From contig BDLO01000001.1 in the NCBI GenBank assembly GCA_001950395.1, forward strand, positions 1,649,979 to 1,713,978: a stretch of 64,000 nucleotides of DNA, read 5' to 3'. Positions 1-64,000 of this stretch are shown here, in pieces. The number at the start of each line of letters is the position of its first letter. The stretch's first letter is position 1. The notes beneath the pieces were generated by a model, which was not told the DNA's origin, did not search any database, and saw nothing but the letters and a program-made list of their open reading frames with translations. Position numbers and translations under genes: made by a program. This stretch comes from Coriobacteriaceae bacterium EMTCatB1 (lineage in GTDB: Bacteria > Actinomycetota > Coriobacteriia > Anaerosomatales > Anaerosomataceae).

Positions 1-652
1 CGCCGGGAACGCCGTAGCGCGACGCGAGGAACTCGTACGGCTTCGTGCCGATCACCACCGAGACGTGGCCCGGCAAGATGAACCCGTCGATCTCGACGAG
101 AGGATCGTTCACGAGCGCCTCGAGGGCCAGCGGCACCGTCTTGTGAAGCGAAAGCACCGAGAAGTCCCGGAGGCCCCGAGCGGCTGCCTGCTGGATCGTG
201 ACGGCTATCGTCGGAGCGGTGGTCTCGAACCCGACTCCGAGGAACACGACCTCGCGGTCTGGTTCCCGCTCCGCCAGCTCGAGCGCGTCCAGCGGCGAGT
301 ACACGACGCGGACGTCACGCCCATCGCCTTTCTCGCGCGCGAGCGAGGAGTACGAGCCTGGGACCTTCATCATGTCGCCGAACGTCGCCAGCGTGACGCC
401 GGGCTGTCGGGCGATCTCGATGGCGAGGTCGATATCCGCGTTGCCGGTGACGCATACCGGGCAGCCCGGACCGGAGAGCAAGGTGATCGCCTCAGGCATC
501 AGCCCACGGATGCCGTTCTTGGCGATCGCCATGGTGTGCGTTCCGCACACCTCCATGAGCTTCATCGGCCGCACGGCCGCAGCCCGTATGCGCCGGACGA
601 GCCCGTCGGCGAGCGCCGGGTCGCGGAAGGCGGCGGTCAGGTCAGCGCTCAC
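1..652 (-). CDS. hypD: HypD, hydrogenase maturation Fe-S protein (3' part beyond window)
   Basis: This is the N-terminal ~217 residues of HypD, which works with HypC as the scaffold for building the Fe(CN)2CO unit of [NiFe]-hydrogenase in the cytoplasm. The family motifs MEVCGTHT and GPGCPVCVT are visible, as is GVGFETTAPT. The GTG start at 652 overlaps the hypC stop codon (GTGA), so the two are translationally coupled. The gene is cut by the window edge, so the C-terminal Fe-S cysteines cannot be checked. Together with hypC and hypF it implies a [NiFe]-hydrogenase elsewhere in the genome. Confidence 0.95.
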   Translation of the reverse strand, partial: MSADLTAAFRDPALADGLVRRIRAAAVRPMKLMEVCGTHTMAIAKNGIRGLMPEAITLLSGPGCPVCVTGNADIDLAIEIARQPGVTLATFGDMMKVPGSYSSLAREKGDGRDVRVVYSPLDALELAEREPDREVVFLGVGFETTAPTIAVTIQQAAARGLRDFSVLSLHKTVPLALEALVNDPLVEIDGFILPGHVSVVIGTKPYEFLASRYGVPG

Positions 653-909
653 GACGCGGGCTCCGCCTGAAGCTCGCCTGCCTCGTCCTCGATGAGCCCG
701 CCTTCGCGCAAAAGGTCGAGCGTCTCTCTCGCGAACTCCTCGGAAATGACCTCGAGCGCGAAGCCGGCGTGCACGAGCACGTGGTCGCCGACTTTGGCGT
801 TCGGCACCATGTGCAGGCTCACCCAGCGGGTGACGCCAAGGATGTCGACCTGCGCCATGTCGTTGTCGTTGCGCTCACTGATGATCCTTGCCGGAATGCC
901 CAGGCACAT
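649..909 (-). CDS. hypC: HypC/HybG hydrogenase maturation chaperone
   Basis: This is an 86-residue protein beginning MCLGIP, the hallmark N-terminus of HypC. In the family, Cys2 binds the iron centre and the protein escorts it from HypD to the hydrogenase large subunit. Length is normal. An AAGGAGG ribosome-binding site lies five bases before the ATG. The start overlaps the 3' end of hypF by 35 bp and the stop overlaps the hypD start, so hypF-hypC-hypD is one translationally coupled unit. Confidence 0.96.
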   Translation of the reverse strand: MCLGIPARIISERNDNDMAQVDILGVTRWVSLHMVPNAKVGDHVLVHAGFALEVISEEFARETLDLLREGGLIEDEAGELQAEPAS

Positions 910-3301
910 GCGCTCCTCCTTGCTCCGCCGCCCGGCGCCGGGCCCAGGCGACGATCGCTTGTCCGAACGAGACCCCGCCGTCGTTGACGGGCAGGGACAC
1001 GTGCGTCAAGACGCGGAACCCGCGCGCCTCGAGCTCTTCGAGCACCAGGCCCGTCAGGATCCGGTTCATGAACACGCCGCCGGAGACGGCCACGGTCGAC
1101 AGACCGGTACGGCGACGGGCTCTCTCGCACGCGTCCACTATAGCCATGCTCAGGCCACGATGGAAGCGCATGGCGACCGTCGGCGCCGCGACGCCGGCTG
1201 ACAGGTCGTCCAGCACAGCCCGCACGGCAGGTCGGGTTGTGATGACCGGGGCTTTCCAGCCGAAGGAATACGCGCCGCGCTCATCGCGATCCGCCACGGC
1301 TTCAAGCTCGATGGCGGCCTGCCCCTCATACTGCGCGTCGTCGCGGATCCCGGCGAGGGCGGCCACGGCGTCGAAGAGCCGGCCGGCCGACGACGTGCGC
1401 GGCGTGTTCAATCGACGCTCCACCATCCGAAGAACGACGTCTTCCTCGCCAGGGGCGAGGCGCTGCCGCAAGAAGGAGGCGCCAGGGTGGTCGAGCAGGT
1501 CGAACGCGGCGAGGATGCCGAGCGCCATCCGTGCCGGCCTCCGGATGGCGGCCTCGCCGCCTGGGAGCGGGACGTACTCGAGGTGCGCGAACCGTTCGAA
1601 GCCGGTCACGCTCGCGAGCAGGATCTCGCCGCCCCAGATCGCGCCGTCGGTGCCGTAGCCCGTCCCGTCGAACGCCACGCCGATCACGGGCCCTGGCTCC
1701 GCGTGCTCGCCCAACACGCTCGCGATGTGCGCGTGGTGGTGCTGGACGCCTTCGGTCGGGAGGCCGAGGGCGAGGGCGTGCTTCGTGGGGAGGTACTCCG
1801 GATGCAGGTCGTGAGCGACGAGCGCGGGCGATATGCGGAACAGCCGCTCGTAGTCGGCGATGACGCGTTCGAAGGCCGCGAACGTCTCGGCGTTCTCCAT
1901 GTCGCCGACGTGCTGAGTGACGAACGCGTGGTCGCCCGAGAGGAGCGTCACGGCGTTCTTCTGCTCGGGGCCGCACGCGAGGACGTCGACGTGCGCGTGC
2001 TCGGGAGCGGGCAGCGGGAACGGCGCGTACCCGCGCGCGCGACGGATGAGCTCCACGCCGCGCGGCCCGACGCGCGCCACCGAGTCGTCGTACCGCGCCA
2101 AGATCTCGCGGTCGTGCAGCAAGAACGCGTCGGCGATGCCCGCGAGGCGTTCGAGCGCCTCGGCGTTGCCGGTGCAGATGGGCTCCTCGCTCACGTTGCC
2201 AGAGGTCATCACGAGCGGCACGCCGACCTCCGCGAGCAGCAGGTGATGCAGCGGCGTGTACGGCAGCATGACGCCGATCTCGCGCAGCCGTGGCGCGAGC
2301 GACGGGGCGGGCGGCGCCGTTCGCGGGTCGGGCTCGGCCCGCTTGGCGAGCAGGACGATGGGCGCCGCGGGTGAGGCGAGCAGCTCGGCCTCGGCGTCGG
2401 AGATCTCGCACCAGGCCCTGGCGTCTGCGATCGAGCGCGCCATCACCGCGAGCGGCTTGCCGTACCGTCGCTTGCGGTCGCGAAGCAGCGAAACCGCCTC
2501 CTCGTTCGTCGCGTCGCAGGCGAGCTGGAAGCCCCCGAGGCCCTTCACGGCGACGATCGCGCCTTCGCGCAAGAGCTCCGCCGCGCGCCGGAGGATCGCG
2601 TCGGAGCGGGCGCGCTCGGCGTCGCGGTCTTTATGCGGTCGCGGGTCGGTCTCCACACCCGGGCTCCACAGCCAGTCTGTCTCGACGGAGAGGTCGTCAC
2701 GCCCGGGATTCAAGTAGAGGCGAGGTCCGCACACGAAACACGCATCGGGCTGGGCGTGGAACCGTCGGTCGGCCGGGTCGGCGTACTCGGCGGCGCACTC
2801 GGGGCACATCGGGAAGACCCGCATCGAAGTGAGCGGTCGGTCGTAGGGGATGTCGGCGATGACGGTGAACCGCGGTCCGCAGTTCGTGCAGTTGATGAAC
2901 GGGTACCGGTAGCGCCGATCAGATGGATCGAACAGCTCGGCGACGCACGCGGAGCAGGTCGCGATGTCCGGCGAGACGAGCGTGCGTGCGCCTTCCTCGG
3001 CGTGGGACGGCACGATGGAGAAGGACTCGAAGCCCTCCAAGACCGTGCTTTTCGACGACGCTCCCGTGATGCGCGCCATCGGCGGCGCCTCGTCGACGAG
3101 CGCACGCTCGAAGGCTGCTAGGACAGCGTCGTCGGCCTCCGCGTGGATCCACACGCCGTCGGAGGCGTTGCGCACCCACCCGCGGACGCCGAGGCGCTCG
3201 GCGAGGTTGTAGACGAACGGACGGAAGCCGACGCCCTGGACGATGCCGGTCAGGTGGAACAGCCGTGCGTGCCGATCGCGCTCATTCACCGTGCATGCCA
3301 T
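875..3301 (-). CDS. hypF: HypF carbamoyltransferase for hydrogenase maturation
   Basis: This is a complete 808-residue HypF, slightly longer than the usual ~750. In the family it converts carbamoyl phosphate to the thiocarboxamide on HypE that becomes the cyanide ligands of [NiFe]-hydrogenase. Visible in order are an acylphosphatase domain (about residues 14-100, GIVQGVGFRPFVYNLA), two zinc-finger-like Cys clusters (CSAC...CTNCG and CPEC...CFVCG, about 115-190), a YrdC-like domain (about 225-410, KGLGGFQLACDA) and a C-terminal Kae1-like domain with HHHAH and GVAFDGTGYGTDG. An acidic/basic insert after the second Cys cluster may explain the extra length. It overlaps the upstream zinc-ribbon gene by 20 bp. 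Confidence 0.96.
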   Translation of the reverse strand: MACTVNERDRHARLFHLTGIVQGVGFRPFVYNLAERLGVRGWVRNASDGVWIHAEADDAVLAAFERALVDEAPPMARITGASSKSTVLEGFESFSIVPSHAEEGARTLVSPDIATCSACVAELFDPSDRRYRYPFINCTNCGPRFTVIADIPYDRPLTSMRVFPMCPECAAEYADPADRRFHAQPDACFVCGPRLYLNPGRDDLSVETDWLWSPGVETDPRPHKDRDAERARSDAILRRAAELLREGAIVAVKGLGGFQLACDATNEEAVSLLRDRKRRYGKPLAVMARSIADARAWCEISDAEAELLASPAAPIVLLAKRAEPDPRTAPPAPSLAPRLREIGVMLPYTPLHHLLLAEVGVPLVMTSGNVSEEPICTGNAEALERLAGIADAFLLHDREILARYDDSVARVGPRGVELIRRARGYAPFPLPAPEHAHVDVLACGPEQKNAVTLLSGDHAFVTQHVGDMENAETFAAFERVIADYERLFRISPALVAHDLHPEYLPTKHALALGLPTEGVQHHHAHIASVLGEHAEPGPVIGVAFDGTGYGTDGAIWGGEILLASVTGFERFAHLEYVPLPGGEAAIRRPARMALGILAAFDLLDHPGASFLRQRLAPGEEDVVLRMVERRLNTPRTSSAGRLFDAVAALAGIRDDAQYEGQAAIELEAVADRDERGAYSFGWKAPVITTRPAVRAVLDDLSAGVAAPTVAMRFHRGLSMAIVDACERARRRTGLSTVAVSGGVFMNRILTGLVLEELEARGFRVLTHVSLPVNDGGVSFGQAIVAWARRRAAEQGGAHVPGHSGKDHQ

Positions 3302-3920
3302 CGGCCACGAACCGGTTGTTCATCAAGACGAACAGGCGGTACGCCTGATCGAGGAGAGACATGGCCTCGTCGGCGGCCCGCTGATCGAGGTGCTCCTGCG
3401 GGCCGGTGAACGGCGAGTCGTGGATGAAGGCGTTGCGCGCCTCGCGCAGCCGCCGCCACCGCTTGGGGAAGTCGGCGTAGCCGAGCTCGGAGGCGGCGTC
3501 CTCGAACTCCTCTCCAGCGAGCGCTGGGAACAGCTTGCCGAGGCGGATGCCGATCGCGCGCTGCGTGTCCATCACCATCCGGCGCACCTTGAGGTCGGCC
3601 CCGTGGGCAGCGAGCATCCGGTCCAGCAGGTCCTCGAGGATGGTCTCGAGCAGCGTCATCGCGAGGATGACGACGACCTCGGACTCGCCGTCGGCCTGGT
3701 AGCGCCTGATGCGCGCGTCGAGCCTGCGTATCCTGTCCGCCGGCCAGATCCGTCGCTCGGTCTGCGCGGCGCCGCACAGCGGGCAAGGCGTGTCGGGGGA
3801 GGCGAACGCGGGGTCGCCAGACAAGAAGCCGCACGCCGGGCACTCGAAGTACTCCGGCGCCTTCCCGTCCACGGCGGCGAACACGGTCTTGTGCTTCTTT
3901 GGCGGGCGTGAGCGTCTCAT
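3282..3920 (-). CDS. Zinc-ribbon protein of unknown function
   Basis: This is a 212-residue cytoplasmic protein. The N-terminal part has a zinc ribbon (CPAC...CPLC, about residues 25-55). The rest looks alpha-helical, with a LLETILEDLLDRML stretch and the pattern REARNAFIHDSPF, which resembles the R-x-x-R-N-x-x-x-H pattern of some HEPN/DUF4145-like helical domains; that link is inference. I chose the ATG at 3920 because the longer frame would run back into cbiO. It sits between the nickel transporter and hypF and overlaps hypF by 20 bp, so it is probably co-transcribed with them. Its function is not recognised. Confidence 0.75.
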   Translation of the reverse strand: MRRSRPPKKHKTVFAAVDGKAPEYFECPACGFLSGDPAFASPDTPCPLCGAAQTERRIWPADRIRRLDARIRRYQADGESEVVVILAMTLLETILEDLLDRMLAAHGADLKVRRMVMDTQRAIGIRLGKLFPALAGEEFEDAASELGYADFPKRWRRLREARNAFIHDSPFTGPQEHLDQRAADEAMSLLDQAYRLFVLMNNRFVADGMHGE

Positions 3921-3933
3921 CGCGCCGATTGTA

Positions 3934-4674
3934 TCAGGAGCGTTCGACCGCGGCGTGCGGAACCTCAAGCCCGTGCTCCTGGAGCAGCTCGGCGTCGCGC
4001 AGGACCTCGCGTGCCGGACCGTCAGCGACCACGCGCCCAGCGTCGAGCACCACCGCTCGCTCGGCGAGCGTCCACGCGAGGTCCATGTCGTGCGTCGCGA
4101 CGAGCAGCGTCGCGTCGAGCGACGACATGAGCTCGATCATCTGCCGGCGGGCGCGAGGATCCAAGTTCGACGTCGGCTCGTCGAGCACCAGGATGTCTGG
4201 CCGCATCGACAGGACGGTCGCGAGGGCGACCCGCTTCTTCTGCCCGAAGCTCAGCCGGTGGCTGCCCTTGCTCGCGAGGTCGGCGAGCCCCACGGCGTGC
4301 AGGGCCTCGTGGACCCGGTGCTCGACCTCGTGCTGGTCCAGCCCGCTCATCTGCGGCCCGAACGCGACGTCGTCGAAGACGCTCGTCATGAAGAGCTGGT
4401 CGTCGGGATCCTGGAACACCAGCCCGACCCGCCGGCGCGCCTCGCGCACCGTCGCGTCCGAGATCGGCACGCCCGCCACGCGCACCTCGCCTGAGCTGGC
4501 GCGCAGCACGCCGTTGGCGTGCAGCATGAGCGTGGACTTCCCGGCGCCGTTCGGGCCGAGCAGCGCAACCCGCTCGCCGCGAGAGACGGCGAGGTCGATG
4601 CCGTCGAGCGCCCGCGTCCCGTCGGGGTACGAGTAGGTCACGTCCACGAACGCGAGGATGGAGTCCAGGCCCAT
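3934..4674 (-). CDS. cbiO: ECF-type nickel/cobalt transporter ATPase (CbiO/NikO)
   Basis: This 246-residue ABC ATPase energises nickel or cobalt uptake with CbiQ and CbiM. The Walker A motif is GPNGAGKST (about residue 40), the Q-loop is VFQDPDDQLF, the signature is LSFGQKKR and the Walker B is ILVLDEPTSNLD, followed by a THDMD switch. VFQDPDDQLF is the form typical of ECF/Cbi ATPases. The gene lies 14 bp after cbiQ. Its position beside hyp genes and cooT favours nickel over cobalt; the sequence alone does not decide. Confidence 0.92.
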   Translation of the reverse strand: MGLDSILAFVDVTYSYPDGTRALDGIDLAVSRGERVALLGPNGAGKSTLMLHANGVLRASSGEVRVAGVPISDATVREARRRVGLVFQDPDDQLFMTSVFDDVAFGPQMSGLDQHEVEHRVHEALHAVGLADLASKGSHRLSFGQKKRVALATVLSMRPDILVLDEPTSNLDPRARRQMIELMSSLDATLLVATHDMDLAWTLAERAVVLDAGRVVADGPAREVLRDAELLQEHGLEVPHAAVERS

Positions 4675-4688
4675 CGTCTCCCTTTCTG

Positions 4689-5561
4689 TCAGTACAGCGC
4701 GATGACCGCAGCGGACAACGTCGCGCAGAGCACGAGCAGCGCCTCTGAGAGCCCGAGCCGCGTCGTCCGTCGCACTGGCAGCGTGCCGTCGAACCCGCGG
4801 CAGAGCATCGCTGCGTGGATGCGCTCGCCACGCTCGAAGGCCCGCAGCACCATGGCGCCAGCGAGGTGCCCGTACAGCCGAGCGAGCTGCACGCGGCGGA
4901 GACGGGGCGCCCGGCTCGCCAAGGCGACCCGCATCGAGCGCACCTCGTCTGCGAGCGCAGAGGAGTACCGTGCGACGAACGCGAGGACGGTGGTCATCAC
5001 GTCAGGCACCCCGAGCCGCCTGAGCGCCGCTAAGAGCTCGGCCGGCTCGGTGGTGGCCACCGCAAGCGTCACCGTCAGCGCTGACAGCCACGCTTTGCTC
5101 AGAAGGCCGTACGCCGCAGCCCAGCCGCTCGCCGCTTCGGGGCCGAAGATGCCACCAGCGTTCAGCGAGCCGCCTGAGGTCTGGAACAGCGCGACGAGCG
5201 CGAGCGGTAAGGCGAACGGCAGCACTCCCGCGGACCGCGCTAAGACACGCTTGAGCGGCAGCCGTGCAAGGAGCGCGTACGCGCCGAGAGAGCCCAGGAC
5301 GAAGAGCAGTTCGGCGATGCGGAGCGGCGGAGTGACGACCACCGCCAAGACGAGCACGAGCGCCGCCACCAGCTTGGCGCGCGCATCCATGCGAGACGCA
5401 GGCGAGGAGATGTCCGCGAGCGTCTCGAACGCGTCAGGATGCGTGTGGTCGTGCAGGCGGAACGCGGGATCGAATCTCCGCGCGTGGTGATGCTCGTGCG
5501 CGTGGACGGTCCCATCCGCGTGCTCGTGCTCGTGCTCATGAAGCCCGAGGGTGTCGTGCAT
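4689..5561 (-). CDS. cbiQ: ECF transporter T component (CbiQ/NikQ) with His-rich N-terminus
   Basis: This 290-residue transmembrane component couples the ATPase to the substrate-binding CbiM. From about residue 60 it is a normal CbiQ with several membrane helices and the coupling-helix pattern ALRRLGVPDVMTTVLAFVARY plus AMLCRGFDG. The first ~45 residues are unusual: the stretch HEHEHEHADGTVHAHEHHH and then HDHTH give a dense histidine/acid tail on the predicted cytoplasmic side. Such tails bind nickel, cobalt or zinc in other proteins, so a metal-buffering or sensing role is an inference. The gene lies 20 bp after cbiM. Confidence 0.92.
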   Translation of the reverse strand: MHDTLGLHEHEHEHADGTVHAHEHHHARRFDPAFRLHDHTHPDAFETLADISSPASRMDARAKLVAALVLVLAVVVTPPLRIAELLFVLGSLGAYALLARLPLKRVLARSAGVLPFALPLALVALFQTSGGSLNAGGIFGPEAASGWAAAYGLLSKAWLSALTVTLAVATTEPAELLAALRRLGVPDVMTTVLAFVARYSSALADEVRSMRVALASRAPRLRRVQLARLYGHLAGAMVLRAFERGERIHAAMLCRGFDGTLPVRRTTRLGLSEALLVLCATLSAAVIALY

Positions 5562-5581
5562 CCGCCGCTCCGCAGGATCCG

Positions 5582-6520
5582 TCAGGCGGCTTGCCGTCGG
5601 GCCGCGAGCGTCCTCGCTGCGCCGTAGAGGATCGCGCCGGTCACGATCACGCCGACGATTCCCGCGAGCACGCCTGCGAGCGTCTCGTTCGGAACGCCCG
5701 GAAGCACGTAGTCCGGCATCGGGCTTTTCAACAGCACGCGCTCGGCGAACTCCTTGCCGATCCCCTGCTCGAAGTAGACGTACTCCAGGCCGTCAGGATG
5801 CGACGATGCCAAGAACGACAGCCCGGCCGCTACGAACGCGACCACGCCTAGCGTCACTGCCACTGGACGCACCTGGGCCGGCGCCGTCGGTTTGTCAGCT
5901 TCGAGGATCTCTGGACGCGTGCGAGCAAGGTAGGCTACGAGCCCAGCGGTGATGAGTCCTTCGCCGACGCCGATGATGGCGTGCCAGAAGCCCATGGCCC
6001 CCACGACGGCCACGAGAGGCGCGCGACCGGAGATCCAAAGCTCCAGCGCTGCCGCGAGCGCAGCGGTGAAACACCCGGCCCATGCGGCGACGAACGCGGC
6101 GATGCTGCGGCGCGAGGCCGATGGCTCCCGTCCGGCGAGCGCCTTGTAGAGCGACCAGCCGACGAACACGGCGACGATGCCCATGTTCACGACGTTCGCG
6201 CCGAACGCAGTGATGCCGCCATCGGCGAAGAACAACGCCTGGACGCCGAGCACGCCCGCCATGACGAGCAGCGCTTGCCAGGGTCCCAAGAGGATCGCTG
6301 CCGCGGCGCCGCCAGCGAAGTGGCCGGAGGTCCCGCCGGCGACGGGGAAGTTCAGCATCTGCAAGGCGAAGATCAACGCGGCGAGCACCGCCATGAGCAC
6401 GACCTTCGAGTCCGTCAGCGCGGCTCGAGCGCGCTTCGCCGCGTATCCGAGCGCTCCAGCAGAGCCGACCCAGGCCGTCACCCAGGTCTTGGTGTCGAGC
6501 ATACCGTCAGGGATGTGCAC
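5582..6520 (-). CDS. cbiM: Nickel/cobalt ECF substrate-binding membrane protein, CbiM-PDGLE fusion (NikMN type)
   Basis: This 312-residue membrane protein binds the metal ion. It has the CbiM core (HIPDGML, then FPVAGGTSGHFAGG at about residue 60) and a C-terminal PDGLE domain (SSHPDGLEYV, about 233), so the M and N components are fused. I chose the GTG at 6520, because it gives a mature start Met-His-Ile-Pro-Asp; in NikM the N-terminal Met-His pair is a metal ligand. An AAGGAG site lies eight bases upstream of this GTG. A GTG nine bases further upstream would touch the ribosome-binding site and bury the histidine. Confidence 0.92.
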   Translation of the reverse strand: MHIPDGMLDTKTWVTAWVGSAGALGYAAKRARAALTDSKVVLMAVLAALIFALQMLNFPVAGGTSGHFAGGAAAAILLGPWQALLVMAGVLGVQALFFADGGITAFGANVVNMGIVAVFVGWSLYKALAGREPSASRRSIAAFVAAWAGCFTAALAAALELWISGRAPLVAVVGAMGFWHAIIGVGEGLITAGLVAYLARTRPEILEADKPTAPAQVRPVAVTLGVVAFVAAGLSFLASSHPDGLEYVYFEQGIGKEFAERVLLKSPMPDYVLPGVPNETLAGVLAGIVGVIVTGAILYGAARTLAARRQAA

Positions 6521-6576
6521 GATGACCACTCCTTCTCACGTCAGTCAGTCGTCGTGCGACCCTTCGTGGCTCGCGT

Positions 6577-6593
6577 GCCCCCTTCGAGGGGGC
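6577..6593 (-). other. Short GC hairpin in the leader of the nickel-transporter genes
   Basis: Perfect six-base arms (GCCCCC/GGGGGC) separated by five bases lie in the 92-bp gap between the small CEGG gene and cbiM. There is no T-run after it on the transcribed strand, so it is not a convincing terminator. It could lower read-through into the transporter genes or be an mRNA processing site. No known nickel-cobalt or cobalamin riboswitch pattern is recognisable around it. Confidence 0.35.
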
Positions 6594-6612
6594 GATACGA
6601 GTGGAGCCGCCT

Positions 6613-6858
6613 TCAGAGGCGCTCCACGGTGACGTCGTCGTCGACGACGCCGAGCTTGTCGACCGCATCTTCGAGCTTCTGTCGCGCCTCGCCAAGCGCT
6701 ACTGACACCTGCGCCAGCTCCGCGCTGGTCGCGCGGCGGCGACCCTGGTCCGCCAGGTGGTGCAGCTGCTCCAGCCACTTCTGGGCCAAAGCGAGCGAGT
6801 CGTCGATCATCGCCACAGCCATCTTCACCTGTCCGGTGTTGATGCCACCTTCACACAC
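6613..6858 (-). CDS. Small soluble protein of unknown function in the nickel cluster
   Basis: This is a predicted 81-residue helical protein starting MCEGGINTGQ. I chose the GTG at 6858 because an AGGAGG site lies eight bases upstream; a GTG nine bases earlier would directly abut that site. The rest is amphipathic helix without cysteines (for example LALAQKWLEQLHHLADQ), suggesting a helical hairpin. The N-terminal Met-Cys-Glu resembles that of the neighbouring CooT-like protein, where Cys2 is the nickel ligand, so a metal role is possible but unproven. It lies between cooT and the nickel transporter. Confidence 0.65.
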   Translation of the reverse strand: MCEGGINTGQVKMAVAMIDDSLALAQKWLEQLHHLADQGRRRATSAELAQVSVALGEARQKLEDAVDKLGVVDDDVTVERL

Positions 6859-6891
6859 GTCTTCCACCTCCTCTCTTCGCGTGGCGCGGTC

Positions 6892-7086
6892 TTACTCGGA
6901 CGCCGTCAAGATCACGGTGTGATCGAGCAGACGCACTTCCTTGAGGGACGCGGACACCACACGGTGACCGCCGTAGAGGTCATACAGCTTGAGCCCGTCG
7001 CCCTCAGGGACGATCGTCGTCACGTCGTCGATCGCCTCCAGCTCCTCGCCCGAAACGCCCTGGATGACCACTCGTGCCTCACACAT
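6892..7086 (-). CDS. cooT: CooT family nickel-binding protein
   Basis: This 64-residue protein begins MCEARV and continues with VTTIVPEGDGLKLYDLYGG and LLDHTVIL, the pattern of the CooT family. CooT binds one nickel ion through Cys2 and assists nickel delivery to carbon monoxide dehydrogenase in Rhodospirillum. A GAAGGAGG site is placed six bases before the ATG. It overlaps the DUF3842 gene by 8 bp and precedes the nickel transporter. Its target here could be CO dehydrogenase or a hydrogenase; no such enzyme is in the window. Confidence 0.82.
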   Translation of the reverse strand: MCEARVVIQGVSGEELEAIDDVTTIVPEGDGLKLYDLYGGHRVVSASLKEVRLLDHTVILTASE

Positions 7087-7507
7087 CGTCGACCTCCTTC
7101 CTGCGCATGGACGAGACGATATCGATCGCCTCGTCGAGCAAGTGGGGAAGCGGGGTCTTCGTGACCCCTACCAGGTCGATCCTGGGATTCGTCAATGGCA
7201 GCATGACTTTGCGTGCGCTCGAGGACGCGAGCGCCTGAGCCATGCCTGGCGTCACCTCGCCCATCATCGAGTCAGGGACCACGAGGGACAGGGGACCGAT
7301 GACCACGTCGGCCTCGCGGACGGTGACGCGCATCGCGTTCTCGCCAGTGGCGCCTCGGTTCGCGCCGGCCTTGAGCATGGCGGTCGTCGCGGTCGAGTTC
7401 GTTCCCACGGCGAGGACCTCCACCTCTTCGCCGAAGGCTTGTCTCAGGCGCACGACGACCTCCTGGCCGATGCGCCCGCCCATGCCGTCGACCACGAGGA
7501 TGCGCAC
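7079..7507 (-). CDS. DUF3842 family protein
   Basis: This is a 142-residue protein with an N-terminal ILVVDGMGGRIGQEVV, a glycine-rich turn after a hydrophobic strand as in nucleotide-binding folds, then GTNSTATTAMLKAGANRGATGENA and a conserved GPLSLVVPDSMMGEVTP segment. I recognise the DUF3842 family pattern; its function is unknown. The start is a GTG with GGGAG five bases upstream. It overlaps cooT by 8 bp, and this tight pairing suggests a shared metal-handling role, which is inference only. Confidence 0.75.
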   Translation of the reverse strand: MRILVVDGMGGRIGQEVVVRLRQAFGEEVEVLAVGTNSTATTAMLKAGANRGATGENAMRVTVREADVVIGPLSLVVPDSMMGEVTPGMAQALASSSARKVMLPLTNPRIDLVGVTKTPLPHLLDEAIDIVSSMRRKEVDDV

Positions 7508-7521
7508 GAGGGCTCCCGTGA

Positions 7522-7848
7522 CTAAAGCCAGGCCGAAAGCTCGTCGACGAGCCGCTTCTTCGGCATCGCCCCGACGAGCTTCTTCACGACCTCGCCGTCT
7601 TTGAAGACGAGCAGCGTCGGGATCGAGAGGATGTCAAAGCGCTGCGCCGTCTTCGGGTTGTCGTCGACGTTGAGCTTCGCGACCTGGATCTTGCCTGAGG
7701 CCTCGGCCGCGAGCTCCTCGAGGACGGGCTCCATCATGCGGCACGGTCCGCACCACGGCGCCCAGAAGTCGAGGACCACGGGGACCGCGCTCGAGATGAC
7801 GTCGGCCTCGAACGAGTCGTCAGTCACGTGCTTGATCAGGTCGCTCAT
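7522..7848 (-). CDS. trxA: Thioredoxin
   Basis: This 108-residue thioredoxin reduces protein disulfides in the cytoplasm. The active site is [12 protein letters not shown] and the cis-proline loop is [13 protein letters not shown]. Length is typical. The start chosen is the ATG giving [11 protein letters not shown], because the extra residues of the longer frame have no counterpart in thioredoxins. trxB lies 16 bp upstream on the same strand, so the pair is an operon. It may also reduce the Sec-containing peroxiredoxin encoded at 43.2 kb. Confidence 0.95.
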
Positions 7849-7864
7849 CGCGCCTCTCCTCTCC

Positions 7865-8815
7865 CTACGAGACCCTGCACAGCCGCTCGTCAATCCACTT
7901 CACGGCCTCGAACGCCGCGGACGCGCCTTTGGCGGCAGCCGTGATCACCTGCTTGAGCTCTGAGTCCGTGACGTCCCCGGCTGCGTAGAGCCCAGGATAC
8001 GATGTGAGCCCGTTGTGGTCTACCTTCACGTAGCCGCGCTCGTCCAAGTCGCACAGGTCCTTGACGAGCGCGCTTTGCGGCTCGACGCCCACGAACTCGA
8101 ACACGCCGTCGACTGGCAGCACCTCTTCGGGCTCGCCCTTGGTGGAGGCGAGCTGGATGGCAGCAACCTTGCCGTTCTCACCGATGATCTCGGTCACGAC
8201 GCGACTCCAGCGCATCTCAATCTTCTCGTTCGCGAAGCACTGCTCTTGGATGCACTTGGTCGCGCGGAGCTCATCGCGGCGGTGCACCAGGTAGACCTTC
8301 GAGGCGAACTTCGTGAGGAACATCGCCTCTTCCACCGCCGCGTCCCCCCCGCCGATCACCGCAACGACCTTGTCGCGGAAGAACGCGCCGTCGCAGGTGG
8401 CGCACCAGGAGACCCCGCGGCCGGTGTACTCCGCCTCGCCGGGCACGTTCAACCGCTTAGGGACGGCTCCCGTGGCGAGGATGACCGCGTGCGCAAGGAT
8501 CTTCTCGCCCTCGCCGGTGGTGAGCACGAAGTCGAGGTCGGCAGGCTCGATGCGCTCGATGGGCGTGAAGGTCCGGAACTCCGCCCCGAACCGCTCCGCC
8601 TGCCGGTGCATGAGCTCGCCGATCTCTGGGCCCGTGATCCCCTCGGGGAAGCCCGGGTAGTTCTCGACGCGCTCCGTGGTGACGATCTGCCCGCCGGGCA
8701 GGCCGCTCTCGAACACGACGGTGCGCGTGCGGGCGCGCGCCGCGTACAGGGCTGCGGTCAACCCCGCTGGACCTCCGCCGATGATCGCGATGTCAATCGT
8801 CTCCATGTCGCTCAC
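7865..8815 (-). CDS. trxB: Thioredoxin reductase
   Basis: This 316-residue flavoprotein passes electrons to thioredoxin. It has the FAD-binding [18 protein letters not shown], the redox-active [10 protein letters not shown] (CATC), the second dinucleotide site [12 protein letters not shown] and the C-terminal [10 protein letters not shown]. The GTG start at 8815 overlaps the stop of the PIN-TPR gene (GTGA) and has GGAGG nine bases upstream; an ATG three codons later is the alternative. Confidence 0.95.
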
Positions 8816-9966
8816 GATGTGGTGCCTCCGTTCGTGACATCGATGCCGAGCGCTTTCACGTCGAGCGGCTGCCCGGCGGCCTCGGCCTCTTTGATGATGC
8901 TCTGAAGGTTCGCCTCAGCCTGCTGCTTGATGAGCGCCGCGTGCGCGTCACCGCTTGTCGAGGTGAGGTCGATGACCTTCTTGAACTGCAGCGCGGCCGC
9001 CTTGTAGTCGCCCCTGCCGCGCCAGTAGAAGATACCCAGGTTGAAGTTCGCCTGTATGTGCTCGGGCTTGGTCTCAAGGACGAGGGTCGCCTCCTGGATG
9101 GCCTCGTCCGTCGAGCCAGAGTAGAACAGCATTGCCGCGAGGTCTGTTCGAGCGTCCACGTCGTCCGGCCTGAGCTTGAGGTAGCGCTGGTAGTAGTCGA
9201 TCGCCTTACGAGCGAACTGCACGTTCCCGGTCTGGTCGCGCAGGTTGTAGTAGGCGTTGGCGACCGACTTCATCGCCTCGGCGTCGTTCGGGGACGATTC
9301 CAAGCGCGTGAGGCCGTCGAGGAGCGTGCGCTGGTCAGCGGTGAGCAGGTCGCGGAACTCGGTCGGCACGTCGGCGGAGCGGGAGCGCCCCGTGAGGCTC
9401 GTCGTGTAGAAGGCGAGCGCCAGCACTCCGGCGAAGACCCCCACGGCCACCGCGAGTATCGTGAGCGGGACCCGGTACCGCTGGAACGGCCGGATGATGT
9501 ACTTGCGCGCGAACCCGCCCTCGAGCTCCGGCCGCCGTTCGACTTTGATCCCGAGGGTTTGTGCCTTGATGAGCATGTTCAGGTCGTTCGTGACGAGCGT
9601 CAGGTCCTCGCAGCCCTCAGAACACATCTGAAGCGCAACCGCGAGAATCCGATCGTCTGCGTTCTTCGCGCTCAAGCCCTCCGGCATCGGCGTGTCTGGG
9701 GCGAGTCCCACGACCCTGATGCGCCCGCCCTCTGGCGTCTCCACACCGTCGGTAAGACTGCCGCCCTCCGACATCTCGAAGAGCATGCGGCTTACCTCGC
9801 GGCCTTTGTACCGCAGGTCCGGATCCACGCGTTGCGTCTTGAGCTTGTCGATCTCACCGAGGACGACGTCAGGCACGACGACCTCGGCGTCTGGGAACGC
9901 GAGCAGAGTCTCCGGGTCGCTCAAGAGCACGTTCGTGTCGAGGATGACGGTGCGCATGCGCATCAC
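8812..9966 (-). CDS. PIN-domain protein with membrane helix and TPR repeats
   Basis: This 384-residue protein combines three parts. Residues 1-150 are a PIN-like domain of the type at the N-terminus of PhoH2-like proteins (VILDTNVLLSDPETL, VPDVVLGEIDKLK, NADDRILAVAL, LVTNDLN), with the acidic residues expected of a PIN ribonuclease present. A transmembrane helix follows (about 168-190). Residues 200-360 are TPR-like repeats (YYQRYLKLRPDDVDARTDLAAMLF and following). No PhoH ATPase is present. The PIN domain should face the cytoplasm and the TPR part the outside. It overlaps its neighbours by 4 bp on both sides. Confidence 0.8.
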   Translation of the reverse strand: MMRMRTVILDTNVLLSDPETLLAFPDAEVVVPDVVLGEIDKLKTQRVDPDLRYKGREVSRMLFEMSEGGSLTDGVETPEGGRIRVVGLAPDTPMPEGLSAKNADDRILAVALQMCSEGCEDLTLVTNDLNMLIKAQTLGIKVERRPELEGGFARKYIIRPFQRYRVPLTILAVAVGVFAGVLALAFYTTSLTGRSRSADVPTEFRDLLTADQRTLLDGLTRLESSPNDAEAMKSVANAYYNLRDQTGNVQFARKAIDYYQRYLKLRPDDVDARTDLAAMLFYSGSTDEAIQEATLVLETKPEHIQANFNLGIFYWRGRGDYKAAALQFKKVIDLTSTSGDAHAALIKQQAEANLQSIIKEAEAAGQPLDVKALGIDVTNGGTTS

Positions 9967-11963
9967 GATCCATTCGTGGGTCGGGAACCCTCGGCGGCAT
10001 CGCCAGAGGACATGGTACCACCCGCCTCAGCGCGGATAGCGCGTCTGCGGATGTATGCGAGCAGCACGAGCAGGAAGAGCAAGACACCTGCGATGGTGAC
10101 AATCCGATCGAGGTATGACGCGCGCACGGAGATCTCGCTCGACGCGAGGGGATAGTCTCCCGCTGCAAGCGAGATCCGTATCCGATCGCCCAGCTCGCCC
10201 CTCACGTCGACGGCGATCGTCACCACGTTCTCGCCGGGTTGGATCGTGACGACTTTCGGCACCCCGCGCAGGGACGCGCGCTCGGCGCTCGCCTGCAAGG
10301 TCAACCGCATCGTCTTGTCCGTCTTGTTGACTATCGAGATCGGGATCTCTCCGGACACGTCCGGCAGCGTCACGTCTTTCGCGTCGATGCTCACTGCGCC
10401 GAAGATCCGCTGGGAACGCTCGCTTGCGGATCGAGCATAGGAGACGGCTCGTTCCGATAGCGCGTAGGTGCCGTCCGTCCCTGCCCACAGCGTGCTCTGC
10501 GCGATCAGCGCATCACGCAATGCGGCGTTCGCGCCGTCGTCCTCGGATTCGAGCGCAGCCGACAGCGCTCGGGCCGCGGAATGCGCCTGTGCGACCTCGG
10601 GCCAGTACGGGGGCAGCGGTGGTTGCGCCACGGCGGAGGAAGACGGGACCGCCTGTCGTCGTGGTTCGTCTCGGATCGCCTCATCGACGTGGACGCCGGC
10701 GACCCAGGGAGCCGCCTCGATCCAGCCAAGGGCGCGCTCCACGTCGATCGCGGCATGACGTGATCCCGGTCCCACCTCGAACAAAGCGACGACCGGTGAC
10801 GTCGCATCCTCGGACGTCGCGTGGTCGAACAGGGCGTCGTAGAAGGCATCAGCATCGTCGTCATGCGCTGGGTCTGCGAGCCCAGGGTCGGGCACCAATG
10901 CAGCGAGTCCCTCGAGCACCCGATATGCGCCAGGTCCGGCGGTCGCATCGCCGGATGCGAGCGTGCCGGGTGCGAGGATGACCAAGCGGTCCTTGCGCTT
11001 CCGTGCCTGCTCCAGAGCAGAAGACGGCACCGGGCTTGCGAGAAGCGCAGTGGCGCTCGCTGGCGCAGATCCGGTGCGTGCGAACACGGCATCCGACAGC
11101 GCCCAGTGATGTTGCAGGTCCTCTTCGGCGCCGATGGCATCCAGAGCTCGCACGTCGGGCTCCGCGTATGGAACGTCCAAGAGCTCGACGCGGCGTGCCG
11201 CGACGGCCTCTCTCAGGCGGCGGAGGACGGCAGCGGCTGTCACGGCGGTTGGATCCTCGGGCGGAACGGAGCGCGTTCCTCCTGGCTCGATAACCTCGTA
11301 CCCGTCCGCTGCGCGCAGCCATTCTTCGAGCAAGAGCGGCGCCGCACAGATCGTCAGGGGCGATGCGGGGTGGCGGCTGGAGGCATCCAGCAGCCGCTCT
11401 GCATCCGAGCGGGGACGCGGATAGAGCGCCGGATCGGTCGCGAAACGGCCCTGAGGATCCAGTGCGGGCGGGCTGACGAGGCGCGCGACCAAAACCACCG
11501 GCGTGATCGTGCGCGAAGGATCTTCGAGCACGAGCAGGCGGGTTCGCACGGTGTACGGGTCGCTCCCGGTCGCGAGCACGCGGACTTCGATGGGGTAGCG
11601 GCCCTGTCGGACGCCGAGCCCTTTGAGCGAGCGGGAGAATTCGACGCTCGCGCGACCGGCGCTCACGTTGTGGCGGACTTCGGTCTTCTGGTAGAGCAGG
11701 CGCCCGGATGGAGAGGTCATGCGCAGGCGGACCTCGAGGTAGTCGGTCCTTTGAGCGACGTCGACGGCCACGCCCACGGTGAACGTCGCTTCAGGGCTGT
11801 ACGCAGGCTGCTCGTGGCGCACCATGACCGCGACCTGCTGCCGGGCAGGGGCCGCCTCCGCGTGCGGCTGCCCTTGCCCGATCGCCGGCAAGGGCGCCAC
11901 GACGAGCGCCACGACGAGAGCGAGCAAAGCGGCCGAACGGGCGTATATGCGAAGAGCGGACAT
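9963..11963 (-). CDS. Large secreted membrane-anchored protein, DUF6049-like
   Basis: This 666-residue protein has an N-terminal signal or anchor helix (residues 5-30), a long extracytoplasmic region and one transmembrane helix near the C-terminus ([18 protein letters not shown]) followed by an arginine-rich tail. The extracellular part resembles the actinobacterial DUF6049 layout: an Ig-like N-terminal section, a large middle domain, then a C-terminal beta section ([20 protein letters not shown]). Assignment is by layout rather than a diagnostic motif. No catalytic motif is recognised. It overlaps the PIN-TPR gene by 4 bp and is divergent from lon, sharing a 96-bp promoter region. Confidence 0.65.
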
Positions 11964-11993
11964 CCAAACCCCATCGGTGCAGGCGCCTGGTGT

Positions 11994-12022
11994 TTGACGC
12001 AGAAGTTCTGGGAAAGGATTAT
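11994..12022 (+). promoter_or_regulatory. Sigma-70-type promoter for lon
   Basis: TTGACG (11994-11999) and GATTAT (12017-12022) are separated by exactly 17 bases and lie about 40 bp before the lon start. Read on the minus strand the same AT-rich core gives GATAAT, so it may also serve as -10 for the divergent secreted-protein gene. I see no HspR HAIR repeat overlapping it. Confidence 0.7.
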
Positions 12023-12059
12023 CTCACGACGCAGCAGGACCTACGAAAGGACGGACGGT

Positions 12060-14414
12060 ATGTCGGAGAAAGACGAGCAGCGCGACATCCCAGAGGTGTT
12101 GCCGCTGATACCGTTGCGCGATCTCGTGCTCTTCCCGAACCTGGTCGTACCGCTGTTCGTGGGAAGAGAACGGTCCGTCAACGCGCTTGAGCAGGCGATG
12201 CGCGCCGATCACCTCGTGGCGCTCGCCACGCAGCGCGAGGCAGAGACCCAGGAGCCCGGTCCGGAGGACATCCATCGCGTCGGCTGCGTCGTCAACGTGC
12301 TTCAGGAGCTTAAACTGCCCGACGGCACGGCAAAGGCGCTCGTCGAAGGGCTGAAGCGCATCCGGATCGTCGAGTACCTGGAAATGGATCCGTACGTTCA
12401 GGTGCGCGTGGAGCCTATCGAGGAGGTCACGGAGGCCGACCTCGAGGCGCAGGCTCTCATGCGGACTCTCGTCGCCGACTTCGAGCAGGCCGCGCAGCTC
12501 GGCAAGCCCATCCCGCAAGAGGTGCTGATGGCTGCAGGCGCCATCGAAGAGCCAGGACGCCTCGCGGACTTCGTCGCGTTCCACCTCAGCCTGAAGACCG
12601 AAGAGAAGCAGCAGATCCTCGAAGCCATCGACCCGAAAGAGCGGCTTTCGATCGCGAGCGAGTTCCTGAGAAAGGAGCTCGAGATCCTCGAACTGGGCTC
12701 TCGCATCCAGAGCCGCGTGAAAGAGTCGATGACCAAGACCCAGCGAGAGTACTTCTTGCGCGAGCAGCTGAAGGCCATCCAGCAGGAGCTCGGCCAGTAC
12801 GACGAGATGCAGGCCGAGGTCGAGGAGTACCGGCAGAAGATCGAGGCCGCCGGGATGCCTGAAGCGGTCAAGGAGAAGGCGCTCAAGGAGCTCGGACGGC
12901 TCGAGAAGATGCCGCAGGCCGCTGCGGAGACGGCCGTGATCCGCTCGTACCTCGACTGGCTGGTGGGGCTGCCGTGGCAGGTGGTCGACGAGGAGAAGCT
13001 CGACTTGAAGGAGGCCCAGAAGATCCTCGACGAGGACCACTACGGCCTCGAGAAGGTGAAAGAGCGGATCCTGGAATACCTCGCGGTGCACAAGCTCACA
13101 GACCACATGCGGGGCCCGATCCTGTGCTTCGTCGGTCCGCCGGGTGTCGGAAAGACATCGATCGGCAAGTCGATCGCCCGAGCGCTCAATCGCAAGTTCG
13201 TGCGGATGTCGTTGGGTGGCGTGCGCGATGAGGCCGAGATCCGCGGGCACCGTCGCACCTACGTGGGAGCGCTGCCGGGTCGGATCATCCAGTCCATCAG
13301 CCAAGTGGGGACGCGCAACCCGGTGTTCATGATGGACGAGATCGACAAAGTGGGCGTCGACTTCCGCGGCGATCCGACAGCGGCGCTGCTCGAGGTCTTG
13401 GACCCCGAGCAGAACAACGCGTTCCAGGACCACTACCTCGAGGCGCCGTTCGACCTGTCGGACGTCATGTTCATCACGACGGCGAACCTGCTCGACACCA
13501 TCCCTCCTGCGCTGCGCGACCGCATGGAGGTCATCCACTTCCCTGGGTACACCGAGGACGAGAAGCTGCAGATCGCCAAGCGGTACCTGATTCCGAAGCA
13601 GGTCAAGGAGCACGGGCTCGACAAGAAGCTGATCGCGATCTCCGACTCTGCGGTGCGCGAGATCATCAGGCGCTACACGCGCGAGGCAGGCGTGCGCAAC
13701 CTCGAACGCTCGATCGCGACGATCTGCAGGCAGGTGGCGCGGAAGGTCGTGGAGGGCCGCACGGAGAAGACCTCGGTCACTGCCAAGAACGTGCGCGAGT
13801 TCCTTGGGCCGGCGAAGTTCAGTTTCGGCCTCGCCGAGAAACGCGACGAGGTCGGCGTCGCGACGGGCCTCGTGTGGACGGAAGTCGGCGGCGACGTGAT
13901 CTTCGTGGAAGCCACGACGATGAAAGGGAGCGGGAAGCTCATCCTCACGGGGCAGCTGGGCGACGTGATGCGAGAGTCCGCGCAGGCTGCGGTGAGCTAC
14001 ATCCGCAGCAAGGCGAGCGCGCTCGGCGTCGATCCAGAGTTCAACGAGAAGCTCGACATCCACATCCACGTGCCGGCGGCGGCGATCCCGAAGGACGGTC
14101 CTTCGGCAGGCATCACGATGGCGACCGCGCTCGTATCGGCGCTCACGGGGCGTCCGACGCGGCGTGAGGTGGCGATGACGGGCGAGATCACGCTCAGAGG
14201 CCGCGTGCTGCCGATCGGTGGACTCAAGGAGAAGCTGCTCGCGGCGCACCGCGCGGGCATCAAGAAGGTGATCATCCCCAAGGAGAACTTGCGCGATCTG
14301 GAGCTCGTTCCAGAGCACGTGCGCACCGAGATGGAGATCGTGCCTGTCGAACGGATGAGCGAGGTCCTAGAGCATGCGCTCCGGCAGAAGCCGAGAAATG
14401 CAACCAAGTCCTAA
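12060..14414 (+). CDS. lon: ATP-dependent protease Lon
   Basis: This is a complete 784-residue LonA protease, which degrades damaged and regulatory proteins in the cytoplasm. It has the N-terminal LON domain (about 12-200, [21 protein letters not shown]), a coiled-coil linker, the AAA+ module with Walker [10 protein letters not shown] (about 360) and Walker [10 protein letters not shown], and a C-terminal protease domain with the catalytic serine in [11 protein letters not shown] (Ser682) and the lysine in [12 protein letters not shown]. The ATG at 12060 is preceded by AAAGGA eight bases upstream and a good promoter. A long open antisense frame over this gene is a codon-composition shadow. 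Confidence 0.97.
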
Positions 14415-14562
14415 CACTCCTCCGTTTGGCGAGAAGTGTGACGGGGAACACAGAATTGTTAGAGTTGGACCGTTGAGAGGCGCAGAGCAAAGTTCCGAGG
14501 GAGACGTCTGAGCGCATCGCCGACCACACGGTCACCATGTGGCGAGCGCGAGTCAATGGTGA
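14415..14562 (+). other. Intergenic region after lon, structured-looking, unassigned
   Basis: This ~150-bp stretch between lon and its distal terminator contains inverted arms (for example CCACA and TGTGG around 14525-14542). It resembles a structured RNA leader or trailer more than plain spacer. I compared it by eye with c-di-GMP-I, c-di-GMP-II and c-di-AMP riboswitch hallmarks and none fits. It could be the lon 3' UTR or a small RNA ending at the adjacent terminator. Confidence 0.3.
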
Positions 14563-14595
14563 GACCGGCCCTGATCAGGGGCCGGTCTTTGTTTT
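14563..14595 (+). terminator. Rho-independent terminator between lon and the LPFTG gene
   Basis: Nine-base perfect arms (GACCGGCCC and GGGCCGGTC) are followed directly by TTTGTTTT. It lies about 150 bp after the lon stop and 60 bp before the surface-protein start. It shows that the surface-protein gene cannot begin at an upstream in-frame ATG, which would be inside this hairpin. Confidence 0.85.
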
Positions 14596-14654
14596 CTGCG
14601 ACAACGTGCGGGTCGCTGCGGAGTAAGCGATACGGGAGGGAAGAGGTGGTCGCG

Positions 14655-17600
14655 ATGATGCACTGGAGAAAGGACGGCGGAGGGGTCGGTCGGGCGTTCT
14701 CGGCCCTGCTTGCCGTCTTGCTGGCCGTCGCGATGGTGAGCCCAGCGATCGTCGTGTACGCCGACGACGTCGCAGGCGAGCCACCGTCTGTGGAATCGAC
14801 GGGCCCGCCTGAAGCGGTCGCGGAACCCGCGCCTGCTGAGGCGGTCCCAGTCGTGGAGCCCGGCGCCCCAGACGAGGCGGTCGTCGAACCGAGCAGCCCC
14901 GACGTCGTGGAGGGGCCGGTCGTCTCGACCGACGTGCCACCTGCGAGCCCGAAAACGGCCCCAGTAGCGGCCGCTCCGGCGCCGCTCGCCGACGCCGCCC
15001 CTGTCGATATCGCATATGCGGATGTGGGCTCCGTCGAATTCGAAGGCTGGGACAGAACCCCCCACCCGAAGTGGAACAACGGACAAGTCAGCGGCTACGT
15101 CGAAGGCGAATGGATCGCCTTCCGCCTCACGATCGACAACAAGCAGGGCTCGGGACCGGTCCAAGTTCCTTCGATGGTCTACAAGGTCGACCACAAGTCT
15201 GGCAGCGCCGTGGCGATGGACGCCACCAAGGGCTGGCGCTGGGAGATAGAGGGCGGCGCGTCAGGGACATACCTACCGACCGTCCAGGATTCCGACTCGG
15301 ATCCGATGTATCTGAGGACAGAGCTCCCTGAAGCGAGCGGATTCGTCATTCCGAAGGGCAAGAAGGGTTTCATCTACTTCGAAGGGCACCTGGCGATCAG
15401 CCAATACTGGGCTCCGCTGGCTGGAGCTTCCGGTTATCCGGGTGCTAGCGCACAGGCCCGGCTCGTCGAGTGGAACGGTTCCAACATCGGTGACAGGACC
15501 GTCCCGTTCGTGGTGGGGCCATCCGTTACGCCTACTGGGCAAGTGTGCGGTCTCAAGTTCGAGGACAAGAACGGAAACGGCAGCCAAGACGCAGGCGAAG
15601 GACCGCTGAGCGGCTTCGTGTTCCACCTGCGCTACCTCGAGCCAGGTTTTGAGTTCACGGTCGACGCCACGTCGGCTGTGGACGGCAAGTTCTGCTTCAC
15701 CGGCTTGCCTGCGGGCTCCTACGAGCTCACAGAGGATGAGAGACCTGGATACGTCCAGACCACGGTTATCCCGAATCCAATCACGGTCGGTGCGGGTACG
15801 GGCTCTTCCTCTTCGGCGACGGCGTCTGGTGCTGACTGCACGCCCACGAGTCCCATCAAAGTCGGCAACAAGCGACCGGACGTCACCAAGACCTTCTCGC
15901 TCGCGGTGACCTCCGAGATGCCCGCGGCCGACGGCTACTTCGTCCGCTACACGATCGGCGAGACGACCGCCGACCTCGCGCTCGCGCCTTCTTCGGCGCC
16001 CGGCGTGTACGAGGCGAGCGTCGTCCTGCCCTACGGCACCACGATAACCTCGTGGCGGTTCTACGCGCGCGCAGGCTCCGAGGAGGTGCCGCTCTCTAGC
16101 GTCCTCGGCCCTGAGACGCTCACCGGGCCGCTCACCAACGCCTGGCAGCACGACCCCGGCTCGATCTCGGGCCACAAGTACATCGACACCGACGGCGACG
16201 GCCAAGGCGACGCGCCCGGCGCGGGCTGGCTCATCAAGATGTTCCGCGCAGGCGTCTTCTACGGCCAGACCACGACGGCCGAGGACGGCTCGTACAGCTT
16301 CACCGGCCTGCTCCCTGGCTCCTACACGGTGGAGGAGGCCGAGCAGGACGAGTACCTGAGGGTCTGGCCTGAAGGGCCGGCGCTCGGGCCGTATGTGATC
16401 GGCTCCGGCACCGCCATCGAAGGCGCCGACTTCGTCAACCAGCAGCGCCCGGGCGGCATCGAGGTCGTCAAGTCCGTCGTGCCGCAGGTCGCCCACGTCG
16501 GTGATACGCTCACCTACACCATCGACGTGCGCAACACGGGCGAGATCGCGGTCTTGCTCACCACGGTGACCGACCCGCTGTTCTACGACGGCGCGAACCT
16601 GCTCGCGCAGCCGGTGCTGCTCGCGCCTGATCAGGCGCTTTCCGACCTCGGCAAGCAGATCGTGCTTGCGATCCCGGCGCCTGACGCCGACGCCGTGCAC
16701 AACACCGCCTACGCGGAGGGCCAGACCTCCTTCGGCACCGTCTCCGACACAGACGACGCCGACGTCGCCATCCTGCGGCCGGGCCTTGACGTGGCCAAGA
16801 CGGCCGAGCCTGCATCCGTGACCGACTCGGGCGAGGTCACCTACCGCGTGACGGTCACCAACACCGGCAACGCCACACTCACCGTGGACGTGGTCGACTA
16901 CGTGGAGGGCGAGGTCAGGCATACGCTCGACACCGGGCTCGTGCTCGGCCCCGGCGAGCACAAGGACTACGAGTGGACCGAGACGGTGAGCGAGCCCACG
17001 CGCGACGTGGCGGTCGCCACCGGCACCGACGCCCTGGGCGGCGAGGTGCAAGCCGAGGACGACGCCTCCGTGGCGGTCTCCCTCACCAAGACCTTCTCGC
17101 TCACGGTGACCTCAGAGATGCCCGCGGCCGACGGCTACTTCGTCCGCTACACGATCGGCGAGACGACCGCCGACCTCGCGCTCGCGCCCTCCGCGGCGCC
17201 AGGCGTGTACGAGGCGAGCGTCGTCCTGCCCTATGGCACCACGATAACCTCGTGGCGGTTCTACGCGCGCGCAGGCTCCGAGGAGGTGCCGCTCTCTAGC
17301 GTCCTCGGCCCTGAGACGCTCACCGGGCCGCTCACCAACGCCTGGCAGCACGACCCCGGCTCGATCTCGGGCCACAAGTACGAGGACGTCGACGGCGATG
17401 GCTCGTGGGGCGAGGGCGAGAACGGACTGGCTGGCTGGACGATTCGCCTGTACAGGCGCGCGATCCAGATGCCGGTCGATGCCATGACGCCGCTCGTGCT
17501 GCCGTACGCATGGGTGCTCGTAGGCGAGGCCACGACGGCCGAGGACGGCTCGTACAGCTTCACCGGCCTGCTTCCGGGCACGTATCGAGTCGAAGAGGTC

Positions 17601-18776
17601 GAGCAACCCGGCTGGACGATGACCGATGCGCCCGACGACGAGCTTCTCGTGGACAGCGGCACCGCGATAGACGATGCCGACTTCGGCAACCACAAGATTG
17701 TCTACACGAAGACCTTTGACCTCACGTTCGACGCAGCGCCGCCGGACGCCACGTTCTTTGTGCGCTTCACGCTCAACGGGGCGCCGATGGAGCTGGCGCT
17801 CGAAGGATCTGGCCCGTACAGCGGCTCCGTGGACGTCGAGTATCCGTACGAGATCGGCGAGGTGTCGTGGTGGGCGGTGAAGGACGGCGAGGAGATCCTG
17901 CTCGGCGTCACTGAGGGCGAGGTCCTCGAAGGCGACATCACGAACTCCTTCACCTACACCGCAAGCGTCTCCGGCCACAAGTTCTCCGACGACGACGGAA
18001 ACGGCGCGTGGGACAAGCCGGACGAGGTCGGTCTGCCCGGCTGGACGATCGGTTTGTACCGCGAGTCGGCCGGCGGCGGCATGCAGCCGGCAGCGCTTCC
18101 TGAGGCAGCCCCTGGGTTCGTGCTCTACGACAGCACCGTGACTGGCGAAGGCGGCGCGTACGCCTTCGACGGACTGCTTCCCGGCACGTACTATGTGGCC
18201 GAGGAGCAGCAGGACGGCTGGATGCAGACCGCAGCTCCTGAGGGAACGTTCGTCGTGACGAACGGCTCTGCGATCTCGGATCTGGACTTCGGCAACCAGG
18301 AGGAGTTCCTGCCGTTCACTGACACGGAGATCGTCAAGCGTGCCGACAAGTCCGTGGCCGATCCGGGCGACCTGGTCACCTACACGCTCACGTACTCGAA
18401 CATCGGCGGCGGCGTCATCGACTCCGTCCGAATCGTCGACGACTACGATGAGCGCTACATGACGCCGGTCGACACCGCTGGCGGCGCTGTGGTGGACGGC
18501 ACGCTTGTCTGGATCGACACCGCGCCGCTCGGGCCTGGAGAGACGAGAACCATCACCTACACGATGCGCATCTCCTCCGAGATGCCCGAGGGCACCACGA
18601 CCATCCGCAACGTCGCCGTCATCAACCCTGGCGACCACGAGTCTGCGTGGAGCGTCCGGGTCACGACCGAGGAGCCGTTCCTGCCCTTCACGGGTGGCGG
18701 CGTGACGCTGATCGTCCTGGCGGTGGCGCTCGCAACAGCTCTCGGCGTTGCGATCAGAAGGAAGGCCCGGGAGTAG
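14655..18776 (+). CDS. LPxTG-anchored surface protein with SdrD B-type and DUF11-like repeats
   Basis: This 1373-residue protein is predicted to be covalently attached to the cell wall. It has a signal peptide (about 1-37), a Pro/Val/Glu-rich linker (about 40-115) with several Pro-Pro pairs, then alternating modules. SdrD B/prealbumin-like units carry calcium-loop patterns such as DTDGDGQGD and DDDGNGAWD and a GLLPGTY signature. DUF11-like beta domains carry VGDTLTYTIDVRNTG. The C-terminus has LPFTG (1343-1347), a hydrophobic helix and RRKARE, the complete sorting signal. An internal LPFTD at about 1219 is a near-copy. The ATG at 14655 has GAGG eight bases upstream. A sortase gene lies 0.9 kb downstream. 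The role is probably adhesion; the ligand is unknown. Confidence 0.9.
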   Translation: MMHWRKDGGGVGRAFSALLAVLLAVAMVSPAIVVYADDVAGEPPSVESTGPPEAVAEPAPAEAVPVVEPGAPDEAVVEPSSPDVVEGPVVSTDVPPASPKTAPVAAAPAPLADAAPVDIAYADVGSVEFEGWDRTPHPKWNNGQVSGYVEGEWIAFRLTIDNKQGSGPVQVPSMVYKVDHKSGSAVAMDATKGWRWEIEGGASGTYLPTVQDSDSDPMYLRTELPEASGFVIPKGKKGFIYFEGHLAISQYWAPLAGASGYPGASAQARLVEWNGSNIGDRTVPFVVGPSVTPTGQVCGLKFEDKNGNGSQDAGEGPLSGFVFHLRYLEPGFEFTVDATSAVDGKFCFTGLPAGSYELTEDERPGYVQTTVIPNPITVGAGTGSSSSATASGADCTPTSPIKVGNKRPDVTKTFSLAVTSEMPAADGYFVRYTIGETTADLALAPSSAPGVYEASVVLPYGTTITSWRFYARAGSEEVPLSSVLGPETLTGPLTNAWQHDPGSISGHKYIDTDGDGQGDAPGAGWLIKMFRAGVFYGQTTTAEDGSYSFTGLLPGSYTVEEAEQDEYLRVWPEGPALGPYVIGSGTAIEGADFVNQQRPGGIEVVKSVVPQVAHVGDTLTYTIDVRNTGEIAVLLTTVTDPLFYDGANLLAQPVLLAPDQALSDLGKQIVLAIPAPDADAVHNTAYAEGQTSFGTVSDTDDADVAILRPGLDVAKTAEPASVTDSGEVTYRVTVTNTGNATLTVDVVDYVEGEVRHTLDTGLVLGPGEHKDYEWTETVSEPTRDVAVATGTDALGGEVQAEDDASVAVSLTKTFSLTVTSEMPAADGYFVRYTIGETTADLALAPSAAPGVYEASVVLPYGTTITSWRFYARAGSEEVPLSSVLGPETLTGPLTNAWQHDPGSISGHKYEDVDGDGSWGEGENGLAGWTIRLYRRAIQMPVDAMTPLVLPYAWVLVGEATTAEDGSYSFTGLLPGTYRVEEVEQPGWTMTDAPDDELLVDSGTAIDDADFGNHKIVYTKTFDLTFDAAPPDATFFVRFTLNGAPMELALEGSGPYSGSVDVEYPYEIGEVSWWAVKDGEEILLGVTEGEVLEGDITNSFTYTASVSGHKFSDDDGNGAWDKPDEVGLPGWTIGLYRESAGGGMQPAALPEAAPGFVLYDSTVTGEGGAYAFDGLLPGTYYVAEEQQDGWMQTAAPEGTFVVTNGSAISDLDFGNQEEFLPFTDTEIVKRADKSVADPGDLVTYTLTYSNIGGGVIDSVRIVDDYDERYMTPVDTAGGAVVDGTLVWIDTAPLGPGETRTITYTMRISSEMPEGTTTIRNVAVINPGDHESAWSVRVTTEEPFLPFTGGGVTLIVLAVALATALGVAIRRKARE
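15884..16180 (+). repeat. Near-identical ~297-bp coding repeat, copy 1
   Basis: This segment encodes one beta domain of the surface protein (from TKTFSLAVTSEMPAADGYF to SISGHKY). It is almost base-for-base the same as the segment 1200 bp downstream, with only a few synonymous or conservative differences. Conservation at the DNA level points to recent duplication or gene conversion. Confidence 0.9.
17084..17380 (+). repeat. Near-identical ~297-bp coding repeat, copy 2
   Basis: This is the second copy of the domain-encoding repeat, offset by exactly 1200 bp (400 codons) from the first, so recombination between copies would stay in frame and remove or add 400 residues. A shorter shared stretch (encoding TTAEDGSYSFTGLLPG) also recurs near 16270 and 17531. 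Confidence 0.9.
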
Positions 18777-18802
18777 GGGCAGGCGCAATCGCGCCTAAGG
18801 AA

Positions 18803-18828
18803 GCGGGGGCCGCGTGTGCGGCCCCCGC
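18803..18828. terminator. Bidirectional terminator between convergent genes
   Basis: Eleven-base perfect arms GCGGGGGCCGC/GCGGCCCCCGC flank a four-base loop, followed by a pyrimidine-rich stretch. A smaller hairpin (AGGCGC/GCGCCT at 18781-18796) precedes it. It lies between the ends of the surface-protein gene and the convergent HEVWH gene. Confidence 0.8.
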
Positions 18829-18851
18829 TCTCGTCTCTCTTCGCGCGGTTC

Positions 18852-19430
18852 CTACCGCGGCGGGACGTTCTCGCCCCAGTCGATCCGGCCGTTGTCGCGC
18901 CAGTCGATGATGTGCCAGACCTCGTGGTTGAGGATGCGGGAAAGGCTCGCGGTGTGGTTCGGGTTGATGACGATGCGACCGGACTTGTAGTAGCAGATCG
19001 CCTGGTAGCCCTTCGTGTCACCGAAGCTCACTGTCGTTCCTTTGAGGATCGGGTACTTGGCGATCAGCCCGGCGAGTATCCGGCGGGCCTCGGCGAGCTC
19101 GTCGCCGGAGGAGGTGGCGGGCCGCGTGCTCGCCGTCTTCGGCTTCGCCGTCGTCGGTGCGGAAGCCGTCCGCTTGGGTGTCGCCGTACCGCTCGGCTGC
19201 GGAGCCGCCACCGGCGTGAGCTGCTTCTGCGTGGCAGCGGGAACGAGCGTCGCATCCTCGAACGTCACCGCCGGGACTGCAGGCTGAACGGCCTCGATGA
19301 CCGTTCCGACCGCGAGGCGGGCGGACGCGTCATCACCCGGAAGGACCGCTACCGCGGCTGCGACGAGAGTCACTGCGGCGACCGCCAGCAGCGTCGCGAG
19401 CCTGGTGCGGCTCGTCAGTGTCTTCTTCAT
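18852..19430 (-). CDS. Secreted putative zinc metallopeptidase (HEVWH), riboswitch-controlled
   Basis: This 192-residue protein has a basic N-terminus and one hydrophobic helix (about 8-30; signal or anchor), then a Thr/Pro/Ala/Lys-rich linker (about 65-105) and a compact C-terminal domain of ~80 residues. The domain carries RILNHEVWHIIDW, a clear HExxH zinc-protease motif, followed by downstream acidic residues (IDWGE) that could supply a third ligand. The domain is short for a protease and I cannot name the family. The ATG at 19430 was chosen because the longer frame would run through the riboswitch. Its gene faces the LPFTG surface protein and is divergent from the sortase. Confidence 0.75.
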   Translation of the reverse strand: MKKTLTSRTRLATLLAVAAVTLVAAAVAVLPGDDASARLAVGTVIEAVQPAVPAVTFEDATLVPAATQKQLTPVAAPQPSGTATPKRTASAPTTAKPKTASTRPATSSGDELAEARRILAGLIAKYPILKGTTVSFGDTKGYQAICYYKSGRIVINPNHTASLSRILNHEVWHIIDWRDNGRIDWGENVPPR

Positions 19431-19463
19431 CTCGAACGCCCCTTTTCGAGCCAGAGCGCGAAA

Positions 19464-19507
19464 CCGGCCCGAACCCCCCGAGAAGGCCTCTTGAGGGTTC
19501 GGGCCGG
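19464..19507 (-). promoter_or_regulatory. Long hairpin between riboswitch and gene (probable expression platform)
   Basis: Thirteen-base perfect arms (CCGGCCCGAACCC and its complement, 19464-19476 and 19495-19507) lie between the riboswitch aptamer and the HEVWH start codon. The transcript after the hairpin reads only TTTC before a mixed sequence, so a classical terminator is possible but weak. It is the most likely element to be rearranged when ligand binds. Confidence 0.55.
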
Positions 19508-19518
19508 CGTTCGTGCCA

Positions 19519-19616
19519 GCGCTCTGCCTCGGCAGCCCGGCTGTCGTGGGAGGTCGCCCTCCTGTAGACCCGTGGCTTTGCGTCGTCCGCCTTTCGGCGG
19601 AGGTGCCTTTTTCGGG
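19519..19616 (-). promoter_or_regulatory. Cyclic-di-GMP-I (GEMM) riboswitch aptamer
   Basis: On the minus strand the region shows the GEMM-I hallmarks in order: GGCACC, a hairpin CCGCC-GAAA-GGCGG with the GNRA tetraloop, then GACGCAAAGCCACGGGTCTA, a variable GGAGG...CCTCC arm, and GACAGCCGGGCTGCCGA. The GACGCAAAGCC joining segment, the GAAA tetraloop and the GCCGGG-x-TGCCG segment are the conserved core of this class. It ends about 90 bases before the HEVWH protease-like gene. The 3' part can also form CTGC-CGAG-GCAG, a possible alternative pairing with the closing stem. ON or OFF behaviour cannot be decided by eye. Confidence 0.88.
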
Positions 19617-19696
19617 GTTCGCCCGGTATTCGCTTCTCAATCGCCGTACACTTGCAGTATCGGCACCGGCGATGCCGCGCTTTAGCGAGGACAGGG

Positions 19697-20398
19697 ATGA
19701 AACGAGGGCCAAGTGTGCGTTCAACGACGGAGCCGGAGGTGACCCGGCTCAGACCCTCACGAAGGGTCTTCGTGGCTCGTCTCGCAAGCAACTGTCTGTT
19801 CGGGATCGCCCTCGGCCTCGTGGCGTACTACGGAGTGACTGACGCGCTCGCAGCGCGCTCACAGCAGTTGCTTCGAGCCGAGGCGCCTCGCATGGCGGCA
19901 GCGACCGTGGCCGACGAGGGCGCAACCGCGTTCGATTTCAGCGCCTGGGACAAAGACAAGGTCTACTGGGCCTCGCTGGGATCCGGTGAGCCATTCGGCC
20001 GGATCGCGTGCGAGGCGATCGGGCTGGATGCCGTGGTGGTGAAAGGCGTCGCACCGCGCGACCTCGTGCGCGGGCCTGGCTGGGCGCCGTACACGGACGT
20101 GCCGGGGCCACAGGGCAACTGCGGCATCTCTGGCCATCGCACCACGTACGGCGCTCCGTTCCGTCGTCTCGACAAGCTCAAGGCAGGTGACGTTGTGACA
20201 TTGGTGGGTCTGTACACGACGTTCAGGTACGAGGTCGAGCGCGTGTTCGTCGTCCGGCCCGAACAGGTCGAGGTCTTCGCGACAACGGAGGAGCCTTCGC
20301 TCACGCTCACAGCATGCCATCCTCCGTACAGCGCGCGGTACAGGATCGTCGTTCGTGCGAAGATGGTGGCGGCGGCACCCAATGAGCAAGACGAGTGA
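19697..20398 (+). CDS. Class E-like sortase
   Basis: This 233-residue transpeptidase has an N-terminal membrane helix (about 22-43) and an extracytoplasmic sortase fold. The catalytic His is in CGISGHRTTYGAPF, the catalytic Cys in LTLTACHP and the Arg in YSARYRIVVRA. TLTACHP and the GHRTTYG context match actinobacterial class E-like enzymes. The ATG at 19697 has GAGG six bases upstream. It is the natural candidate to attach the LPFTG protein at 14.7 kb. Class E sortases often prefer LAxTG, so substrate pairing is an inference from proximity. It is followed at 10 bp by an epimerase gene. Confidence 0.9.
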   Translation: MKRGPSVRSTTEPEVTRLRPSRRVFVARLASNCLFGIALGLVAYYGVTDALAARSQQLLRAEAPRMAAATVADEGATAFDFSAWDKDKVYWASLGSGEPFGRIACEAIGLDAVVVKGVAPRDLVRGPGWAPYTDVPGPQGNCGISGHRTTYGAPFRRLDKLKAGDVVTLVGLYTTFRYEVERVFVVRPEQVEVFATTEEPSLTLTACHPPYSARYRIVVRAKMVAAAPNEQDE

Positions 20399-20407
20399 GG
20401 AGATGAC

Positions 20408-21349
20408 GTGAAGGTCCTGGTCACGGGTGGGGCGGGGTTCATCGGGTCGAATCTGGTATGGGCGCTTCTGAACGGTGGGCACGAGGTGCACGTCGTAGAC
20501 GACCTGTCCACCGGTCGTTTCGACAACCTGCATCCTGCGGCCATGATGCGGACGCTCGACATCACGAGCGAGCGTTTCCCGGATGCGGTCGCGGAGATCT
20601 GCCCGGAGGCGATAGTCCACCTCGCCGCGCAGACGAGCGTCCCAGCATCCGTTCAGGATCCTGAGCGAGACCGGCTCGTGAACGTCGAGGGGACACGCGC
20701 CGTCGCGCGCGCGGCCAAGGCGTGCGGCGTTTCGCGCGTCCTCTCGGCGTCTTCGGCGGCGGTATACGGGGAGCCGTCGGAGCTGCCGTTGCCCGAGACG
20801 GCCGCGAAACGTCCTGCGAACCCGTACGGCCGGTCGAAGCTGGAGGCCGAGGCCGTTCTCGCCGCAGAGCTTCGCGAAAGCGGCGTGGACTTCGCGTCGC
20901 TGCGGTTCTCGAACGTGTACGGGCCGAGGCAGGACTGGCATGGCGAGGGCGGCGTCGTCGCGATCTTCGCTGCCGCCATGTCGTCCGGACGGTCGCCCGT
21001 CTTGTTCGGCAGCGGTGCCCAGACGCGCGACTTCATCTACGTGGGCGACGTCGTGAGCGCGATCCTGGCGGCGCTGGAGCGGTCGTCGCCGCTCGCAGGT
21101 GAGGGCGAGGATGGTCCAGCGTACAACATCTCGACCGGGACAGAGACCTCGCTCGATCTGCTCGTCGCCCACCTGCGAGCCGCCACTCGTTACGGAGGCC
21201 CCGTCGAGCACGCGCCCGCTCGTGAGGGAGACATCGAGCGGAGCGCCCTCGACCCGAGCAAGGCGCGTTCTGTTCTCGGCTGGCATGCGCGCGTCCCGCT
21301 TGAGACGGGTCTGGGGATGACCGTCCAATGGTTCGCTCGGAGCCAGTGA
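20408..21349 (+). CDS. NAD-dependent sugar-nucleotide epimerase (GalE-like extended SDR)
   Basis: This 313-residue enzyme likely interconverts UDP-glucose and UDP-galactose or similar sugar nucleotides. It shows the NAD-binding TGGAGFIGSN, the LAAQTSV segment and the catalytic YGRSK (in NPYGRSKLEAE), with an N-terminal Rossmann fold and a C-terminal substrate domain (YNISTGTETSLDLL). The GTG start has GGAG five bases upstream. It sits directly after the sortase, so it may supply cell-surface polysaccharide; the precise substrate is unknown. Confidence 0.88.
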   Translation: MKVLVTGGAGFIGSNLVWALLNGGHEVHVVDDLSTGRFDNLHPAAMMRTLDITSERFPDAVAEICPEAIVHLAAQTSVPASVQDPERDRLVNVEGTRAVARAAKACGVSRVLSASSAAVYGEPSELPLPETAAKRPANPYGRSKLEAEAVLAAELRESGVDFASLRFSNVYGPRQDWHGEGGVVAIFAAAMSSGRSPVLFGSGAQTRDFIYVGDVVSAILAALERSSPLAGEGEDGPAYNISTGTETSLDLLVAHLRAATRYGGPVEHAPAREGDIERSALDPSKARSVLGWHARVPLETGLGMTVQWFARSQ

Positions 21350-21885
21350 TGCCCGATCGAGACGGCGGAGTCGACGCCGCCATGTGGCGAGCGAAGGTAG
21401 AGGCCGAGGTGGAGCAGGCGGAGTCTCTGCTTTCGCGAGCTCCTCGCTTGTCTACGCCTCCCGCGTTCAGCGCCGTGCTCGCCGTGAAGGGACTGCCGTC
21501 CGACGCCGACGTGGCTGCCGGCCGCGTGTTGAGCGGTGATGACGGCGACGCGATACGCAAGGCGCTGGCGGCGCTCGGCATCGAGGGGGAGCCGTTCTGC
21601 GCGGCCAGCAGGCCCGCTTCCGAGGCAGACGCCAGCCCCGATGCGGTCGCCAGACGGCTGAGGCTGCTCGCCGAGGCGGTGGAGGCCGAGGCGGTGCTCG
21701 CGCTCGACGACGTCGCCGCGCAGGACGTGGCTCGGGCGTTCGGTCTTGAGGCGCTGCAACCAGGGGTGCCGGTCGAGGTTCTCGGGCGCACCTTGCTCGC
21801 AACCGACGACTTCTCGGCGGCGCTTGCCGACGAGGCGTCGAAGCGTGTGGTGTGGGGGCAGCTCAAGATGCTCGTGCGCGACTGA
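21349..21885 (+). CDS. Degenerate uracil-DNA-glycosylase-like protein (probably inactive)
   Basis: This 178-residue protein starts with an ATG overlapping the epimerase stop. It follows the layout of family 4/5 uracil-DNA glycosylases: an N-terminal helix, VLAVKGLPSDADVAAGRVLSG where active enzymes have the GEAPG motif, DAIRKALAALGI, a middle VLALDDVAAQDVARAFG where active enzymes have VALG-x-AA, and GRTLLATDDFSAAL where they have the HPS loop. The catalytic motifs and Fe-S cysteines are missing. The relationship is my pattern comparison, so it could be a convergent resemblance. Confidence 0.5.
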   Translation: MPDRDGGVDAAMWRAKVEAEVEQAESLLSRAPRLSTPPAFSAVLAVKGLPSDADVAAGRVLSGDDGDAIRKALAALGIEGEPFCAASRPASEADASPDAVARRLRLLAEAVEAEAVLALDDVAAQDVARAFGLEALQPGVPVEVLGRTLLATDDFSAALADEASKRVVWGQLKMLVRD

Positions 21886-21902
21886 AAGGCCGCCAGAAAA
21901 GA

Positions 21903-21926
21903 ACTGGGCGCCTCGAGGCGCCCAGT
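21903..21926. terminator. Bidirectional terminator-like hairpin
   Basis: Ten-base perfect arms (ACTGGGCGCC/GGCGCCCAGT) around a TCGA loop lie between the convergent ends of the UDG-like gene and the ferredoxin gene. AGAAAAGAA precedes it, giving a T-run for the minus-strand transcript. Confidence 0.75.
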
Positions 21927-21950
21927 ACGCTGGCCAGCCTGCGTGCGCGC

Positions 21951-22139
21951 TCAGTCCTCTTCGATCTCCACTATCGCGCCCATCGGGCACTCCTCCATGC
22001 AGGTGGCGCACCCGGTGCAGTCGTCCTCGTTGACCGGCTCGGCCACGTCGTCGACGAGCTCGAGGACGCCCTCGGGACACGCGTCCACGCAGATACCGCA
22101 GCCCGAGCACTCTTCAGGATCGATGATGGGTCGAGGCAT
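21951..22139 (-). CDS. 2[4Fe-4S] ferredoxin
   Basis: This 62-residue clostridial-type ferredoxin carries low-potential electrons in the cytoplasm. Two cluster motifs are complete: CSGCGICVDACP and CTGCATCMEECP. An AAGGAG site lies seven bases before the ATG. It is monocistronic, with its own promoter at 22205-22233 and a hairpin after it, so it is probably a general electron carrier, for example for hydrogenase or 2-oxoacid oxidoreductases. Confidence 0.95.
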   Translation of the reverse strand: MPRPIIDPEECSGCGICVDACPEGVLELVDDVAEPVNEDDCTGCATCMEECPMGAIVEIEED

Positions 22140-22204
22140 GTGCTACTCCTTCGTGGTAGACGCCCCCCGAACGCCGATGACGCGGGCGGGCCGGACCGCG
22201 ACGA

Positions 22205-22233
22205 ACAGTAGCCGACGCGCGCGCGCGTGTAAA
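22205..22233 (-). promoter_or_regulatory. Promoter for the ferredoxin gene
   Basis: On the minus strand TTTACA (22228-22233) and TACTGT (22205-22210) are separated by 17 bases, within a spacer of alternating CG. It is about 65 bp upstream of the ferredoxin start in the 325-bp divergent region shared with dnaK. Confidence 0.6.
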
Positions 22234-22347
22234 GAGGTCACATCGCTCAATCCACGGCTCTCGCGTCGTGTGCTCCGCCTCCTCTGCTCTTGCGGTGCTT
22301 AGACCAGCACGAAGCTGGGTATCATCAGTCATGCTCTAGCAGAAAAC

Positions 22348-22376
22348 TTGACATGACGACGCTTAGATTGTAGTGT
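22348..22376 (+). promoter_or_regulatory. Sigma-70-type promoter for the dnaK operon
   Basis: TTGACA (22348-22353) and TAGTGT (22371-22376) are separated by 17 bases, about 90 bp before dnaK. The operon encodes HspR, but I do not see the canonical HAIR inverted repeat (CTTGAGT-N7-ACTCAAG) over it; only the half CTTGACA overlaps the -35. The rest of the 325-bp divergent region holds a repeated GGGTATCAT (near 22318 and 22393) and nothing else I recognise. Confidence 0.65.
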
Positions 22377-22464
22377 GACCGGAGCAGATTGCGGGTATCA
22401 TGCCCGTTGCACAGCAGCGTTACGAAAGACCGCGCACGCGCGGATCTGAAGGGAGAGACGAGAC

Positions 22465-24357
<1,893 letters not shown>

Positions 24358-24359
24358 CC

Positions 24360-25004
24360 ATGGCCGAGCGGAAGCACACGGCGAGCCGCGGGAGCAGCGC
24401 TCCTGAACGGGAACCGCGCGAAGATGCCGCTGCGGAGGACGTCCGCAAGGACTCCTCCGCGGCGACTGCTCCCGTCGACCCGGAGCTCGAGACGGACCTC
24501 GGAGCCGAGCTCGACCTGCGCGGCGATCAGCTGCTGGCCGAGCTCGAGGCAGCACGCCAGGAGGCAGCCGAGCACCTGGAGACCGCGCAGCGCGTCCGCG
24601 CGGAGTTCGAGAACTACCGCAAGCGCGTGGCGAGAGACCAGGCGGAGATGGCAGCGCGTGCAGGCGAGCGCATCATCGGTGAGCTGCTCCCGGTGCTGGA
24701 CAACCTCGAGCGTGCCATCGACCACGTGACGGCAGGCGGCGACCTCAAGCAGCTCCTGCAAGGCGTCGAGATGGTGCACAAGCAGATGGTAGGCGTGCTC
24801 GAGAAGGAGGGAGTCGAGGTCATCGACCCCTTCGGCCAGCCGTTCGACCCTGCGCGGCACCAGGCCGTCGGGCAGCGCGAGGACGCCAGCGTGCCAGAGA
24901 GCACGGTCGTCGAGGTGTATCAGAAGGGCTACTCGCTCGCGGGCAGAGTCATTCGGCCTGCGATGGTCGTCGTGAGCACCGGAGGCAAAGCGGCGAAGGA
25001 GTAG
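24360..25004 (+). CDS. grpE: Nucleotide exchange factor GrpE
   Basis: This 214-residue protein exchanges ADP for ATP on DnaK. A charged, disordered N-terminus (about 1-60) is followed by the long dimerising coiled coil (EAARQEAAEHLETAQRVRAEFENYRKR) and the C-terminal beta domain (VEVIDPFGQPFDPARHQAV, STVVEVYQKGYSLAGRVIRPAMVVVS). GGAG lies eight bases before the ATG, within the end of dnaK. Confidence 0.96.
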   Translation: MAERKHTASRGSSAPEREPREDAAAEDVRKDSSAATAPVDPELETDLGAELDLRGDQLLAELEAARQEAAEHLETAQRVRAEFENYRKRVARDQAEMAARAGERIIGELLPVLDNLERAIDHVTAGGDLKQLLQGVEMVHKQMVGVLEKEGVEVIDPFGQPFDPARHQAVGQREDASVPESTVVEVYQKGYSLAGRVIRPAMVVVSTGGKAAKE

Positions 25005-25007
25005 GCG

Positions 25008-26132
25008 ATGGCTGCCGCCAAGAACTACTACGACATACTCGGCGTCAGCAAGAACGCCACCCAAGAGGAGATAAAGAAGGCGTTCCGGAAGCAGGCGCGC
25101 AAGCACCACCCGGACGCCGGCGGCAGCGAGGAGCGCTTCAAGGAGATCAACGAGGCGTACGAGGTGCTGTCCGACCCGGAGAAGCGCAAGCAGTACGACC
25201 AGTTCGGGCAGTACTTCGGCGGCAACGTCCCGCCTGGGGCCGGCGCGTCAGCGGGCGGTGCGACAGGGTGGCCGGGCGGTTTCACCTACACGCACGTCGG
25301 CGACATAGGCGACCTGGGCGACATCTTCGGAGACCTGTTCTCCGGTTTCGGCATGGGGGCGCGCACTGCGGGCACCCGGACGAGCGCTCGGCGTGGAGCG
25401 GATCTCCAGTACGACGTGACGCTCTCCTTCGACGAAGCCCTGCGCGGCATCTCGACGAAGGTCGACGTCCGGCGCGACGAGACGTGTCCCACGTGTCACG
25501 GCACGGGTGCTAAGCCCGGGACGAGCCGGACGACGTGCCCGAGCTGCAAGGGCACAGGGCACGTCACGCAGGGGCAGGGCCTGTTCGCGTTCTCGCGCAC
25601 GTGTCCCCGCTGCGGCGGCGAGGGCACGATCGTCGAGCACCCGTGCTCGACGTGCAAAGGCCGCGGCACCGTCACCCGCGTCAAACCGGTCACCGTCAAC
25701 ATACCGGCCGGCGTGACGGACGGGAGCAAGCTGCGGTTCAAAGGCAAGGGAGAGCCGGGCGTCGGCGGCGGCCCGCCGGGCGACCTGTACGTGGTGACGC
25801 ACGTCAAGCCGCACCCGTACTTCACCCGGGAAGACGCTGACGTGGTCCTCGACCTGCCGGTGACGATAGCCGAGGCGGCGCTCGGGGCCGAGGTCACGGT
25901 CCCCACGCCGACGGGTGAGCGCGTGAAGCTCAAGGTCCCTGCGGGCACGCAGGACGGCAAGGTCCTGCGGATCCCGGGCAAGGGAGCGCCGCGTCTGAAA
26001 GGGAAGGGCACGGGCGACCTGAAGGTCCGCGTGCGGGTGAAGGTACCGCAGAAGCTCACAGCACGCCAGCGCGAGCTTCTCGAGGAGTTCGCACGCACGT
26101 CGACCGAAGACGTCCGTTCGCACATCAAGTGA
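25008..26132 (+). CDS. dnaJ: Chaperone DnaJ (Hsp40)
   Basis: This 374-residue type I Hsp40 stimulates the DnaK ATPase. It has the J domain (residues 5-70, HPD in KHHPDAGG), a Gly-rich region, and a zinc domain with four CxxCxGxG motifs ([32 protein letters not shown]). Two C-terminal beta domains follow. It starts three bases after grpE with GGAG six bases upstream. Confidence 0.96.
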
Positions 26133-26151
26133 TTTACGAAGGAGGCGAGCG

Positions 26152-26556
26152 ATGAGAAGCCAGCGGAGCCACAAGGATCGGCCGCTGTACATGATCAGCG
26201 TGGCCGCTCAGCTGGCGGGTATGCACCCGCAGACGCTTCGCATCTACGAGCGCAAGCGCCTCATCAAGCCGAAGCGCTCGGCCGGCAACACGCGCCTGTA
26301 TTCAGACGCGGACATCGAGCGCCTCCGGTTGATCCAGCGCTTGACGCAAGAGGAAGGCATCAACCTGGCAGGCGTCGTGCGGATCCTCGAGCTGGAGGAC
26401 CGCATCGAGTGTCTGCAGGCTGAGCTGGAGCAGGCCCGCCTCGAGCTCAGCCAGGCGGAGCGGCGGCTTGCGATGGAGATCCAGCGGATGCGTCAGAGCA
26501 TGCGGGCCGACATCGTGCACATTCCGCGTGGCGGGATCGTGCGCAGGGGGGACTGA
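26152..26556 (+). CDS. hspR: Heat-shock repressor HspR (MerR family)
   Basis: This 134-residue MerR-family protein is the expected autoregulator of the operon. The helix-turn-helix (about 14-60) reads [30 protein letters not shown], typical of HspR, followed by a coiled-coil dimerisation helix (about 82-115). The gene lies 19 bp after dnaJ with a GAAGGAGG site. In Streptomyces HspR represses dnaK, clpB and lon through HAIR repeats; I see no perfect HAIR in this window, so the operator here may be divergent. Confidence 0.92.
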
Positions 26557-26616
26557 GAACGAAACGCACGGGCGGCCGCGCCAGGTGCTGTGTCGCCCAG
26601 AAGGAAGTGACGGAAC

Positions 26617-29220
<2,604 letters not shown>

Positions 29221-29235
29221 GCGGCCCACCCAGGC

Positions 29236-29254
29236 CGGCGCGATTATCGCGCCG
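29236..29254 (+). promoter_or_regulatory. Perfect palindrome between clpB and hsp20
   Basis: Nine-base arms CGGCGCGAT and ATCGCGCCG flank one central T in the 56-bp gap between clpB and hsp20, 23 bp before the hsp20 start. It could be an operator, a weak attenuator or an mRNA-stability hairpin that sets the level of the small chaperone. It does not match HAIR or CIRCE. Confidence 0.45.
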
Positions 29255-29276
29255 AGAGGTAGGAGGTGCTGACGAC

Positions 29277-29735
29277 ATGGCAGTGGTACGGTGGGACCCC
29301 TTCGGGGAGATGCTTCGGATGCAGCGGGAGATGGAACGGATGCTCTCACGGTTCGGCGAAGCGCCGCGGGAGAGGGAAGCGCGCGTCGATGCCGTGGCGT
29401 GGATGCCGAAGATCGACGTGAAGGCGAGCGGCGAGGACATCGTCGTGCTCGCTGAGCTTCCGGGCGTCGCTCCCGACGATGTCGAAGTCGAAGTGACGGA
29501 CGACGTGCTTACGATCAAAGGCGAGCGCAAGGCGCAGCTCGAGGACAAGGACGAGGGCTGGCTGGTGTGCGAGACGTGCTACGGCGCATTCGAGCGCAGC
29601 ATCGCCCTGCCTTCGGGTGTCGACGCGAGCGCCATCGAGGCCGAGTTCGACAACGGCGTGCTCAAGATCCGCGTGCCCAAGGCGCTCGAAGCGGCCAAGC
29701 CGAAGACGACGAAGATCGAGATCGGCACGAAGTAG
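29277..29735 (+). CDS. Small heat-shock protein Hsp20
   Basis: This 152-residue alpha-crystallin-domain chaperone holds unfolding proteins. It starts MAVVRWDPFGEMLRMQREM, and the alpha-crystallin domain (about 40-135) contains LAELPGVAPDDVEVEVTDDVLTI and the usual Ala-Phe-Glu-Arg strand. The C-terminal anchor is KTTKIEIGTK without a classical IxI motif. GGAGG lies ten bases before the ATG. A second, closely similar Hsp20 is at 54.2 kb. A strong terminator follows. Confidence 0.94.
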   Translation: MAVVRWDPFGEMLRMQREMERMLSRFGEAPREREARVDAVAWMPKIDVKASGEDIVVLAELPGVAPDDVEVEVTDDVLTIKGERKAQLEDKDEGWLVCETCYGAFERSIALPSGVDASAIEAEFDNGVLKIRVPKALEAAKPKTTKIEIGTK

Positions 29736-29760
29736 CGCGCCGAAGCGGCGCGGCGCTTGG

Positions 29761-29797
29761 AAGCGGCTCCGGGCGGACCGGAGCCGCTTCTGTTCTT
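29761..29797 (+). terminator. Rho-independent terminator of the heat-shock block
   Basis: Twelve-base perfect arms (AAGCGGCTCCGG and CCGGAGCCGCTT) around a five-base loop are followed by CTGTTCTT. It ends the clpB-hsp20 transcript. Its tail overlaps the -35 of the next promoter. Confidence 0.85.
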
Positions 29798-29824
29798 GAC
29801 TGGCTGCGGCGAAATGATTAGCAT
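29796..29824 (+). promoter_or_regulatory. Promoter of the MarR-ABC exporter operon
   Basis: TTGACT (29796-29801) and TAGCAT (29819-29824) are separated by 17 bases, about 40 bp before the TTG start of the marR-like gene. The imperfectly symmetric sequence around CCAACAGTTAGGC just after the -10 could be the MarR operator; this is a weak inference. Confidence 0.65.
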
Positions 29825-29862
29825 GCCAACAGTTAGGCACCGAACGACTCGGAGCAAGCTGC

Positions 29863-30417
29863 TTGGTTTCAGACCTTCACGACGAACACTGCTGCAGCGA
29901 TCTTGACGACGTCGGGCAGGACGCCGAGGCGCTGTCCGGCTCTGACGCGGGCGTCCTCGCGGTCTTCCGTGCGTTCCGCCGGGTGATGAACCTGTACCGG
30001 CAGAACGCGTTCCGCGCGTTCTCGGATCTCGGCATGCATCCCGGCCAGGCGGCCTGCCTCTTCGCGCTGCGCGGCCGGGACGGCGTCTCGCAGCGCGAGC
30101 TTGCAGCGCGCATGCACGTCTCGCCGCCGACGGTGACCGGCATGCTCCAGAAGATGGAGCACGCCGGCTTGATCGAGCGGCAGCCCGACCCGCTCGATCA
30201 GCGGCTCATGCGCATCCGGCTGACGCCGGAGGGCGCGGCGGCGGCGGAGCGGCTCACCGGGCTGTTCGCCAAGCAAGCGGAAGCCATGTTCGCCGGGCTA
30301 TCCGAGCACGAGCTCGCGCAGATGAGGCGTGCTCTCGAACGAGTGGCGGACAACCTTGAACGAGTTATCGATGGACGGCCGCGCGCCGCACGCGACGGCG
30401 TCGACGGACAGGAGTGA
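29863..30417 (+). CDS. MarR-family transcriptional regulator
   Basis: This 184-residue winged-helix regulator probably controls the two ABC genes behind it. The DNA-binding domain (about 65-125) shows VSQRELAARMHVSPPTVTGMLQKMEHAGLIERQPDPLDQR, with the DxR wing typical of MarR. The start is a TTG at 29863 supported by GGAG eight bases upstream and the promoter just before it. An N-terminal ~30-residue acidic extension with two adjacent cysteines (HCCSD) is unusual and could be redox- or metal-sensing. Confidence 0.88.
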   Translation: MVSDLHDEHCCSDLDDVGQDAEALSGSDAGVLAVFRAFRRVMNLYRQNAFRAFSDLGMHPGQAACLFALRGRDGVSQRELAARMHVSPPTVTGMLQKMEHAGLIERQPDPLDQRLMRIRLTPEGAAAAERLTGLFAKQAEAMFAGLSEHELAQMRRALERVADNLERVIDGRPRAARDGVDGQE

Positions 30418-30418
30418 G

Positions 30419-32146
30419 ATGAGAAGGCTCGCGAGATTCCTCAAGCCGTACTGGAAGCAGATCGTGCTGGTGGTGGCACTGCTGGTGGTGCAGGCCATCG
30501 CCAACCTCTACCTGCCCGATTTGAACGCGAACATCATCAACGACGGCATCGCAAAAGGCGACGTCGACTACATCCTGAGGACCGGCGGCTTCATGCTCGG
30601 CGTCACGCTGCTGCTCGGGATCGTCTCGGTGATCGCGGTCTACTTCGGCTCGAAGACAGCGATGGCGTTCGGACGCGACGTGCGGAGCGCGGTGTTCCGT
30701 GCGGTGGAGGGTTTCTCTGCTGCCGAGCTCAACCGGTTCGGCACTGCATCGCTCATCACCCGCAACACCAACGACGTCCAGCAAGTGCAGATGCTCGTGG
30801 TTCTCGGGCTCAACATCATGATCCTCGCGCCCGTGATGGCCGTAGGCGGCGTCATCATGGCTCTTCGCCAGGACGTGAAGCTCTCGGGGCTGCTGCTCGT
30901 CGTCATCCCGCTCATGGGGGTCGTGATCGGCATAGCGCTTTCCAAAGCGCTGCCGCTCTTCCGTCAGGTGCAGGCGAAGACCGACCGCATCAACCAAGTG
31001 GTGCGCGAGTACCTCTCCGGCGTACGCGTCATCCGCGCGTTCGTGCGCACCTCGCACGAGCAGAAGCGATTCGAGCAGGCGAACGCGGACCTCACGCAGA
31101 CCGCTCTCAAGGTGCAACGCCTGTTCGCGAGCGTGATGCCGGCCATGATGGTCATCTTCAACCTCACGACCGTCGCGATCCTCTTCTTCGGCGCTCGCCG
31201 CGTGGACGTCGGCTCCATGCAGATCGGCAACCTCACGGCGTTCCTCGCGTACATGATGCAGATCCTCATCTCGGTGATGATGGCGGTGCTCATGTTCGTC
31301 ATGGTGCCGCGTGCGGCGGCCTCGGCTGAGCGCATCGTCGAAGTCTTGGAGACGGAGCCCTCGGTGCGGGACCCTGAGACCCCTGCGCCCGAATCAGGCG
31401 TGTGCGGCTACGTCGAGTTCCAGCAGGTGGGCTTCCGATACCCGGGCGCCGAGCATCCGGTGCTGTGCGACGTCACCTTCTCGGCGTCACCCGGCGAGGT
31501 GACGGCGATCGTCGGGAGCACCGGCAGCGGGAAGTCCACGCTCATCAACCTCATCCCGCGCTTCTACGACGTCACTGAGGGCCGCGTGCTCGTCGACTGC
31601 GTCGATGTGCGCGACGTGCCGCGCGAGAAGCTCTGGGCGAAGATCGGCTTCGTGCCGCAGAAGGCGTTCCTCTTCTCCGGGACCGTCGCGGACAACCTGC
31701 GGTTCGGCAAGCCGGACGCCACCGACGAAGAGCTGTGGCACGCCCTCGAGGTCGCCCAGGCGCGGGAGTTCGTCGAGGCGATGCCGCAGGGGCTCGACAC
31801 GCCGATCGCCCAGGGCGGCGTGTCGGTCTCCGGGGGGCAGCGCCAGCGGCTCGCCATCGCCCGAGCGCTGGTGAAGCGGCCGGACGTGTACGTGTTCGAC
31901 GACAGCTTCTCCGCGCTCGACTTCAAGACGGACGCCAAGCTCAGGCGTGCGCTTCGCCACGAGACGAAAGACGCGACGGTGATCATCGTCGCGCAGCGCG
32001 TGAGCACCATCATGGACGCCGACCGCATCGTCGTGCTCGATCGAGGCCGCGTCGTCGGGATCGGGACGCACGCTGAGCTTCTGGACACCTGCGAGACCTA
32101 CCGCGAGATCGTGGAGTCGCAGCTTACGCTTGAGGAGATCGCATGA
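30419..32146 (+). CDS. ABC exporter half-transporter, degenerate-ATPase subunit
   Basis: This 575-residue half-transporter has six predicted membrane helices (about 1-310) and an ATPase domain (about 340-575). Walker A is GSTGSGKST and the signature is SVSGGQRQR, but the Walker B reads VYVFDDSFSALD, with Asp where the catalytic Glu belongs. That is the pattern of the subunit of heterodimeric exporters that contributes the weak ATP site. The ATG overlaps the end of the marR gene region, with GGAG in the marR stop area. It is coupled to the next gene by a 4-bp overlap. Confidence 0.92.
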   Translation: MRRLARFLKPYWKQIVLVVALLVVQAIANLYLPDLNANIINDGIAKGDVDYILRTGGFMLGVTLLLGIVSVIAVYFGSKTAMAFGRDVRSAVFRAVEGFSAAELNRFGTASLITRNTNDVQQVQMLVVLGLNIMILAPVMAVGGVIMALRQDVKLSGLLLVVIPLMGVVIGIALSKALPLFRQVQAKTDRINQVVREYLSGVRVIRAFVRTSHEQKRFEQANADLTQTALKVQRLFASVMPAMMVIFNLTTVAILFFGARRVDVGSMQIGNLTAFLAYMMQILISVMMAVLMFVMVPRAAASAERIVEVLETEPSVRDPETPAPESGVCGYVEFQQVGFRYPGAEHPVLCDVTFSASPGEVTAIVGSTGSGKSTLINLIPRFYDVTEGRVLVDCVDVRDVPREKLWAKIGFVPQKAFLFSGTVADNLRFGKPDATDEELWHALEVAQAREFVEAMPQGLDTPIAQGGVSVSGGQRQRLAIARALVKRPDVYVFDDSFSALDFKTDAKLRRALRHETKDATVIIVAQRVSTIMDADRIVVLDRGRVVGIGTHAELLDTCETYREIVESQLTLEEIA

Positions 32147-34143
32147 GCGACAAGACGGAACAGACGCCGATGCCGCGACCGGGGTTCGGGCCCAGGCCAG
32201 GAGGCTCTGGCCCAGGCAGAGGGTTCGGGCCAGGCGGCGGGCACTTCATGATGGGGTCCGGAGCCAAGGCGCGCGACTTCAAAGGCTCGCTCAAGCGCTT
32301 AGGCACGATGCTGAAGCCGCAAGCGCTCCGCATCGCGATCGTCATCGTGCTTGCAGCCGCGAGCGTCGCGCTGAGCGTCGCTGCACCGAAAGTGATCGGC
32401 AAAGCCACGAACGTCATCTTCGAGGGCGTGGTCGGGAAGCAGATGCCCGCTGGCGTGGACAAGGCGCAGGTCGTGCAGATGCTCCGCGCGAAAGGCCAGG
32501 ACAGGCTCGCGGACATGCTCTCGGCCATGGACGTGAAGCCCGGCCAGGGGATCGACTTCGACCGCCTCGGTCGCGTGTTGGCGACCGTGGCGGCGCTGTA
32601 CCTGCTCTCAGCGCTCTTCCAGTGGGGCCAGGGCTACCTCATGGCGGGCGTGTCGCAACGCGTCGTGTACGACATGCGCGCCCGTGTGGACGAGAAGCTC
32701 GCCCGTTTGCCGCTCAAGTACTTCGACGACCATCCGCGTGGCGACATCTTGAGCCGCGTCACGAACGACATCGACAACATCGCTCAGACGCTGCAGCAGG
32801 CGATGACGCAGCTCATCACCGCGATGCTCACCATCATCGGCGTGCTCGCGATGATGTTCTCCATCAGCTGGATCCTCGCGCTCATCTCGCTGCTCACGGT
32901 GCCGCTTTCGGTGATCGTCACCATCGCGATCGCCAAGCGCTCGCAGGTCCAGTTCTCGCGGCAGTGGGAGCGCATCGGCGCGCTCAACGGCCACGTCGAG
33001 GAGATGCACACCGGGCACGCGATCGTGAAGGTCTTCGGGAGGCAGAAAGAGGCCATCGAACGCTTCGACGAGCTCAACGAGCAGGTCTACGACGCGAGCT
33101 TCAAGGCGCAGTTCATCTCGGGCATCATCCAGCCCTCGATGAACTTCATCAACAAGCTCAACTACGTCGCGATATGCGTGATCGGCGGCGTGCGCGTGGC
33201 GAACGGCACGCTCACCCTGGGTGACGTCCAGGCATTCATCCAGTACTCGCAGCAGTTCACGCAGCCGATCGTGCAGACTGCGAGCATCGCCAACGTGCTG
33301 CAGTCGACGGTCGCGTCTGCTGAGCGCGTGTTCGAGCTGCTTGACGAGCCGGAAGAGACGCCGGACCCCGCTGAGCCCGTGAAACTTCGTGAGGTGCGCG
33401 GCCGCGTCGAGTTCGACCGCGTCTCCTTCCGCTACGTGCCGGACAAGCCGCTCATCGAGGACCTGAGCCTGACCGTGGAGCCAGGACACACCGTGGCCAT
33501 CGTCGGGCCGACCGGCGCGGGCAAGACGACGCTCGTCAACCTGCTCATGCGGTTCTACGACGTGGATGCGGGTGCGATCCGGATCGACGGCGTCGACATC
33601 CGCGACATGGCTCGCGACGACCTGAGGCGTGTGTTCGGGATGGTGCTGCAAGACACGTGGCTCTTCGGCGGCACCATCCGCGAGAACATCGCATACGGCA
33701 AGGAAGGCGCCACTGAGGAGGAGATCATCGCGGCAGCGGAAGCCGCGCACGTCGATCACTTCGTGCGGACGCTGCCTGACGGATACGACACGCGCATCGA
33801 CGACGACGCGGCGAACATCTCGCAAGGCGAGCGCCAGCTGCTCACCATCGCGCGTGCGTTCTTGGCGGACCCGGAGATCCTCATCCTGGACGAGGCCACG
33901 AGCTCGGTGGACACGCGGACCGAGGTGCTCATCCAGCGGGCGATGGCGAAGCTGATGAAGAACCGGACCAGCTTCGTCATCGCGCATCGCCTATCTACAG
34001 TGCGCAACGCCGAGACCATCATCGTCATGGACAACGGCCGCATCGTCGAGCAGGGCAACCACGAAGAGCTGATGGCTCGAGGAGGCTTCTACCACGACCT
34101 GTACGTGAGCCAGTTCGAGCGCGCGTACGAGGAAGCGATCTGA
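32143..34143 (+). CDS. ABC exporter half-transporter, catalytic partner
   Basis: This 666-residue partner has a Gly/Pro/Phe-rich N-terminal extension (about 1-45, GPRPGGSGPGRGFGPGG), six membrane helices and an ATPase domain with Walker A GPTGAGKTT and a normal Walker B ILILDEATSSVD carrying the catalytic Glu. Its signature is altered (NISQGERQ instead of LSGGQ). Together with the previous protein it makes a heterodimer with one good and one degenerate ATP site, like LmrCD or TmrAB. The substrate is unknown; MarR control suggests a toxic compound or drug. Confidence 0.92.
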   Translation: MSDKTEQTPMPRPGFGPRPGGSGPGRGFGPGGGHFMMGSGAKARDFKGSLKRLGTMLKPQALRIAIVIVLAAASVALSVAAPKVIGKATNVIFEGVVGKQMPAGVDKAQVVQMLRAKGQDRLADMLSAMDVKPGQGIDFDRLGRVLATVAALYLLSALFQWGQGYLMAGVSQRVVYDMRARVDEKLARLPLKYFDDHPRGDILSRVTNDIDNIAQTLQQAMTQLITAMLTIIGVLAMMFSISWILALISLLTVPLSVIVTIAIAKRSQVQFSRQWERIGALNGHVEEMHTGHAIVKVFGRQKEAIERFDELNEQVYDASFKAQFISGIIQPSMNFINKLNYVAICVIGGVRVANGTLTLGDVQAFIQYSQQFTQPIVQTASIANVLQSTVASAERVFELLDEPEETPDPAEPVKLREVRGRVEFDRVSFRYVPDKPLIEDLSLTVEPGHTVAIVGPTGAGKTTLVNLLMRFYDVDAGAIRIDGVDIRDMARDDLRRVFGMVLQDTWLFGGTIRENIAYGKEGATEEEIIAAAEAAHVDHFVRTLPDGYDTRIDDDAANISQGERQLLTIARAFLADPEILILDEATSSVDTRTEVLIQRAMAKLMKNRTSFVIAHRLSTVRNAETIIVMDNGRIVEQGNHEELMARGGFYHDLYVSQFERAYEEAI

Positions 34144-34188
34144 GGCGGCTCTGCGGATCCGGTTGCCGGCGGCTTCGGCCTGACGCGC

Positions 34189-34920
34189 TTACGGCGTCGC
34201 GCCGTTGCCTCCGTGCGGGTGCGCCTTGATGTAGGCGATGGCGTCGTCCACCACGTCGGTCAGGTAGATGTAGTCGAGGTCGCTCGGCTCGATCGTCCCG
34301 TTCGCGACGAGCGTGTCGCGGAAGAACAGCATGAGCGGTCGCCAGTAGTGGGAGCCCATGACCACGACGGGGAATGAGGCCATCTTGCCCGTCTGGATGA
34401 GCGTGATGGCTTCGAAGAGCTCGTCGAGCGTTCCGAATCCGCCCGGCATGATCACGAACGCGCGCGAGTACTTCACCATCATGACCTTGCGTACGAAGAA
34501 GTGCTCGAAAGTCATCACGCGATCCAAGTACGGATTCGGCTTCTGCTCGTGCGGCAGGTGGATGTTGGCGCCGATCGAGAGCCCTCCGCCTTCCTTGCAC
34601 CCCCGGTTCGCCGCCTCCATGATGCCAGGGCCGCCGCCCGTCATGACGGCGTAACCGTTCTCCGCGAGCGCGCGGCCCATCGAGCGCGCCAGCTGGTAGT
34701 CCTCGTGGTCTTCCGTGAAGCGCGCTGAGCCGAAGACGGTGACCATCGGCTTGTCGATGGTGAAGAACTCGAACCCGCGCAAGAACTCGAGGAAGATGCG
34801 CACGGCCGAGACCGTGTTCTCCTCGTGTCCGTGCCCTCCAGCGAGGAACTCGGCTTCTGCTCCGATGACTTGCTCGAGCAGGCTCGGCGGGTATGCGTCG
34901 CGGTCGTCTCGATCCAGCAC
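34189..34920 (-). CDS. LOG family protein (TIGR00730-type, lysine-decarboxylase-like fold)
   Basis: This 243-residue Rossmann-like protein has the family motifs GGGPGIMEAANRG and PGGFGTLDELFEAITLIQTGK (PGGxGTxxE). Members with these motifs include cytokinin-activating nucleoside-monophosphate phosphoribohydrolases; bacterial functions are mostly nucleotide-related. The GTG at 34920 has GGAGG eleven bases upstream; no better start is present. It is convergent with the ABC exporter and lies after the GerMN gene. Confidence 0.9.
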   Translation of the reverse strand: MLDRDDRDAYPPSLLEQVIGAEAEFLAGGHGHEENTVSAVRIFLEFLRGFEFFTIDKPMVTVFGSARFTEDHEDYQLARSMGRALAENGYAVMTGGGPGIMEAANRGCKEGGGLSIGANIHLPHEQKPNPYLDRVMTFEHFFVRKVMMVKYSRAFVIMPGGFGTLDELFEAITLIQTGKMASFPVVVMGSHYWRPLMLFFRDTLVANGTIEPSDLDYIYLTDVVDDAIAYIKAHPHGGNGATP

Positions 34921-34950
34921 GGCGATCGGGGCCTCCTTCGAACGACAAGC

Positions 34951-34980
34951 AGGTGCGCCGATTGTACTACCGGCGCACCT
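34951..34980 (-). terminator. Hairpin between GerMN gene and LOG gene
   Basis: Ten-base perfect arms (AGGTGCGCCG/CGGCGCACCT) around a ten-base loop lie between the GerMN stop and the LOG start. There is no T-run, so it may be a weak terminator or an RNA stabiliser. Confidence 0.5.
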
Positions 34981-35005
34981 GCGCGTGCGTGCATGCGTCG
35001 CTGGG

Positions 35006-35938
35006 CTACGGGACGAGCTTGATCGGTATCGTGACGACGTCGATGCGGGACCCGTCACGCGGAGACTCGGCGAACACGACGAGCGAGCCCATCTGCGTCC
35101 TCGTCACGGTGAACGGGACCGTGTCCGAGAACGTCCCGCGCGTGCCCGTGCCGGACGACGCGGTGATGGTCTTGGATCCGACGACCGCACCGGAGGCGTC
35201 GCGGATCTCCGCTTTGAAGACCGCCTCGAACACGTTCGCCGTGCCCTTCACCCGCAGCGGGCTTCGTGCAGTCTCCCCGGGCCTCGGAGACTCGACGAAG
35301 ATCGCAGGGAGCATGTCCTCGAAGTCGGCCCGCTTCATCGGGTGGTCGAGCACGATGCCCTCGCCGCCGAACACCTCCACCGCCCGTCCATCCAGCTTGA
35401 GCGTCACAGCGTCCACGGTGTCGAACTGCGTCACCGTGAAGACGAGCTGCGCGAGCCGCATGAACATGGAGAGCGAGCCGCCTCCGTCGTCGAACTCGCC
35501 CGAGAGGTCCACGGTCGCGACGCGGTCGCGGATGGACACCGAGCGAAGACGGGTTCCCGCTGGGATCTCCGTGTGGAAGCCGTACGCGGCGTCCGTGGCC
35601 GACGGCCCCTTGAGGAGCTCGTTCACGGCGGCGGTGGCGACTGCCTTCGTGTACGGCACCTGGCGCACGACGACGCCCAGCTTCTCGCCGCGCGGATAGT
35701 AGACGGACAGAGCGAGCGGCTTGCTCTCCGTCGTGCTTCCGCCGGACGGCGGCTCAGTCGTCTGCTCTCCTGCGCTCTCTTCCGGCGGAGGCGGCTGCGC
35801 CGTGGCTTCCTCCGTGGTCGGTCGTGAGCCCGTCGCGTCCTGGGTGGACGTCGACGGTTTGCGTGCGCAGCCTGGCGCCGCGAAGGCGAGCGCGACGATC
35901 GCGAGCGCCGAAGCCACTGCGACGATCCTGCGTGACAT
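35006..35938 (-). CDS. GerMN/Gmad2 domain lipoprotein
   Basis: This 310-residue predicted lipoprotein has a signal peptide with lipobox ALAFAAPGC, a Thr/Pro/Glu-rich linker (about 25-75), a GerMN domain (about 80-195, TKAVATAAVNELLKGPSA, VDLSGEF) and an Ig-like Gmad2 domain (about 215-310, VESPRPGETARSPLRVKGTANVFEA, FAESPRDGSRIDVVTIPI). This combination is common in Actinobacteria and Firmicutes, where it is linked to the cell envelope. The ATG at 35938 has GGGAG nine bases upstream; two ATGs upstream lack a usable site. Confidence 0.88.
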   Translation of the reverse strand: MSRRIVAVASALAIVALAFAAPGCARKPSTSTQDATGSRPTTEEATAQPPPPEESAGEQTTEPPSGGSTTESKPLALSVYYPRGEKLGVVVRQVPYTKAVATAAVNELLKGPSATDAAYGFHTEIPAGTRLRSVSIRDRVATVDLSGEFDDGGGSLSMFMRLAQLVFTVTQFDTVDAVTLKLDGRAVEVFGGEGIVLDHPMKRADFEDMLPAIFVESPRPGETARSPLRVKGTANVFEAVFKAEIRDASGAVVGSKTITASSGTGTRGTFSDTVPFTVTRTQMGSLVVFAESPRDGSRIDVVTIPIKLVP

Positions 35939-36012
35939 GGCGACCATCTCCCTCGGCATGACCCAACCACATGTGTATCCCCTGTGCCGCTTGGCACGTT
36001 CATCTTCAGCAG

Positions 36013-37746
36013 ATGCGTCATCGAGCCGATACATTCGGGGTAGGCTCTCCTGCGGAGGAGAAGGACACGGGCGATCGAGCCGACATAGCTGCGTACGCGC
36101 GCGCGAGCGAACGTCAGCGGGCGGCGCTTGCCGACATGCTCGAAGGCGCGTCGTTTCCAGCGGCCGTGTGGTCAGGAGCTGAGATGCGGTTCGTGTGGAT
36201 GAACCGCGCGTTCCGCGACGTCCTCGACGACGTGCGTCCGCAGTGGGACCTTCTGGGCATGCCCGTTCGGGGATTCCTTTCGGACACGCGCTCCGCGGTG
36301 CGGTTCATCGATGCGGCGTACACGGGGCAAGCAGTCACAGTCCCTGAGTACGAGCACTCGCCGTCATGGGGCGAGACCACGTACTGGCAGCTCGAGTACC
36401 TGCCGATACCGGCCAGGATCGACGGGCCCTTCGACGTGCTGTTCACCGCCGTCGACGTGACGCAGACCGTGCTCGCACGCAAGCGGGCCGAGGCGGAGCT
36501 CGACGAGATCCGGCGGGCGATGGGGCTCATCAACGCCACCATCCTCTCCACGCTGGACGCTGAAGAGGCGATGCAGCGGGTGCTCATCGAGGCGACCGAG
36601 GTGTTCGGCGCGGATTGGAGCTGGATAGCCGAGCGCCAGCCAGGAGCGTGGGTCTTTCGCAACGTTCACGGCTGGCCCGAAGAGATGATCGGGCTTCGGT
36701 TCTCAGACGACGGCCCGTCGCCGCCGAGGCTCGCAGCGGATCGGATGCACGTCGTTGCCGTGGGATCGGTCGAGGACGCAGACGGCGTCGAGCGGCTGCT
36801 CATGGAGCGGCACGACATCGGGGCGATGCTCTTGGTGCCCGTGCTTCACCGAGGAGAAGCGGCCGCCGTCCTGGGGTTCTGTTGGGACGCCGAGGCAGGC
36901 TTCAGCGCGGCGATGCTCGATGCGGCAGAGAAGCTCTCCGTTTCCTTGTCGCTTGCCTTGGAGAATGCTCGGGCGTACGAGGCGGAGCGCGCCATGCGGC
37001 GCACCTTGCAGTCCGCATTCTTCACGGCGCCAGAGTCGGTTCCGGGGCTCGAGGTGGGTCACCTGTTCCACTCGGCTTCGGCAGGCGCGACGCTTGGGCG
37101 CGATTTCTACGACGTCGTGCAGCTCGCTGACTGCCGGGTCGGCGCTGCGGTCGGGAGCGTGACTGAGCGGCACGACGACGCGCCTGCCTTCGCTGCGCTC
37201 CTCAAGAGCGCGATGCGCTCAGAGGCGTACCGGCTCCCGGCGCCCGCCAACGTGCTCGAGCACGCGGACCAGATCGTCTCGAAGCACTCCGAGCGCGGTC
37301 CCGGAGCGACGGCATTCTTCGGCTCGATCGATCTGTCGACGGGCATGATGGCGTACGCGAGCGCGGGTCACCCAGGGCCTGTGCTGGTCCGTCCTGGCGA
37401 AGAGCCGGTGCTGCTCGATGGCGATGACGCCGGCTTGGGCGGGAGGCCATCACGGCGCTTCGAGGTCAGGCACGCGGAGGTGGGGGTCGGCGACCTGCTC
37501 GTCTTGTACACGAACGGGGCGATCGCCGCTCGCAGCCGTTCTGGCGAGCCGTTCGGAGCCACGCGGCTTGCGCGCGCGTGCGCGACGTACGCCGAGACGC
37601 CGACGGCCGAGGTGCCGCAGGAGATCTTCCTCGACTTGTTCTCGTACGCTGACGGGCGGCTGACCGAGGACGTCGCCATCCTCGCGTTGCGCAGGACTGC
37701 CGAAGCGGATTCCGGCCAGCAGCGGCTCGAGCTTGCTGCGGTCTGA
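36013..37746 (+). CDS. PAS-GAF-PP2C (SpoIIE/RsbU-like) signalling protein, phosphatase motifs degraded
   Basis: This ~577-residue cytoplasmic protein has a PAS domain (about 30-145, AVWSGAEMRFVWMNRAFRDVL), a GAF domain (about 170-330) and a PP2C/SpoIIE domain (about 335-565). RsbU-like enzymes act on anti-anti-sigma factors. The first metal motif is kept (LGRDFYD), but the usual GDVSGKG is VGSVTERH and the usual LYTDG is LYTNG, so two expected metal-binding aspartates are gone. It may be a pseudophosphatase. The start is uncertain: the ATG at 36013 has no ribosome-binding site, and an in-frame ATG exists at 35971. Confidence 0.82.
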   Translation: MRHRADTFGVGSPAEEKDTGDRADIAAYARASERQRAALADMLEGASFPAAVWSGAEMRFVWMNRAFRDVLDDVRPQWDLLGMPVRGFLSDTRSAVRFIDAAYTGQAVTVPEYEHSPSWGETTYWQLEYLPIPARIDGPFDVLFTAVDVTQTVLARKRAEAELDEIRRAMGLINATILSTLDAEEAMQRVLIEATEVFGADWSWIAERQPGAWVFRNVHGWPEEMIGLRFSDDGPSPPRLAADRMHVVAVGSVEDADGVERLLMERHDIGAMLLVPVLHRGEAAAVLGFCWDAEAGFSAAMLDAAEKLSVSLSLALENARAYEAERAMRRTLQSAFFTAPESVPGLEVGHLFHSASAGATLGRDFYDVVQLADCRVGAAVGSVTERHDDAPAFAALLKSAMRSEAYRLPAPANVLEHADQIVSKHSERGPGATAFFGSIDLSTGMMAYASAGHPGPVLVRPGEEPVLLDGDDAGLGGRPSRRFEVRHAEVGVGDLLVLYTNGAIAARSRSGEPFGATRLARACATYAETPTAEVPQEIFLDLFSYADGRLTEDVAILALRRTAEADSGQQRLELAAV

Positions 37747-37828
37747 CGCGAGTATCGCGCTCATTGCGATACGATATGCGCGAACACCGTGTGGTGCGTG
37801 CCCGCGCGATGATTTCTCGAGGAGTGCT

Positions 37829-37960
37829 GTGCCCGAGATAAGCCCGTTCCAGAGTCCGTACAAGCACTGGCGGAGCGGCCTGCTGCTCGAAATCGTTGCG
37901 GCGGCCGCCTTCATCTGCCTACTCGCGTTGCTGGCGTTCGTGCTGGCCGCAATCTCGTAG
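37829..37960 (+). CDS. 43-residue single-helix membrane peptide upstream of trkH
   Basis: This short gene encodes a 43-residue peptide with a polar start (MPEISPFQSPYKHWRSG) and one strong hydrophobic helix (LLLEIVAAAAFICLLALLAFVLAAI). The GTG has GAGGAG a few bases upstream. It ends 14 bp before trkH and both run in the same direction. It could be a small subunit or regulator of the potassium transporter, similar in size to other transporter-associated peptides; this is inference. A short inverted repeat (TATCGC/GCGATA, about 37752-37770) lies before it. Confidence 0.6.
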   Translation: MPEISPFQSPYKHWRSGLLLEIVAAAAFICLLALLAFVLAAIS

Positions 37961-37974
37961 GGAAGTGGCCGAGC

Positions 37975-39486
37975 ATGTGGGTGCAGCGAACGCGTGACGA
38001 CGTCAGGGCGATCGCCCGCTACCTCGGGATGCTCGTCATCGGCATCGGTATTCTCATGGCGGTGCCCCTGGTGACCGCGTTGCTGCTTCAAGAGCACGCG
38101 CCTGCCCTGGACTACTTCGCTGGCGCAGGACTTGCGATCGGCTTCGGTTCGGTGTTGATGCTCGCGGCGCCCAAGCGGGTTCCGCTCAACGCATCCAACG
38201 GGTTGATCGTCACGGCGCTCGGCTGGCTGTTCGCGGCGCTGTTCGCAGCTGTGCCGCTGGCCTTGTCAGGGCACTACGGCTCGTACCTCGACGCGCTGTT
38301 CGAGTCCATGTCGTCGCTCACGACTTCGGGACTCACGCTCGTGCAGGACCTCGACCATCTCGCGAACGCGCACAACATGTGGAGGCACCTCATGCACCTG
38401 GTCGGCGGCCAGGGGATCGTCGTGGCGGTGCTGTCCTTCGCGCTCGCCCACGGCGGCGGCGCGGTGTCGCTCTACCTCGCTGAGGGGCGCGACGAGCGCA
38501 TCATGCCGAACGTCGTCAACACGGCACGGTTCATCTGGTTCGTGACGGCCGTGTACGTGCTGCTCGGGACGACAGCTCTCAGCGCGCTCAACCTCGTGCG
38601 TGGAATGGGGGCGGTCCGCGCCACGCTGCATGCGTTCTGGGCGACCGTCGCGACGTTCGACACCGGGGGTTTCGGGCCGCAGTCCCAAAACGCGCTCTAC
38701 TACCACAGCGGGTGGTTCGAGTGGATCACGACGATGCTCATGCTCGCGGGCACCTTCAACTTCAGTCTGCATGCGGACATCTGGCGCGGTGACCGGAGGG
38801 AGCTCTTCAAGAACACCGAGGTGCGGACGCTCGCGCTCAACATCTTCGTGTTGAGCGTCCTGGTGTCTGCAGGGCTTGCGGCTACGCGCGCGTTCGGTTC
38901 AGGCCTCGAGGTCGCGCGCAAGGGCATCTACCACGTGCTGTCCGCGAATACGGGAACCGGCCATCAGACCCTGTATGCCGTGCAGTGGATGCGCGATTAC
39001 GGAGGGCTGGGGTTTGTCGCCGTGGTGTTGGCGATGGCGTTCGGCGGCATGGCGTCATCGACCGCAGGCGGCATCAAGGCGCTCCGAGTCGGCTTGATCG
39101 GCAAGGGCGTCGTGCGTTGGGTGAAGGCGGCGCTCGCGCCTCCGAGCGCAGTCATCGTGGCGCGCTTCCATCACATGAAGTCCCGGATCTTGCAACCCGA
39201 GATGCTGGCGTCCGCCCTCATGATCGCGACGCTGTACATCGTCACCTACGTGACGGGCGCGCTGATCGGCGTGGCGTGCGGCTACGGGGTGCCGGAGTCG
39301 GTGTTCGAGTCGGTCTCGGCAGCCGCCAACGTCGGCTTGTCGACGGGCATCACCTCGCCGTCGATGCCAGCGGCGCTCAAGGTCACCTACATCGTGCAGA
39401 TGTGGGCAGGACGCTTGGAGTTCATCGCGCTGTTCGCGCTCGTAGCGGCGTTGCTGCAGCCAGTCATCGGGAGGCGAGCGCGGTGA
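37975..39486 (+). CDS. trkH: Potassium uptake protein TrkH/KtrB family
   Basis: This 503-residue membrane protein is the ion-conducting subunit of a K+ (or Na+-coupled K+) uptake system. Four pore-loop repeats with central glycines are visible: SSLTTSGLTLV, ATFDTGGFGP, SANTGTGHQT and SAAANVGLSTGI. About ten hydrophobic helices surround them. No TrkA/KtrA regulator is nearby. The gene follows the 43-residue membrane peptide and overlaps the next gene (GTGA). Confidence 0.92.
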   Translation: MWVQRTRDDVRAIARYLGMLVIGIGILMAVPLVTALLLQEHAPALDYFAGAGLAIGFGSVLMLAAPKRVPLNASNGLIVTALGWLFAALFAAVPLALSGHYGSYLDALFESMSSLTTSGLTLVQDLDHLANAHNMWRHLMHLVGGQGIVVAVLSFALAHGGGAVSLYLAEGRDERIMPNVVNTARFIWFVTAVYVLLGTTALSALNLVRGMGAVRATLHAFWATVATFDTGGFGPQSQNALYYHSGWFEWITTMLMLAGTFNFSLHADIWRGDRRELFKNTEVRTLALNIFVLSVLVSAGLAATRAFGSGLEVARKGIYHVLSANTGTGHQTLYAVQWMRDYGGLGFVAVVLAMAFGGMASSTAGGIKALRVGLIGKGVVRWVKAALAPPSAVIVARFHHMKSRILQPEMLASALMIATLYIVTYVTGALIGVACGYGVPESVFESVSAAANVGLSTGITSPSMPAALKVTYIVQMWAGRLEFIALFALVAALLQPVIGRRAR

Positions 39487-40001
39487 GTCGGGAGTGCACG
39501 GCTGCTGTTGTGGTCGCAGCCCTGCTGTGGGTTGTGTGCTCGGCCCCGGCCTACGCGGCGCAGCCGGTCGTCGTGCGGGTGGGAGACATCGTCCAGCGCG
39601 CGGTCGAGCTCGACGGGAGCGAAGTGACGTTCGAGGGCGAAGCGATCGGGGAGGCGCTGCGCGCGGACGGGGATTCCGTGTGGGTGAACGTCCTCGACGA
39701 AGGCACGGCCATCGGTGTGTGGATGCCTGACGACATGGCCGAGCAGATCGAGCGCTTCGGCGCGTACCGCCAGACGGGCGACACCGTGCGTGTCACGGGT
39801 GTCGTCAACCTTGCGTGCGACCGCCACGGCGGCGACCTCGACGTCCACGCGACGGCTCTGGAGGTGACCGGCTCCGGCGAGCCGCGAAGCGAGCGCTTGA
39901 GACCCCTGGAAGCGCTCGTGGGCGCCATCGGCTTCGCGTGCGCGGGCGCGGCAGCCCTCGTCGCGCGAACGCGGGAGCGAAAGAGGTTCGAGGAGACGTG
40001 A
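39483..40001 (+). CDS. Exported OB-fold-like protein with C-terminal membrane helix
   Basis: This 172-residue protein has an N-terminal signal (CTAAVVVAALLWVVCSAPAYA), a small beta domain (about 28-125) with the OB-type pattern VTFEGEAIGEAL, VWVNVLDEGTAIGVWM and GDTVRVTGVVNLAC, and a C-terminal membrane helix (about 143-160) with a basic tail. The GTG start overlaps the trkH stop, and the next gene overlaps its stop by one base. The OB pattern resembles the bacterial exported OB-fold group; what it binds is unknown. Confidence 0.7.
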   Translation: MSRECTAAVVVAALLWVVCSAPAYAAQPVVVRVGDIVQRAVELDGSEVTFEGEAIGEALRADGDSVWVNVLDEGTAIGVWMPDDMAEQIERFGAYRQTGDTVRVTGVVNLACDRHGGDLDVHATALEVTGSGEPRSERLRPLEALVGAIGFACAGAAALVARTRERKRFEET

Positions 40002-41044
40002 TGGGCTCAGCGCGCAGGATGTTCGCGAGCGACAACGCGTCAGGCGCCCACCCAGCCGTCTTCGAGGCGCTTCTCAAGTCGAACGAGGGGCATGCGTACG
40101 CATACGGCGACGACCAGTGGACGCGCGAGGCGGAGGCGGTCATCAAGCGCCATCTCGGCGAGAACGCTCGACCGTTCTTCGTCTTCAACGGCACCGGGGC
40201 CAATGCGACGGCGCTCGCGGCCGTGATGCGTCCCTACGAGGCGGTCATCTGCCCCGCGACTGCCCACATCAACGTCGACGAGTGCGGAGCGCCAGAGCGA
40301 TTCACGGGCGGCAAGCTCGTCCCGGTAGACACGCCAGACGGCAAGCTGACGCCAGAACTGCTCGAGAAGGCGATCTTCGGAGTGGGCGTCGAGCACCACT
40401 CTCAGCCGCGCGTGGTTTCCATCTCGCAGAGCACCGAGTACGGGACGGTGTACCGCACGCAGGAGATCGCCGCTCTTGCGGCTACCGCACACGCGCACGG
40501 CATGCTCCTGCACGTGGACGGGGCACGCATCTCCAACGCGGCGGCGTCGCTCGGCTGCACGCTCGCCGAGATGCTCACGGAGACCGGCGTCGACGTCGTC
40601 TCCTTGGGAGGCACGAAGAACGGGATGCTGTTCGGCGAAGCCGTCGTGTTCTTGCGTGACGGGCTCGGCCAGGACTTCCGCTTCGTTCGCAAGCAGAGCG
40701 CGCAGCTCGCTTCCAAGATGCGCTTCATCTCCGCGCAGTTCGTCGCGCTGTTCGGCAGCGAGCTGTGGTTGGTGAACGCCCGGCACGCCAACGAGATGGC
40801 GCATCTGCTCGCTGCGGGGATGGCGGCGATCGACGGGGTGCGGATCACCCAGCCGGTGGAGGCGAACGAGGTCTTCGCAGTCATCCCGCGCGAGGCCATC
40901 GAGCCGCTGCAGCGCGAGTTCGGCTTCTACGTGTGGGACGAGCGCACCGGTGAAGTCCGGTGGGTCACGTCGTGGGACACCGCCCCTGAGGACGTCGCTG
41001 CGTTCGTGCAGACGGCCAGGCGGGTGATCGAAGGACTGCGCTAG
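40001..41044 (+). CDS. Low-specificity threonine aldolase (PLP-dependent beta-eliminating lyase family)
   Basis: This 347-residue PLP enzyme probably cleaves L-threonine or L-allo-threonine to glycine and acetaldehyde. Visible are SDNASGAHPAV and AYAYGDDQWTREAE at the N-terminus, the cofactor aspartate region LLHVDGARISNAA and the Schiff-base lysine in VVSLGGTKNGML. Length is typical. Its start overlaps the previous stop by one base. Glycine supply fits an anaerobic amino-acid economy, but the exact substrate is inferred. Confidence 0.92.
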   Translation: MGSARRMFASDNASGAHPAVFEALLKSNEGHAYAYGDDQWTREAEAVIKRHLGENARPFFVFNGTGANATALAAVMRPYEAVICPATAHINVDECGAPERFTGGKLVPVDTPDGKLTPELLEKAIFGVGVEHHSQPRVVSISQSTEYGTVYRTQEIAALAATAHAHGMLLHVDGARISNAAASLGCTLAEMLTETGVDVVSLGGTKNGMLFGEAVVFLRDGLGQDFRFVRKQSAQLASKMRFISAQFVALFGSELWLVNARHANEMAHLLAAGMAAIDGVRITQPVEANEVFAVIPREAIEPLQREFGFYVWDERTGEVRWVTSWDTAPEDVAAFVQTARRVIEGLR

Positions 41045-41101
41045 TCGGCCTCCGTGGCTGGGTAAGCACCTATCACAAGCTCTGGCCGAATGGAGGCATC
41101 C

Positions 41102-43237
41102 ATGCGCCGTCTTCGGTTCGCCCTCGCGTTCGTCGTCGCGGCTGCCGCATTCGCGGCAATCGCGTGTTCGTCCTCGCGCTCGACGGCAGAAGGGAGCCGC
41201 GGGCTCGATCCGGCAGCGCAAGCGGCGGTCGACGTGCCCGCAGTTCGGCTGCTCGCCCGGTTCCGCGCGACCCAGCCGGTGGACATCGTGAGCCCGCGGG
41301 ACGGCTCCGGCCGCCTGTTCATCGTCGAGAAGCCAGGGAGGATCCGGATCGGCCGGCTGGCAGACAACACGCTCGTGCCGACCCCGTCCCTCGACATCTC
41401 GGCGCTCGTGAGCACGGGCGGCGAGCAGGGGCTGCTCGGACTCGCGTTCCCACCCGGCTACGGCACGAGCACCCAGAACTTCTACGTGGACTACACCGAC
41501 CGCAACGGCGACACGGTCATCGCGCGGTACCGGGCGTCCTCTGATCCTGATCGGGCGGATGCCGGCAGCGCGTCCCGGGTGCTGTTCGTCGATCAGCCGT
41601 ACGCGAACCACAACGGCGGCCAAGTCGTGTTCGGACCCGACGGCTATCTCTACATCGGGATGGGCGACGGCGGAAGCTCAGGCGATCCGCTCGGCAACGG
41701 GCAGAAGAAGAACACGCTCTTGGGCAAGATGCTGCGTATCGATGTCGAGTCAGGCGTGACGCCGTATCGGGTGCCGAGCGACAACCCGTTCGTGGGCGAT
41801 CCGGCGTACAAACCCGAGATCTGGGCGCTCGGCGTGAGGAATCCGTGGCGCTTCTCCTTCGATCGCGCGACCGGCGCCATCTACATCGCGGACGTCGGCC
41901 AGAACCGGATCGAGGAGATCGACGTGCAGCCGGCTGGCGTCGGTGGCCGCAATTACGGCTGGAACTACTACGAGGGCTCGCTGCCGTTCCCGGTCGGTTC
42001 GGCTCCGAAGCCGACTTCGGGGCTCACGTTCCCCGTCTACGAGTACTCGCACGACCAGGGCGACGACTGCATCACCGGCGGGTTCGTGTATCGCGGTTCG
42101 CAGCACCCGTCGTGGCAAGGCAGGTACTTCTTCGGGGACTTCGAGTCGGGACGCATCTGGAGCATGTCGACGACGTCGCACGCAGTGGCGCTCGCGCTGG
42201 ACACCCCGTTCCTCATCACCACGTTCGGCGAGGGCGAGGACGGCGAGCTCTACCTCGCGGAGTTCATGGACGGGACCATCTACGAGCTCAAGGACGCGAA
42301 GCAGGCGCCGAGCGTCGCGATGGCGCGCGTCGGCGGATCGGACAGGTATGCGACTGCGGCGGCCATCGCGCAAGCGGCGTTCCCCTCAGGGTGCACGACC
42401 GCCGTCGTCACGACGGGAGAGGACTTCCCTGACGCGCTGGCGTCATCGGCGCTCGCAGGGGCGGTCTCTGGGCCGCTGCTGCTCACAAAGCGTGACTCAG
42501 TGCCCGCGGCGCTCGCCTCGGCGCTCACGTCGCTGGGCGTGCGGGACGTGATCGTGGTCGGCGGGCCGGGCGCGGTCTCGCCAGGCGTCGTTGCGGACCT
42601 CGAGACGGCGGGCTACAGCGTTCAGCGAGTCGCAGGCGACGACAGGTACGAAACCGCTGCCGAGGTCGCGCGGAAGGTGGCAAACCGTCTCGGGGTGTCG
42701 TACGGGGGCGAGGCGTTCGTCGTGCGCGGGGATCTGTTCCCTGATGCGCTCGCGGCAGCTCCGATCGCGTTTGCGAACGGCATGCCTATCTTGCTGACCA
42801 GGCCGAACGCGATGCCCGCCTCGACTGTAGCGGCCGCCGCCGACATCGGCGTCGCGCGTGCGTGGGTCATGGGCGGCACCGGAGCGGTGAGCGACGATGC
42901 CGCCTCCGCCCTCAGTGTGCCGTGGACGCGCATAGAGGGCCGGGACCGGTACGAGACCGCTGCTGGCGCGCGGTCGCGAGCACTGCAGGAAGGGTGGACC
43001 GACGGGCAGAGCCTCGGGGCGGTCTCCGGCACGGCGTTTCCCGACGGGCTCGCGGGCGCTGCTTTCCTCGGCGTCAAGCGAGGCTTCGTGCTGCTGACGC
43101 AGCAGGACCTGTTGCCCGCTGCCACTCGCCAGGCGCTCATCGACTCGCAAGCGACGGCAGCAAGTGCGACGGTATTCGGCGGCACAGGAGCAGTGGGGGC
43201 TCAGGTCGAGCAGCTCATCCGGTGGCACCTGCCGTAG
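41102..43237 (+). CDS. Glucose/sorbosone dehydrogenase-like lipoprotein with CWB2 cell-wall repeats
   Basis: This 711-residue surface protein has a lipoprotein signal (AFAAIACSS), a six-bladed beta-propeller of the PQQ-type glucose/sorbosone dehydrogenase family (about 50-395; EQGLLGLAFPPGYG, YANHNGGQVVFGPDGYLYIGMGDGG, GVRNPWRFSFD, GQNRIEEI, GRNYGWNYYEG) and three cell-wall-binding type 2 repeats (about 405-711; RVGGSDRYATAAAIA, RVAGDDRYETAAEVA, RIEGRDRYETAAGA). CWB2 modules attach proteins non-covalently to wall polymers. The ATG at 41102 has GGAGG five bases upstream. Whether it is an active dehydrogenase is unknown. Its 3' end overlaps the convergent peroxiredoxin gene by 23 bp. Confidence 0.88.
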   Translation: MRRLRFALAFVVAAAAFAAIACSSSRSTAEGSRGLDPAAQAAVDVPAVRLLARFRATQPVDIVSPRDGSGRLFIVEKPGRIRIGRLADNTLVPTPSLDISALVSTGGEQGLLGLAFPPGYGTSTQNFYVDYTDRNGDTVIARYRASSDPDRADAGSASRVLFVDQPYANHNGGQVVFGPDGYLYIGMGDGGSSGDPLGNGQKKNTLLGKMLRIDVESGVTPYRVPSDNPFVGDPAYKPEIWALGVRNPWRFSFDRATGAIYIADVGQNRIEEIDVQPAGVGGRNYGWNYYEGSLPFPVGSAPKPTSGLTFPVYEYSHDQGDDCITGGFVYRGSQHPSWQGRYFFGDFESGRIWSMSTTSHAVALALDTPFLITTFGEGEDGELYLAEFMDGTIYELKDAKQAPSVAMARVGGSDRYATAAAIAQAAFPSGCTTAVVTTGEDFPDALASSALAGAVSGPLLLTKRDSVPAALASALTSLGVRDVIVVGGPGAVSPGVVADLETAGYSVQRVAGDDRYETAAEVARKVANRLGVSYGGEAFVVRGDLFPDALAAAPIAFANGMPILLTRPNAMPASTVAAAADIGVARAWVMGGTGAVSDDAASALSVPWTRIEGRDRYETAAGARSRALQEGWTDGQSLGAVSGTAFPDGLAGAAFLGVKRGFVLLTQQDLLPAATRQALIDSQATAASATVFGGTGAVGAQVEQLIRWHLP

Positions 43238-43706
43238 CGTGTCCACCCGCGAGCTCCCGGATCTTCGCAAGCACGTCCTCGGCGTGCCCTTCGACCTTGA
43301 CCTTCGGCCAGACGTGCGCGATGCGGCCGTCTGGGTCGATGAGGAAGGTCGACCGGGTCGCAGCCACGCCCAGCACGGCGCGGGCCCCGTAGGCGTCGAT
43401 GATCGTCTTGCTCGTGTCGGAAATCATCGGGAAGGTGAGCGCGAACTTGTCGATGAAGCGCTGCTGGACCTCGGGCTTGTCAGCGCTGATGCCCACGACC
43501 AGGGCGTTCAAGGACTCCAACTCGGCAGCGTGCTCCTGGAAGTCCTTGGCTTCGTGCGTTCAACCAGGGGTGTTCGCACGCGGGTAGAAGTAGACGACGA
43601 CCCACTTTCCGCGCTGAGCGGCCAGGTCGAACTCGCCGTCGCCGGTGACGGCTGCGCGGATCTCCGGTGCAGCATCTCCGACAGCAGGCATCGGTGTCTG
43701 AGGCAT
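43215..43706 (-). CDS. Selenocysteine-containing peroxiredoxin (Bcp/PrxQ-like)
   Basis: This 163-residue peroxidase reduces peroxides. The reading frame crosses one UGA at 43560-43562 (codon 49) and continues with full family similarity on both sides: YFYPRANTPG, then the UGA, then THEAKDFQEH. In PrxQ/Bcp this position is the peroxidatic Cys of PGCTxEA, so UGA encodes selenocysteine. No cysteine occurs anywhere else in the protein, so it has no resolving Cys and must be reduced by an outside thiol such as thioredoxin. GGAGG lies five bases before the ATG. A hairpin just after the UGA fits a bacterial SECIS. It should not be annotated as a frameshifted pseudogene. Confidence 0.92.
43509..43548 (-). 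promoter_or_regulatory. Predicted SECIS hairpin of the selenoperoxiredoxin
   Basis: On the transcript, eight-base perfect arms CAAGGACT/AGTCCTTG begin 11 bases after the UGA, with three more pairs (CCA/TGG) after a single-base bulge, leaving a 17-base apical region. Position and shape fit a bacterial selenocysteine insertion element read by SelB. Confidence 0.75.
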
Positions 43707-43784
43707 CGTGACCTCCTCGTTTCCGGGTGCTGCCAGGTTTGTACCCGCCATGACGTGCGGCAGACGAAGCGGTAGGATAGCCGC

Positions 43785-44270
43785 ATGCGCGTCATCGTGG
43801 ACGGATACAACGTCGCCAGGGACGATCCCGCAACGGAAGCTCTTCCTGAAGAGGAGCAGCGGGCCGCGCTCGTGCGCCGGCTGGCGGTGCGGGGGCAAAC
43901 GCTGTTCGGCACGTGCGCGATCGTCGTCGTGTTCGACGGTCGGTCGGACGGCGCGGTCGAGTCGGTCGGAAGCGTCGAGGCGCGTTTCTCGGGCGATAGG
44001 ATCGCGGACGACGTGATCGTAGGGCTCGCGCGTCCCGGCGACGTCGTGGTCACGTCGGATCGGGAGCTCACTGAGCGGTGCCAGAAGGTCGGCGCGCGTG
44101 TCCTGCCGGGAAAGAGCGCGTTCGAGGGGGCGAAACCGAGCCGGAAGAGCCGGCGCACCCGGTATCCCGCATCGACGGTCGGCATCCCTGACGGCGGCAA
44201 CCTCATCACCGAGGAGCTCAAGCGCCTGTGGCTGGACGACGAGAGCTCAGAGCAAGAAAGCGAGACGTGA
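43785..44270 (+). CDS. NYN/YacP-like PIN-fold RNA-binding nuclease
   Basis: This 161-residue protein begins MRVIVDGYNVARD, the NYN-domain signature, followed by IVVVFDGRSDG, DRIADDVIVGLARPGDVVVTSDRELTERC. These acidic positions match the YacP/Rae1 group, which includes a ribosome-associated endonuclease in Bacillus. The C-terminal ~40 residues are charged and less conserved. The gene is divergent from the selenoperoxiredoxin (78 bp apart) and its stop is one base before the DUF554 start. Confidence 0.85.
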   Translation: MRVIVDGYNVARDDPATEALPEEEQRAALVRRLAVRGQTLFGTCAIVVVFDGRSDGAVESVGSVEARFSGDRIADDVIVGLARPGDVVVTSDRELTERCQKVGARVLPGKSAFEGAKPSRKSRRTRYPASTVGIPDGGNLITEELKRLWLDDESSEQESET

Positions 44271-44271
44271 C

Positions 44272-45027
44272 GTGCCAGGCAGAGGCGTGCTCGTCAACAT
44301 GCTCACCGTGCTTGTCGGGACCGGCATCGGCCTTGCGTTCGGCAAGCTCATCGCCGACCGGTTCCGGCAGATCGCCTTCGCGGCCATCGGTCTTGCGACC
44401 ATCGTCATCGGTATCTCGATGACCCTCGGCGGCTTGCGCGACTTGGGTGAGACCGCCGTCGGGCAGTACGCCGCGCTCGTGCTCGTGGGCTCGCTCGTGC
44501 TCGGCTCCATCACGGGAGAGGCGATGCGCATCGAGCACTACCTGGAGCGGTTCGGCCACCGCCTGCAAGAGCTCGCGGGCAAGCTGCCGTTCCTCGCGCC
44601 GGGGACGGCCACGGAGCCAGGCGAGAAGGGCCACACGCTCGTCGAGGGATTCGTGGCGGCATCGCTGCTGTTCTGCGTGGGCGCGATGACGATCCTCGGG
44701 TCGCTGCAAGACGGCCTGGGCGACCCCTCGCTTCTGTACCTGAAGGCCCTGCTCGACGGGATCGCCGCCACCGCGCTTGCGGCCGCGCTCGGAGCAGGCG
44801 TAGGGCTTTCGGTGATCCCTATCGCCGTCATCCAAGGCGGCATCGCCTTGGGGGCCGCTGGCCTGAAGCCGTACGTCACGGACCCCGTCGTCTTCGCCAT
44901 CGAGCTCGCGGGCGGAGCGCTCATCTTCGCGATCGGCCTGGATCTTGCGGGCATCAAGCGGCTGCCCATCGGCAACATGCTGCCGTCGATCCTGTACGCG
45001 GCGGTCGCGGCCGCGCTGCTGACCTAA
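44272..45027 (+). CDS. DUF554 family membrane protein
   Basis: This 251-residue integral membrane protein has six to seven hydrophobic helices. The start GRGVLVNMLTVLVGTGIGLAFGKL and the repeated small-residue pattern (FCVGAMTILGSLQDGLGDPSLLYLKALLDGIAA) match DUF554/YdfK-like putative transporters. The GTG at 44272 gives the family-like N-terminus; later GTG or ATG codons are alternatives. The substrate is unknown. It is convergent with nth, leaving only 14 bp. Confidence 0.85.
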   Translation: MPGRGVLVNMLTVLVGTGIGLAFGKLIADRFRQIAFAAIGLATIVIGISMTLGGLRDLGETAVGQYAALVLVGSLVLGSITGEAMRIEHYLERFGHRLQELAGKLPFLAPGTATEPGEKGHTLVEGFVAASLLFCVGAMTILGSLQDGLGDPSLLYLKALLDGIAATALAAALGAGVGLSVIPIAVIQGGIALGAAGLKPYVTDPVVFAIELAGGALIFAIGLDLAGIKRLPIGNMLPSILYAAVAAALLT

Positions 45028-45041
45028 GCCGCGCGAGGCCT

Positions 45042-45698
45042 CTAGACGCTCTCGCGCCACCCTTTGACCGAGAACGCGCTCGGGCAGATGTCGGCGAGCA
45101 CGCACGCGCCGCACGCAGGCCGCTTCGCGTCGCAGACGGCGCGGCCGTGGTCGATGAGCCGGTAGGTGATCGCTCCCCACTCCTCGCGCGGGAAGAGCGC
45201 CATCAAGTCGCGCTCGACCTTCTCGGGGTCCTTGTTGGAGCTCAGCCCGAGCCGCTGCGCGAGCCGGAGCACGTGCGTGTCCACGGCGATGCCGTCCAAG
45301 ATGCCGAACGCGTTGTACAGCACGATGTTGGCGGTCTTGCGTGCGACGCCAGGCAGTCGCGTGAGCTCCTCCATCGTGCGCGGCACCTCGCCGCCGAACT
45401 CGCTTTGGATCATGCGGGCCGCCGCGATGATGTTCTTCGCCTTGTTGCGGAAGAAGCCCGTCCGGTAGATGATGCGCTCCACGTCGGCCTGGTCGGCGGA
45501 GGCGAGCGCCTCTGCGGTGGGATACGCCGCGAAGAGCTCGGGCGTGACCTTGTTGACGGTGACGTCCGTGGTCTGCGCGGAGAGCATGACCGCGACCAGC
45601 AGCTGGAACGGGTTCTCGTAGGCAAGCATGATGTGCGCGTCCGGGTACGCTTCTGCGAGCCGGCGCGAGATCTCTTCGGCGCGCTCAGCGGTGTCCAT
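45042..45698 (-). CDS. nth: Endonuclease III
   Basis: This 218-residue DNA glycosylase/AP lyase removes oxidised pyrimidines. The helix-hairpin-helix with the catalytic lysine is in LTRLPGVARKTANIVL, the catalytic Asp in VDTHVLRLAQRLG, and the Fe-S cluster motif C-x6-C-x2-C-x5-C is complete near the C-terminus (CDAKRPACGACVLADIC). The ATG at 45698 has GAGGAG upstream. It is divergent from mfd with a palindrome between them. Confidence 0.96.
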   Translation of the reverse strand: MDTAERAEEISRRLAEAYPDAHIMLAYENPFQLLVAVMLSAQTTDVTVNKVTPELFAAYPTAEALASADQADVERIIYRTGFFRNKAKNIIAAARMIQSEFGGEVPRTMEELTRLPGVARKTANIVLYNAFGILDGIAVDTHVLRLAQRLGLSSNKDPEKVERDLMALFPREEWGAITYRLIDHGRAVCDAKRPACGACVLADICPSAFSVKGWRESV

Positions 45699-45719
45699 GC
45701 TGCTCCTCTCGCCTCGCTT

Positions 45720-45739
45720 CAGGGTACGATGGTACCCTG
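45720..45739. promoter_or_regulatory. Palindrome between divergent nth and mfd
   Basis: Perfect eight-base arms CAGGGTAC and GTACCCTG flank GATG in the 98-bp region between two DNA-repair genes. Position and symmetry fit an operator for a dimeric regulator that could act on both genes. It does not match the usual SOS (LexA) boxes. Confidence 0.5.
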
Positions 45740-45796
45740 TAGCGCCCCGCACCGCGACGCGGATGCGGGTATTCGTGCTGTCCAGGAAAGGGCATC

Positions 45797-48778
45797 ATGC
45801 GGCTGATCGACCTCATCGAAGAGCGCGTCTGGCGCGACCGCGGGCTTGCGCACGCGCGCGATGCGCTCGCGTCAGGGCGGGACGTGACGCTCGCTGCGGC
45901 GGCGTTCGTGCGGCCGGCGATCGTCGCTGCTCTCGCACGGGAGCTGGAGCGCCCGGCGCTCGTCGTCGTTGCTGGCGAGGACGCCGCTGAGCAGTTCGCG
46001 CTCCAGCTGCGCGCGTTCTTGGGCAACGACGCCGTGCTCAGGTTCCCGCTTCGGACCGATCTGCCCTGGGAGCGCGTCGCGCCACAGCTCGAAACGGTCG
46101 GCAAACGCGCGCGCGCCGTGCGAGCGCTCTCCTCCGGGAGCGGCGCGGTGGTCGTCGCGAGCGCCCGTGCGCTCGTCCGGGCGTTACCGCCGCAGGGCTC
46201 GCAGGTGTTCGAGCCGCTCGTCATCCGGCGCGGGGGAGAGCTCGACGTGGCGGCTGCTGCGGAGCGTCTCGCGCGCATGGGCTACGAGCGCGTGGACGTG
46301 GCCGAGGAGCGCGGGCAGTTCGCGGTGCGCGGCGGCGTGCTCGACGTGTTCGGATCCGATGCCGCGTGGCCGGTCCGCGTGGAGCTGTTCGGGGACGAGG
46401 TCGAGACGATGAAGCGCTACGTCTCGACCACCCAGCAGACGATCGGCGAGGTCGACTCCTACGAGGCGTACCCGTGCCGCGAGGTCGCGCTCGGAACACG
46501 CTCGGTGCAGGCTGCGCAGCGCGCGCTGGAGCGCCGCGCGCGATCCGACGCCCAGGTGGCCTACGACCTCGCTCGCATCTCGGACGGCGTGCTGTTCAAC
46601 GGGATCGAGCAGTACCTGCCGTGCTTCTACAAGAAGCCAGGCCAACTGCTCGACTACGTTCCCGCCGATGGTTTCGTGGCGCTTGCGGAGCCGCGAGCGC
46701 TTTTCGACGACGTCGTCAGGTACCACGACGAGGTGACGGCGCGCGCCCAGGAGGCGGGCGTGCCGACAGAAGGACTGTTCTGGCAGCCAAAGGAGCTCGA
46801 CTTGGGCTCTCGTCGGCGGCTGACGCTGGTCTCGGTGATGCGCACGCGCGCAGGCGTCGACGCGGAGGTCGCGGCGCGGCGCCCCGACGTGGCGGGCGGC
46901 GAGAAGGCGTTCGTTTCGGCGGTGAAGTCCTTGCTGTCCAGCGGCCATCGCGTGGTGGTGGCGGCGTACGACCACCGCTCTCGACGCTCGCTTGCGCGAA
47001 CCCTGGTCGAGAGCGGCGTCTCTGTCGTGGATCTCGTCGCGAGCCCCGATTCGCCGCGGCCCGAGCGTGCGGCCCTCGTTGCGGAGGCGGACGTGCCGGC
47101 GGGCTTCGTGCTGCCGGACGCGAAGCTTGCAGTGGTGAGCGCCGACGACGTCAGGTCACGCTCGCAGGCGGCCGCCGCGCAGGCGTCGGAGGACGCCGCT
47201 CGGATCGCGGCCTCCTTCAAGCCGGGCGACTACGTGGTCCACGCCGTCCACGGCATCGCGCACTTCCGTGGCCGCGTGACGCAGGAGGTGGACGGCGTCG
47301 AGCGGGAGTACCTGCTGCTCGAGTACGCGAAGGGCGACAAGCTGTACGTGCCGGTGGAGCAGGCCGCGCGCATCACCAAGTACGTCGGGCCCGAGGGAGC
47401 GTCTCCGAAGGTGACGCGGCTCGGGTCGGCGGACTGGGAGCGTGCCACGGAACGCGCCCGGAAGGCGGCGCGCAAGCTCGCCTTCGACCTCGTGGAGCTG
47501 TATGCCCGCCGAGCGTCCGTCAAGGGCTTCGCGTTCAGCCCTGACACGCCGTGGCAGCGGGAGATGGAGGCGGCGTTCCCGTACGAGGAGACGCCCGACC
47601 AGCTCGCGGCCATCGCCGACGTGAAGGCCGACATGGAGTCTGACCGCCCGATGGACCGGCTTGTGTGCGGCGATGTCGGATACGGCAAGACGGAGGTCGC
47701 TATCCGTGCGGCCTTCAAGGCGGTGCAGGACGGCAAGCAGGTGATGGTGCTCTGCCCGACGACGATCCTCGCGCAGCAGCATTACGTCACCTTCTCCGAG
47801 CGGTACGCGCCGTATCCGGTGCGCGTGGAGGTGCTCTCCCGCTTCCGGACCCGCGAGCAGCAGAAGGCGGCGCTCACGGGGTTCGCGGACGGAAGCGTCG
47901 ACGTCCTCATCGGGACGCATCGGCTGCTCTCGCGCGACGTGACGCCCAAAGACCTCGGGCTCGTCATCATCGACGAGGAGCAGCGGTTCGGCGTGGAGCA
48001 TAAGGAGCACCTCAAGCACCTGCGCGAGCAAGTGGACGTGCTCACGCTGACGGCCACGCCGATTCCGCGCACCCTCCAGATGTCGCTCTCTGGCATCCGC
48101 GACTTCTCGATCATCGACACGCCGCCACCGAACCGCTTCCCCGTGAAGGTGCACGTCGGCGAGTACGACCCTGCGCTCGTCGCGCGCGCGATACGCGCGG
48201 AGCTCGACCGCGGCGGGCAGGTCTACTACGTCTCGAACCGCGTGCGCACGATCGACGAGGCGGTCGAGCGCGTGCGCCAGGCGGTGCCGGAGGCGCGCGT
48301 CGCAGCAGCGCACGGCAAGATGTCCGAGCGCGAGCTGGAGCGCGTGATGGAGCGGTTCGCCGCAGGCGAGATTGACGTGCTGGTCTCGACGACCATCGTA
48401 GAGAGCGGCATCGACAACCCGCACACGAACACGCTGATCATCGAAGATTCGCAGCGCCTGGGGCTCGCGCAGCTCTACCAGCTCAAAGGCCGGGTCGGGC
48501 GGAGCCACGTGCGGGCCTTCGCGTACTTCCTGTTCCCGCCAGGCGCGAACCTCACCGGCCAGGCATACGACCGGCTTGCCGCGGTGGGCGAGCACACCGA
48601 GCTCGGCGCCGGCATCAAGATTGCGATGCGCGATCTTGAGATCCGCGGAGCGGGCTCGCTCCTTGGCGCCGAGCAGAGCGGGCACGTGAGCGAGGTCGGC
48701 TTCTACCTGTACGCGGAGATGCTGCGCGAGGCGGTTGCGGAGCTGCGAGGCGAGGGGGCAGGCTCCTCTGCCGCCTGA
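45797..48778 (+). CDS. mfd: Transcription-repair coupling factor Mfd, short form lacking C-terminal D7
   Basis: This 993-residue DNA translocase removes stalled RNA polymerase and recruits UvrA. It has the UvrB-like N-terminal domains, the polymerase-interaction domain (FKPGDYVVHAVHGIAHFRGRV, about 475), and a RecG-like translocase with Walker A GDVGYGKTE (about 625-633), DEEQRFG (about 727) and TATPIPRTLQMSLSG. The frame ends soon after YLYAEMLREAVAELRGEG, just where the ~150-residue TRCF/D7 domain normally begins; downstream DNA shows no remnant of it. In E. coli D7 masks the UvrA-binding surface, so this protein may be less autoinhibited. Confidence 0.93.
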   Translation: MRLIDLIEERVWRDRGLAHARDALASGRDVTLAAAAFVRPAIVAALARELERPALVVVAGEDAAEQFALQLRAFLGNDAVLRFPLRTDLPWERVAPQLETVGKRARAVRALSSGSGAVVVASARALVRALPPQGSQVFEPLVIRRGGELDVAAAAERLARMGYERVDVAEERGQFAVRGGVLDVFGSDAAWPVRVELFGDEVETMKRYVSTTQQTIGEVDSYEAYPCREVALGTRSVQAAQRALERRARSDAQVAYDLARISDGVLFNGIEQYLPCFYKKPGQLLDYVPADGFVALAEPRALFDDVVRYHDEVTARAQEAGVPTEGLFWQPKELDLGSRRRLTLVSVMRTRAGVDAEVAARRPDVAGGEKAFVSAVKSLLSSGHRVVVAAYDHRSRRSLARTLVESGVSVVDLVASPDSPRPERAALVAEADVPAGFVLPDAKLAVVSADDVRSRSQAAAAQASEDAARIAASFKPGDYVVHAVHGIAHFRGRVTQEVDGVEREYLLLEYAKGDKLYVPVEQAARITKYVGPEGASPKVTRLGSADWERATERARKAARKLAFDLVELYARRASVKGFAFSPDTPWQREMEAAFPYEETPDQLAAIADVKADMESDRPMDRLVCGDVGYGKTEVAIRAAFKAVQDGKQVMVLCPTTILAQQHYVTFSERYAPYPVRVEVLSRFRTREQQKAALTGFADGSVDVLIGTHRLLSRDVTPKDLGLVIIDEEQRFGVEHKEHLKHLREQVDVLTLTATPIPRTLQMSLSGIRDFSIIDTPPPNRFPVKVHVGEYDPALVARAIRAELDRGGQVYYVSNRVRTIDEAVERVRQAVPEARVAAAHGKMSERELERVMERFAAGEIDVLVSTTIVESGIDNPHTNTLIIEDSQRLGLAQLYQLKGRVGRSHVRAFAYFLFPPGANLTGQAYDRLAAVGEHTELGAGIKIAMRDLEIRGAGSLLGAEQSGHVSEVGFYLYAEMLREAVAELRGEGAGSSAA

Positions 48779-48809
48779 GACCGGTCTTGGCGTACCAGGC
48801 CCCGCCCGG

Positions 48810-48818
48810 TGCTATACT
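48810..48818 (+). promoter_or_regulatory. Extended -10 promoter of the PpiC lipoprotein gene
   Basis: TGC-TATACT is an almost perfect extended -10 element about 80 bp before the lipoprotein start. No good -35 lies at 17 bases, as is common for extended -10 promoters. The same TGC-TAT start occurs upstream of the AAA ATPase, ftsB-like and selD genes. Confidence 0.6.
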
Positions 48819-48899
48819 CACGGGAGTCCCAGCGGCGCGCCGCTTGGCGGCGTCTGTCATCGATGCCGGAGGATCCGTCCGGCGCAAGGAGGAAACATC

Positions 48900-49886
48900 G
48901 TGAAGGTCCGCATGCGTGTCGCAGCCGTTCTCGCCGCGCTCGCGCTTGCCGTCTCGGCGGTGGGATGCAGCTCAGGCGACGTCGTCGCGAAGGTCAACGG
49001 CACGAAGATCACCCGCGCTGAGTTCGACAGCATCGTCGAAGTCGCGAAGAAGCAAGACACCACGCTCGCCTCGCTCAAGGAGGGCGACCCGCAGCTGCTT
49101 CAGTACAAGCGCATGATCCTCGACAGCATGATCGAGGCGGAGATGGTGCGGCAGGAGGCCAAGCGCCTCGGCATCAAGGTCACTGACAAGGACGTGGATG
49201 CCAAGCTCGCAGAGATCAAGGCGAGCTATCCGGACGAGGCGTCGTTCAACGAGGTCGTCAAGCAATCCGGGATGACGATGGAGCAGATCCGTCAGAGCAT
49301 CTCCGACCAGCTGACCTACCAGGCGCTCTACGACAAGGTGGCGCCGGCTCCGAAGATCTCCGAGGACGAGATCAAGGCGTACTACGAGAAGAACAAGACC
49401 ACGCAGTTCACCAAAGAGCCGGAAGCGCACCTCCAGCACATCCTGTTCGCCGAGAACGACAAGGCGACTGCCGAGAAGGTGCTCAAAGAGATCCAGGGCG
49501 GAGCGGACTTCGGCGCGCTTGCGTCGAAGTACTCGACTGACCCCGGGTCGAAGAGCGCAGGCGGCGACCTCGGCAGCGCGCCGACTTCCCGCTACGTCAA
49601 GGAGTTCCAGGAGGCGGCCGACAAGCTCAAGGTGGGCGAAGTCAGCGGCTTGGTGAAGACGCAGTTCGGCTGGCACATCATCAAGAAGCTCGGCGAGACG
49701 CCCGGCGGCATCCAGCGGTACGAGGAAGTCAAGGACCTCATCAAGGCGACGCTCGAGCAGGAGGCCCGCACCAAGGCGTGGAACGACTACATCGCTAAAC
49801 TCAAGGCGAAGACCAAGATCGAGATCCTCGACAAGGAGCTCGCGAAGGTCGACACGACGGGAAGCGCGGAGACGACAGCCAAGTAA
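48900..49886 (+). CDS. PpiC-type peptidyl-prolyl isomerase lipoprotein (PrsA/SurA-like)
   Basis: This 328-residue extracytoplasmic folding factor has a lipoprotein signal (ALALAVSAVGC), a SurA-N-like helical domain (about 25-150, VNGTKITRAEFDSIV) and a PpiC rotamase domain (about 180-275, AHLQHILFA, ADFGALASKYSTDPGSKSAGGDLG, FGWHIIKKLGE). It is expected to assist folding of exported proteins outside the membrane. The GTG at 48900 has GGAGG seven bases upstream and an extended -10 promoter at 48810. Confidence 0.93.
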   Translation: MKVRMRVAAVLAALALAVSAVGCSSGDVVAKVNGTKITRAEFDSIVEVAKKQDTTLASLKEGDPQLLQYKRMILDSMIEAEMVRQEAKRLGIKVTDKDVDAKLAEIKASYPDEASFNEVVKQSGMTMEQIRQSISDQLTYQALYDKVAPAPKISEDEIKAYYEKNKTTQFTKEPEAHLQHILFAENDKATAEKVLKEIQGGADFGALASKYSTDPGSKSAGGDLGSAPTSRYVKEFQEAADKLKVGEVSGLVKTQFGWHIIKKLGETPGGIQRYEEVKDLIKATLEQEARTKAWNDYIAKLKAKTKIEILDKELAKVDTTGSAETTAK

Positions 49887-49908
49887 CGCGCACAGCTTCG
49901 GGGGCGTC

Positions 49909-52658
<2,750 letters not shown>

Positions 52659-52678
52659 CGAGAATCGCAAGAGTTCAA

Positions 52679-52707
52679 GCAGCGCCCTGCCTCGTGCGGG
52701 GCGCTGC
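52679..52707 (+). terminator. Hairpin after enolase
   Basis: Nine-base arms (GCAGCGCCC/GGGCGCTGC) around an 11-base loop lie 20 bp after the eno stop. There is no T-run, so termination is probable but not certain. Confidence 0.5.
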
Positions 52708-52746
52708 TGCGTCTGCGGGAGAGGTCGCGCACCGCTTGGGCGAGTG

Positions 52747-52804
52747 GGTGCAAATCGCTCACCAGGTGAGCGATTTGTGCTATTATCGGTGAGCAATTTG
52801 CACC
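52747..52804 (+). promoter_or_regulatory. Three copies of a 17-bp element around an extended -10
   Basis: The element GGTGAGCRATTTGCACC occurs three times just before the AAA ATPase gene: inverted at 52747-52763, direct at 52765-52781 (last bases diverged to TGCT) and direct at 52788-52804. Copies 1 and 2 form a nearly perfect 33-base palindrome. An extended -10 (TGC-TATTAT, ending 52786) lies between copies 2 and 3. A repressor bound here would block transcription of the ATPase gene. Confidence 0.75.
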
Positions 52805-52819
52805 AATTGGAGGTGGAAC

Positions 52820-54067
52820 ATGCTTCGCGACCGCGCGGCCACCGCTCTCGTGCTCGAGGCGCTCAAGTATTCGCCTGTCGTCCTGGTGGAGGGTCCGCGT
52901 CAATCTGGCAAAACGGTGCTCGCGCGTGACCTCGTCGGTGCGAGGGTGCCAAGCCGATACGTGACGCTCGACGATGCGCTTGTTCTGGCGAGCGCCAAGG
53001 CGGACCCACAGGGATTCGTCGAGAGTCTCGAGGGACCCGTCATACTCGACGAAGTGCAGCGTGCGCCAGAGATCTTCTTGCCGATCAAACTTGCAGTGGA
53101 CGCGGATCGCACTCCAGGGCGCTTCCTCATGACCGGCTCTGCGGACGTCATGCTGCTTCCGAAGCTGTCCGAGTCTCTCGTCGGCAGGATGCGCATCATC
53201 ACGCTCTGGCCGTTCACGCAAGCGGAGATCGAGGGGACGCCTTCACGCTTCGTCGAGGCCGTGTTCGCGGACGACAATCCGCCGCCGTTGCAGGCGACGG
53301 CCACACGAGAAGACCTCGTCGCCCGAGCGTGTCGAGGAGGGTTTCCCGAGGCCGTCGCGCTGCCGGAAGGACGGCCGCGCGACGGATGGTTCCGTGCCTA
53401 TGCGACGACGCTTCTCGAGCGAAACGTCCTCGAGATCGCCGCAATCGCCGACAGGGTTGCGATGCCGCGTCTGCTCAGCGTTCTTGCTGGGCGCAGCGGT
53501 ACGCTCGCCAACGTAAGCGAGCTTGCGAGACTGCTCGGCATGGCGCGAGCCACCGCAGAGCGGTACGTGGGTCTGCTCGAGAAGGTGTTCGTGCTCCGTC
53601 TGGTGCCGCCGTGGTCGACTGACACCAGCAGACGTCTCGTGCGTGCGCCCAAAGTCCTTCTCACGGATCCGGGACTGATGGCGAGCCTGGCGGGAATCGA
53701 CGCTCGCCGCGCGTCGACGGACCAAGAGGCCTTCGGACGCCTGCTGGAGACATTCGTCGGGTGCGAGCTGTTGCGGCTCGTCGCGTCCCATGGACTCGAC
53801 GTGCAGCTGCTGCACTTCCGCGACGGGAAGGGCAACGAGGTGGACTGGGTGCTCGAAGATCGTGCCGGGCGCTTGGTCGGGATCGAGGTCAAGGCGGCGG
53901 CCTCCGTCGGGCGCGGCGACGTGCGGGGCCTTCGGGCCCTCGCGCTGACAGCGGGGAAGCGGTTCCACCGAGGCATCGTCCTTCACCAGGGTTCGAGCAT
54001 CGTCCCGATGGGGGACAGGATGTGGGCGATGCCGATCGAGGCCCTGTGGCGCGTGACGGACATGTGA
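52820..54067 (+). CDS. AAA_14/DUF4143 family ATPase
   Basis: This 415-residue protein has an N-terminal P-loop ATPase domain (about 20-150: Walker A GPRQSGKTVLA, Walker B GPVILDEVQRAP, sensor TGSADVMLL), a winged-helix-like middle (LANVSELARLLGMARATAERYVGLLEKVFVLRL) and a C-terminal DUF4143 part with a PD-(D/E)xK-like pattern (KGNEVDWVLEDRAGRLVGIEVKAAA). Such ATPases are widespread, often mobile and of unknown function. The gene stands alone with its own repeat-rich promoter. GGAGG lies five or six bases before the ATG. Codon use looks slightly less GC-biased than its neighbours, a hint of transfer. Confidence 0.88.
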   Translation: MLRDRAATALVLEALKYSPVVLVEGPRQSGKTVLARDLVGARVPSRYVTLDDALVLASAKADPQGFVESLEGPVILDEVQRAPEIFLPIKLAVDADRTPGRFLMTGSADVMLLPKLSESLVGRMRIITLWPFTQAEIEGTPSRFVEAVFADDNPPPLQATATREDLVARACRGGFPEAVALPEGRPRDGWFRAYATTLLERNVLEIAAIADRVAMPRLLSVLAGRSGTLANVSELARLLGMARATAERYVGLLEKVFVLRLVPPWSTDTSRRLVRAPKVLLTDPGLMASLAGIDARRASTDQEAFGRLLETFVGCELLRLVASHGLDVQLLHFRDGKGNEVDWVLEDRAGRLVGIEVKAAASVGRGDVRGLRALALTAGKRFHRGIVLHQGSSIVPMGDRMWAMPIEALWRVTDM

Positions 54068-54110
54068 CTGGAAGACGCGCGTGCTGAACGCAGTCCGCTG
54101 GAGGACAGCA

Positions 54111-54138
54111 GAAGACCCCGCTGCGCGGCGGGGTCTTC
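54111..54138. terminator. Bidirectional terminator between AAA ATPase and hsp20
   Basis: Ten-base perfect arms GAAGACCCCG/CGGGGTCTTC flank an eight-base loop, with short pyrimidine tracts outside. It separates two convergent genes. Confidence 0.75.
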
Positions 54139-54160
54139 TCGCGTGGAGAGAGGGTGTCGG

Positions 54161-54622
54161 CTACTTCTTCTTGCCTTCGCCCAGCGCGATCTTGTGGGTC
54201 TTGGGCTTGAGCGCCGCCATCGCCTTCGGGATGTGGACCTCGAGCACGCCGTCCTTATAGTCGGCCGTGATCTTCTCGGGCTCCACGCCTTCCGGCAGCG
54301 CGAGCGAGCGCTCGAACGCACCGTAGCTGCGCTCCCGGATGAGCCAGCCCTCTTCGCTCTTCTCGGTCTCGGCCTTGCGCTCGCCCTTGATGGTGAGCAC
54401 GCCGTCCGTGACCTCGACGGAGATGTCGTCCTTGCTCATGCCGGGCAGCTCAGCGTAGACGACCATGTCGTCGCCGGTCGACTTGACGTCGATCCGCGGC
54501 ATCCACGCGATCTCGGAGGCGCTCTCAGCAAGCCGCCCGAAGCCCAACCGGCCGAAGAGCCGGTCCATTTCGCGCTGGATGCTCATCAGCTCGCCGAAGG
54601 GATCCCACCGAACGATTGCCAT
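54161..54622 (-). CDS. Small heat-shock protein Hsp20 (second copy)
   Basis: This 153-residue alpha-crystallin-domain chaperone is closely similar to the one at 29.3 kb: MAIVRWDPFGELMSIQREM, YAELPGMSKDDISVEVTDGVLTIKGERKAE, then YGAFERSLALPEGVEPEKI. The ATG at 54622 was chosen because GGGAGG lies eight bases upstream and the product then aligns with the first copy; two nearer starts crowd the site. It is divergent from pyruvate kinase. The 146-bp region between them is AT-rich for this genome (TTATGTTATATACC) and has a TCAGA-TAG-TCTGA repeat that may be an operator. Confidence 0.94.
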   Translation of the reverse strand: MAIVRWDPFGELMSIQREMDRLFGRLGFGRLAESASEIAWMPRIDVKSTGDDMVVYAELPGMSKDDISVEVTDGVLTIKGERKAETEKSEEGWLIRERSYGAFERSLALPEGVEPEKITADYKDGVLEVHIPKAMAALKPKTHKIALGEGKKK

Positions 54623-54768
54623 AGCCATCACCTCCCAAATCTAAGCGTTGCCGTATCAGATAGTCTGAGCGTTATGTTATATACCACGTTTTGCGCAGTC
54701 TAAACATCGGTGCGGCTAAAACGGGTACGAGCATCACAAAGCCGTTCATTTCAGGGAGGTCGCAGCAG

Positions 54769-56169
54769 ATGCCGAGGACGAAGATCGTCGCGACCATAGG
54801 ACCGGCCAGCGAGGACCCGTCCGTGCTGCGGAGGCTGATCGCCGGCGGCATGAGCGTAGCGCGTCTGAATGCCTCGCACGGCACGCGCGTGGACCTCGAG
54901 CGGCGTTTGGCGGCTGTGCGCGAGGCCGCCGAGGACGCGGGCCGACACGTCGCGGTGATGCTCGACTTAGGCGGGCCGAAGCTTCGCATCGGCGAGGCGG
55001 AGCCGGGTGTCGTGCTCGAGCGCGGGGCCAGGTTCGAGCTCGTGGCCGAGGCGTGCGTCGGCGACCGGCAGCGCGCGTGCCTCACGCATCCCGAGGTCAT
55101 CGCCGACGTTCCGCCAGGGGCGCGCGTGCTCGTGGACGACGGGCGGATCGAGCTGCACGTGGAAGGCCGCGACGAGTCGCGTCTCGTGACGGTGGTCGTC
55201 ACCGGCGGCCCGCTGTCGTCGCACAAGGGCGTGAACGTACCGGACGTCCGGCTCTCCCTCGAAGCGATCACCGACAAGGACCGCGAGGACCTGGCTTGGG
55301 GGCTTTCGGCGGGAGTCGACTTCGTGGCGCAGTCGTTCGTGCGCAGCGAGGCCGACGTCGAGGCCCTGCGGGCGCTCATGGGGGAGCGCGCCGTCCCGAT
55401 TGTCGCCAAGATCGAGAAGCACGAGGCGGTGGAGCGTCTGGACGCCATCGTCGAGGCCGCCGACGCTCTCATGGTTGCGCGCGGAGACCTCGGGGTGGAA
55501 ACCGCGACGGAGCAGGTGCCGCTCATCCAGCGGCGCATCGTCGCTCTCGCGCGCGAGCACGGGAAGCCGGTGATCGTCGCGACCCAGATGCTCGAGTCGA
55601 TGGTGTCCTCGCCGCGACCCACGCGGGCCGAAGCTTCGGACGTCGCGAACGCGATCTTCGAGCAGGCCGACGCGGTGATGCTTTCGGCCGAGACGGCGGT
55701 GGGGGCGTATCCGGTCGAGGCGGTGGAGATGATGACGCGGATCGCCGAGGCGGCGGAGCGCGAGGTGGACGCGTGCGGCGCCGCTGCGCTGCCGCGTGCG
55801 GCCCGCACCGACGTGGCGCGCGCGGTCAGCGCCGCGGCGTGCGAGATCGCGCGTGTGCTCGACCTCGCAGCGATCGTCACCGCCACGCAGTCGGGTGCGA
55901 CGGCGCGTGCGGTTGCGGCGCACCGGCCGAAGACGCCGATCGTTGCAGCGACGCCCGACGAGCGGGTGGCGCGTCGGGTGGCGCTGGTCTGGGGCGTGCA
56001 GCCGCTCGTCGTCCCGCAGCACGGCACCATCGACGAGATGCTTTCGCACGCGGTCGAGGCGGTGCGCGCAGCCGGGCTTGCCCGACCAGGCGAGCTGGTC
56101 GCCTTGACTGCGGGGGTCGCGGTGGGGGTGCCTGGGACGACGAACTTGGTGCAGGTCACACAGGTGTGA
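54769..56169 (+). CDS. pyk: Pyruvate kinase
   Basis: This 466-residue enzyme makes pyruvate and ATP from phosphoenolpyruvate. Visible are TKIVATIGPAS, RLNASHG, the B domain (about 75-165), VNVPDVRLSLEAITDKDREDL, the catalytic Lys in VAKIEKHEAVERLD, MVARGDLGVE and the VIVATQMLESM segment. The usual DTKGPEIR is LDLGGPKLRIG here, a clear deviation at a substrate-binding loop. No extra C-terminal PEP-utiliser domain is present. GGGAGG lies nine bases before the ATG. Confidence 0.95.
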   Translation: MPRTKIVATIGPASEDPSVLRRLIAGGMSVARLNASHGTRVDLERRLAAVREAAEDAGRHVAVMLDLGGPKLRIGEAEPGVVLERGARFELVAEACVGDRQRACLTHPEVIADVPPGARVLVDDGRIELHVEGRDESRLVTVVVTGGPLSSHKGVNVPDVRLSLEAITDKDREDLAWGLSAGVDFVAQSFVRSEADVEALRALMGERAVPIVAKIEKHEAVERLDAIVEAADALMVARGDLGVETATEQVPLIQRRIVALAREHGKPVIVATQMLESMVSSPRPTRAEASDVANAIFEQADAVMLSAETAVGAYPVEAVEMMTRIAEAAEREVDACGAAALPRAARTDVARAVSAAACEIARVLDLAAIVTATQSGATARAVAAHRPKTPIVAATPDERVARRVALVWGVQPLVVPQHGTIDEMLSHAVEAVRAAGLARPGELVALTAGVAVGVPGTTNLVQVTQV

Positions 56170-56224
56170 GCGGAGCGCCAACACCTTCGCCTCCACTTGA
56201 GGTTCACTCTTTGGCCACGCTTCG

Positions 56225-56233
56225 TGCTATGAT
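56225..56233 (+). promoter_or_regulatory. Extended -10 promoter of the ftsB-DUF501-ppx operon
   Basis: TGC-TATGAT lies about 60 bp before the septum-protein start. No matching -35 is found at normal spacing. It resembles the extended -10 elements at 48.8, 52.8 and 63.6 kb. Confidence 0.5.
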
Positions 56234-56295
56234 GCTGGCCAGCGCAGCCAGCTGCGCGTCATCCGCCGGCCTTGACGTAGCACGAAGACGAGACC

Positions 56296-56811
56296 ATGGC
56301 CACACCACGCGCGACGAAGACACGGGCTCGAGCGGACGCGGCGAAACGGTCCTCGAGGACGAGGGCTTCGTCAGCGTCTGCCCGTCGCGCACCTTCTCGG
56401 AAGCCGATCCGCCGCACCCGACGCGCTTCTGCTGCCGAGCGGAAGGCGGCAACGGCGATCATCATCGTCGCTTTCGTGCTCGCCGGATGGATCCTCTATC
56501 CCGTCATGAAGATCGAGTACCAGCAGCAGCGGCAGAAGCAGACCCTGGAGCAGCGGCTTGCAGCGCTCAAGGAGCGCAACGAGCAGCTGCTCGAGAAGGC
56601 CCAGCGCCTGCAGACCCCCGAGGGCGTCGAGGAAGCGGCCCGCGAGAGCCTGGGGCTGGCTCGACCTGGCGAGCAGGTCTACATCGTCACGGAAGGCGAG
56701 CCGACCGCTGCTCCAGCTCCGGACGTGTCGGACCAGACGCGAAGCATCCAAGCCACCGACACGTCTGCCCTCACTGCGATCCTGGACCTCATCTTCGGCG
56801 TGAAGCGATGA
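56296..56811 (+). CDS. FtsB/DivIC-like septum formation initiator
   Basis: This 171-residue bitopic membrane protein of the division complex has a very basic N-terminal cytoplasmic tail (about 1-50), one membrane helix (AIIIVAFVLAGWIL, about 53-70), an extracellular coiled coil (QQQRQKQTLEQRLAALKERNEQLLEKAQRL, split here only for layout) and the VEEAARESLGLARPGEQVYIV signature. It would connect FtsL and FtsQ at the septum. The stop overlaps the DUF501 start (ATGA). The eno-ftsB-DUF501-ppx order is common in Actinobacteria; here other genes are inserted after eno. Confidence 0.88.
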   Translation: MATPRATKTRARADAAKRSSRTRASSASARRAPSRKPIRRTRRASAAERKAATAIIIVAFVLAGWILYPVMKIEYQQQRQKQTLEQRLAALKERNEQLLEKAQRLQTPEGVEEAARESLGLARPGEQVYIVTEGEPTAAPAPDVSDQTRSIQATDTSALTAILDLIFGVKR

Positions 56812-57332
56812 ACGGGTGGAGCGACGGGGCGGCGCTGTCGGCGGACGCCGAGGTGGTCGCTTGGCAACTTGGGAGAACGCCGCGAGGCGCGTGGCGTGTG
56901 GCGGCGCGGTGCGGCTACGGATTTCCGCAGGCGATCGAGACGGCTCCAGATCTTCCCGAAGGCGGGCTGTTCCCCACCCTGTACTACCTCACCTGCCCGT
57001 ATCTGACCGAGGCGGCCAGCGCGGCGGAGTCAGCAGGCGAGCTTGCGGCTTTCGACGAGCGGGCGCGTCGTGACGCGGGCTTCGCCGCTCGCATGGTGGC
57101 TGTGCACCGAGAGGTCGTGGCTCGCCGGAGGGCTGTTGCGGGTGGGAGCGACCCGTGCGGGGAGGTCGGTGTGGCGGGCCAGCGCGATCCGTGTGCGACG
57201 AAGTGCTTGCATGCCCGGATTGCGGCAGCGCTCGCAGGTCTGGACGATCCAGTGGGGACGGAGTTGATCGAGCGCATCGGCGCTGTCTGCGATGACGCGC
57301 GGTGCGACAGGAGGGTCGAGGATGGACGCTGA
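56808..57332 (+). CDS. DUF501 family protein
   Basis: This 174-residue protein has the pattern VAWQLGRTPRGAWRVAARCGYGFPQAIETAP followed by FPTLYYLTCPYL, the DUF501 signature, and a Cys-containing C-terminus (CATKCLHARIAAALAG and CDDARC). The conserved cysteines suggest metal or redox binding. Its function is unknown; in Actinobacteria it is nearly always between a septum protein and ppx, as here. It overlaps both neighbours. Confidence 0.88.
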   Translation: MNGWSDGAALSADAEVVAWQLGRTPRGAWRVAARCGYGFPQAIETAPDLPEGGLFPTLYYLTCPYLTEAASAAESAGELAAFDERARRDAGFAARMVAVHREVVARRRAVAGGSDPCGEVGVAGQRDPCATKCLHARIAAALAGLDDPVGTELIERIGAVCDDARCDRRVEDGR

Positions 57333-58305
57333 GGGCGGGCTGAGGCTCGGCGTGATCGACATGGGCACCGTCACCACCCGGCTTCTGGTCGCGGACGTCG
57401 GACCGGCGGGCGTGCGCGAGGTGGTTCGCCGCTCGAAGATCACGCACTTGGGCGACGGGTGGACAGGCACCGGACGTCTGTCGCGCGAGGCGATCGCGCG
57501 CGTGGCCGAGACGGCCGCCGAGTACGCCGGCGAGGCGCACGCTCTTGGAGCCGTAGATGTCGTCGCTCTCGCGACCAGCGCAGCACGAGACGCCGAGAAC
57601 GCAGACGAGCTTGGAGACGCGCTCGCCCGGTCTGGCGTCGAGCTGCGGATCATCTCGGGCGACGAGGAAGCGGCGCTGACCTTCGCTGGCGCGACGTACG
57701 AGCTAGGAGGCCCGGGGACTCTCGTGGTCGACGTGGGCGGCGGCTCCACCGAGCTAGTGCTCGGCTCAGGCACGGTCGTCGATGGCACGCTCAAAGTAGA
57801 GGCGGCGCGTTCGGTGGACGTCGGCTCGAAGCGCGTCACGGAGCTCTTCTTGCAAAGCGATCCCCCCGCGCCTCGCGAGATCGAGCAGGCGCACGCGCAC
57901 GTCGCCGAGGAGCTTCGGCCCTTCTTCGTGGCTCTCAAAGAGCGCCCGCAGCGGATGGTGTCCGTGGCGGGCACGGCCACGTCGCTTGCCGCCATCGACA
58001 TGGCGCTCGACCCCTACGATCCCGAGCGGGTGCACGGCTACGCGCTTTCTGGCGCGGCCATCTCGGACGCGCTCGAGCGGCTGGCGTCGGTGACGCTCGC
58101 CGAGCGCAAGCAAGTGGTGGGGCTCGAGCCCGACCGCGCGAGCGTGATCGTGGCCGGCGCGCTCATACTCCAGACGGCCCTTGCGCTCTCCGGGCTGGAT
58201 TCGACGCTGGTGAGCGAGCACGATATCCTCTATGGGGCAGCGCTCGACCGGTACGCGTCGCTCGCCGGCTCGCCGGCACGCGACGAGGCGGGCGAGCGAG
58301 GGTGA
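57322..58305 (+). CDS. ppx: Exopolyphosphatase / pppGpp phosphohydrolase (Ppx/GppA)
   Basis: This 327-residue ASKHA-fold phosphatase hydrolyses polyphosphate or pppGpp. Visible are GVIDMGTVTTRLLVAD, ATSAARDAENA, ISGDEEAALTFAGA (with the catalytic Glu region), VVDVGGGSTELVLG, SVDVGSKRVTE and SVAGTATSLAAIDM. It lacks the long C-terminal HD domain of E. coli Ppx, as is usual for actinobacterial short forms. AGGAGG lies seven bases before the ATG. The stop is two bases before the tRNA-Leu gene. Confidence 0.93.
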   Translation: MDAEGGLRLGVIDMGTVTTRLLVADVGPAGVREVVRRSKITHLGDGWTGTGRLSREAIARVAETAAEYAGEAHALGAVDVVALATSAARDAENADELGDALARSGVELRIISGDEEAALTFAGATYELGGPGTLVVDVGGGSTELVLGSGTVVDGTLKVEAARSVDVGSKRVTELFLQSDPPAPREIEQAHAHVAEELRPFFVALKERPQRMVSVAGTATSLAAIDMALDPYDPERVHGYALSGAAISDALERLASVTLAERKQVVGLEPDRASVIVAGALILQTALALSGLDSTLVSEHDILYGAALDRYASLAGSPARDEAGERG

Positions 58306-58306
58306 C

Positions 58307-58393
58307 GGCGGCGTATCCGAATTGGCACAGGAGGGGGCCTTAAAAGCCTCTGGCCGAAAGGCCGTGTGGGTTCGACTCCCACCGCCGCTACCA
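58307..58393 (+). tRNA. tRNA-Leu (anticodon UAA)
   Basis: An 87-base type II tRNA folds cleanly. Acceptor GGCGGCG pairs with CGCCGCT (one G-U), the D stem is TCC/GGA, the anticodon arm GGGGC/GCCTC holds loop CTTAAAA (anticodon TAA at 58341-58343), and a long variable arm GGCC-GAAA-GGCC and T arm GTGGG-TTCGACT-CCCAC follow. The CCA end is encoded. It begins one base after the ppx stop codon, so it is likely processed from the operon transcript. Confidence 0.96.
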
Positions 58394-58472
58394 GGGACGA
58401 CCGCGGCGCCGCGTGAGGCGGCCCGCGTTGGCGTGCAGGACAGGCCGAGACGACGCGAAGGAGGTCGAGCAG

Positions 58473-59132
58473 GTGCCAGACGGCGAGGTCGAGCGCCTCT
58501 ACCGAGCGTTCGTCGAGGCCGACCCTGCGACGGCCATCCGCGTCGTGGAGCAGGTGCGCTCCTCCGGCGTGGCTCAGGCCGAGCTGTTCGATGCGCTGTA
58601 CGTGCCTGCCCTCGCGATGCTCGGTGACGCCTGGGCGAGGCGCGCGATCGACGAGCTCGCGTTCACCCAGGCTGCGGTGGTCGCCGAGCAGGTCTCGTCG
58701 TTCGTGATGCCGCCGCTCGTGCGGCCCGACACTGGCGTCGGCGTCGTGCTCGGTGTGATGCACCGCGACCACCACAGCGTCATGAAGAACGTCGTCGCTG
58801 GGGCGCTCAAGGAAGCGGGCTACCGCGTGTTCGACCTCGGTGTCGACGTGCGCGCGTCCGACTTCCTGGAGCGCGTCGAGGAGACTGGCGCTCGCGTCGT
58901 CGTGGCGTTCGCGGAGATGCTCGCCACCGCGCGCGCGGTGGCAGGCGTGCGAGACCTCCTGGACGCCGAAGGCAGGGCCGACGTCGTGCTGCTCGTGTGC
59001 GGTGGGCCGTTCGCTGCTGACGCGTCCCTCGCGCGCAGCGTGGGCGCCAACGGCGTCGTCTCGAGCGCGCAGGGCGCTCTCGACGTGCTCGATCGCGTGC
59101 GTCGGGACCTGCTGCAGAGGGAGGCGAGCTGA
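58473..59132 (+). CDS. Cobalamin-binding (B12-binding) protein
   Basis: This 219-residue protein has a helical cap domain (about 1-85) and a Rossmann-like cobalamin-binding domain (about 88-215) with GVMHRDHHSVMKNVVAGALKEAGYRVFDLGVDV. D99-x-H101 matches the DxHxxG motif whose His ligates cobalt, but the final Gly is Met. The cap lacks the Wx9EH motif of CarH/MetH. No HTH or enzyme domain is attached, so it may be a B12 sensor or carrier. The GTG at 58473 has GGAGG eight bases upstream. It is coupled to a TPR protein by overlapping TGATG. Confidence 0.85.
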   Translation: MPDGEVERLYRAFVEADPATAIRVVEQVRSSGVAQAELFDALYVPALAMLGDAWARRAIDELAFTQAAVVAEQVSSFVMPPLVRPDTGVGVVLGVMHRDHHSVMKNVVAGALKEAGYRVFDLGVDVRASDFLERVEETGARVVVAFAEMLATARAVAGVRDLLDAEGRADVVLLVCGGPFAADASLARSVGANGVVSSAQGALDVLDRVRRDLLQREAS

Positions 59133-60289
59133 TGTCTCGCTCGCAGCAGGCGATGATCGCGGAGGGGCTCGCGCGCCAGGGCAGGGCGGCCGAGGCGGTC
59201 GCGGCGTGCTACGAGGCGCTCGCGATCGACGACCGCGACCCCGCGACCCACGCGCTGCTCGCTGAGCTGATGCTCGGGGAGGACTTCTACGACGAGGCGA
59301 TCGCAGCGGCGACGCAGGCCATCGAGCTCGATCCTGACTGCAGCCCGGCGTATCTGGCCCTCGGGCTGGCGTACGACCGGCGCGGGGGCATGTGGGACCA
59401 GTCGGTGCTGGTGTGGCACGAGCTCGCCGAGGTCGTGCCCGATCTCGTCATCGCGCACGTGCAGCTCGGCGAAGCGTTTGCAGCCGCCGCGTTCGACGAG
59501 GAGGCGCGCGACAGCTGGAAGCGCGCGCTCGAGCTCGACCCGCGGCAGGCCAGGGCGCACTACAACCTGGCGATCGACGCGCTCAAGCGCGAAGGCATGT
59601 CGACGGCCCTGCCGCTCATACGCACCGCAGGCGCGCTCGACCCGAGCCAAGATGCGCTCTTCTTCGCCTTGGTGGGGCTCCCGGAGCGTGAGCCGCAGGG
59701 CGACGTGGGGCCCGACGCTCCGCGCGAGGTGCGGTACGCCGAGGCGGCGGCGATGGCGCGCGCAGAGGACTTCTTCGGCGCGGTCGACGCGGTGCGCAGC
59801 CTGCTCGACGACGACCCCGATGACGCGAGGGCGCTCGCTCTCGCGGGATTCTGCTACCTGAAGCAGGAGGCGACGAACGAGGCCATGGCCTGCGCGGTGC
59901 GCGCCCTGGGTCTCGCGCCTGATCTGGTCGAGGCGATGTACGTCCTCGGAACCACCTACGCTCAGCGGCCAGGGCTTGCGAAGCACGCCGCACGGGTGTT
60001 CCTCGCGCTCGCCAAAGCACGGCCGCTGGAGCCGCTGGCGCACGTCCTGCTTGCCGAGGCGCTGCTCGGGCTTCAGCGCTACCGGCAGGCGCACAAGGCG
60101 TACGCGGCTGCGGTCGCGCTCGACCCTGCGTGCGTGCGAGCCCGTTTCGGGCTGGCAGCAGTGCTGTTCTCCGAGGGTTCGTACGCCGAGGCGCAGTGGC
60201 ACATCCGACGCGCTGCCTACTACGACACCAAGCGGCTCGGCGTCTTCTGGGACCTCTTCGACCGCTACGTCGAAGGAGGCGGGGAGTGA
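59132..60289 (+). CDS. TPR-repeat protein
   Basis: This 385-residue protein has tandem tetratricopeptide repeats across nearly its whole length, with typical units such as GRAAEAVAACYEALAIDDRDP, YDEAIAAATQAIELDPDCSPAYLALGLAY and RQAHKAYAAAVALDPACVRARFGLAAVLF. There is no signal peptide or other domain. TPRs mediate protein-protein contacts, so it could scaffold the cobalamin-binding and EAL proteins of the same operon. It overlaps both neighbours by a few bases. Confidence 0.85.
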   Translation: MSRSQQAMIAEGLARQGRAAEAVAACYEALAIDDRDPATHALLAELMLGEDFYDEAIAAATQAIELDPDCSPAYLALGLAYDRRGGMWDQSVLVWHELAEVVPDLVIAHVQLGEAFAAAAFDEEARDSWKRALELDPRQARAHYNLAIDALKREGMSTALPLIRTAGALDPSQDALFFALVGLPEREPQGDVGPDAPREVRYAEAAAMARAEDFFGAVDAVRSLLDDDPDDARALALAGFCYLKQEATNEAMACAVRALGLAPDLVEAMYVLGTTYAQRPGLAKHAARVFLALAKARPLEPLAHVLLAEALLGLQRYRQAHKAYAAAVALDPACVRARFGLAAVLFSEGSYAEAQWHIRRAAYYDTKRLGVFWDLFDRYVEGGGE

Positions 60290-62184
60290 ACGGAGTGCCG
60301 CGCAACCCGGCGTTCCCCGTCGGCGTCGACCTCTACCCGCTTTCTGCTGAGCGGCTGTCGCCCGAGGACTGGTACGCAGAAGGCGTCGAGCAGGACCTCG
60401 ACGCGATCGCGGCAGCCGGCTTGCGGCTCGTGCGGCTGTTCCTGTCGTGGCGGTGCCTTGAGCCGCAGGTGGGGCAGTACGACGAGGAGATGTTCGACCG
60501 CCTCGACGCGGTGATCGGCCAGGCGAAGGCGCGCGGGCTGAAGGTCGTGCTGTGCTTGTTCGCGGACGACCGGCTCGCAGAGCTCACCGACGTCCCGTGG
60601 GGCAAGAAGCGCGACGCTCGCACGGACGACTACCTCATCCAGCGCGAGGTCGCGCTCGTCCAGCGGGTCGTGAACCGATACCGCACGGAGACGGCCATCC
60701 ATGCGTGGGACCTGGCGAACGAAGTCTTCTGCACGGGCTTCACGTCCGAGGAAGCGCTGGAAGCGTGGGTGCGGACGCTGCGCGAGGCAATCCGGGAGGT
60801 GGACCCCGACCGTCCCATTTGGCTCGGCATCGACGCCGAGACGTTCTTGCGGCAGACCGGCGTGGACGCCAGGCCGGCAATCGACTTCGCGGAGACGGCG
60901 ATCAGCCACCTGACCGGGCCGTACCGCGCGTACATCGCCGAAGGCCCGCTCACCTCGGGCCCCTCCACGTACGTGGATGGGTTCCTCGCGCGGGCGTCGC
61001 TCAGGGACCTGCCGGTGATCGTCGACGGCGTCGGCGTGCACTCGCTGGACTTCTCAGCGGCAGAAGAAGCCGCGTACGTCCGGACCGCGCTCTACTCCGC
61101 GTTGATGAACCGCGCGAGCGGCGTCTTGCTGCGGCGCTGGCGCGACGTCGAGACCGAGCGACGGGAGCCATACTTCCGCGACCCGTTCGAGGTCCTCGTC
61201 GGGCTCACGGATGCCTCAGGAGCGGCAAAGCCAGCGGTCCGCGAGGTTCGGACGTTCGTGCGTACGGTGGCGGCGATCGACTTCGGTGAGTTCATGCTGG
61301 CGCCGGAGCGAGCCGCCGTGCTCGTGCCCGCCGAGCGGCACGAGCCGCTGCCGTCGCTCGCGGGTCTGTACGCGCCGCGTGCCTGCCTGCAGTCGTACAT
61401 CGCCGCGAAGGAGGCGCACCTCCCCGTCGCGGTGGCGCGCGAAGGCGACGAGATCGGGGGCTTCCAGACGCTCATCGTCCCCTCGGCGTTCAAGCTGGCG
61501 GCCGAGACCTGGCGTCGCCTGGCTGCGTTCGTCCAGGCGGGAGGCTCTCTCGTGCTCTCGTACGGCGGCGGAGACGCAGACCCAGCGGTGCGGGAGATCT
61601 TCGGCGTCGAGTTCCTTGGCGACCACGGGCCCAGACGCCGCTTCTCGTGCCGGGTGGCGCAGCCGGGTATCCTCGGGAGCATCGAGTCGTTCGACGCCGA
61701 GCAGCCGCTGCCGAGCTTCGCGCTGCTCGCTCCCAAAGACGCGCTCGTAGTCGCAACGGACGAGAACGGGAGCCCGCTTGCGACCGTGCGTCAGCACGGC
61801 CAAGGGCGCGCCGTGTTCCTCGCGACGCCCATCGAGCGGGCGATCGCGCAGGCCGACCCATGGGCGACGCCTGCTCCCGTGCGCTCGTTCGTACGGGAGG
61901 TGTACGGCTCGGTGGCACGTGCGGCGGGAGCCGGCCCGGTCGTCGAGTGCAACGCCCCGGAGGTCGAGATCGCGCATTTCTTGGGCGACGGGCGCGACAT
62001 CGTCGTGCTGTTGGTGCACAATGCTTCTAAGACGCAAGCCACGCTCTCCTTCGGGCGGGTCGTGGCGGCAGTCGCTGACGTCCGCGGAGGCGACGAGGTG
62101 GAGGTGGGCGCGACGACATTCGACGTGCCTCTTTCGCCGAACGGCGCCGCCGCGTTGCAAGTCATCTACGCGAAGCAGGGGTGA
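60286..62184 (+). CDS. Glycoside-hydrolase-like TIM-barrel protein with amidotransferase-like domain
   Basis: This 632-residue protein has an N-terminal beta/alpha barrel like GH5/GH42 (about 1-370; GVDLYPLSAERL, AAGLRLVRLFLSWRCLEPQ, WDLANEVF with the Asn145-Glu146 acid/base pair). A flavodoxin/amidotransferase-like domain follows (about 375-530, TLIVPSAFKLAAETWRRLAAFVQAGGSLVLSYGG), then a C-terminal beta part. Where the nucleophile Glu is expected, the sequence reads PVIVDGVGVHS (Asp247), so hydrolase activity is doubtful. There is no signal peptide, so it acts inside the cell. It is coupled to both neighbours by overlapping start and stop codons (GTGA), with GGAGG six bases upstream. Confidence 0.8.
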   Translation: MNGVPRNPAFPVGVDLYPLSAERLSPEDWYAEGVEQDLDAIAAAGLRLVRLFLSWRCLEPQVGQYDEEMFDRLDAVIGQAKARGLKVVLCLFADDRLAELTDVPWGKKRDARTDDYLIQREVALVQRVVNRYRTETAIHAWDLANEVFCTGFTSEEALEAWVRTLREAIREVDPDRPIWLGIDAETFLRQTGVDARPAIDFAETAISHLTGPYRAYIAEGPLTSGPSTYVDGFLARASLRDLPVIVDGVGVHSLDFSAAEEAAYVRTALYSALMNRASGVLLRRWRDVETERREPYFRDPFEVLVGLTDASGAAKPAVREVRTFVRTVAAIDFGEFMLAPERAAVLVPAERHEPLPSLAGLYAPRACLQSYIAAKEAHLPVAVAREGDEIGGFQTLIVPSAFKLAAETWRRLAAFVQAGGSLVLSYGGGDADPAVREIFGVEFLGDHGPRRRFSCRVAQPGILGSIESFDAEQPLPSFALLAPKDALVVATDENGSPLATVRQHGQGRAVFLATPIERAIAQADPWATPAPVRSFVREVYGSVARAAGAGPVVECNAPEVEIAHFLGDGRDIVVLLVHNASKTQATLSFGRVVAAVADVRGGDEVEVGATTFDVPLSPNGAAALQVIYAKQG

Positions 62185-63551
62185 GCGAGCGCATGTACGA
62201 CCGCCACGATTTCCACGACTTCCTGCTCGAGTCATGGCTCGAGCTGCACGAGCTTCTCGCGGAGCATCCGGAAGTCAAGCGGCTGCTGTTCGACCCTGTG
62301 ACGGGCTTGCCGACCACGCCGCTTCTGTTCCCGCGCATCGAGTCGCTCCTCGAGGAGCGCGGGGAGATCTCGCTTCTGTGCCTGAACGTCGTCAAGTACT
62401 CGAAGATCGAGGAGATCTACGGCTGGAAGGTCTTCGACGAGGTGATGCGCGAGGTCGCAGGCGCGCTCGAGCGCATCACCGGCACCGAGCTGCGCGACTC
62501 CGACATCGTTGCAGAGCTCATGGTGTCCGGGAACGCATTCGTTGTCCTGCTCTCACCGCCGCGGACGACCCCGCACATGGACCGTGAGGCGCTGATGAAG
62601 CTGGCCCGACGCGTCGAGGAGAGAGTGAGGCGCGAGCTCAAGGCCGTGCTCGATCCTGCGCTCTACGTGAAGTTCGGCTGCTACGTGGGAGCTGCCAGCG
62701 TGCGTCGCGACCCGAAGCTTCGCATGGAGCGGTTGGTCCACGACGCGCTCGACCGCGCTTTGGCGCAAGCAGACGCGCGCGAAGCGCAGGACGCCGAGGA
62801 GCGCGGACGGCGGCTGAAGGAGATCATCGACACGGGAGCCGTCCGAACGCTCGTGCATCCGCTCGTGCGGCTCGATGACCTCTCGGTGAAGGGCTACGAG
62901 GCCCTGTCTCGAGGCCCGGAAGCGACGGAGTTCGAGCGGCCCGACAAGCTGTTCAAGGCAGCATACGATTCGGACATGGTCGTGCGGCTGGAGCGGCTGT
63001 GCCGCAAGCGGGCGCTCGAAGCGGCGAAGGGGCTGCCGCAGGGTCGGCTGATGTTCATCAACGTGGAGCCGGAGGCCGTGGCCGACCCGGAGCTTCGCGA
63101 GGTGGTGTTCGCATCCCTTCTCGCTGAGGCGGGACTGAAACCCGAGCACATCGTCCTCGAGATCACCGAGCGTACGGCCATCAGCGACTTTTGCGCGTTC
63201 CGCTCCACCATCGAGTACCTGCGGATGCTGGGGTTCTCCATCGCGATCGACGACGCCGGCGCCGGGTACGGCTCGCTCCAGTGCCTTGCGGAAGTGCGGC
63301 CCGAGTGGGTGAAGATCGACATGTCGCTGGTGCGCGGCGTGGATTCGGACGACGTCCGCCGCCAGCTCATCGAGAGCATGCATTCCTTTGCGGAGAAGGT
63401 GGGAGTGAATCTCGTCGCCGAGGGCATCGAGACGGAAGAGGAGCTCGCAGTGCTCCGGGACATCGGCGTCGAGTACGGCCAGGGCTTCCTGTTCGGGCGG
63501 CCTGCGGACCCATTCCCGGCAGACGACGAGATCGCGTCGAGCCTCCGGTAG
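62181..63551 (+). CDS. EAL-domain c-di-GMP phosphodiesterase with degenerate GGDEF-like domain
   Basis: This 456-residue cytoplasmic protein has a degenerate GGDEF-like domain (about 35-195; FDPVTGLPTTPLLFPRIE, but ELMVSGNAFVVLL where GGDEF belongs). An EAL domain follows (about 205-445). Expected catalytic elements are kept: EAL as YEALSRG, FINVEPEAV, LEITERT, IDDAGAGYGSLQ, VKIDMSLV, VAEGIETEEE and GQGFLFGRP. It should therefore hydrolyse c-di-GMP. Loop 6 reads DDAGAG rather than DDFGTG. The GTG start overlaps the glycoside-hydrolase stop. It is the only c-di-GMP enzyme in the window and pairs in theme with the riboswitch at 19.5 kb. Confidence 0.92.
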   Translation: MSERMYDRHDFHDFLLESWLELHELLAEHPEVKRLLFDPVTGLPTTPLLFPRIESLLEERGEISLLCLNVVKYSKIEEIYGWKVFDEVMREVAGALERITGTELRDSDIVAELMVSGNAFVVLLSPPRTTPHMDREALMKLARRVEERVRRELKAVLDPALYVKFGCYVGAASVRRDPKLRMERLVHDALDRALAQADAREAQDAEERGRRLKEIIDTGAVRTLVHPLVRLDDLSVKGYEALSRGPEATEFERPDKLFKAAYDSDMVVRLERLCRKRALEAAKGLPQGRLMFINVEPEAVADPELREVVFASLLAEAGLKPEHIVLEITERTAISDFCAFRSTIEYLRMLGFSIAIDDAGAGYGSLQCLAEVRPEWVKIDMSLVRGVDSDDVRRQLIESMHSFAEKVGVNLVAEGIETEEELAVLRDIGVEYGQGFLFGRPADPFPADDEIASSLR

Positions 63552-63598
63552 CTCCTGGCGTTCTAGCGCGGCTCGCTTCCGAGAATCAGGGTGCGTTA

Positions 63599-63607
63599 TG
63601 CTATGCA
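63599..63607 (+). promoter_or_regulatory. Possible extended -10 promoter of selD
   Basis: TGC-TATGCA lies about 33 bp before the selD start, matching the TGC-TAT form seen at three other promoters in the window. No clear -35 is visible. Confidence 0.4.
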
Positions 63608-63639
63608 TGAGCGCATCATGATTGCGAATGGAGCGAGCC

Positions 63640-64000
63640 GTGGAACCGATCCGTCTGACCCAGCTGTCCACCAAGTCCGGTTGAGCCGCCAAGTGGGGTC
63701 CGGGAGACCTCGCGGCGGTGCTCGAGAAGATGGCGCCGGGCAGCTCTGGCGACCTGATGGTCGGATTCGAGACCTCGGACGACGCGGCCGTCTACCGGCT
63801 CGGCGACACGGCAGTGCTGCTCACCGTCGACTTCTTCACCCCGATGGTGGACGACCCGTACGACTTCGGCCGCATCACCGCCGCCAACGCGCTTTCCGAC
63901 ATCTACGCCATGGGTGGCAGGCCGCTCACGGCGATGAACCTGCTCGCCATGCCGTGCTCGACCCCGGCGGAGATCACCGCTCGGGTCCTGCAGGGCGGGG
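63640..64000 (+). CDS. selD: Selenide, water dikinase SelD containing selenocysteine (3' part beyond window)
   Basis: This is the N-terminal ~120 residues of SelD, which makes selenophosphate, the selenium donor for Sec-tRNA. The GTG at 63640 has GGAG six bases upstream. Codon 15 is UGA (63682-63684) inside STKSG-U-AAKWGPGDL, exactly where SelD enzymes have the catalytic Cys or Sec before the conserved lysine. The frame then continues with TSDDAAVYRLGDTAVLLTVDFFTPMVDDPYDFGRI, fully SelD-like, to the window edge. A gene caller without recoding would miss the start. It follows the EAL gene by 88 bp. Confidence 0.96.
63685..63719 (+). promoter_or_regulatory. Predicted SECIS hairpin of selD
   Basis: Directly after the UGA, GCCGCC pairs with GGCGGT, and inside it GGGGTC pairs with GACCTC around a CGGGA loop, giving a two-part stem-loop of 35 bases. 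It is in the correct place for a bacterial SECIS. Its loop differs from that of the peroxiredoxin SECIS. Confidence 0.75.

Follow-up and report, generated by a model that had tools for sequence, protein, structure and literature searches.

Organization of the locus

The window analysed here is a stretch of 64,000 nucleotides (G000:C1:1649979-1713978) of a closed 1.84 Mb genome, and the named relatives carrying the same locus are uncultured Coriobacteriia/Anaerosomatales. As read from its sequence, the locus comprises an adhesin gene and an adjoining gene for a small secreted putative protease, each preceded by its own c-di-GMP-type riboswitch (Table 1), c-di-GMP being a signal in the choice between sticking and swimming. 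An initial annotation had proposed a GEMM-I riboswitch, a secreted HEVWH protein, an LPFTG surface protein and a sortase, and all four were recovered in place. It had a single riboswitch; the class II aptamer before the adhesin gene is the second of the locus. At the level of sequence, each of the two genes carries an aptamer of a different c-di-GMP riboswitch class, the classes being unrelated to one another. The adhesin is of the sortase-anchored type and the HExxH protein is secreted; with them go a divergent sortase and a sigma-28-type promoter on the protease, and there is conservation throughout the order.

Table 1. Features of the cassette, in coordinates of the window
Feature	Position	Strand	Basis
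c-di-GMP-II-GAG aptamer before the adhesin	14491..14577	+	RF03169 44.9 bits, gathering 40
Intrinsic terminator with arms GAGACCGGCCCT (5') and GGGGCCGGTCTT (3') and a U-rich tract after them	14561..14596	+	Sequence
Secreted sortase-anchored adhesin, 1373 aa	14655..18776	+	SdrD_B and DUF11 repeats, LPFTG tail
Internal LPFTD (EEFLPFTDTE), some 150 aa before the C-terminus; candidate site of processing	18309..18323	+	Conservation
LPFTG cell-wall sorting motif (EPFLPFTGG)	18681..18695	+	Sequence
Secreted putative metalloprotease, 192 aa, undescribed family (ATG 19430, stop 18852)	18852..19430	-	36-member alignment; minigluzincin-like model
HEVWH (HExxHxxD) motif	18912..18926	-	H, E, H and following D invariant in 36 members
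Protease Shine-Dalgarno AGGGG, predicted to be sequestered by helix P0	19439..19443	-	Pairing and folds
Long hairpin between class I aptamer and RBS, without U-tract	19444..19526	-	Sequence and fold
Class I c-di-GMP aptamer in the protease leader	19527..19616	-	RF03167 62.8 bits, RF01051 69.2 bits
Anti-SD (5') strand of helix P0, which overlaps the P1 5' strand	19614..19625	-	Covariation, 32 leaders
Promoter before the protease, sigma-28 (FliA/WhiG) type: TAAA-N16-GCCGATA	19658..19684	-	Pattern and conservation
Sortase closest to class E, divergent to the protease gene	19697..20398	+	PF04203 E 6.5e-29

The adhesin has an N-terminus rich in E, P and V, followed by SdrD_B/DUF11-type repeats and a C-terminal LPFTG-hydrophobic-basic tail. 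The sortase is only nearest to class E, its score with the class E model NF033747 (99.9 bits) lying under the curated cut-off of 160.

Matches to RF03167 occur in 50 and matches to RF03169 in 46 of 61 relatives. Convergent class I and class II aptamers lie 2.5-8.1 kb apart in 26 of the 61 genomes, and no pair in any other orientation was found within 12 kb. At the pair loci that were read, the class I aptamer precedes a gene of the HExxH family and the class II aptamer a gene for an LPFTG protein. In nearly all of these loci, a TLTACHP-type motif of the divergent sortase occurs 744-899 bases upstream of the protease aptamer; the sortase of genome G051 was missed by this pattern and seen by eye. 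The gene order Lon-adhesin-protease-sortase-epimerase-DnaK is kept broadly, with its flanks present in most relatives. The four elements of the initial annotation are thus co-conserved, though synteny extends to Lon and DnaK at the flanks. Because the Lon, epimerase and DnaK flanks travel with the cassette, its linkage may be inherited synteny, and the arrangement amounts to an inherited syntenic block rather than repeated independent association. For the same reason, co-conservation alone proves no interaction between the gene products.

A newly recognized element is the conserved sigma-28-type promoter upstream of the protease aptamer. In 36/36 protease loci read, the class I aptamer is preceded at 37-48 nt by [GA]CCGATA, which itself has a TAAA-like element 15-16 nt before it. 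The exact pattern has one match in the window against 0.01 expected by chance, and four sites in the genome against none for the reversed control. Of the other three sites, one precedes a pilin-like reading frame, one a small secreted protein and one a sensor histidine kinase. A FliA/WhiG sigma factor is encoded in the genome (284.9 bits, cut-off 189.6), and no flagellin was found in the closed genome. From these patterns, the protease appears to be part of a small sigma-28-type regulon.

The class I leader of the protease gene

The covariance check on the protease leader gives the canonical model RF01051 a score well above its gathering threshold of 35, which agrees with the riboswitch of the initial annotation. 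The c-di-GMP-I-GGC model RF03167 also exceeds its gathering threshold of 59 (E 1.8e-12). This is the single class I match in the whole 1.84 Mb genome searched. Membership of the GGC variant, whose consensus has G at position 47, was rejected, since this aptamer carries A as in canonical c-di-GMP-I. Judged by its sequence, the protease aptamer is better filed as canonical class I than as a GGC variant. The pocket base G20 is present in every class I aptamer read, and A47 in all but one, which a simple pattern did not parse.

No U-tract terminator was found 3' of the class I aptamer at this locus or in most other loci, and a transcription terminator was dropped as the class I platform. Instead, the Shine-Dalgarno region pairs with a strand that adjoins P1 and shares bases with its 5' strand, forming the helix termed P0. 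Among 32 leaders, pairing of each strand with its own RBS is stronger than with swapped partners (duplex energy -16.4 vs -13.6 kcal/mol, p<5e-5). At six positions outside the Shine-Dalgarno sequence, own partners form 158/192 pairs against a swapped mean of 139 and maximum of 153 (p<5e-5), with the register re-optimized for each swapped partner; kinship among the leaders inflates both swap statistics somewhat. A fixed-register count is confounded by registers that differ between leaders, and Shine-Dalgarno accessibility with the aptamer masked is biased towards ON; the latter was replaced by the partner-swap tests. Compensatory changes are found in the helix, A-U, G-C, U-A and C-G all occurring at one position.

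P0 is part of the minimum-energy fold of 30/33 class I leaders, where it excludes P1. As the two helices share bases, a P1 stabilized by ligand should free the Shine-Dalgarno sequence. This covarying, RBS-hiding helix is new, and it predicts from modelled folds that the class I leader acts as a translational ON switch, although a riboswitch sign derived from folds may be wrong. In these folds, opening the Shine-Dalgarno sequence with P1 closed costs 5-15 kcal/mol (median 10), so the ligand would need to act co-transcriptionally.

The class II-GAG leader of the adhesin gene

The genome contains two RF03169 matches, one at this locus and one at 1041980. The adhesin aptamer has C37/G69/U40/A68 in place of U37/A69/G40/C68, and the GAG signature (G69, A70, G73) appears as GAGACCG in the adhesin-linked aptamers. 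Positions 37, 40, 68 and 69 lie at or beside ligand contacts in the solved class II structure (PMC7288161). Of the class II aptamers, one set of 43 carries C37/G69/A68, and the other 10 are canonical, having U37/A69/G40/C68. In the same genomes, GAG aptamers precede surface proteins and canonical AAG aptamers cytochromes; genes for multihaem cytochromes (10-38 CxxCH motifs) lie downstream of 10/10 canonical AAG aptamers sampled.

The 5' arm of the terminator, GAGACCGGCCC, sits within the aptamer, in its ligand site and P1 strand; at the adhesin leader the terminator arm amounts to 12 bp. The same design is found in 37/52 class II leaders scanned, most adhesin-linked GAG leaders among them. Terminator and ligand-bound aptamer are mutually exclusive, and ligand should therefore turn the adhesin ON. 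This arrangement is likewise new, and the RNA structure it implies predicts an ON switch for the class II-GAG leader.

The literature searched, which did not include the original description of the variant riboswitches, gives no ligand for c-di-GMP-II-GAG. In our judgement, a G69-C37 pair could still dock guanine, and c-di-GMP is thus the likely ligand. The genome has 12 GGDEF and 2 EAL domain matches, and the GxxxGD substrate motif is retained in those GGDEF domains that are clearly intact. A Hypr (cGAMP-type) signature was found in none of these intact domains, and a Hypr GGDEF enzyme was rejected as a source of cGAMP.

A family of small putative metalloproteases

The HEVWH protein has an N-terminal hydrophobic segment and belongs to a family of which 36 members align over 96 residues. 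H73, E74, H77, D80, G85, W89, G90, E91 and P94 are invariant in all of them, and only 19 residues follow HExxH in the window protein. In a scan of 84,980 species genomes, 42 loci of the family were found, nearly all titled as Coriobacteriia or unspecified Actinobacteria. Two are titled Slackia and Aeromicrobium; these are MAG labels, and the contigs match genomes of the present order.

No credible family match was obtained in Pfam, NCBIfam or PDB sequences. When the 36-member profile was compared with all PDB sequences, no PPEP chain appeared at E<=10 and the best match was unrelated. Membership of the PPEP-1 family was rejected on this search and on the lack of a Pfam match: the protease is no sequence relative of the PPEP-1 of Clostridioides difficile.

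In the AlphaFold model of the protease domain (mean pLDDT 85, pTM 0.75), a helix is followed by three strands and the HExxH helix, as in a minimal zincin. Foldseek ranks selecase, jannalysin and abylysin highest (probability up to 1.00, best E 7.6e-3, TM about 0.5-0.56), with VIA-align Z scores of 5.4-6.7 for the three. Anthrax lethal factor is a weak structural match only. PPEP-like folds are absent among the structural matches listed, which excludes nothing. The zinc-protease type assumed for this domain thus gains from a zincin-like modelled fold and an invariant HExxH; the model is suggestive of a minimal zincin, with E91 or D80 as candidates for the third zinc ligand.

The Pro-Pro pairs in the N-terminal linker of the adhesin had been put forward as possible cleavage sites. 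As a conserved target they were rejected: adhesins at the same position have 0-12 such pairs and two have none. An internal LPFT-type motif is kept in most adhesins of the window adhesin's family. EEFLPFT[DE] was nevertheless rejected as a universal cleavage site, being frequent in that family and missing from most other families. No cleavage motif is universal among the same-position adhesins compared.

Proposed mechanism and alternative explanations

The best explanation of the locus is a surface-protein cassette under cyclic-dinucleotide control, in which adhesin and protease would be induced jointly and the protease would act on the neighbouring adhesin; we hold the arguments for and against this reading to be about evenly balanced. 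With a rise in ligand, which is most probably c-di-GMP, the terminator would be blocked by the class II-GAG aptamer and the adhesin would be transcribed. The class I aptamer would close P1, its 5' strand would leave the Shine-Dalgarno sequence and the protease would be translated. As the protease would be made only where a FliA/WhiG-type sigma factor is active, the promoter and the riboswitch would form an AND gate. Less certainly, the substrate of the minimal-zincin protease may be the adhesin encoded beside it, proximity being the one basis for this step; acting at the cell surface, the protease might process this adhesin or shed it from attached cells in which the sigma-28 programme comes on. 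The attachment/release switch of the initial annotation is thus only partly supported: its parts and their conservation hold, Pro-Pro sites are not conserved, and against simple release the platforms predict ON/ON instead of inverse control.

An inverse switch as in C. difficile would have high c-di-GMP turn the adhesin ON and the protease OFF, a fall in c-di-GMP then letting the protease release the cells. The pairing of riboswitch classes with protease and adhesin is the same as there (PMC6447587), and a sigma-28-type promoter would suit a motile state with low c-di-GMP. Against this reading, no U-tract terminator follows the class I aptamer at the locus, and the covarying P0 hides the RBS while P1 is open, leaving ligand able only to expose it; we regard inverse control as rather unlikely. 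Doubtful to a similar degree is the idea of two signals, with the class I aptamer (G20/A47) sensing c-di-GMP and the GAG variant another ligand. It would account for the joint alteration of the three ligand-contact positions 37, 68 and 69 in GAG aptamers and for the division of the sampled leaders between surface proteins and multihaem cytochromes in the same genomes. However, the changes keep pairing (U37-A69 to C37-G69, G40-C68 to U40-A68) and docking of guanine is still feasible, the division may reflect vertical inheritance of paralogous leaders, and no cGAMP-type GGDEF was recognized in the genome.

The protease, sortase and adhesin genes could also be neighbours that do not interact, separately regulated by c-di-GMP and held together by synteny, with the protease acting on some other substrate. 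The broadly kept gene order would be expected under this explanation, two genomes (G030 and G051) have the protease but no adjoining LPFTG gene, and other sigma-28-type sites precede a pilin-like gene and others. It fits less well with the distribution of the leaders, a class II-GAG match being absent from 8/15 genomes without the protease against 7/46 of the others (Fisher p 0.006, kinship ignored), nor does it sit easily with G051, where both the adhesin of the locus and P0 have been lost. Neighbours without interaction are quite possible, though we lean against them. An inactive protein that serves in binding or scaffolding, its zincin fold being a relict, could be suspected from the shortness of the HExxH protein, the few residues after its motif, its uncertain third zinc ligand and the modest best Foldseek E value; with H, E, H, the next D and the WGE glutamate invariant in 36 members, and with minigluzincin-type metallopeptidases and zymogens as the top structural matches, such a protein is improbable.

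The locus is of use in several ways. One is a new family of very small putative metalloproteases, with a natural candidate substrate adjoining; another is about 30 natural class I leaders with a covarying RBS-occluding helix. It also offers a test bed for c-di-GMP-II-GAG, with canonical class II RNAs before multihaem cytochromes in the same genome.

Comparison with known systems

The aptamers of the locus exceed all three curated cut-offs of the Rfam families RF01051, RF03167 and RF03169. With FliA/SigD (sigma-28) promoters, the protease promoter shares TAAA-N15/16-GCCGATA, and a sigma factor of the FliA/WhiG family is present, in a genome without flagellin. The minigluzincins (proabylysin, projannalysin and selecase) have a zincin fold of about 100 residues with the same order of elements as the HEVWH model. 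The HEVWH family differs from them in having no detectable sequence kinship, in its signal and linker, and in a C-terminal WGExxP motif; the known minigluzincins are archaeal, whereas this family comes from Coriobacteriia.

C. difficile, with its PPEP-1 circuit, is the textbook example of a bacterium that cuts off its adhesins in response to a second messenger. In that species, the secreted metalloprotease PPEP-1 is under a class I riboswitch and the adjoining sortase-anchored CD2831 under a class II riboswitch (PMC6447587, PMC11477304). PPEP-1 (Zmp1/CD2830) with CD2831/CD3246 shows the same pairing as the present locus, class I on the protease and class II on the anchored adhesin. The parallel drawn by the initial annotation is therefore made closer by the class II aptamer on the adhesin and weakened by the predicted ON/ON control, and the likeness is real at the level of logic, in the parts and the probable purpose. 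PPEP-1 and CD2831 are inversely controlled, whereas the window cassette is predicted to respond with the same sign; the class I platform is a transcriptional OFF switch in C. difficile and a predicted translational ON switch here. The cassette further differs in its sigma-28-type promoter, its GAG-variant class II aptamer, its convergent genes with a divergent sortase, its phylum, its unrelated protease and its adhesins lacking conserved Pro-Pro sites. We tentatively propose, as a possibility short of an expectation, that C. difficile and an order of Coriobacteriia independently built the same device with unrelated proteases, here wired as ON/ON, gated by sigma-28 and fitted with the GAG variant. 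If this rewired device is real, the locus would be of help in finding which ligand the GAG variant binds, and a second version with an unrelated tiny protease and other wiring would make such cutting of adhesins a recurrent solution.

The other class II riboswitch of the genome is of the canonical AAG type and lies upstream of a gene for a multihaem cytochrome with 33 CxxCH motifs. The same association was found for all ten AAG aptamers read in related genomes. This arrangement makes second-messenger control of extracellular electron transfer a candidate function. The protein with a degenerate GGDEF domain and an EAL domain encoded near the window end is likely a c-di-GMP phosphodiesterase.

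Most adhesins of the window's family carry a second FLPFT[DE] motif N-terminal to the last DUF11 repeat, which is therefore bracketed by two LPFT motifs. At L091 and L094, loci of the relatives G044 and G052, a tandem pair of GAG class II aptamers, spaced by roughly 0.6 kb, precedes a single adhesin.

A CRP/FNR-like palindrome, TGTGACG-N5-CACA, is located near both cassette promoters, and many related genomes also have palindromes of this type upstream of the promoters of the sortase and the protease. Besides the protease promoter, the genome has only three sigma-28-type sites; no flagellin was found in it.

Coordinates of the features
Feature	Location	Strand	Remark
CRP/FNR-like palindrome	window 14436-14452		
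Second FLPFT[DE] motif	window 18309-18323		
Degenerate GGDEF + EAL protein	window 62289-63503	+	
AAG class II riboswitch	G000:C1:1041980-1042066 (loci L002, L111)		
Sigma-28-type site	locus L225, near 3772	-	pilin-like gene downstream
Sigma-28-type site	locus L226, near 1151	+	small secreted protein downstream
Sigma-28-type site	locus L227, near 4063	-	sensor histidine kinase downstream

In the relative G048 (L093), the protease is duplicated in tandem, with one class I aptamer per copy. The class I aptamer L100 of G013, a genome in which no protease-family member was found, stands at the start of a secreted protein of 842 aa. L107-L110 are compact class I aptamers of 75 nt that precede genes for unrelated secreted proteins. 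Their 3' ends lie 8-9 nt from the start codon, and P1 may therefore overlap the RBS. Unlike the protease leaders, these aptamers may thus follow an OFF design.
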